From positions 1-23,425 of IMG/VR virus record IMGVR_UViG_3300028556_000038: DNA of 23,425 nt. One strand, written 5' to 3'. This DNA is from a virus. Within the stretch, counting starts at the first letter, position 1. Each line of letters begins with the position of its first letter. This document shows, in pieces, positions 1 through 23,425 of the stretch. Under the pieces are notes generated by a model. The model searched no databases. It saw nothing but the letters and a program-made list of their open reading frames with translations, and was not told the origin of the DNA. The position numbers and the translations under genes are program-made.

Positions 1-409
1 GCCTCCAATGATAAAAGATTTCATAGTTCCGCTTATGATCATACTTTATCAGTTTGTTGTATAGGTGCCTAGGGGACCATGTAAAGCCTATTTTGATGCC
101 TGTCAAGTTCCTAGCAAGCTCATTACACATGGGAATGGTTAGTGGTATCCATTTGAACTTGCATCTTTCCTGCACATCTATGGAGATGACTGCTTCGACA
201 TTGGGCTGCGCTTGGGCTTTATCGATGATTTGTTTACTCCTCGTATAACCTGCCATGGCATATTGAACGCCATCACTTCCCATGCGAAAGCCTACCCATC
301 GATCCCCTTGGTGGGTATATATATCCACATGCTTGAAACGACGGGAGAAGGTAAATAGGTTCATGAGTAGGTGTCGGGTCTGGTTGTGAAACACTAGGAT
401 TGCCATCAT
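1..409 (-). CDS. Hypothetical phage protein, 3' end cut by window edge
   Basis: The reading frame is open from ATG at 409 to the window edge, giving 136 residues with no stop. The start overlaps the stop of the upstream gene as ATGA, the normal coupling in this operon, which is why I prefer it to a second ATG at 364. A central stretch has a Cys in a TIPMCNELARNLTGI context, followed by a W-x-P-x-x-L-Y motif. From memory this resembles a group of small phage proteins with a conserved Cys before a LxGI turn and a later W-[ST]-P-x-x-L-Y segment, possibly papain-like, but I cannot confirm membership. Being partial, its true length is unknown. It is the last visible gene of the minus-strand operon headed by the small terminase. 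Confidence 0.6.
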   Translation of the reverse strand, partial: MMAILVFHNQTRHLLMNLFTFSRRFKHVDIYTHQGDRWVGFRMGSDGVQYAMAGYTRSKQIIDKAQAQPNVEAVISIDVQERCKFKWIPLTIPMCNELARNLTGIKIGFTWSPRHLYNKLIKYDHKRNYEIFYHWR

Positions 410-666
410 TGGACTGGCACCTGAATACTATCATCTGGAATAAGGATTCGATTTTCATTGTCGCGTGTCTCACAGTGGCCGAGGGTTAGGAAAAAGTTAT
501 CGAGTTTGAACTTAGCCTCGAAGTTAAAGCGCTTGCCGTTCACGGTAATATCCGCTTTGAAGGTGCGCCATTTGCCATCGTTACAGCGAAAGCGTACTTG
601 CTTGTACATGGATTTAATGAGCGCTGCTTGTAGCTCATTGAATTGTGATAGGCGAAACACGGTCAT
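406..666 (-). CDS. Hypothetical phage protein, 86 aa
   Basis: This 86-residue protein is coupled to both neighbours by ATGA overlaps (start with the gene above it, stop with the gene below), which is the main evidence that it is expressed. It has alternating charged and aromatic residues and a mid-region reading as successive beta strands (QVRFRCNDGKWRTFKADITV, then GKRFNFEAKFKLDNFFLTLG), suggesting a small beta-sheet protein. There is no signal peptide, membrane segment or recognisable catalytic motif. Its position among late genes fits a minor virion or assembly role, but that is inference from context only. Confidence 0.6.
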   Translation of the reverse strand: MTVFRLSQFNELQAALIKSMYKQVRFRCNDGKWRTFKADITVNGKRFNFEAKFKLDNFFLTLGHCETRDNENRILIPDDSIQVPVQ

Positions 667-836
667 ACTTTGTTATATACCTCAAGCATTTTAGAAACAA
701 AAAGTGCCATAGAATGTAGACCACCCACTGCATAGGATACGGATGGATTTTTACTTTCGACTTGCATTAACTTTTCTAATCCTGCATTGAGTAGATCAAG
801 TGATTCGTTGATCAATGTTATTTCTGTTGGCGTCAT
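663..836 (-). CDS. Hypothetical small protein, 57 aa
   Basis: Translation from ATG at 836 gives 57 residues beginning MTPTEITLINESLDLLNAGL and ending LEVYNKV. The sequence looks amphipathic and mostly helical, with no Cys cluster or membrane segment. Its TGA overlaps the ATG of the next gene (ATGA). An AAGGA lies about 10 bases before the start. It overlaps the upstream gene by 41 bases, which is more than usual here, so a later start (an internal ATG at residue 24) is possible. Function unknown. Confidence 0.5.
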   Translation of the reverse strand: MTPTEITLINESLDLLNAGLEKLMQVESKNPSVSYAVGGLHSMALFVSKMLEVYNKV

Positions 837-1059
837 AAAGTGGAGTTCCTTGTTTGCTACGTAGTATTAATTCGATACCAGTTAATGTTTCTAGGATTTT
901 ATGCAACAATGTTGAAATAGTTGGATGTTCAAATGAGCCAGTTTCTACTTTGGGTATTGCAGAATTAAAGCCTGTGGTTGCGCGATGCGCTTCTTGTATC
1001 TGTTCGAGAATAGTTGGGCTATTGTTAACGAGTACTTCGGGGGTTAGTAATCCTTGCAT
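796..1059 (-). CDS. Hypothetical phage protein, 87 aa
   Basis: The ATG at 1059 shares one base with the TAA of the preceding gene (TAATG) and has AGGA eight bases upstream, a good ribosome site. The 87-residue product has a Pro/Thr-rich start, then a helical middle (STLLHKILETLTGIELILRS). No domain is recognised. The 3' end runs 41 bases into the next gene in another frame. Context is the small-terminase operon, so a packaging or head accessory role is possible but unsupported by sequence. Confidence 0.55.
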   Translation of the reverse strand: MQGLLTPEVLVNNSPTILEQIQEAHRATTGFNSAIPKVETGSFEHPTISTLLHKILETLTGIELILRSKQGTPLYDANRNNIDQRIT

Positions 1060-1238
1060 TATTTATGTCCTATCTTACGTAGAGTTTTAGCAAGTCTAGC
1101 ACGTTGACCTTCTTTGCCCTTCTTTTTAGCTGCGGAATTCAATTTACTTGCGGGGATTTTCTCGCCCTTTTTGATGTGCAATTCTTTTCGCAACGCTCCC
1201 GGTTTTTTTATCGCTCCCGCTATCCAGTGCTTCGTCAT
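1059..1238 (-). CDS. Small basic phage protein overlapping the 3' end of the small-terminase gene
   Basis: ATG at 1238 opens a 59-residue frame: MTKHWIAGAIKKPGALRKEL, then a Lys/Arg-rich remainder ending TLRKIGHK. I recognise this as a widespread small phage protein type, starting with a W-I-A-G-A-I-K-K-P-G-A-L-like segment and carrying a KIPA-K-L motif and a RARLAxTLRK end. Its function is not established to my knowledge. About 95 bases of it lie inside the upstream terminase frame in a different phase. The stop is fused with the next start (TAATG). The family resemblance and conserved coupling make this call stronger than its length alone would. Confidence 0.75.
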   Translation of the reverse strand: MTKHWIAGAIKKPGALRKELHIKKGEKIPASKLNSAAKKKGKEGQRARLAKTLRKIGHK

Positions 1239-1653
1239 TCAATTTCGCTCCTACTGATTTCCCTTGTCGTTTCTCAAAGCGCGCACCAAGTGCTGCAATT
1301 TGTGCTTCGAGTTTCTCAAACTTATCGCCGTTCTGACTATAACCTTCGCGATGTCTACGTTCAAGTAGCCAAGCTGCTGCTGTCCAGGTATTTATCTTCT
1401 GTCCTGCTGCTTTAACTAATTCTAACAATTCTTGCGCTGCATCGCCTTCAGCTTTTTTAAGAGCAAGACACAGACGGCTATAAACTGTATCAATATTATT
1501 TTCTATATCTTCTTCGCCTTTCATGCGCCAGCGATAAAAAGTTCGCTCGTCAACTTCGGCATATTGGGCAGCAAGCTTATACGTCATATTTTTTCTGACG
1601 CATTCAGCCATCACTAAAATCAAATCATCGTTAAGGATATCGCGTCTGGGCAT
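1144..1653 (-). CDS. Small-terminase-like DNA-binding protein
   Basis: The 169-residue product looks like a small terminase subunit, which recognises the packaging site and hands DNA to the large ATPase/nuclease subunit. Residues about 8-45 form a helix-turn-helix (DLILVMAECVRKN, MTYKLAAQYAEV, DERTFYRWRMKGE) of the kind in TerS N-terminal domains. Residues about 50-105 give the helical oligomerisation region seen in this group, including LCLALKKAEGDAAQELLELV and TAAAWLLERRHREGYS. The tail is a coiled-coil-like EKLEAQIAALGARFEKRQ, then Lys/Arg-rich. It heads a minus-strand operon. The large subunit is not adjacent but about 16 kb away, which is uncommon. Another HTH protein of phages with the same layout is possible. 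Confidence 0.7.
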   Translation of the reverse strand: MPRRDILNDDLILVMAECVRKNMTYKLAAQYAEVDERTFYRWRMKGEEDIENNIDTVYSRLCLALKKAEGDAAQELLELVKAAGQKINTWTAAAWLLERRHREGYSQNGDKFEKLEAQIAALGARFEKRQGKSVGAKLNDEALDSGSDKKTGSVAKRIAHQKGRENPRK

Positions 1654-1698
1654 GCCTAATTATTGCACTTTTATCCCCCATCAATCAAAATTATTATT

Positions 1699-1736
1699 GT
1701 AAACCCCTTGTTTACCCCTTACGCCTTTGGTATCAT
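1699..1736 (+). promoter_or_regulatory. Candidate sigma70 promoter with overlapping operator palindrome
   Basis: TTGTTT (1708-1713) and TATCAT (1731-1736) are separated by 17 bases and point at the plus-strand gene cluster starting at 1767. An inverted repeat GTAAAC-CCCTT-GTTTAC (1699-1715) covers the -35 box, so a dimeric repressor could block it. The first gene also has AGGAG before its ATG. The -10 is one base from consensus, the -35 is weak. Inference from sequence only. Confidence 0.4.
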
Positions 1737-1766
1737 TATCTCACTCGATAAATAGGAGCGTCACGA

Positions 1767-1967
1767 ATGTCATACCGAACCTTACAGATACTAAACGTCA
1801 TCATTATCACGATATGCTTGTACAAATCCGTATGGGCATGGATGTTTACAGACGACCATTTTTTCATGCCGCTAACCTATATTGTAATCGCTTGGGCTGG
1901 TATGTGGTTCATGGATGAAATAAGTTTCCGGGCTAACTTTGAAGAATTCAAAAAGAGGAATAAATAA
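1767..1967 (+). CDS. Small two-span membrane protein
   Basis: First gene of the plus-strand accessory cluster, with AGGAG eight bases before the ATG. The 66-residue product has two hydrophobic segments (about residues 8-25 and 33-50) separated by a short MFTDDHFF turn, and a charged tail ending EFKKRNK. This suggests an inner-membrane hairpin. Size and topology would fit a holin, but it is far from the lysozyme and in a different operon, so I do not call it one. An immunity or superinfection role is equally possible. Its last base is shared with the next gene's ATG. Confidence 0.6.
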   Translation: MSYRTLQILNVIIITICLYKSVWAWMFTDDHFFMPLTYIVIAWAGMWFMDEISFRANFEEFKKRNK

Positions 1968-2248
1968 TGGATGCACGACATAAGAAGCTATTAGAGTATG
2001 GTCAAGAATTAGAGAACGAAATTCTTGAAGTCATAGATAATTTTCTAGGTAAAAATGATTCTAAGTTGAGTTTAGGAATCCCACTTCCAATAATATTAAT
2101 ATCATTATACGCTGTAACGCGTAGTCTCTTTTGTATGAGTGACAAAAGTAAAAAACATTGGTCAATGCTAGAGAAGAAATTTCAACGAGATTCGATGGCA
2201 TGTATAGACTTGTATGAAAAAATAGCCAAGGATAATAAAAAATGCTAG
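1967..2248 (+). CDS. Hypothetical protein with one hydrophobic segment, 93 aa
   Basis: The start abuts the previous stop (TAATG). The 93-residue product begins with a charged helical region (MDARHKKLLEYGQELENEI), has a single hydrophobic stretch near residues 36-52 (LGIPLPIILISLYAV), and ends in a charged helix. It may be a single-span membrane or membrane-associated protein. No family is recognised. It overlaps the next small frame by seven bases. Confidence 0.55.
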   Translation: MDARHKKLLEYGQELENEILEVIDNFLGKNDSKLSLGIPLPIILISLYAVTRSLFCMSDKSKKHWSMLEKKFQRDSMACIDLYEKIAKDNKKC

Positions 2249-2328
2249 ACCTACTCTGCCACCCCTACGCTACCGTCATAGCAAGTTTAGTATTGGGCTA
2301 CATTTTTAAGATGTGGAGGGATGAATAA
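2242..2328 (+). CDS. Tiny membrane peptide, 28 aa
   Basis: A 28-codon frame from ATG at 2242 encodes MLDLLCHPYATVIASLVLGY followed by IFKMWRDE. The central hydrophobic run and positively charged end suggest a single membrane span. Its TAA is directly followed by the next gene's ATG, and its start overlaps the upstream stop, so it fills the space between two genes exactly. Such packing supports translation, but the length makes it tentative. Function unknown. Confidence 0.45.
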   Translation: MLDLLCHPYATVIASLVLGYIFKMWRDE

Positions 2329-2526
2329 ATGGAATACGACGACGAGGATGCCGCCGCTCTATATTGGAAAAAATATCGTGCAGCCATTAAAAAATATAAA
2401 TTGGATAATACAGAGGGATATACCGTATTAGATTACATGTACGATTCTTTTTTCTGTGGGTTTTTCACTGGAAGAGATTACGAGAAAGAGAAAAAAGAAT
2501 CTGGCTTAATTGAGGTGCCGAAATGA
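2329..2526 (+). CDS. Hypothetical acidic/Tyr-rich protein, 65 aa
   Basis: The product is 65 residues, very rich in Tyr, Asp and Lys (MEYDDEDAAALYWKKYRAAI), with an aromatic middle YMYDSFFCGFFTGRDYEKEK. The FF-GF-GRDYEKE pattern resembles the short Gly-Tyr patches in other small phage proteins of this window, but I recognise no family. GGAGG lies about 10 bases before the ATG. The stop overlaps the next start (ATGA). Confidence 0.55.
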   Translation: MEYDDEDAAALYWKKYRAAIKKYKLDNTEGYTVLDYMYDSFFCGFFTGRDYEKEKKESGLIEVPK

Positions 2527-2783
2527 TACAGATCTGCGCCAAATGCGGCCATGAATGTTTATGCGTTAACTGTGACGAAAATAAATTAATATCAAATATA
2601 CCATTGGTAGTTAAGCACCTAGAAAAAGAAATGCCAATAATCATATTTACGTGCTCACATTGCCATGTTGAATTATTCAGAAGTATAACTTACGAAAATA
2701 AAACATTTAGTAAAAACTACTGCTTAATATGCGCAATAAAGCTAGAAGATGAAGCATGGAAATATAGGGAATTAGATAAATGA
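2523..2783 (+). CDS. Cys-rich zinc-ribbon-like protein, 86 aa
   Basis: Eight cysteines lie in pairs: C-A-K-C-G-H-E-C-L-C-V-N-C near the N-terminus, C-S-H-C in the middle, and C-L-I-C near the end. This pattern fits one or two zinc-binding sites. The N-terminal CxxCGxECLxC motif recurs in the next gene (CLVCGDECLAC), so the two may be related or bind the same kind of partner. Both ends are ATGA-coupled. It is presumably a cytoplasmic protein made early; the target is unknown. Confidence 0.6.
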   Translation: MIQICAKCGHECLCVNCDENKLISNIPLVVKHLEKEMPIIIFTCSHCHVELFRSITYENKTFSKNYCLICAIKLEDEAWKYRELDK

Positions 2784-2968
2784 CAATCTCACCCGCAATG
2801 CACGAATTACTTATTGCTCACGAAGCTATGTCACAAAAGTACTATGACTGTATCGCTTTCATCAAGCGCGTTAAACACATGAGTTGTTGTCTTGTATGTG
2901 GTGATGAATGCTTGGCATGTGATGCACAACAATTATTAATGGAAATGGAAATTAAAAATGAAATTTGA
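2780..2968 (+). CDS. Small Cys-cluster protein, 62 aa
   Basis: The 62-residue product has a helical N-terminal half (MTISPAMHELLIAHEAMSQK) and a C-terminal Cys cluster CCLVCGDECLACDAQQLL that echoes the preceding protein. Four or five Cys in such a short span suggest a single zinc site. Its TGA lies inside the next gene, overlapping by 11 bases. No family is recognised. Confidence 0.55.
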   Translation: MTISPAMHELLIAHEAMSQKYYDCIAFIKRVKHMSCCLVCGDECLACDAQQLLMEMEIKNEI

Positions 2969-3155
2969 AGATTGGTTGAGAAAGCAGAAAAAACGAAATG
3001 ATCCGATTGGCGATCTTGCGAATGACTACATTGCAACACGGAGTAGAGGCGCAATAGAAAAAAGTCCTCACTGGTCGGGCGCATGTTTTAAAGCGCAAGA
3101 TGCGTTAGTGGAAGCGAAAAAAGAATTCGAACAATATAAAAAGGAGATAATGTAA
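2958..3155 (+). CDS. YozE/SAM-like small phage protein
   Basis: The N-terminus MKFEDWLRKQKKRNDPIGDL plus ANDYI matches the pattern F-xx-WL-xx-Q-xx-R-x-D-P-I-G-D-L-A-x-D found in small YozE SAM-like proteins of Bacillus and in many phages. Those are helical bundles of about 65-75 residues without a settled function. The second half here (KSPHWSGACFKAQDALVEAK) continues as helix. Length, 65 residues, fits. It overlaps the neighbour upstream by 11 bases and shares a base with the next start. The match is from memory of the motif, not from a search. Confidence 0.55.
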   Translation: MKFEDWLRKQKKRNDPIGDLANDYIATRSRGAIEKSPHWSGACFKAQDALVEAKKEFEQYKKEIM

Positions 3156-3496
3156 TGCGCTGCCTATACTGCGGTACCTTCGTTGAAGACGTACGCGATC
3201 GAGAAGAACGAATCGATTATTACTGTGACAATTGCAAAATTGGTTTTAAATCTAATACATCAAAAATTATTCCCTTTAATGACGGTTATCATCAAGGCTA
3301 CAAAGATGCGTTATTCTTTGCGATAGATGGATTAAACATAACAATATTAAATAGTATAAAAACATGGCCGTCACAAGCATTTGATGTTATCGATGAATAC
3401 AAAGTGTTAATTTACAATGCTATATCTTGCCACTCCGGCCCTCAGGCTGACCAACCCCAGTCGGATACTTTGGGTAGGTGCTTACGTACTGAGTAA
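3155..3496 (+). CDS. Zinc-ribbon hypothetical protein with unusual C-terminal extension
   Basis: Two Cys pairs (MRCLYCG and YYCDNCKIGFKS) form a short zinc ribbon in residues 1-30. A following segment, FNDGYHQGYKDALFFAIDGL, resembles FDKGYEEGFSIALDGI in the gene at 7145, so a shared Gly-Tyr/Ala-Asp-Gly helical module is present in both. The last roughly 25 residues (after NAISCH) are Pro/Gln-rich, unlike the rest, and overlap by 77 bases the convergent gene on the other strand. This looks like a frame that lost its native stop at a recombination seam. Last gene of the plus-strand cluster. Confidence 0.5.
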   Translation: MRCLYCGTFVEDVRDREERIDYYCDNCKIGFKSNTSKIIPFNDGYHQGYKDALFFAIDGLNITILNSIKTWPSQAFDVIDEYKVLIYNAISCHSGPQADQPQSDTLGRCLRTE

Positions 3497-3698
3497 CGTG
3501 TTTAACTTCATGAGCCGGGTAGTGACGCTTCTCGGCTTCATGTTCGCTGCAATACATGGAACCTTGGTTTGCCATGTAGCAACAGCCTGGACAGCGGCAA
3601 TTGCTGTGTAACATGCGATTCGATTTCTCGCGGTCTTCGGTCATTGATCGGGAGCGTGGTTCGCCGCGATCATGCATGGTACGTGCTGCTGGTTTCAT
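3420..3698 (-). CDS. Cys/His-rich hypothetical protein, 92 aa
   Basis: The frame starts at 3698 with an ATGA overlap to the upstream gene, which supports it. It is basic at the N-terminus and carries a Cys/His cluster NCRCPGCCYMANQGSMYCSE followed by HEAEKRH, able to bind one zinc ion. The tail is Tyr/Pro-rich. Function unknown; it is the most promoter-distal gene of the lysozyme/replication operon. Its 3' end overlaps the convergent plus-strand gene. Confidence 0.5.
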   Translation of the reverse strand: MKPAARTMHDRGEPRSRSMTEDREKSNRMLHSNCRCPGCCYMANQGSMYCSEHEAEKRHYPAHEVKHVTQYVSTYPKYPTGVGQPEGRSGKI

Positions 3699-3949
3699 GA
3701 TCCGTACCTCGTTTGGCGATGAACGTTAGTCTTGGTACGGTTTGGCACGGTCTTAAAAACTTCACCAATAGCGGGTACTTTCTTGTGTTCCTGGGCCTTG
3801 TCATTAGGCGTTGGATTACGAGGTTGGTGAGCGGGTTTAGGTCCGCCTGTCATCTGGTAGGGGGCGAGATCGAGGCCGTAAGTGCGCCCTGGCGTACGTA
3901 TTTCACCGGCTGAGACTGACAAATTTTTCGTAATCTTATTGCCCATCAT
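3695..3949 (-). CDS. Hypothetical basic, Pro-rich protein, 84 aa
   Basis: The product is 84 residues, rich in Pro, Thr, Arg and Lys and poor in hydrophobics, so probably mostly disordered (MMGNKITKNLSVSAGEIRTP, then GGPKPAHQPRNPTPND). The start lies two bases after the previous stop and the stop overlaps the next start as ATGA. No motif recognised. Its position next to the lysozyme fits a late gene. Confidence 0.5.
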   Translation of the reverse strand: MMGNKITKNLSVSAGEIRTPGRTYGLDLAPYQMTGGPKPAHQPRNPTPNDKAQEHKKVPAIGEVFKTVPNRTKTNVHRQTRYGS

Positions 3950-3951
3950 GG

Positions 3952-4158
3952 TTAAGAACCCCTATCGACGTAGATTGGATTGGCCATCATATTTTTGACT
4001 TTGCGCATAGTGGCACCGTGTGATTTCTTGATGCCTGCGAGGATCTTGGGTTGTTCTTCGCGATGGATCTTGAGTTCCGCCTCCGTAGGCTGACGATGCG
4101 TTTTGGCACCGCTGCTAGCGAGTGTGGTTGCGGGGATCTGTTTAGGTAAATCGGCCAT
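3952..4158 (-). CDS. Hypothetical small basic protein, 68 aa
   Basis: GGAGGACAAAC precedes the ATG, a strong ribosome site. The 68-residue product (MADLPKQIPATTLASSGAKT, then PTEAELKIHREEQPK) ends in a basic helix with MRKVKNMMANPIY. It resembles small phage structural or chaperone-like proteins only in size and charge. No family recognised. It lies directly downstream of the lysozyme with a 37-base gap. Confidence 0.5.
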   Translation of the reverse strand: MADLPKQIPATTLASSGAKTHRQPTEAELKIHREEQPKILAGIKKSHGATMRKVKNMMANPIYVDRGS

Positions 4159-4195
4159 GTTTGTCCTCCAAGGTAATTAACTTTAGCGCATTTTT

Positions 4196-4630
4196 TTACA
4201 GATTGCCAGTCTCCATAATCATGGCAAGGTGTTCGGCGCGTTTGCCGACCTCTTTGGCCCAGAGGCTAGAACGCATCTCTTCCGCTGCCCTGTGGTAATC
4301 CTTAGCTTGGATAGCCGCAATCATGGCTTTGAAACCTAAAAAGGATTGAATGCCCACGTTAAACGTCATGTCAATCAAGGCAAGCTTGCGGGCATTGTCG
4401 AGGTCGCGATAAAACGGACACAGACGCCACAAATCGTTCTCACATCGAACGATATCGTTATCCAGCAAGTACATGGCCTCCCCGACCGTTAAGCCCGTGG
4501 TAACGAGATTTCGGCCTATCCCCACCGTCAATACGCCTTGGGTATCGGCATAGACAAATTGGCGATAACCTTCCTCGTCCATGAGTTGAGTTTTGAGCTT
4601 GTTGCGTATTTCAGGGGGTATGCGGAGCAT
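4196..4630 (-). CDS. Endolysin, T4-type lysozyme (glycoside hydrolase 24)
   Basis: This enzyme would cut the beta-1,4 bond between N-acetylmuramic acid and N-acetylglucosamine in peptidoglycan and so lyse the host. The catalytic triad of T4 lysozyme is in place: Glu20 in DEEGYR, Asp29 in YADTQG and Thr35 in LTVGIGRNL, with spacings 9 and 6 as in T4. Further family features are ALIDMTFNVG near residue 105 and a C-terminal helical lobe with SSLWAKEVGKRAEHL. At 144 residues it is a single-domain lysozyme, and no signal peptide is visible, so it should need a holin. No convincing holin or spanin is adjacent. The first 20 bases overlap the nuclease gene upstream. Confidence 0.92.
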   Translation of the reverse strand: MLRIPPEIRNKLKTQLMDEEGYRQFVYADTQGVLTVGIGRNLVTTGLTVGEAMYLLDNDIVRCENDLWRLCPFYRDLDNARKLALIDMTFNVGIQSFLGFKAMIAAIQAKDYHRAAEEMRSSLWAKEVGKRAEHLAMIMETGNL

Positions 4631-4934
4631 GGCCTCTCTCCCGGATCTGGTTAACCAAGGTATCCGCCTCTTCCAGGCTAGACACGATTTGGACGCAGCC
4701 TAGCCACTCGTTGAAAAAGCGTTGTTCGTCAGGAGTAAGTTTACGCTGGGAAGGAGTCTTTGCGCCATCTTTCACTTCAACGAGGAAGATCACCCGAGTC
4801 CAGGGATCGAGACACACCAAGTCCGGGAATCCTTGGCCCACATTGGACGTAACTCGGACAATCACGTCTAAGCTCCGTAAACGCTCTACAATCGTCGATT
4901 GTGTTTTGTCGGTCCTTGCAGCCCATCTCGGCAT
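4611..4934 (-). CDS. VRR-NUC domain nuclease
   Basis: A 107-residue single-domain nuclease of the PD-(D/E)XK superfamily, VRR-NUC type. The core is GQGFPDLVCL (Asp38), FLVEVKDG (Glu53, Lys55), then SQRKLTPDEQRFFNEW with the Gln typical of this group. Stand-alone VRR-NUC proteins are common in phage replication modules, where they are thought to act on branched or flapped DNA. The physiological substrate is not settled. GGAGACGATA precedes the ATG. Placement between the replication genes and the lysozyme fits a role in replication or recombination intermediates. Confidence 0.88.
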   Translation of the reverse strand: MPRWAARTDKTQSTIVERLRSLDVIVRVTSNVGQGFPDLVCLDPWTRVIFLVEVKDGAKTPSQRKLTPDEQRFFNEWLGCVQIVSSLEEADTLVNQIRERGHAPHTP

Positions 4935-5012
4935 TATCGTCTCCCTGCGCTCAAATTTGACCCCTTCCTTGCCCTAATGGGCAGCTTCTCGAGGGTTTAG
5001 GTTCGTATCCCT

Positions 5013-5276
5013 TCACTTTTTTGGGTGCTGCCACCTCGCGAGCTTCGCGGCCTTCGCTGCGGCTAAAGCGTCCTCCACGGGTAGCAATCCCTTGAAACAC
5101 TCGATCGCGCCGTCCAAGTCACCCTCGTTCGCAATGACTTGCTCGTCCGCATAGGTCGCCAAGGATTTCTCCGGCTCGCCGTACAAGCGCCCCGCCTGCG
5201 TGATGTAGTGCCGCAGGGTGTGACGCTTCGGAATATTCATCTGCCGTTTAATTTCTTTCATCACATCACTTGTCAT
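5013..5276 (-). CDS. Hypothetical replication-module protein, 87 aa
   Basis: I place the start at 5276 (MTSDVMKEIKRQM), because this gives an 11-base overlap with the previous stop. The frame stays open upstream to 5357, but a start there would lie deep inside the preceding gene. The product is helical and Ala-rich near its end (PVEDALAAAKAAKLARWQHP). No domain recognised. Its GC content looks higher than that of the flanking P-like gene. It lies between replication genes and the nuclease in one operon. Confidence 0.6.
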   Translation of the reverse strand: MTSDVMKEIKRQMNIPKRHTLRHYITQAGRLYGEPEKSLATYADEQVIANEGDLDGAIECFKGLLPVEDALAAAKAAKLARWQHPKK

Positions 5277-5481
5277 GGTGGCGATATTCCTTTTCGGTAC
5301 GCTTATTAACGGCAAGTGTGGCGCGCAATCCGTTAAACCATTTCCTTGCATCTTCAAGATTCATTTTCTTGTCGATGTTATTTTTCGCCATGTATTCTGC
5401 AAGCAATGGTGACGGCGGTGGCTGCGGATCGTCTTCGGTATATTTGAATAACTCGCCGTTTGTTTTTTGATTATCGATCAT
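5266..5481 (-). CDS. Hypothetical small protein, 71 aa
   Basis: The 71-residue product has a Pro-rich stretch (EDDPQPPPSPLLAEYMAKNN) and a basic C-terminal part (KWFNGLRATLAVNKRTEKEY). It overlaps the P-like gene above and the next gene below by 11 bases each, so it is embedded in a translationally coupled run. No motif recognised. A role in replication is suggested by position only. Confidence 0.55.
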   Translation of the reverse strand: MIDNQKTNGELFKYTEDDPQPPPSPLLAEYMAKNNIDKKMNLEDARKWFNGLRATLAVNKRTEKEYRHHDK

Positions 5482-5932
5482 TCGCAGACTCCAATTGTTT
5501 GTGTTTCATTGCATTTGCTTCGCGATAAAATCCTAATGCTTCCCGATACGCGTCCTTGAATTTCTTTCGCAATACATCTTCATTATCATTTCGCATTGCC
5601 CAACTTCCTACTTTATCAAACGCAAGTTTAATCACGGGATGATCAAAGTCGCGCCGTATTGCCGCTTGAAAAGCTTCATCAACGGAAGGCACACCACAAA
5701 ATTTTTCGCATATGCCAATAAACTCGGCAATGCTAGGCGGCCATTCTAGATTCATTCTGCAATGATCGATTGCTTTCGCAATAGCTTCATCACTAATCCC
5801 CGTTAATCCTTTCTTCCATTGTTCAATTGCAATCGCAATAATTTCAGTCGATGTAAAATTATCAGTCCACTTTTTTAGAAAGATAGTCTGAAACATTAAA
5901 AATATTTTCCGCATTTCCTCGTTGCTTCTCAT
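5471..5932 (-). CDS. Replication protein P-like (putative helicase loader)
   Basis: The 153-residue protein fits the lambda P-like group, which brings the host DnaB helicase to the phage origin. Visible marks: MFQTIFLKKWTDNF near the N-terminus, a helix ending GLTGISDEAIAKAIDHC, and the conserved WPPSIAEFIGICEKFCGVPS segment around residues 65-85, which corresponds to the W-P-P-[ST]-xx-E-F motif of such proteins. It follows an O-like gene and overlaps it by 62 bases, matching the O-P order. The first Met (5932) lies far inside the O-like frame, so initiation at a later Met such as residue 13 (5896) is possible. No ATPase motif, as expected for P-type loaders. Confidence 0.7.
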   Translation of the reverse strand: MRSNEEMRKIFLMFQTIFLKKWTDNFTSTEIIAIAIEQWKKGLTGISDEAIAKAIDHCRMNLEWPPSIAEFIGICEKFCGVPSVDEAFQAAIRRDFDHPVIKLAFDKVGSWAMRNDNEDVLRKKFKDAYREALGFYREANAMKHKQLESANDR

Positions 5933-6797
5933 AATCTTTTTTCACTCCGTCTACTAACCATTGGGCCGAATCAAACTTACCATTTCGCGCATTCACCGAT
6001 AACTTTTGTCGCTCAACTATTTCATCGTTCCAACTTTCCCCATTCAAGTACGTTGTCGGATAGGGAATAAACGAACGATTCTCCCACCGGTCATGTCGAA
6101 TCTGTCGCTGCCTCACATCCTCCACAATTTGACCCGCGATCGAATCGAGACGCTCCCGTATCCAAATCTTCCTTGCCTCCGCCTTCTTTTCCTTCCGCGG
6201 ATAGGACGCCCAGAAGTCCTCAAAGAAGGCATCCAAAGGCAAATCCAAAGGAGTGGGTAAATTTTGATCGGCCGACGCTAGTCGGCCAATATCTAATGGC
6301 TCTTGCTCTTTGTTTAGATTCTTGGTTCTAAGCTTTACAGCATCACCGTGATGCGAGGGTGGCATCACCGTGATGCTAGGTGATAAAATTTGATCAACAT
6401 CATTTTCATCAATAACGGCGGCCTTTCTAGCGTAAACAAAGGGCGTCGGATCGATCGTGATCTCACCCAGGTGATCGGTGGAACAATTTATGATCACCTG
6501 TAGGTGAATTTTGAATTTATTTGGTTTCATACCGCAACTTCCTCTTATGAATTGTTTAGTTTTTGTCATGATCTTTAATTGTTCAAAACCACGTGTAAAG
6601 CGCGAAATATTGTTCTTTGCCATGCCAAGCGCAACGGCTATTTCACTACGCGAAACGATACCATTTCCTTCTCGATCGCAATGGTGTGCAAACTCCAATA
6701 ATACGAGCCTGGCTAACGGTGATAATGATATTTTCTTATGGCGCAGAATCTCTTCGACTTGTCTTGAAAACCATTTGTCGTTATTATGTTTCTGCAT
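5862..6797 (-). CDS. Replication initiator, O-like winged-helix protein
   Basis: The 311-residue protein has a helix-turn-helix or winged-helix N-terminus (about residues 25-85: LSPLARLVLLEFAHHCD, SRSEIAVALGMAKNNISRF, LKIMTKTKQF). The C-terminal segment is typical of phage replisome organisers (about residues 190-265: FWASYPRKEKKAEARKIW, then FIPYPTTYLNGESWNDE). Proteins of this kind bind origin repeats and recruit the helicase through the P-like partner, here encoded next. AGGAG precedes the ATG by seven bases. The middle of the gene holds four GGTGA/TCACC palindromes, as in lambda, where the origin lies inside O. First gene of a minus-strand replication/lysis operon. Confidence 0.8.
   Translation of the reverse strand: MQKHNNDKWFSRQVEEILRHKKISLSPLARLVLLEFAHHCDREGNGIVSRSEIAVALGMAKNNISRFTRGFEQLKIMTKTKQFIRGSCGMKPNKFKIHLQVIINCSTDHLGEITIDPTPFVYARKAAVIDENDVDQILSPSITVMPPSHHGDAVKLRTKNLNKEQEPLDIGRLASADQNLPTPLDLPLDAFFEDFWASYPRKEKKAEARKIWIRERLDSIAGQIVEDVRQRQIRHDRWENRSFIPYPTTYLNGESWNDEIVERQKLSVNARNGKFDSAQWLVDGVKKDYEKQRGNAENIFNVSDYLSKKVD
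6340..6507. promoter_or_regulatory. Candidate replication origin: palindromic iterons inside the O-like gene
   Basis: Two identical 15-base palindromes GCATCACCGTGATGC occupy 6340-6354 and 6362-6376, spaced 22 bases or about two helical turns. Two more share the same half-site: TCACC-CA-GGTGA at 6463-6474 and TCACCT-GT-AGGTGA at 6494-6507. A lone AGGTGA lies at 6378-6383. An AT-richer stretch (6384-6412) separates the pairs. Repeats inside a replication initiator gene are the hallmark of a lambda-type origin. Binding by the O-like protein is inference. Confidence 0.6.
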
Positions 6798-6827
6798 TTA
6801 GATACTCCTGTATCAACTTCATGGTAT

Positions 6828-6850
6828 GGGGCGCTCTTAACCAGCGTCCC
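6828..6850 (-). other. Hairpin in the leader of the replication operon
   Basis: GGGGCGCT (6828-6835) and AGCGTCCC (6843-6850) form an 8-pair stem with one G-T wobble and a 7-base loop. It lies about 30 bases upstream of the O-like start. No T-run follows on either strand, so it is not a simple terminator. It could be an operator or a leader structure. Confidence 0.35.
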
Positions 6851-6886
6851 ACTATCCTACGCTAAACCCCAATCTAATCAATTACA

Positions 6887-7066
6887 TCATACCTCATAAT
6901 AAGGCTTGATTTTCTTCGGTTTCCGTATCGGCCCACCCTCTGTCGTCCCCGTACGCAATAGTCTTACATAATGCGTACGGCATAGATGATGTTTAAGCAC
7001 GGTTGCTTTGCGCTTACATTTATCTGCTCGACACACTTCTTTCACAATCGTTTTTTTCTTTGCCAT
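6887..7066 (-). CDS. Small zinc-finger protein of the C-x5-C ... LC-x2-HY type, 59 aa
   Basis: The frame from ATG at 7066 encodes 59 residues: a Lys-rich start, then VCRADKCKRKATVLKHHLCR and THYVRLLRTG, then a basic Pro/Lys tail. The Cys-x-Cys spacing with LC-x-x-HY-x-R-xx-R-x-G matches the short zinc motif often seen at the edge of phage HNH or homing nucleases and as stand-alone mini-proteins. No catalytic HNH motif is present, so it is a binding module only. GAGGA precedes the start. It is divergent from the plus-strand cluster starting at 7145. Confidence 0.6.
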   Translation of the reverse strand: MAKKKTIVKEVCRADKCKRKATVLKHHLCRTHYVRLLRTGTTEGGPIRKPKKIKPYYEV

Positions 7067-7083
7067 TTGCTACATTCCTCTTG

Positions 7084-7102
7084 CTTGTGACTGTGATACA
7101 AG
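7084..7102. promoter_or_regulatory. Interrupted palindrome in the divergent promoter region
   Basis: CTTGT (7084-7088) and ACAAG (7098-7102) flank a 9-base spacer between the divergent genes at 7066 and 7145. GATAAC follows directly and could serve as a -10 element for the plus-strand cluster. An operator is plausible; there is no further support. Confidence 0.25.
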
Positions 7103-7144
7103 ATAACATGCGTACTCTTAACTTACAACTGATGGACTTAAACG

Positions 7145-7336
7145 ATGTCGACAGAGGCATGTTATTTTGATAAAGGCTACGAAGAAGGCTTTAGTATAGC
7201 CCTAGACGGCATCATCAAATTAATCGACAAAAAGATTAACGCCGCCAATTTTAGCCAACAATCGCATAAGATTTACGGCATGAAACAATTACGTGATGAT
7301 ATAGCGAGAATGAAACGATGCAAAAATGGAAGGTAG
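7145..7336 (+). CDS. Hypothetical protein with GY-x2-G...ALDG module, 63 aa
   Basis: First gene of the second plus-strand cluster. The 63-residue product begins MSTEACYFDKGYEEGFSIAL and continues as helix to a basic end. The FDKGYEEGFSIALDGI stretch resembles FNDGYHQGYKDALFFAIDG in the protein encoded at 3155, suggesting a common ancestor for this segment. No enzymatic motif. The gene overlaps the next by 19 bases. Confidence 0.55.
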   Translation: MSTEACYFDKGYEEGFSIALDGIIKLIDKKINAANFSQQSHKIYGMKQLRDDIARMKRCKNGR

Positions 7337-7494
7337 AGGGACGTATACGCGCTGATATTTTATTTGAGGAGGAGGTGGAAGCGTCCACTGAATCGGCAGC
7401 CGTTAAAAAAGCACAGGCTAGAGTTTATCAACGCTGTCGTATAACCTCATACGATGTTCTTGATGATGAGATATATGCGGAGGTGGTAAAATGA
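7318..7494 (+). CDS. Hypothetical small protein, 58 aa
   Basis: ATG at 7318 opens a 58-residue frame: MQKWKVEGRIRADILFEEEV, then EASTESAAVKKAQARVYQRC, then an acidic end with DVLDDEIYAEVVK. The pattern, a beta strand then a helix of A-A-x-x-K-A and a final strand, resembles the short beta-alpha-beta phage proteins that start with a KW-x-V-x-[GA]-x-I strand. The TGA overlaps the following ATG (ATGA), which supports translation. Confidence 0.55.
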   Translation: MQKWKVEGRIRADILFEEEVEASTESAAVKKAQARVYQRCRITSYDVLDDEIYAEVVK

Positions 7495-7721
7495 CAGACA
7501 ATATAAACCATCCCATTCATTACAACAGTTCACGTGCCCAATGTGAATGTGGTCGACGCATTGAATGTATTGATGTGACGCGACATATGAGTTTTAACCT
7601 TGGTAACGTCGTTAAGTACATATGGCGTCATGAAAGTAAAGACGGATTAGAAGCCTTAAAGAAGGCGCAATGGTACTTAAATGATGCGATCAAAGAATTA
7701 GAGAGAGAAATAGGAAAATGA
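7491..7721 (+). CDS. DUF3310 family protein
   Basis: The 76-residue protein carries the DUF3310 signature: HPIHYN near the start, then IECIDVTRHMSFNLGNVVKY and IWRHESKDGLEALKKAQWYL. The family is widespread in phages and includes a segment related to T7 gp1.7, a nucleotide kinase, but short members such as this have no proven activity. An extra CxC (CECGRR) before the core may bind metal. Translationally coupled at both ends. An early, nucleotide-metabolism-related role is the usual guess. Confidence 0.85.
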   Translation: MTDNINHPIHYNSSRAQCECGRRIECIDVTRHMSFNLGNVVKYIWRHESKDGLEALKKAQWYLNDAIKELEREIGK

Positions 7722-8047
7722 CAGATACCGAACAAAAAACGCTATTCAAGATAGCGGCAGAATTACAATGCAACATTACTCAAATTCATGATGATATAAA
7801 TCAAATAATGATTGAGATAGGCCATCATTGGAAAAAATTAACTGATTTTGATACATGCTTTTTACGTCTCAATGAGCGAATTTCACATTTAGAAGCATTA
7901 GATAGAGGGCAATCAGACATATCGATCCAACTATTAAAGAGAATAAAATCACTAGAAGAACATAAAAGTCGCCAAATAGACGAGAATCGTGCCGTTGATA
8001 GAGAATTGGAAATGTTGAGAGAAAACGCTGGGGCGGATAAACAATAA
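7718..8047 (+). CDS. Coiled-coil protein, 109 aa
   Basis: Almost the whole 109-residue product can form coiled coil, with Leu/Ile at heptad spacing (ITQIHDDINQIMIEIGHHWK, LRLNERISHLEALDRGQSDI, LLKRIKSLEEHKSRQIDENR). It contains one Cys pair far apart and no membrane segment. Such short coiled-coil proteins in phage early operons vary in function. ATGA start; its last base is the first of the next ATG. Confidence 0.55.
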   Translation: MTDTEQKTLFKIAAELQCNITQIHDDINQIMIEIGHHWKKLTDFDTCFLRLNERISHLEALDRGQSDISIQLLKRIKSLEEHKSRQIDENRAVDRELEMLRENAGADKQ

Positions 8048-8277
8048 TGTTTTGCCGACACAAATGGCGTGAACAAGAGAGAACGTTCGTTCCTCCAGAT
8101 GATAGCAAATCACCGAGGGGGCCGATAAACTTGACTAATGTCATGAGCCATCCGCGTGTTGGTAAAACGCTGATAACGGTATGTTGTGTGAAGTGCCAGG
8201 AACAAAAGATTATGACGAGTGCTGGGGATTTGACCAGGAAAGAACATGGTTCGCGGATTTATAAGAGGAAGGAATGA
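8047..8277 (+). CDS. Small Cys/His protein, 76 aa
   Basis: The 76-residue product begins MFCRHKWREQERTFVPPDDS and has CCVKCQEQK near residue 46, giving a C-x-H ... C-x-x-C arrangement that could bind one zinc ion. This resembles small phage proteins that start with C-x-H-x-W and end with V-x-C-x-K-C-G-xx-K, though the Gly after the last Cys is missing here. Its last codons lie in the first copy of a 21-base repeat that also precedes the gene at 8496. Confidence 0.5.
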   Translation: MFCRHKWREQERTFVPPDDSKSPRGPINLTNVMSHPRVGKTLITVCCVKCQEQKIMTSAGDLTRKEHGSRIYKRKE

Positions 8278-8494
8278 TGTGGCATATTCCAAACTGGATA
8301 AAATATGGTCGTCAATATGGAATAGATATTCCCTATATATTGGATTTAACTGTAGGCGAATGGAATGGCATCATGTGGTGTTGGACTATTAAAATATTTG
8401 GTTTTGGTTATACACACGTATGGACAAAGAAAAAGAAGGATTGGATGACAAGCGCACAAAGACCTTTTGGATAGGATTTATAAGAGGAAGGAAT
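8255..8494 (+). repeat. 21-base direct repeat around ribosome sites (8255-8275 and 8474-8494)
   Basis: GGATTTATAAGAGGAAGGAA plus T is repeated exactly, 219 bases apart. Each copy places GAGGAAGG just before an ATG (8274 and 8496). In the first copy it also encodes the end of the upstream protein; in the second it is mostly untranslated. It looks like a duplicated translation start cassette or recombination seam. Confidence 0.8.
8274..8474 (+). CDS. Trp-rich hypothetical protein, 66 aa
   Basis: The product has seven Trp in 66 residues (MMWHIPNWIKYGRQYGIDIP, then GEWNGIMWCWTIKIFGFGYT). The middle is hydrophobic with few charges and could be a membrane-associated segment, but it is short for a true span. 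GAGGAAGG is only a few bases before the ATG. The gene is framed by the two copies of the 21-base repeat, so it may be an inserted cassette. No family recognised. Confidence 0.5.
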   Translation: MMWHIPNWIKYGRQYGIDIPYILDLTVGEWNGIMWCWTIKIFGFGYTHVWTKKKKDWMTSAQRPFG

Positions 8495-8495
8495 A

Positions 8496-8759
8496 ATGGC
8501 TAAATATAGGAAAAAACCTATAGTAATTGAAGCGCATCAACTAACTAAATATAGCTTGCTGGAAATATGCAGATGGATGAATAGTAAATGCGATTGGATT
8601 GATAATGGTGAAAGCATTGAACTCACTATTCCAACATTAGAGGGCAACATGACAGCCAATGTTGGCGACTATATCATAAAAGGTATTAAAGGCGAATTTT
8701 ATCCGTGTAAGCCAGATATATTTGAGGCTTCATACGATGAAGTAATTAATGAAGATTAA
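8496..8759 (+). CDS. Phage protein with C-terminal GEFYPCKPDIFEA motif, 87 aa
   Basis: I recognise this as a very common small phage protein: the start MAKYRKKPIVIEAHQLT, the middle IPTLEGNMTANVGDYIIKGI, and the end KGEFYPCKPDIFEASYDEVI. The pattern TLEG-x-M-xx-xx-GD-[YW]-I-I-x-G-[IV]-x-GE-[FY]-YPCKPDIF is highly conserved across unrelated phages of Gram-negative and Gram-positive hosts. Its function is not known. GAGGAAGG precedes the start. Its TAA ends one base before the first helix of the RNA-module string, so both may share one transcript. Confidence 0.8.
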   Translation: MAKYRKKPIVIEAHQLTKYSLLEICRWMNSKCDWIDNGESIELTIPTLEGNMTANVGDYIIKGIKGEFYPCKPDIFEASYDEVINED

Positions 8760-8760
8760 T

Positions 8761-8818
8761 GGCACCCCAAACGTTTTGAATGAGCGTGTTTGCTGACGAT
8801 GAGTAGACATGGGGTGCC
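8761..8818 (+). ncRNA. RNA module 1 (58 nt)
   Basis: GGCACCCC (8761-8768) pairs perfectly with GGGGTGCC (8811-8818). Inside, CAAAC (8768-8772) could pair with a downstream GTTTG in competition with the last closing pair. It is the first block of the string and starts one base after a stop codon. The linker after it (AAGGTTAGC) is diverged. Confidence 0.55.
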
Positions 8819-8826
8819 AAGGTTAG

Positions 8827-8922
8827 CGGGGAATAGCTTAAGGCTGGGATAACCTAGGATAATACAGTAGAGCGGTGGGCTTTAAATCCACATAAGTGCA
8901 GGTGAAATTCCTGCTTCCCCAG
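8827..8922 (+). tRNA. RNA module 2: tRNA-like cloverleaf with enlarged D-loop and UUA anticodon loop
   Basis: The parts of a tRNA occur in order: acceptor GGGGAA (8828-8833) with TTCCCC (8915-8920); T8 A9; D-stem GCTT (8836-8839) with GAGC (8870-8873); anticodon stem GTGGG (8875-8879) with TCCAC (8887-8891); loop CTTTAAA, reading TTA at 8882-8884; T-stem GCAGG (8898-8902) with CCTGC (8910-8914) and a 7-base loop TGAAATT. Conserved positions U8, A14, G18-G19, A21, G26, U33, A37, G53, U54, A58 and C61 are present. Departures are a 30-base D-loop holding its own hairpin CTGGG-ATAA-CCTAG, a 6-pair acceptor flanked by a C-A mismatch, T-loop positions 55-56 as GA instead of UC, and no encoded CCA. 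By the anticodon rule UUA would read UAA stop codons. It may be a suppressor tRNA or only a tRNA mimic. Confidence 0.5.
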
Positions 8923-8928
8923 AATTAT

Positions 8929-9060
8929 GGCAATCGCGGCGTAGAGCCACGCACAGCCCCACTTGCTTCGCATTGACAGGCCGAAACTGGACACCTGATG
9001 TTGGGGAGTGTTGGAAACAACATGACTAGAAAGCCGCCAGTGCAATTCTGGCCGATTGCC
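8929..9060 (+). ncRNA. RNA module 3 (132 nt, family A, T-arm-like end)
   Basis: GGCAATCG (8929-8936) pairs with CGATTGCC (9053-9060). A hairpin GCGT-AGAGCC-ACGC follows the 5' strand where a D-arm would be. A 5-pair, 7-base-loop hairpin GCCAG-TGCAATT-CTGGC (9036-9052) sits directly against the 3' strand, exactly as a T-arm does. The centre can form TGTTG-GAAA-CAACA, a GNRA-capped hairpin. No anticodon arm is evident. Both ends are shared with module 12, while the centre is not. Confidence 0.65.
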
Positions 9061-9070
9061 AAAGAAAAAT

Positions 9071-9161
9071 GCCGGTTCGACTCCGGCTCGGTGGCTGAGG
9101 TTCGGTAACGAAGGGAGTACAGTTCGATTCTGTAGAGTGGTCTCCGGTGAGACAAAGAGCC
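9071..9161 (+). ncRNA. RNA module 4 (two canonical T-arm-like hairpins)
   Basis: Two hairpins match tRNA T-arms, including the TTCRANY loop: GCCGG-TTCGACT-CCGGC (9071-9087) and TACAG-TTCGATT-CTGTA (9118-9134). Others are TTCG-GTAA-CGAA, like a tRNA-Ser variable arm, and GTCTC-CGGT-GAGAC (9140-9153). GGCTC (9085-9089) can close with GAGCC (9157-9161), excluding the first hairpin. No complementary acceptor strand for either T-arm is found nearby, so these are not complete tRNAs. Confidence 0.55.
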
Positions 9162-9170
9162 AAAGAATAT

Positions 9171-9276
9171 GGGGTACGCCAGTAGGCAACGATAGGCTGA
9201 ACCTAGATTGATAGAGTTGCACCATAAATTCAGACGCCAGGTGTCTATCAATGCAATGGGTGGCAAGTCGTGCCCC
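9171..9276 (+). ncRNA. RNA module 5 (106 nt, long inner stem)
   Basis: GGGGTACG (9171-9178) pairs with CGTGCCCC (9269-9276), with one U-G. Inside is a perfect 9-pair stem ATTGATAGA (9207-9215) with TCTATCAAT (9244-9252). GCAAC (9186-9190) could pair with GTTGC (9216-9220) in its loop, forming a pseudoknot. A small hairpin TAGG-CTGAA-CCTA lies between. Confidence 0.65.
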
Positions 9277-9286
9277 ACCAGTTATG

Positions 9287-9368
9287 GGATAGCCCTGGCG
9301 CAACCAACCCAGATAATGAGAAATTATTAACGCTGGGCGGAGCAGTCGGTGAAACTGTAGGGCTATCC
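9287..9368 (+). ncRNA. RNA module 6 (82 nt, T-arm-like end)
   Basis: GGATAGCCC (9287-9295) pairs perfectly with GGGCTATCC (9360-9368). Inside are CCCAG (9308-9312) with CTGGG (9333-9337), stacked on ATAAT (9313-9317) with ATTAT (9323-9327). One base before the 3' strand is GCAGT-CGGTGAA-ACTGT (9342-9358), again 5 pairs and a 7-base loop. Exact linker follows. Confidence 0.7.
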
Positions 9369-9378
9369 AAAGAATTAT

Positions 9379-9472
9379 GGGAAATCAAGCGACCTGAGAA
9401 AGGCGTTCTCAATGAAGGCAAAGTCTCCTTGTAGGCGTTGAACACACTTCATAAAGCCGAACTTGATTTCCC
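9379..9472 (+). ncRNA. RNA module 7 (94 nt, 11-pair closing helix)
   Basis: GGGAAATCAAG (9379-9389) pairs perfectly over 11 positions with CTTGATTTCCC (9462-9472), the longest closing helix of the string. Inside lie TGAGAA-AGGCG-TTCTCA (9395-9411) and ATGAAG (9412-9417) with CTTCAT (9447-9452). A GGC in the latter loop could reach GCC near 9456. Exact linkers on both sides. Confidence 0.72.
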
Positions 9473-9482
9473 AAAGAATTAT

Positions 9483-9612
9483 GGCAATCGAGGCCCTAAG
9501 CCTGGGACGTTAATTCTCGTTGACCCGTGAGAATGAATGAGACAACGGGTTCAAAATGGTAGACGGTGCCAAAAAGCCGCTCACTAGCCCGTAGGAACCG
9601 GGTCCGGTTGCC
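9483..9612 (+). ncRNA. RNA module 8 (130 nt, family A, H-type pseudoknot)
   Basis: GGCAATCG (9483-9490) pairs with CGGTTGCC (9605-9612), one U-G. The next hairpin is AGGC-CCTAA-GCCT. ATTCTC (9513-9518) pairs with GAGAAT (9529-9534), and its loop ACCCGT (9523-9528) pairs with ACGGGT (9545-9550), a textbook H-type pseudoknot with 4- and 10-base connecting loops. GCCCG-TAGGAAC-CGGGT (9587-9603) lies one base before the 3' strand, as a T-arm would. Confidence 0.7.
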
Positions 9613-9622
9613 AAAGAATTAT

Positions 9623-9683
9623 GGCCGACGATACTATGCAATGAGCCGCCAATACCAGGACAGCTCGCATGGGAAAATAGGCC
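9623..9683 (+). ncRNA. RNA module 9 (61 nt, family B)
   Basis: GGCC closes with GGCC (9680-9683). The 5' end GGCCGACGATAC and 3' end GGGAAAATAGGCC are identical to module 11 and nearly identical to module 13, so the unpaired bases next to the helix are conserved. The centre forms ATGC/GCAT and GAGC/GCTC with a bulge between. Confidence 0.6.
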
Positions 9684-9696
9684 AAAGAACCCCGAC

Positions 9697-9811
9697 TGCT
9701 CATAGGTGGCTCGACGGTTATAGGTAACAAGTAAGACTGCGAAGATGGATTGTCGACATGAAATCTTTGATTACGAAAGTTACTACCGCTTTAAATATCG
9801 AGAATAGAGCA
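9697..9811 (+). ncRNA. RNA module 10 (115 nt, long nested arm)
   Basis: TGCTC (9697-9701) can close with GAGCA (9807-9811). Within it five nested helices follow in order: CTCGA (9710) with TCGAG (9798), CGGT (9715) with ACCG (9785), GTAAC (9724) with GTTAC (9779), GTAA (9731) with TTAC (9771), AAGAT (9742) with ATCTT (9763). The apical loop holds GTCGAC, which is self-complementary and could also pair with TCGAC at 9711. The linker on its right is a single base. Confidence 0.6.
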
Positions 9812-9812
9812 T

Positions 9813-9861
9813 GGCCGACGATACTTACAACGCGAGAGAGTCGCTGTAGGGAAAATAGGCC
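9813..9861 (+). ncRNA. RNA module 11 (49 nt, family B)
   Basis: The shortest block. It has the same conserved ends as module 9 (GGCCGACGATAC and GGGAAAATAGGCC) around a different hairpin: TACA with TGTA and GCGA-GAGAG-TCGC, joined by a 2-base bulge. The fold is kept while the paired sequence changes, which argues for selection on structure. Exact linker follows. Confidence 0.65.
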
Positions 9862-9871
9862 AAAGAATTAT

Positions 9872-10016
9872 GGCAATCGCGGCGCGGACAGTGACGCGCG
9901 GGATGACTCTTAGCCATGTCGTGGGCTCCGAGTTAATCGTTGACTGAAAGTGAATTAACACATATGTCAATGAAACAGGTAGCAGATATGAGCCAGTGCA
10001 ATTCTGGCCGATTGCC
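9872..10016 (+). ncRNA. RNA module 12 (145 nt, family A, pseudoknot and T-arm-like end)
   Basis: GGCAATCG (9872-9879) pairs with CGATTGCC (10009-10016). Its first 13 and last 25 bases equal those of module 3, including the T-arm-like GCCAG-TGCAATT-CTGGC (9992-10008), but the middle differs. A D-arm-like hairpin GCGCG-GACAGTGA-CGCGC follows the 5' strand. GTTAAT (9932-9937) pairs with ATTAAC (9954-9959), and GTTGAC in its loop (9939-9944) pairs with GTCAAT (9966-9971), a second pseudoknot candidate. Confidence 0.7.
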
Positions 10017-10025
10017 AAGATTAAT

Positions 10026-10120
10026 GGCCGACGATATTCAGGCGACCAGGAAACATAAAAAGGTCTTAATGACTCCTAAAAAGCTACAAGTAAGCTCCAA
10101 GTAGTTGAAGAAAATAGGCC
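10026..10120 (+). ncRNA. RNA module 13 (95 nt, family B, expanded)
   Basis: It keeps the family B ends (GGCCGACGATA and GAAAATAGGCC) but holds a larger centre with TTCA/TGAA, GACC-14 bases-GGTC and AGCT-ACAAGTA-AGCT hairpins. Flanked by near-exact linkers on both sides. Confidence 0.6.
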
Positions 10121-10129
10121 AAGAATTAT

Positions 10130-10238
10130 GGTTGCCGAGATCGCCGGTTAATAGATCGTGCCACCTAGCGTAATTTTGTCCTCCTATATGGCGCGCTTAA
10201 ATTAGGAGGCACTCCGCTAGTGTAGGATGTAGGCAGCC
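10130..10238 (+). ncRNA. RNA module 14 (109 nt), last of the string, with alternative pairing
   Basis: GGTTGCC (10130-10136) pairs with GGCAGCC (10232-10238), one U-G. Nested inside are CTAGCG (10165-10170) with CGCTAG (10215-10220) and CCTCCTA (10180-10186) with TAGGAGG (10203-10209). A competing helix, GGAGGC (10205-10210) with GCCTCC (10236-10241), would break both the inner and the closing stem. It ends about 20 bases before the next ATG, so it could also act as a leader element. Confidence 0.6.
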
Positions 10239-10257
10239 TCCAATTAGGAAATATTTT

Positions 10258-10455
10258 ATGCCAGAAAGAGAACACGCAGCCCGGACAGTCGTTGTCACTT
10301 ACGAGTGTGTATGTGGCGGAGAAATGACGGGAGATGAATCATGGGTGCAAATGAGCAATCCGCCCAAGTATTCCCACAAATGTCCTAAGTGTAGACGGGT
10401 AGAATTCCTACCCGTCATTTATCCCACTTTTAAAATGATCCGTTTAGATGATTAG
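10258..10455 (+). CDS. Zinc-ribbon phage protein, 65 aa
   Basis: The product has a clear two-part zinc ribbon: YECVCGGEM near residues 15-23 and HKCPKCRRVEFL near residues 40-51, followed by VIYPTFKMIRLDD. I recognise the layout C-x-CGGxM ... PP-x-Y-x-H-x-C-x-x-C ... YP from small proteins in many phages; the function is not known. AGGA lies eight bases before the ATG. It directly follows the RNA-module string and runs convergent to the collagen-like gene, whose stop is only five bases away. Confidence 0.75.
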   Translation: MPEREHAARTVVVTYECVCGGEMTGDESWVQMSNPPKYSHKCPKCRRVEFLPVIYPTFKMIRLDD

Positions 10456-10459
10456 TAAT

Positions 10460-11311
10460 CTACTTTGCTCCTAAACGTAAAACCGTACATTTTAAGTACG
10501 CGCTATTGGTCTGGCTATTAGTGCCCAGTGTCGGCGCCGAGAGGAAAACAGGAGCACCAGACGTATTTGCAAGACTGAGTACATCCCCAGCATTGCAATA
10601 AACAAACGTGTCCGCCGTGATCTCGTTGCTAGCTTGCGCTGGCGACAGAGGAACGTTACTAAATGTCGATCCTGGGACTATTGCGCCATTCAAAAACAGC
10701 GATAAAGTCCAGACTGGTAGTGGGGCAGGGATAGGGTTTAAAGTCCCTGTCATGCCCGCAGCAACGTCATACCAACCTGCTTTGAGGACTTTAAGCTGAC
10801 CTGCACTCGCGGCAAGACTTGCATCAAAACCAGCGGTTGCAACAATCGTATTTTCGAATAAAACCGTTCCGCCTGGCATATTAGTGCCAGGAGATGCTAC
10901 TAACTGCTGAGCAACTTGTGAGTATACTTCGGCAAATTCATTCGCATCGCAATTACACGGGCATTCTACGCAATCCCCGGGAACGCCTTGCGGGCCTTGC
11001 TGGCCTTGATTGCCTTGTGGGCCAGGAGGACCCATAGAGCCATTCTGTCCTGGTTGACCCTGCAACCCTTGCTGACCTGCGGGGCCTTGCGGACCGACAG
11101 GACCGACAGCGCCATTTGCGCCGGGTAAACCTATACCATCTTGTCCGTTAGCACCGGCGGGGCCTGCTGGGCCTGGAACGCCTTGTGCACCGGATTGTCC
11201 AGCCTGCCCTTGAGGGCCGAGTGGACCCTGCATTCCTGCGGGACCCATTGGACCCTGCGGACCCATAGGACCGGGACAATTGCCATTGCAATCTGAATTA
11301 GTGGAAGTCAT
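10460..11311 (-). CDS. Collagen-like fibre protein with C1q/TNF-like C-terminal domain
   Basis: Residues about 14-112 are Gly-X-Y collagen repeats (roughly 33 triplets, many GPQ, GPA, GPP), with a single interruption GQD-GI-GLP. Cysteines flank it: two before (C8, C12) and a cluster C114, C117, C119, C121 after, which could lock a trimer by disulfides. The remaining 160 residues form a beta-rich domain with a pattern like C1q or BclA C-terminal jelly rolls (VLFENTIVATAGFD, LKAGWYDVAAGMTG, LSLFLNGAIVPGS, AYLKCTVLRLG). Collagen-like trimers are used by phages as fibres. AGGAG precedes the ATG. It is separate from the main virion operon, so a decoration or host-surface role is also possible. Confidence 0.82.
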   Translation of the reverse strand: MTSTNSDCNGNCPGPMGPQGPMGPAGMQGPLGPQGQAGQSGAQGVPGPAGPAGANGQDGIGLPGANGAVGPVGPQGPAGQQGLQGQPGQNGSMGPPGPQGNQGQQGPQGVPGDCVECPCNCDANEFAEVYSQVAQQLVASPGTNMPGGTVLFENTIVATAGFDASLAASAGQLKVLKAGWYDVAAGMTGTLNPIPAPLPVWTLSLFLNGAIVPGSTFSNVPLSPAQASNEITADTFVYCNAGDVLSLANTSGAPVFLSAPTLGTNSQTNSAYLKCTVLRLGAK

Positions 11312-11446
11312 AAAGCGTACTCCTAGAGAGGAAAATCTTTCAACTGCGGAGATACCAGCATTTCACAAATAGGCGCGAATAGATATAGCTTTTGAATTAC
11401 ATTTTTGATAAGTTAATTAGATAGGGCGACCTCCCTATAATTGTTC
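11312..11446 (-). promoter_or_regulatory. Leader of the collagen-like gene with hairpin 11421-11438
   Basis: This 135-base gap holds ATAGGG-CGACCT-CCCTAT (11421-11438), a 6-pair hairpin just downstream of the XRE gene stop on the minus strand. It may slow or end that transcript, but no T-run follows directly. On the minus strand TTATCA and CTATAT with about 17 bases between could be a promoter for the collagen-like gene. Weak evidence for both. Confidence 0.3.
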
Positions 11447-11725
11447 CTAGAATCCATGTCGAGTAAAATCCTCCTCCCCGCGGTTATCCTTGGCCTCGGG
11501 GTTGGTTGGTTCAGGATCTTCCCGTAACATCTCTAACGTAATCGGTACGTTATATTCCTTGCAAAGCTCAATCATTTTCAACCAGGTAGGATGACTTGGA
11601 AAACGCATTTTGCGCTCGTAATATGACACAATCATTCGCCCCTCAAGACCTAACTTGTATGCCAAACGCGTCCGACTTAAACCCGTCGCCTTGAGTAACT
11701 CTTTGATGACTTCTGATGCTGACAT
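11447..11725 (-). CDS. XRE-type helix-turn-helix regulator, 92 aa
   Basis: The N-terminal 60 residues form an XRE/Cro-like DNA-binding domain: ASEVIKELLKATGLSRTRLA (helices 1-2), YKLGLEGRMIVSYYERKMRF (recognition region), PSHPTWLKMIELCKEYNVPI (helices 4-5). The acidic tail of about 30 residues is too short for a LexA/CI-type dimerisation and autocleavage domain, so it is more Cro-like or a short repressor. It diverges from the Sak4 operon, and its own ribosome site (AGGGG) overlaps a candidate operator. No integrase is visible here, so lysogeny cannot be judged. Confidence 0.8.
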   Translation of the reverse strand: MSASEVIKELLKATGLSRTRLAYKLGLEGRMIVSYYERKMRFPSHPTWLKMIELCKEYNVPITLEMLREDPEPTNPEAKDNRGEEDFTRHGF

Positions 11726-11728
11726 AAC

Positions 11729-11803
11729 ACACCCCTGTTAAAATATGCGTTCACTCTATCATGCAAACAGGGTGTTGACAATTGAAAACAATAGGTTTAC
11801 ACT
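11729..11803 (+). promoter_or_regulatory. Early promoter with paired inverted operators
   Basis: TTGACA (11775-11780) and TACACT (11798-11803) with exactly 17 bases between make a strong sigma70-type promoter for the genes from 11834. ACACCCCTGTT (11729-11739) and its near-complement AACAGGGTGT (11766-11775) are oppositely oriented. One abuts the -35 box, the other overlaps the regulator's ribosome site. ATTG-AAAA-CAAT lies in the spacer. Control by the XRE protein encoded next door is the natural inference. Confidence 0.65.
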
Positions 11804-11833
11804 TCCTTTTATTCAACCAGACATGAGGGTTAT

Positions 11834-12253
11834 ATGAGCGTAATCAAAGATAGGGATATGACGGCAGATAGATACATTCGTTCCTTAGCAGAATCAGGCG
11901 GGAAGATATCCGATATTGAGCGTGTTGAGGTATCCGGTTATTTGCTACGAGAATGTATGGAAGGGCACACAGAACGCGCATTAATCTTTCAGGATATGAT
12001 GGCGTACGATAACTTCATTTTGGGCGACGTTATTGCTTCTGTCTTGGTCGCTGAATCACCCGATTCTATCCACGATCTTTTGAAGATGCTTAAAACTATC
12101 GTCACGGATTACTACGAAACGCATATCGATATGCGTGTCAAAGAAGAACTCGATTTGATCGAAGAAGAAAAACCCAACCGCGATCCTTTCGCCATCGACT
12201 GCGAGCAGGATGCGGAAGGTTCCATTACTGTTAAACAAGGAGATCCACAATGA
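11834..12253 (+). CDS. Hypothetical early protein, 139 aa
   Basis: First gene behind the strong promoter. The 139-residue product is acidic and helical (SGYLLRECMEGHTERALIFQ, DVIASVLVAESPDSIHDLLK, then EELDLIEEEKPNRD), with no Cys cluster or membrane part. I recognise no domain. Its stop overlaps the ATPase start (ATGA), so the two are made together. A recombination or replication accessory role is suggested by that coupling alone. Confidence 0.65.
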   Translation: MSVIKDRDMTADRYIRSLAESGGKISDIERVEVSGYLLRECMEGHTERALIFQDMMAYDNFILGDVIASVLVAESPDSIHDLLKMLKTIVTDYYETHIDMRVKEELDLIEEEKPNRDPFAIDCEQDAEGSITVKQGDPQ

Positions 12254-13113
12254 GTAAATTAAAAGCAAAGAAACCGACCACTATTGAAAAAAGGCTGAAA
12301 GCCCTATTCTATGGCGCACCCGGAGCCGGTAAGACAACGGCCGCCATTAGCTTTCCCAAGGTATATCTTATCGATACGGAGCGCGGAAGTGAGAACGAAG
12401 CCTACGTTAAGATATTGGAAAAGGGAGGCGGCGCAATATTGCAAACCGCTGACTTCGACGAACTAATCGAACAAGTCAAAGCGTTGCTCTCTGAGAAGCA
12501 TGACTACAAAACATTGGTCATCGATCCGCTAACCACCATCTATAATGACCTCTTAGACAAATCCGCTGACAAGCACGGCACGGAATTTGGTAGACACTAC
12601 AATTACGTCAACCGCCAGATGAAGCACCTCTTAGCGCTTCTATTGCGGCTAGACATGAATATTATTATTACTTGCCATGCTAAAAATGAATATGGCGAAA
12701 ACCTAAAAGTTATCGGAACCACCTTTGATGGATACAAAAAGCTCGATTACCTGTTTGACCTCGCTTTCGAGATTCAAAAGCGCGGCAAGGATCGGGTTGC
12801 TATCGTGAAAAAGACACGGGTTGAGGGTTTCCCAGAGGGTGAGGTATTCCCCTTTAGCTATCCAGAAATCGCTAAACGGTACGGCAAGGACATCCTAGAG
12901 CGTGATGCAGTGGTCGAGGCGTTAGCCACCAAAGAAGAAGTCGAAGAATTGAAGCGCCTCGTTGAATTGTTCCATGTGGAACCCGAGAAATTCGAAAAGT
13001 GGCTAGATAAATGCAATGCCACTACCATTGACGAATTATCACAATCATCTATCCAAAAAATAATCACTCACCTACAATCGCAAACCATTAAAGGAGAATC
13101 AACCAATGTTTAA
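12250..13113 (+). CDS. Sak4-like RecA-fold ATPase (AAA_24 type)
   Basis: The 287-residue protein has a Walker A motif GAPGAGKTT (residues 22-30), a downstream YLIDTERG strand, a Walker B YKTLVIDPL (Asp92), and a third strand NIIITCHAK (about 137-145). Later come VIGTTFDGYKKLDYLFDLAF and the end ITHLQSQTIKG. This layout fits phage Sak4-type proteins, short RecA/Rad51 relatives that aid single-strand annealing together with a phage SSB. The SSB-like gene follows with an 8-base overlap, which strengthens the call. It is cytoplasmic and probably early. Confidence 0.85.
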   Translation: MSKLKAKKPTTIEKRLKALFYGAPGAGKTTAAISFPKVYLIDTERGSENEAYVKILEKGGGAILQTADFDELIEQVKALLSEKHDYKTLVIDPLTTIYNDLLDKSADKHGTEFGRHYNYVNRQMKHLLALLLRLDMNIIITCHAKNEYGENLKVIGTTFDGYKKLDYLFDLAFEIQKRGKDRVAIVKKTRVEGFPEGEVFPFSYPEIAKRYGKDILERDAVVEALATKEEVEELKRLVELFHVEPEKFEKWLDKCNATTIDELSQSSIQKIITHLQSQTIKGESTNV

Positions 13114-13552
13114 TTTCGACCCATTCGATCCAACCGACGAGCAAGCCCTATTCGGCCTACTGCCAGATGGTGAATACGATTTCTTGGTCAAAACGGCAAA
13201 TACGCATACAAACAGCAGAAATGGGAATCAGTCGATCAAACTATCTGTACAAGTATTTGCCAAAGATGGGTCATCAAAAATAGTAGACTGCTATCTGAGT
13301 GCCAACTACAAAAAATTGTTCGCTCACTTCTTCCGAGCGGTCGGACTTGAGGAGCAATGCAAACGCGGCGCTATCAATCCTGAAATGTGCGTCGACAAGA
13401 CGGGTCGCTGCCTCATTGCGACCGATATGCCGGAAGAGGGAAGCAAGTACGATCCCAAAAACGTTATCGTTGACTTCGTAGCAACTGGCAACAAAGTGGC
13501 AACAACAACAGAAAAAAAGGACGATTTCGGTGATTCGGACATACCTTTTTAA
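13106..13552 (+). CDS. SSB-like protein (DUF669-type)
   Basis: The 148-residue protein has an N-terminal YDFLVKTANTHTNSRNGNQS beta region and a middle LSVQVFAKDGSSKIVDCYLS, then an acidic end DDFGDSDIPF. The D-I-P-F tip is the classic SSB C-terminal peptide that recruits partner proteins. The rest fits the DUF669 group of phage OB-fold proteins often found beside Sak4 or other annealing ATPases. It would coat single-stranded DNA during replication and recombination. The pairing with the upstream ATPase is a recurring gene neighbourhood. Confidence 0.8.
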   Translation: MFNFDPFDPTDEQALFGLLPDGEYDFLVKTANTHTNSRNGNQSIKLSVQVFAKDGSSKIVDCYLSANYKKLFAHFFRAVGLEEQCKRGAINPEMCVDKTGRCLIATDMPEEGSKYDPKNVIVDFVATGNKVATTTEKKDDFGDSDIPF

Positions 13553-13577
13553 AAAACCTGCGTGTAATATCCTGGAC

Positions 13578-13597
13578 GAGGCCGCTACCCCGGCCTC
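13578..13597 (+). other. GC-rich hairpin between SSB-like gene and next gene
   Basis: GAGGCCG (13578-13584) and CGGCCTC (13591-13597) form a 7-pair stem with a 6-base loop. No T-run follows; the next ATG is 12 bases on, with AAGGG between. It may attenuate transcription or protect the upstream message from exonucleases. Confidence 0.45.
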
Positions 13598-13609
13598 TAA
13601 GGGACTATC

Positions 13610-13807
13610 ATGAAATACATACTCCACGTATTCTACTGCTTTATGCTAACCTCTATTGCGCTTGGCGTTAATGCCGCGTTAATTAGATTAGATGAGGTAG
13701 AGGCTACTATTGTCGGTTCAAGTCAGACGGTTATCACAGAGATGTATCGATACTCTGGCGACGACGATCAGGTAAGGCCAGACGGGGTAAAAGATTTAAT
13801 GACTTAG
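13610..13807 (+). CDS. Small exported or membrane-anchored protein, 65 aa
   Basis: The N-terminus MKYILHVFYCFMLTSIALGV plus NAA looks like a signal peptide with possible cleavage after VNA-A. The rest is short, polar and beta-prone (IRLDEVEATIVGSSQTVITE). AAGGG lies six bases before the ATG. A periplasmic or inner-membrane location is likely. No family is recognised; superinfection exclusion or lysis control are only guesses from location. Confidence 0.5.
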   Translation: MKYILHVFYCFMLTSIALGVNAALIRLDEVEATIVGSSQTVITEMYRYSGDDDQVRPDGVKDLMT

Positions 13808-13817
13808 GAGAAAAGCA

Positions 13818-13961
13818 ATGCCACCTTTCAAATCAAAAAAACAACGCGCATACCTCTATGCCACGCACCCAGAGATCGCTAAGCGCTGGGCGAAGGAAAC
13901 CCCAAAGGGGAAGAAGTTGCCCAATAAGGTCCCCAAAGCAAAAAAACGAAAGAATATTTAG
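13818..13961 (+). CDS. Small basic phage protein (MPPFKSKKQRAYLYATHPEI type), 47 aa
   Basis: ATG at 13818 gives 47 residues starting MPPFKSKKQRAYLYATHPEI and going on AKRWAKETPKGKKLP, with a Lys-rich end. I recognise this as a very common small phage protein, with a conserved F-xx-K-x-Q-x-x-[YF]-[LM]-x-x-x-x-P-E-I-A-x-x-[WF] core, often next to head or DNA-metabolism genes. Function unknown. AGGAG precedes the start. Its stop overlaps by four bases the stop of the convergent peptide gene. Confidence 0.75.
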   Translation: MPPFKSKKQRAYLYATHPEIAKRWAKETPKGKKLPNKVPKAKKRKNI

Positions 13962-14047
13962 CGCTTTTTCCGTTCCTTTTTCTCTTCGCGCTCTTCACGG
14001 CGTTTATCTTCTTTCATTTTACCTTTTTTACTTTTCTTGTCTTTCAT
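13958..14047 (-). CDS. Tiny all-charged peptide, 29 aa
   Basis: AGGAG lies seven bases before ATG at 14047, a near-ideal ribosome site. The 29-residue frame begins MKDKKSKKGKMKEDKRREER and ends EEKKERKKR. It uses only Met, Lys, Arg, Glu, Asp, Ser and Gly, with no hydrophobic core besides two Met. Such a peptide would be disordered or a single charged helix and could bind nucleic acid. It is the last gene of the minus-strand virion operon. The good start site is the main support. Confidence 0.5.
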   Translation of the reverse strand: MKDKKSKKGKMKEDKRREEREEKKERKKR

Positions 14048-14098
14048 TTTCGATCTCCTAATTAAAATCTTTATCAATGCGGATTGTGTGGTTAAGAT

Positions 14099-14698
14099 TT
14101 AGCGTCTACGTCTTGCATAAATGCCACCATACATAGTAGCTGTGCTTGTTGAAAATACTGCCGTTACAACTAAATATATAGTCGTAGTTCCTGATAGACT
14201 TATTCTTTGCATAGGCGCATTTAACCCCATGCTACCCATATTAGTTACACTTGTTAAGTATTGAGCAACAAGTGATAAATCTGGCTGAGTCCCTGTACTT
14301 GTACTTATCCCTACAAAAGTTTCTGTCATAGAATTACCAGCGGATACTACCACACCATTTCCCCATACATCCCAATCACCCGCTGTTAAAGATATAGATG
14401 TTAAGTTTTTAGGAGTATTAGAGCTAATTGATATTGCGGAAGCAGCGGCAATATTACTAGATACAAATTCGCCAACACTCCCCGCCGCTGCATTATCATT
14501 AGTCGTCGTACCGACAAGCCCAGTAGTACTCGTGAATGTGAGACTCGTGGCGCTAGGCGTTGCTAATACAGGCGTTCCCGTAAATGTGGGAGATGCGCTT
14601 AATACCGTACTGCCACTTCCTGTTGAAGTCGTAACACCTGTACCACCCTGCGCGACTGGTAATGGCACCGTTAAACTATGCGTGAATCCTTGACTCAT
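14099..14698 (-). CDS. Fibre or tail-spike-like protein, MSQGFT anchor, 199 aa
   Basis: The N-terminus MSQGFTHSLTVPLPVAQGGT matches that of the next gene upstream (MSQGFTNGITFTFPITLGQG), so both probably attach to the same virion part. The region after it is a Ser/Thr/Gly-rich low-complexity stalk typical of phage fibres (GQGGT-type motifs), followed by a beta-rich end (LTAGDWDVWGNGVVVSAGNS, then TIYLVVTAVFSTSTATMYGG) ending in four Arg. The D-W-D-V-W-G strand pair resembles C-terminal domains of other fibre proteins that follow a collagen-like or stalk segment. Receptor binding is inference. Confidence 0.65.
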   Translation of the reverse strand: MSQGFTHSLTVPLPVAQGGTGVTTSTGSGSTVLSASPTFTGTPVLATPSATSLTFTSTTGLVGTTTNDNAAAGSVGEFVSSNIAAASAISISSNTPKNLTSISLTAGDWDVWGNGVVVSAGNSMTETFVGISTSTGTQPDLSLVAQYLTSVTNMGSMGLNAPMQRISLSGTTTIYLVVTAVFSTSTATMYGGIYARRRR

Positions 14699-14707
14699 AA
14701 ATACTCC

Positions 14708-15517
14708 TTAAGCTGATCTAAATTCGGTAACGACTGCATAACCTAAAGCACCCGCTCCTCCTGCTGTTGCACTATTACCAGCACTACCACCTCCGCCGGA
14801 ATTAGCAGGGGCCGCTGTTGCACCAGCACTTGCTAATGAAGGTAATGGAATATTTCTCGGGGATGAACCACCATGTGGAATGATGCCAGCCAATGCTTGA
14901 GGGTTGCCATTACCTTGACCCCCATTCAGTTTTAAATCTCCTGCTCCGCCAGAAGCAAGACCACCAGCGCCTCCGGTTCCTGCGCCATTTGCAGGATGGG
15001 TCCCACCTTTTGCAACGATATCAGTTGAATTATAAGTAGTATCGCCGCCGTCTGTTGCATTAGATCCACTATTAGCATTAGCTCCATTTCCGCCGGTCCC
15101 TATAGAAATAGTAACTGACACAGGGTTAGAGATCCAACGTGCAGAATATGCGCCAGCACCACCACCATTTCCAAATATAGTTGCACTATTAGATGAACTT
15201 CCTCCCGATCCAGCAGCCCATAATTCAACCCAAGCTAACGTGGTCCCAGCAGTAGGGGTATAAGTATTGGCGCCGACACTCACAAAAGTTTGCAATCCTA
15301 TTTGCGTAATAGGCTTACTTACTGACCAAGTTGGCGCTGTATTGGCCCCAGATAATAAAGCTAATCCAGCCGTCGCAGTACCTGCAAGAATAGCTCCAGC
15401 ACTGGCAGTACTATAGAAAATACCACCATTACTAGCTGTTAATGCTGCATTCGTTCCGCCTTGACCAAGCGTAATAGGAAATGTAAAAGTAATACCATTT
15501 GTAAATCCTTGTGACAT
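14708..15517 (-). CDS. Glycine-rich fibre protein, MSQGFT anchor, 269 aa
   Basis: After the shared N-terminal anchor and a short stalk, residues about 88-265 form a glycine-rich domain (GAGAYSARWISNPVSVTISI, then GTGGNGANANSGSN, GGAGGLASGGAGDLKLNGGQ, GGAGALGYAVVTEF). This resembles Gly-rich domains of phage fibres and some bacterial adhesins, where polyglycine II-type helices pack into a tip. The final VVTEF is the usual last strand of that domain. It would be a receptor-binding or side-fibre protein. The stop lies 9 bases before the next anchor gene. Confidence 0.72.
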   Translation of the reverse strand: MSQGFTNGITFTFPITLGQGGTNAALTASNGGIFYSTASAGAILAGTATAGLALLSGANTAPTWSVSKPITQIGLQTFVSVGANTYTPTAGTTLAWVELWAAGSGGSSSNSATIFGNGGGAGAYSARWISNPVSVTISIGTGGNGANANSGSNATDGGDTTYNSTDIVAKGGTHPANGAGTGGAGGLASGGAGDLKLNGGQGNGNPQALAGIIPHGGSSPRNIPLPSLASAGATAAPANSGGGGSAGNSATAGGAGALGYAVVTEFRSA

Positions 15518-15518
15518 A

Positions 15519-15851
15519 TTAGCTATTCTCCACGCCGAATAAACTGAATGAAAGGGTTGCTAACGTTGCGTAACAACGCACTACGTCAGTCGTCGCTAAA
15601 CTTATTCCAAACGTTGCCGCAAATGTATCATTCCCAGCAATAGCAACATCATAATATAAATATTGTGACGCTGTATCACCAGCACCAGCGGGCGCAACAG
15701 ATACACGAAACTTAGTAGGCGTTGATGATTGATTGCAAACAGTAATTGTACTTGCAACAGCACTTGTTGCTGCGGGCACTGTATATAGTGTTGTAAGCGT
15801 TGCTGCTAGTGGTGCTGATTGTCCTAATACTTTTGGTGCTGTACCTGCCAT
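15519..15851 (-). CDS. Small beta-sandwich virion decoration-like protein, 110 aa
   Basis: The 110-residue product starts MAGTAPKVLGQSAPLAATLT and continues TLYTVPAATSAVASTITVCN, QSSTPTKFRVSVAPAGAG, then TDVVRCYATLATLSFSLFGV. Phage proteins starting [KQ]-x-L-xQ-xx-P-x-A-x-x-x-T-x-L-Y-T-V-P are widespread and often annotated as tail or head decoration proteins; this matches that pattern. It fits a single beta sandwich. Position among fibre genes supports a virion role. Confidence 0.7.
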   Translation of the reverse strand: MAGTAPKVLGQSAPLAATLTTLYTVPAATSAVASTITVCNQSSTPTKFRVSVAPAGAGDTASQYLYYDVAIAGNDTFAATFGISLATTDVVRCYATLATLSFSLFGVENS

Positions 15852-15874
15852 AAAAATTACTCCAATTAAATTAT

Positions 15875-17113
15875 TTAGCCGCCCATTAGAAGCATATCCA
15901 TTGCTGTTGTAAAACTACTGCCTATTGATTTTGATACAAAGTTTGTTCCATCACTAGTGATAGCATTTCCAGCAGCGCCCGCTGTTACAGGATAGGTCGC
16001 TGTTGAATAAGCAAGCCCTGTTGATGCTGAAGCCAATACTTGAAGTATCTTTCCATCGCCAGAAGCTACCGGTAATCGCGCATTCGTTGTTGTAAAACTA
16101 AATAAATCACCTTTTGTCGTCAAAGGGGAAACTGAAATAGGATTGCCACCAATAGTCGTCGATGCGCTCAAATCAAACGTGGGAGGATTATTGGCTGTTA
16201 AGGTGGCGAATGTTACATAAGCAGCTGTATTCGTATTATATGCTTGTAATAATGCTGTATTGCCCGCACTTGTATTAGTTTGTATTCCTTGTGCTGTAGC
16301 AAATACAATATTGCCCGTCATTGTTCCACCGGTTAATGGTAGAAACGCCCCAGCAGTAGCAGGATTTATTAATACAAAACCACTGTATGTGGAATTGTAC
16401 ATCGCAAAATATTCACCATTAATTACAATAGCACCCGATGGCAACGCAATATTTCCATTCAAAACTAACGGAACTACACCGATTGCATCTACATTAATTG
16501 TTGATGCACCCGTATTAGCATGCGCTGCCTTAAACGAAATCAATGTACCATCACTATACGCAATAGGATTGGTAAGCGTTGTTACAACATAAGCATTAGC
16601 GGCACCTGAATCGATAGCAAAGTTATACACCTGATGAATAATACCGTTCTGAGTGACGATATTAACTGGATTCTGCAATATATAAGCATTCTGTGTTGCA
16701 TTATAGATTAACATTGCCACATTATTGATAAGTAAATCACCGATAGTAATGGGTATTCCGCCATTAAGCTCAATAGGCAATGCACCTAGTCCATTAATAT
16801 TTAATGTAGGCGTCGTTGTCGTACTCGTATGAGTTGGCGTCATTAATATCAAAACATCTTCGGAGTTAGCTAGAAGAGGTGGGTTTAATGCAATAACATA
16901 ATTTGTACCACTTGATCCGGTATCAGTAGCGAAATTAAAAGTTGATGATTGAATCTGCGCAGGAGTAGAAAACTGAGCTGCAAAGTTAACCCAAGTAATA
17001 ACCGCATCATTGCCAGGGCCATATGGGCTACGAGCAAAATAAAGCAAATCTCCCACTTGATTTGTCGTAATGGGATTCGTTAAAAACTTTTGATTCCAAT
17101 TTTCTGCGGCCAT
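15875..17113 (-). CDS. Tail-fibre-like protein with two repeated 90-aa modules, 412 aa
   Basis: The N-terminus (MAAENWNQKFLTNPITTNQV, then GDLLYFARSPYGPGNDAVIT) looks like a virion attachment segment. Two modules of about 90 residues follow: FNFATDTGSSGTNYVIALNP to YILQNP, then YNFAIDSGAANAYVVTTLTN to FVLINP. Both contain a [NT]-[TS]-x-x-x-T-[LI]-N-[IV]-[ND] strand and an LNG turn. Similar modules occur in the 531-aa fibre at 19014. The C-terminal third is stalk-like, with LPLTGGTMTGNIVFA and TKGDLFSFTTTNARL, phrases common in phage fibres. No peptidase or chaperone end is visible. Confidence 0.75.
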   Translation of the reverse strand: MAAENWNQKFLTNPITTNQVGDLLYFARSPYGPGNDAVITWVNFAAQFSTPAQIQSSTFNFATDTGSSGTNYVIALNPPLLANSEDVLILMTPTHTSTTTTPTLNINGLGALPIELNGGIPITIGDLLINNVAMLIYNATQNAYILQNPVNIVTQNGIIHQVYNFAIDSGAANAYVVTTLTNPIAYSDGTLISFKAAHANTGASTINVDAIGVVPLVLNGNIALPSGAIVINGEYFAMYNSTYSGFVLINPATAGAFLPLTGGTMTGNIVFATAQGIQTNTSAGNTALLQAYNTNTAAYVTFATLTANNPPTFDLSASTTIGGNPISVSPLTTKGDLFSFTTTNARLPVASGDGKILQVLASASTGLAYSTATYPVTAGAAGNAITSDGTNFVSKSIGSSFTTAMDMLLMGG

Positions 17114-17116
17114 TGC

Positions 17117-17269
17117 TTAACTCCCTAAAAATAACATCTCAGTGCCATCAAGAAACATCATGTCATCTGTTGAGCTGGTCAAAAACACCATTCCATCCAT
17201 CGTAATAGGCGGAAACGGTGTATACAGTAATCCTATAACCGGCGGATAAAGATGTGTTATATAGTGCAT
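17117..17269 (-). CDS. Hypothetical small virion-operon protein, 50 aa
   Basis: ATG at 17269, preceded by AGGGG, opens a 50-residue frame: MHYITHLYPPVIGLLYTPFP, then PITMDGMVFLTSSTDDMMFL, ending LFLGS. The product has many Met, Phe, Leu and Pro, and the internal near-repeat M-x-x-MVFLTSS / MMFLDG-x-EMLFLGS. It fills the gap between two virion genes exactly. Its role is unknown, perhaps a small structural or fibre-linked peptide. Confidence 0.55.
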   Translation of the reverse strand: MHYITHLYPPVIGLLYTPFPPITMDGMVFLTSSTDDMMFLDGTEMLFLGS

Positions 17270-17277
17270 AATAACCC

Positions 17278-17544
17278 CTAAAACTTAGGCGCTGAACAAT
17301 AGACCATGCTAGTCGCAGTCGTTGTACGCAACGTACCATTTACGGTTCCCGTCGCTAAAACTCTGACGGCAGAAATTGGATTATAGCCAACCGGCGCACT
17401 CGGCACCCACTGGGCAGAACCATCCGGCGCTTCATAAACTAAATCGCCAGAGCCGCCAACCAAGATATAACTTGATGCGAACGGGAAAGCCTTACCAGCC
17501 GTAACCGTATCCGAATAACTAAACGTAAATCCCAACGTAACCAT
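17278..17544 (-). CDS. Hypothetical small virion protein, 88 aa
   Basis: I start it at 17544 (MVTLGFTFSYSDTVTAGKAF), because GGGAG precedes that ATG and it begins just after the TerL stop; the frame stays open further upstream to 17619, inside TerL. The 88-residue product is beta-rich (SSYILVGGSGDLVYEAPDGS, then NGTLRTTTATSMVYCSAPKF) with a QWVPSAPVGYNPI turn. The VRVLATGTVNGTLRTTTATSMVYC strand pair resembles head or tail decoration proteins. Virion location is inferred from the operon. Confidence 0.6.
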   Translation of the reverse strand: MVTLGFTFSYSDTVTAGKAFPFASSYILVGGSGDLVYEAPDGSAQWVPSAPVGYNPISAVRVLATGTVNGTLRTTTATSMVYCSAPKF

Positions 17545-17554
17545 AAATTTCTCC

Positions 17555-19012
17555 CTATTGAGGATTAATATAAACCACTTCTGCCGATCTTTCATTAAGC
17601 ATATTGCCATCAATCGCAAGCGTCATTGTTTGAAAAGAATCTACCCCATGCGATGCCCAGTCATGCTTAGGGTCATCCTTAAACATACCAGCCTTGGTGT
17701 CATATTCTTTCGAGTAGTTAGATAAGCAATCCAGTAAACGCTGGGTTTGCTCTTTGTTAAACAAGGTGCGGTATAGCATCCGTCGCATTGACTGAATGGC
17801 ATTAAACTTGCTCACAGGGCGTGGCACAATATAGACGCGATAACCAAGGTCACGGCCGAAATCAACGACATTCTTACCTGATCCGAATTCTTTCTTCACG
17901 CCATCATGAGGACTATAAATAGATTGGAACGATAACCCATGTTTAACACAAACTGATTCTGCCCACCTTACATAATATTCGAACATCTTATTATTGTTTT
18001 CCATGTAAGCGATAACATGAGGTTTACCCATATGATCCATCTGAGCAAGCAATATAGAAGATGGATCGCGCACCCCAATATCCATAAAAGCGCGCACCGG
18101 TCTATCCGGCAACATAAGCTGGCTAACAATACGTTTCTCTTGGAAAATCACATTCATCTCATTAGCAAAATAAAGCGTCTCTTCGTTCAGCTTAACAACA
18201 GAATAGTATTCTTGCTGAATCATGAATTCAGGCATGCCAGAGCGCCTGTCATCTTCAATCATCGCATCAGTTACATAACGCTCGCCAGCTTCATCAACCA
18301 AGCTTTCAACACTATCAACCCGGCAATACCAATCCGGATTATTCTTAACGTTCATCATATAATGATAGGCATGGTTCATACCATTAAAGGTCGTCTGCAA
18401 AATAAACCACCCACGGTTCTGTCTAAATACCGGCATTAAGATATGAAGCACTCTAGGATCTGAGAACGCATACTCAGAGAATACACAACCTCGTACGTTC
18501 ACACCTCGAAGTTTATCAGGATCAATGTCCGATCCAATCACACGAATAACCGAACCATTACTTAATTTGATAGACATATCTTGGTTATTGATTCCAGCAA
18601 TAAAACGCTTAGGAATCATATCAAGGAATTTAAGACTTTCTCCGCCATCTAAACTAATAGCACCTTCCCATAACACAATCCTTGCGCGAACGTTAGTAGG
18701 ATATATCATCATGTATAAACCTGGCGCCTCAATCGCACCTTGTAAAATCATATTCCATGATTCGACTTCCTTTCCTGATCGGCGAGGTCTAACAAGAAAA
18801 AACCGCGATATACCCTCTACAAATAGTTTACGCTGAACATCGCATTGATAAGGTCGAAATGGTAATACAGGAAGCCGTTCTACCGTATCATCATAAAAGC
18901 TAACCACGAGATTGCCATCATCATCTCGTTCACAATAATAATCGCTAGCATCTTGGATATCCGCCAATTCTGTTAAACGCTTTAATTCGCCTTCCAGTGA
19001 GCGTAAGCTCAT
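17555..19012 (-). CDS. Terminase large subunit (ATPase/nuclease)
   Basis: This 485-residue protein would pump and cut DNA during capsid filling. The ATPase part shows a deviant Walker A VRPRRSGKE (about residues 74-82, Lys81), a Walker B with catalytic Glu in GCVFSEYAFSD (Glu180), and the coupling motif LQTTFNG near 205-211. The nuclease part has the three acidic positions of the RNase H-like fold: AFMDIGVRDPSS (Asp311), SPHDG (Asp370) and KHDWASHGVDSFQ (Asp451, Asp458). Length is normal for TerL. The small-subunit candidate lies far off at 1144, with fibres on both sides here, an unusual order. It starts after a 1-base gap from the tail fibre. Confidence 0.92.
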   Translation of the reverse strand: MSLRSLEGELKRLTELADIQDASDYYCERDDDGNLVVSFYDDTVERLPVLPFRPYQCDVQRKLFVEGISRFFLVRPRRSGKEVESWNMILQGAIEAPGLYMMIYPTNVRARIVLWEGAISLDGGESLKFLDMIPKRFIAGINNQDMSIKLSNGSVIRVIGSDIDPDKLRGVNVRGCVFSEYAFSDPRVLHILMPVFRQNRGWFILQTTFNGMNHAYHYMMNVKNNPDWYCRVDSVESLVDEAGERYVTDAMIEDDRRSGMPEFMIQQEYYSVVKLNEETLYFANEMNVIFQEKRIVSQLMLPDRPVRAFMDIGVRDPSSILLAQMDHMGKPHVIAYMENNNKMFEYYVRWAESVCVKHGLSFQSIYSPHDGVKKEFGSGKNVVDFGRDLGYRVYIVPRPVSKFNAIQSMRRMLYRTLFNKEQTQRLLDCLSNYSKEYDTKAGMFKDDPKHDWASHGVDSFQTMTLAIDGNMLNERSAEVVYINPQ

Positions 19013-19013
19013 T

Positions 19014-20609
19014 TTAATATCCCATTACAACGACTCTAAATGATGATGTATTAGTTGACCCAGCCGTGTTAATTACATTTAACTTTGTATTATTTGAGGC
19101 GCCCTCATTAACACTAGCAATAGCATATTGCGCAGGATTTGTAAGCTGAGAGGTAACGGCATATCCAAAAAATGCATTAGGAAATGGAATAGGAAAAGTA
19201 AAATTAGCATTCCCACTAACAGTTATTGGCGATGTAAATCCCCATTGAATTATCAAACCGCCTGGAAGTTGAATATACCCACCTCCCACATTATAACCAG
19301 ACGCTAATCCTGCTGGCGTAACCGGTAAATTAGCCACCGTGCCAGCTAATACTTGAGCGCTAGTTGCAAATACCCTAGCAGGATTTAATAATTGAATATT
19401 AGCACCATCATAAACAAATTCTGCAATCATACCGACATATAATTCATTACCAATCAATGCACCGCCATTAGGAAGAACAACTGCTTTGGCTGTTAATCCA
19501 TTAATGGCAATCGTTGTGGCACCTGTATTGGTGTTAGCTATTTTAACTAACATCACCGGATATCCAGCATTGTAAATAGCAAGTGCAGGATTTAAATTTA
19601 CCGTAATCGTATTGGCTGCAACGGATGTATCAACGCCATAATAGGGTTGCGCAACATCAAGCAATAACATTTGTGTTCCATCATATTGCATCTCAGCAAT
19701 TTGCCCAGCAACTAAATCACCAGGCTGTAACGCAATACTTGCAGTACGTTTAATGTTAACTGTTCCTGCTGAGCTAATCGCAAGCGTTGCAGCCGCAGTA
19801 TTAGTATGATTGACCAATACCCTAACAATCATTCCTTTTTGATAAGCAGAAAATGCACTGGTAAGCGCAACGTTAAAAGTTAGCGCATTAACTGCGCCCG
19901 TATCCACCCCATATATATTTGAAGTATTAAGATATTTTGCTAATGTTTCACCCGTCTGTGAATTTTGATCAAAGTAACCTACTAATGATGTACCATCTCC
20001 ACCCGCTGTCTGGCTTGCTAATTGACCGCGTAAAGTGCTACTACTGGGATTCTCCTCAATAACGGCCGCTACAATCTGGCCACCTTGGCTAATCCATACT
20101 TGATTATCTATGTTGGTCAGCAATGGTAAGATATTATTAACCTGTGTAGGTAAATAAGTGTCAACCACGTATTGAAGCGCACGACTAATACTGCCGGTTG
20201 AACCTGCATTAATCGTAAAAGTTCCCTGCATTTGCTGTAGTATTAAAATAATACGCTGGAACGCATTATCTAAACTCTGCCCATTAAATGTTTGCGCATC
20301 ATTAAACTGGGTTGTAATGGATACTTGCATGTTTCTTGATAACGTAATGATTGACCCAATAGCAGGCGCAGTATTAAATATCACTGTGCCACCCGCTGTC
20401 ACACCCACACCCGTAACCGTATAACTTGTATAAGGAACTAAATCCGCAACAGGATTTGCCGCTTGATTAGGCGGCGTCACATATACGGCAATATCAGAGT
20501 TTGCAGAATTTGCCTGCAAAATAAGAAATGAATAGGTATAGGTCGTTGTTACGCCATCAGCTACATATTGATTAATGGTTCCTTGTTGCGGGGTTATAAC
20601 TTGGGTCAT
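19014..20609 (-). CDS. T7-type tail fibre with repeated modules, 531 aa
   Basis: Residues 1-140 match the T7 gp17-type N-terminal domain that fixes fibres to the tail tube: a start with YVADGVTTTYTYSFLILQ, then YTVTGVGVTAGGTVIFNTAP, and NGQSLDNAFQRIILILQQM. A coiled or linker part follows, then at least two modules of about 90 residues (YGVDTGAVNALTFNVALTSA to MLLLDVA; YGVDTSVAANTITVNLNPAL to IQLLNPA), each with a N-T-x-x-x-T-[LI]-A-I strand and an A-E-[MF]-x-YDG-[TA] end. The last 90 residues (GGGYIQLPGGLIIQWGFTSP, then FPNAFFGYAVTSQLTNPAQY) form a known fibre tip type with I-x-W-G strands. Receptor binding is likely. Confidence 0.85.
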   Translation of the reverse strand: MTQVITPQQGTINQYVADGVTTTYTYSFLILQANSANSDIAVYVTPPNQAANPVADLVPYTSYTVTGVGVTAGGTVIFNTAPAIGSIITLSRNMQVSITTQFNDAQTFNGQSLDNAFQRIILILQQMQGTFTINAGSTGSISRALQYVVDTYLPTQVNNILPLLTNIDNQVWISQGGQIVAAVIEENPSSSTLRGQLASQTAGGDGTSLVGYFDQNSQTGETLAKYLNTSNIYGVDTGAVNALTFNVALTSAFSAYQKGMIVRVLVNHTNTAAATLAISSAGTVNIKRTASIALQPGDLVAGQIAEMQYDGTQMLLLDVAQPYYGVDTSVAANTITVNLNPALAIYNAGYPVMLVKIANTNTGATTIAINGLTAKAVVLPNGGALIGNELYVGMIAEFVYDGANIQLLNPARVFATSAQVLAGTVANLPVTPAGLASGYNVGGGYIQLPGGLIIQWGFTSPITVSGNANFTFPIPFPNAFFGYAVTSQLTNPAQYAIASVNEGASNNTKLNVINTAGSTNTSSFRVVVMGY

Positions 20610-20612
20610 GTT

Positions 20613-23066
20613 CTATGCTCCGTATAATTGATGTTGGCCAGGCGCTAAATACGATTTGTCGCCAAGCATCTCACGTAACCAAGGCGCAATAAATGGCACA
20701 GAATCCATTGGCAATAATGAACGCATAGCCTTTTTAAATCGTTTCTGAGCATTATCAGGATCACCCGTCGCAAGCGACAATGCGCTAGACAACATATTAG
20801 CGACTAATCCCATGCTGGGTGACCTTGCAATACTAAATAATAAATCTTGATTCTGATTCTTTTTATCGAGAATGCTTAAGAATATCCCGAGTCCTGGCAA
20901 TGCCATACCTATCCAAAACTTAGGATCATCCATATCAGGCAATGATTTTCCCTGCACAAAATAACCAAGCCATGTCGATAAAAATGATAATGGCATCGTC
21001 ATTGCCATCAGACGCGTGGCAAATGCCAATTTCTGCACCTTGGTATCTGCATTCTGCAAACCTTGCATCCATACCCGATCAATAAAGTTATGCGGATAAC
21101 TCTTAAAGTGAGTTATTATACGCCAGAACTCACCCTGCAACGTACCAGGCAAACTATTGCCGAACATGTTAGCCTTGGTAAAGGCGCCTGGGTTAAGGAT
21201 GGAGTTTTCCGCCGCCACGTCAAACATCGAATAAACTTTTCTATAGAGGTCATTCTTGATCGATACAAGTGATCCTTTACCACCAGTTTTATTAAAGTAC
21301 TCTCGTAATTCAGCATCAGTTAATCTGTCCACATTCTCTAATGTAAATAAATTCTTCTCAGTCTTTCCGCGCAATAATTCCCACTCATGCTCAGATATGT
21401 TATGGTTATCTAATTGCTTGCGTAAATGCTTATTCAATTGCTCCCAAGACTTACTAGAATTTCTACCCAGATTATCTGCCATAAGATGTAGTACGCTTAT
21501 TTTGTTACCCTTATCCATTGCCTCAGTCTGGAAAAACTTAAATGCACCGGACGCCACTCTATTCATTACATCGCCAACATTCTGAGCATCCATCATATTA
21601 GCCATATAGCCGATATGCGTATCAACCATTAATTTATATTGCCGAGCAATTTCTACACGTTCAGGAAACGCAAGCTCCCCCATTTTATTGTTAAACATAT
21701 TGGCTAACATATAGCCGAAAGAGGCAAATCTATTCTTGCCAAATCGACCAATATATTCCGCCATGTGCGCCGTATCTGAAAGACTACTTAATGTGATTCT
21801 TGCAGCACTAATGGCTGACGTATAGCCTCGAAGTGATGCCATAAAATTGCTAGCTTCTGGCCTTACCGAGCTGGGAGAGGCGCCCAATAGATTCTTAAAC
21901 GTAAAGTCATTTCTAGTCATCCAAGATTGCATTGTTTGAAGTTTTGATAACTTTACACCAATCTTGGATTGCAACTTATTCAAATCTAAATACATCGAGC
22001 TAGGATTGTCACCAAAGAAGTCAGCCATGCCAATCTTGCCACCTGAGCGCATCATATCGGCCTGTAATGCGGCTTGCAGACTGCCACGCCCATACTTCTC
22101 GTTATATTCGCCCCATGAACGCCAATCCTTGAATAATAGACGCATACGCATCTTATTCTTAACCGCTTCACGGTCATTCGCTACAAATGACTTAGTAAAT
22201 AGTTCATTCTTACCCGTCGTAATGTTATCAAATACGCGCTCCAACACTTCATCGACGTACTTCATATCAAGTTTGCCATCAGCTAACCATGCCTTAGCAT
22301 TCGATTGAAACATCACCTCTAAATCAAGTTTAGGTTTAATGTAATTGATCCACGCCATCTTGGGTTCAATCGTAGTTTTAATTCCATTCATTAGGTTTTT
22401 AGCCGTCTGAACAAGATTACTTCCACCGCTAATCATCTTAGTAGCATCGTGATTATGGTCTAAATACTTGTATTGGCTAATATGCTCAATCGATAAAGCC
22501 CCCGATCGTACTGATTCTGCATTACGCATATCGCGGTATTTGTTGAGCAAATCCGCCATTTCTTTAGCCATGGGCGTCGATGTTTTGCCATCTAGTGCGT
22601 CATAGGTCGCAATATCGTTATTCTTGTTAAACAAATGAGCTTCACGCTCTTTCGTCCAATCCTTATTGTAAATAACCCGAGATAATAGCGCTCTGGCCGT
22701 ACTCTGGGCGACTTGTACCGTATTCCCCACACTTTTGCCACGGGGAGTTAAAAGGCGCTCCATATTGGACTTACCCGATTCCAATAACTTCGCATGTTCC
22801 TGGAATTTGCGGATATTCTCAGCTTTCTTCGTACAATCGTCAAACAAGAAGGCTAACTTCTCGTTATTCACTTCCTGCATCGCACGCTTAATAGCGGCCT
22901 GTCCCGTTACATCCTGATAAGTGGCTGCCCGTCTCTTAACTTCCGTCACGTAATCTTGCAATTCATCACGCGTAAATAACGTGAGCGTCTTCTCGCCTAA
23001 TGCTAGGCAATCTTCGGCACTCATGCCCGAACCGGTACCCTTATCGACTTTAGGTTTAGCCATCAT
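20613..23066 (-). CDS. Large virion-associated protein, possible internal or ejection protein, 817 aa
   Basis: The 817-residue protein is mainly helical. Marks that recall large phage internal virion proteins are TLSSLSDTAHMAEYIGRF (about residue 425), FKFFQTEAMDKGNKISVLHL (about residue 510), and, in the last quarter, EFWRIITHFKSYPHNFIDRV, a segment like the R-F-xx-x-x-FKS[FY]P motif of such proteins. Hydrophobic stretches follow (MAMTMPLSFLSTWLGYFVQG, WIGMALPGLGIFLSIL, MGLVANMLSSALSLA), which could enter the host membrane during DNA ejection. No lysozyme or transglycosylase motif is seen. The start overlaps the upstream stop as ATGA; a second Met follows directly. The function is inferred by resemblance. 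Confidence 0.65.
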   Translation of the reverse strand: MMAKPKVDKGTGSGMSAEDCLALGEKTLTLFTRDELQDYVTEVKRRAATYQDVTGQAAIKRAMQEVNNEKLAFLFDDCTKKAENIRKFQEHAKLLESGKSNMERLLTPRGKSVGNTVQVAQSTARALLSRVIYNKDWTKEREAHLFNKNNDIATYDALDGKTSTPMAKEMADLLNKYRDMRNAESVRSGALSIEHISQYKYLDHNHDATKMISGGSNLVQTAKNLMNGIKTTIEPKMAWINYIKPKLDLEVMFQSNAKAWLADGKLDMKYVDEVLERVFDNITTGKNELFTKSFVANDREAVKNKMRMRLLFKDWRSWGEYNEKYGRGSLQAALQADMMRSGGKIGMADFFGDNPSSMYLDLNKLQSKIGVKLSKLQTMQSWMTRNDFTFKNLLGASPSSVRPEASNFMASLRGYTSAISAARITLSSLSDTAHMAEYIGRFGKNRFASFGYMLANMFNNKMGELAFPERVEIARQYKLMVDTHIGYMANMMDAQNVGDVMNRVASGAFKFFQTEAMDKGNKISVLHLMADNLGRNSSKSWEQLNKHLRKQLDNHNISEHEWELLRGKTEKNLFTLENVDRLTDAELREYFNKTGGKGSLVSIKNDLYRKVYSMFDVAAENSILNPGAFTKANMFGNSLPGTLQGEFWRIITHFKSYPHNFIDRVWMQGLQNADTKVQKLAFATRLMAMTMPLSFLSTWLGYFVQGKSLPDMDDPKFWIGMALPGLGIFLSILDKKNQNQDLLFSIARSPSMGLVANMLSSALSLATGDPDNAQKRFKKAMRSLLPMDSVPFIAPWLREMLGDKSYLAPGQHQLYGA

Positions 23067-23425
23067 AGCCCCTTGTAACAGTTAACCATATCGGCTAACG
23101 GATCTTCGTTGTCTTTAAATTGGTTATATCTTTCCGCCGCAAAGTTAAAGTTATCCTTTAGATTTTCTGCTGTCTTCTCTTGGCTCACTTCTTCCGTTAA
23201 TTCATTAAGCGATTCATCAGCATCAGCCGGTAACTTCTTCTCTTTATCTAAAATAGACTTACTATCTTTTTCAGTCAGTTCTTTTCCGCTATAACTAGAT
23301 TCGCCATCGAATCGTGTGAGTTGATCAATTCGCTCTTTGAGATAATTATTAACGCGATCTTGATTTGCAAAACGATCAATATTAGCGTTGAGAGCATCAA
23401 CAAAAGCTTGAGCAACGTCTCTAAA
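23063..23425 (-). CDS. Acidic virion-operon protein, 5' end outside window
   Basis: An open frame enters from the right edge and ends at 23063, giving the last 120 residues. It is rich in Glu, Asp, Lys and Asn, with helical stretches (NNYLKERIDQLTRFDGESSY, LNELTEEVSQEKTAENLKDN, FNFAAERYNQFKDNEDPLAD). No domain is visible in this part. The TGA overlaps the 817-aa protein's ATG (ATGA). It may be an internal virion or scaffold-like protein; the rest of the gene is needed to say. Confidence 0.65.
   Translation of the reverse strand, partial: FRDVAQAFVDALNANIDRFANQDRVNNYLKERIDQLTRFDGESSYSGKELTEKDSKSILDKEKKLPADADESLNELTEEVSQEKTAENLKDNFNFAAERYNQFKDNEDPLADMVNCYKGL

What the first reader, a model, noticed from the sequence alone, without database searches (positions are those of the whole stretch)
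8761..10238. A 1.5-kb string of about 14 self-closed RNA modules in a phage genome
This gene-free stretch divides into consecutive blocks, each bounded by complementary ends of 4-11 pairs, and most are separated by the same short A/U-rich linker. The helices differ in sequence but the architecture repeats, which is hard to get by chance. It follows the early operon directly and ends just before the next gene. I know of large phage RNAs such as GOLLD and ROOL, but a beads-on-a-string layout with tRNA-like ends is not something I can assign to a named family. Possible roles, all inference: a processed array of small RNAs, decoys for host tRNA-acting defence enzymes or RNA-binding proteins, RNA anti-CRISPRs, or a large scaffold RNA.
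Basis: partly seen in the sequence, partly recalled or inferred. Interest (0 to 1): 0.95.

Follow-up and report, generated by a model that had tools for sequence, protein, structure and literature searches.

The report
Phage array of tRNA-like small RNAs
A gene-free stretch of an uncultured phage genome encodes about 14 small folded RNAs in a row, several of which belong to undescribed RNA families with tRNA-like ends that recur, with compensatory base changes, in dozens of otherwise different phages.

Summary
Window 8760-10238 splits into about 14 closed modules joined by short A/U-rich linkers. Rfam and ARAGORN find nothing above threshold.

Several modules belong to recurring families. Family C (two copies) has an 8-bp acceptor-like stem, a constant hairpin GCGYG-GACAGUGA-CRCGC, a variable cargo, and a 5-bp T-arm with loop UGCAAUU. 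Pattern scans recovered 74 distinct instances, mostly from different phage contigs; 16 of 18 pairs change on both sides. In a test that did not select on pairing, 52 of 56 acceptors pair at 7 or more of 8 positions, against a shuffled mean of 4.3 pairs.

Family A (three copies) is a hairpin with a conserved 7x7 internal loop, often followed by an encoded NCCA. Modules 2, 4 and 10 also have homologues, module 4 in cultured Klebsiella jumbo phages beside a tRNA cluster.

Best reading: a co-transcribed array of separate stable RNAs matured by tRNA-processing enzymes, comparable to phage T4 rnaC/rnaD but larger and with swappable cargo. Processing and function are inferred; host take-over or decoy roles are untested. 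A GOLLD/ROOL-type single large RNA is disfavoured.

The parts
8760..8819 (+). Module 1: 60-nt hairpin, 10-bp closing stem TGGCACCCCA/TGGGGTGCCA
   Evidence: inverted repeat I9, fold; no homologue found
8828..8921 (+). Module 2: divergent tRNA-Gln-like RNA with expanded D domain; acceptor GGGGAA/TTCCCC, T-arm GCAGG-TGAAATT-CCTGC; anticodon-like loop CUUUAAA (UUA)
   Evidence: homologues L152 (77% over 88 nt), L039, L043 (74%), of which L152 and L039 were read and carry UUG; sub-threshold Rfam tRNA, 18 bits
8928..9061 (+). Module 3: C-family RNA, variant D-like hairpin GCGT-AGAGCC-ACGC
   Evidence: model R1, 47.2 bits, E 3.4e-12
9070..9162 (+). Module 4: B-type RNA with two T-loop hairpins (TTCGACT, TTCGATT) and GTCTC/GAGAC hairpin
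   Evidence: 77% to L008 1837-1917, 84% over 49 nt to Klebsiella jumbo phages
9170..9280 (+). Module 5: 8-bp closing stem GGGGTACG/CGTGCCCC followed by ACCA
   Evidence: sequence; no homologue found
9285..9369 (+). Module 6: 9-bp stem GGATAGCCC/GGGCTATCC with a T-arm-like hairpin
   Evidence: sequence and fold; no homologue found
9378..9473 (+). Module 7: perfect 12-bp closing stem TGGGAAATCAAG/CTTGATTTCCCA
   Evidence: inverted repeat I5, fold
9482..9613 (+). Module 8: closed RNA, possibly a diverged C-type
   Evidence: 8-bp stem with one G-U; R1 only 8.5 bits, E 0.9, so membership not shown
9622..9684 (+). Module 9: A-family RNA
   Evidence: model R2, 57.6 bits; 91% to L128
9690..9811 (+). 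Module 10: RNA with conserved frame and exchanged interior
   Evidence: first 37 and last 31 nt identical to L035 5784-5865, different interior; core also in L142
9812..9862 (+). Module 11: A-family RNA
   Evidence: model R2, 54.4 bits
9871..10017 (+). Module 12: C-family RNA, canonical
   Evidence: model R1, 82.9 bits, E 1e-22 (this sequence is in the model's alignment); 91% identical over 130 nt to L110/L168
10025..10121 (+). Module 13: A-family RNA with long cargo
   Evidence: model R2, 35.3 bits
10129..10238 (+). Module 14: closed RNA GGTTGCC/GGCAGCC
   Evidence: fold; no convincing homologue

Best explanation
The stretch is a polycistronic array of about 14 separate small structured RNAs, not one large RNA. 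It is probably transcribed with the upstream plus-strand genes, cut in the A/U-rich linkers and at the acceptor-like stems by host tRNA-maturation enzymes (RNase E-type cuts, RNase P where acceptor and T-arm stack, 3' trimming or CCA addition), and released as stable RNAs. The tRNA-like frame of family C would give processing and stability while the variable cargo does the work. The most likely purpose is host take-over or counter-defence by occupying host RNA-binding or tRNA-handling proteins. Shown: modular architecture, conserved families, covariation, tRNA-like ends, association with tRNA genes. Inferred: transcription, processing, stability, purpose. The confidence given is for the array-of-separate-RNAs reading; the processing route is about 0.6 and the purpose about 0.3.
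For: C family: 16 of 18 pairs with changes on both sides, covariation score 0.606 against 0.173 in shuffles; test without selection on pairing, 52 of 56 acceptors pair at 7 or more positions and 54 of 56 T-stems are perfect. A family: score 0.528 against 0.146; in the test without selection the inner helix averages 2.5 of 4 pairs against 1.6 shuffled. Encoded NCCA follows 21 of 33 A modules. C modules lie near same-strand tRNAs in 14 of 73 cases, 0 on the opposite strand, about 2.8 expected; in L016/L170 a tRNA and C modules share the same linkers. Modules occur singly or in other combinations. Cultured jumbo phages carry similar unannotated modules inside tRNA clusters. No plus-strand terminator-like site within the array.
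Against: No transcript data. Only 7 of 74 C modules are followed by an encoded NCCA. T-loop position 55 is usually G, not U. Six blocks have no homologue. Nothing computed bears on the purpose. Folding energy of the array is only mildly low. Both alignments behind the models were chosen partly by pairing.
Confidence: 0.8

Rival explanations
1. Decoys: the RNAs mimic tRNA parts and titrate host defence enzymes or RNA-binding proteins that act on tRNAs. This is a purpose, compatible with the best explanation.
For: tRNA acceptor and T-arm features without an anticodon arm in C; variable cargo; one C locus (L166) lies beside an RNA ligase gene.
Against: No target known; anticodon-cutting nucleases would not see an anticodon; no binding data.
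Confidence: 0.3
2. Punctuation: modules are processing signals that separate or stabilise neighbouring phage mRNAs, like tRNAs in mitochondrial transcripts; the cargo is incidental.
For: Modules often begin right after a stop codon and precede the next gene.
Against: Fourteen modules in a row punctuate nothing between them; cargo is conserved between different phages (window and L110; L005 and L164; L054, L074, L083 and L098).
Confidence: 0.15
3. One large ornate scaffold RNA of the GOLLD/ROOL kind.
For: Same genomic habitat, phage tRNA islands (PMC12286853).
Against: No Rfam hit to these families even at relaxed threshold; modules occur independently elsewhere.
Confidence: 0.04
4. Decayed tRNA genes without function.
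For: Module 2 resembles tRNA-Gln; T-arms persist.
Against: Covariation and sequence conservation across very different phages.
Confidence: 0.04

Closest known systems
Phage T4 rnaC and rnaD (species 1 and 2 stable RNAs of the T4 tRNA cluster)
   Same: Small stable RNAs of a phage, encoded at the end of a tRNA cluster; rnaC folds as acceptor-like stem, insert and T-arm.
   Different: Model R1 finds no match in the T4 stretch; T4 has two, here there are about 14 with recurring families and no recognisable tRNA.
GOLLD and ROOL RNAs
   Same: Phage RNAs of unknown function, often near tRNA islands (PMC12286853).
   Different: Single large RNAs; no Rfam match here.
Canonical phage tRNA arrays
   Same: Same linkers, strand and, in part, CCA ends; tRNAs interspersed in related loci.
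   Different: No ARAGORN call in the window; C modules lack a recognisable anticodon arm.
YrlA (bacterial Y RNA with tRNA-like module)
   Same: tRNA-like frame on a non-tRNA RNA (own knowledge).
   Different: No Rfam match to any family at threshold; whether Rfam 15 holds a YrlA model was not checked.

Membership tests
tRNA | Covariance-model score above the Rfam gathering cut-off or ARAGORN call | tested here: not met
   best 18 bits against 29
tRNA | Acceptor stem stacked on a T-arm with T-loop | tested here: met
   C family 8+5 bp directly adjacent, loop UGCAAUU; position 55 is G, unlike tRNA; the fold itself is predicted, not probed
tRNA | Anticodon arm | tested here: not met
   not present in the C and A consensus; module 2 alone has a clear anticodon-like hairpin
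GOLLD / ROOL / other Rfam RNA | Match to the family's covariance model | tested here: not met
T4 rnaC/rnaD | Sequence-structure homology | tested here: not met
   R1 finds nothing in L182; R2 and the other modules were not compared with it
T4 rnaC/rnaD | Stable small RNA made in infection | not testable with these tools
   needs Northern blot or RNA-seq
RNA anti-CRISPR | Mimicry of a CRISPR repeat | not tested
   no repeat comparison was run

The most novel reading that the evidence does not exclude
Phages widely use an unrecognised RNA platform: a tRNA-like frame (family C) that carries exchangeable structured cargo domains, deployed singly or in arrays as trans-acting RNA effectors against the host.
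Probability: 0.45. Interest if true: 0.93.

Novelty: new variant of a known kind. Interest (0 to 1): 0.8.

Why it matters
It would add several RNA families absent from Rfam 15 to phage biology, at least one widespread across phage contigs of very different sizes, and would explain unannotated gaps in the tRNA clusters of cultured jumbo phages. The conserved motifs give ready models for annotation, and the cultured phages and T4 give test systems for the long-open question of what non-tRNA stable RNAs in phage tRNA clusters do.

Tried and rejected
Rfam at gathering and relaxed thresholds: nothing above threshold. Folding-energy z-scores: weak. Nucleotide search of isolated phages with a C+A consensus: no convincing hit. 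Genome-contig scan with the C hairpin: of 11 hits, L159, L164, L166 and L167 have the full C architecture, L163 matches weakly, the others inspected lack it and may be chance. Host by prophage: C found only in the seed genome among 143 genomes of the Legionella bin's order and among 199 and 201 genomes of two phyla, A in none of 369 of the class (no positive control); filters there are strict. Pattern scans for B and module 2 added few loci. A occurs in only 3 of 50 C-bearing records and in none of 35 records without C by the descriptor, so A is narrower than C. Eight literature searches that ran found no description; the library holds open-access papers only.

Full report
What is there. The window is a 23,425-base IMG/VR virus record with replication-initiation proteins, a Sak4-like annealing protein, terminase and tail genes. 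Plus-strand genes run to 8759; the next plus-strand gene starts at 10258. Between them lie about 14 closed blocks (coordinates in the parts list), most bounded TGG...CCA and joined by AAGAATTA-like linkers. No plus-strand ORF of 60 aa or more crosses the stretch and antisense ORFs match no phage protein family.

Known families. Rfam 15 gives no match at gathering level; the relaxed search gives three sub-threshold hits, two of them tRNA models. ARAGORN finds no tRNA.

Family C. The block 9871-10017 and the variant 8928-9061 share GGCAATCGCGGCG...GCCAGTGCAATTCTGGCCGATTGCC. Exact scans of IMG/VR with the T-arm, the 5' end and the hairpin gave 74 distinct instances of the whole architecture, nearly all in different contigs. 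The 5' stem sits at one fixed distance from the hairpin in 82 of 84 although five distances were allowed. On 29 sequences 99.6% of cells pair and 16 of 18 pairs change on both sides; these sequences had been chosen partly by pairing, so the test was repeated from the hairpin sequence and T-loop alone: 52 of 56 acceptors pair at 7 or 8 positions, mean 7.6 against 4.3 shuffled (maximum 5.0), and 54 of 56 T-stems are perfect. Interiors differ greatly (total length 80-307 nt), yet the same interior recurs: window and L110 (91%); L054, L074, L083 and L098, which share a sequence able to form an H-type pseudoknot (read by eye); L005 and L164.

Family A. Blocks 9622-9684, 9812-9862 and 10025-10121 share GGCC-GACGAUA...GAAAAUA-GGCC. 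A gapped scan found 32 contigs. The inner helix covaries, and pairs more than shuffled in a test not selected on pairing (weaker: 17 of 33 with three or more of four pairs). L058 and L149 replace parts of the 7x7 internal loop with Watson-Crick pairs, which fits the proposed register. 21 of 33 are followed by NCCA.

Other blocks. Module 4 is 77% identical to part of L008 and 84% over 49 nt to Klebsiella jumbo phages, where it lies in an unannotated 1.1-kb gap directly after six annotated tRNAs. That gap is nearly identical in ten jumbo-phage records and partly shared with phages of Shewanella and Erwinia. Module 2 has homologues in L152, L039 and L043; module 10 shares both ends, not its interior, with L035. 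Modules 1, 5, 6, 7, 8 and 14 found no clear relative.

Setting. C modules have a same-strand tRNA within 600 nt in 14 of 73 cases and an opposite-strand one never; about 2.8 are expected by chance. They are rare in sampled bacterial genomes, so they look like phage elements; the four clear genome hits are in metagenome-assembled genomes, one beside an RNA ligase gene.

How it most likely works. The stretch has no plus-strand terminator-like site and follows the upstream genes without a gap, so co-transcription is the simplest reading (inference). Acceptor plus T-arm is the minimal RNase P substrate and A/U-rich single-stranded linkers suit RNase E (established knowledge of tRNA maturation, not tested here). 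The products would be small stable RNAs. What they do is not shown; conserved frames with exchangeable cargo suggest effectors or decoys acting on host RNA handling.

Comparison. T4 rnaC and rnaD are the nearest known kind: stable RNAs at the end of a tRNA cluster (annotation; unknown role from own knowledge), rnaC folding as stem, insert and T-arm. They are not members of family C by model search. GOLLD and ROOL share the habitat but are single large RNAs (PMC12286853).

Limits. No expression data; contigs are mostly fragments; E-values of the home-made models are rough; literature access was open-access only.

Noticed in passing
L177 636-1747 (Klebsiella phage LPKP23) and relatives: Unannotated 1.1-kb stretch after a tRNA cluster with further RNA modules, nearly identical in ten jumbo-phage records.
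   Followed up: partly
L180 540-2640 (Erwinia phage pEa_SNUABM_10): tRNAs alternate with unannotated closed RNAs, several ending in CCA, with linkers like CCACCAAACAATGG.
   Followed up: no
L177 274-370; L181 1066-1162: tRNA-like gene, in L177 with about 24 nt in place of the anticodon loop; Rfam tRNA 38-39 bits, not annotated in the records.
   Followed up: no
window 8828-8921: The anticodon-like loop of module 2 reads UUA (would read the stop codon UAA), while homologues in L152 and L039 read UUG (Gln).
   Followed up: partly
L018, L034: tRNA-Pro-like genes seem to carry an insertion in the anticodon loop that contains GCCAGTGCAATTCTGGC, the same T-arm-like hairpin as family C.
   Followed up: no
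L152 about 2858-2968 and L054: A further module family, GGCTYTCGATG...AGATGTAGARAGCC, with a compensatory change in the closing stem.
   Followed up: no
L166 3523-4413: RNA ligase gene next to tRNA-like modules in a contig binned as Chloroflexi.
   Followed up: no
window 8255-8279 and 8474-8498: A 25-nt sequence at gene starts is repeated at 96% identity.
   Followed up: no
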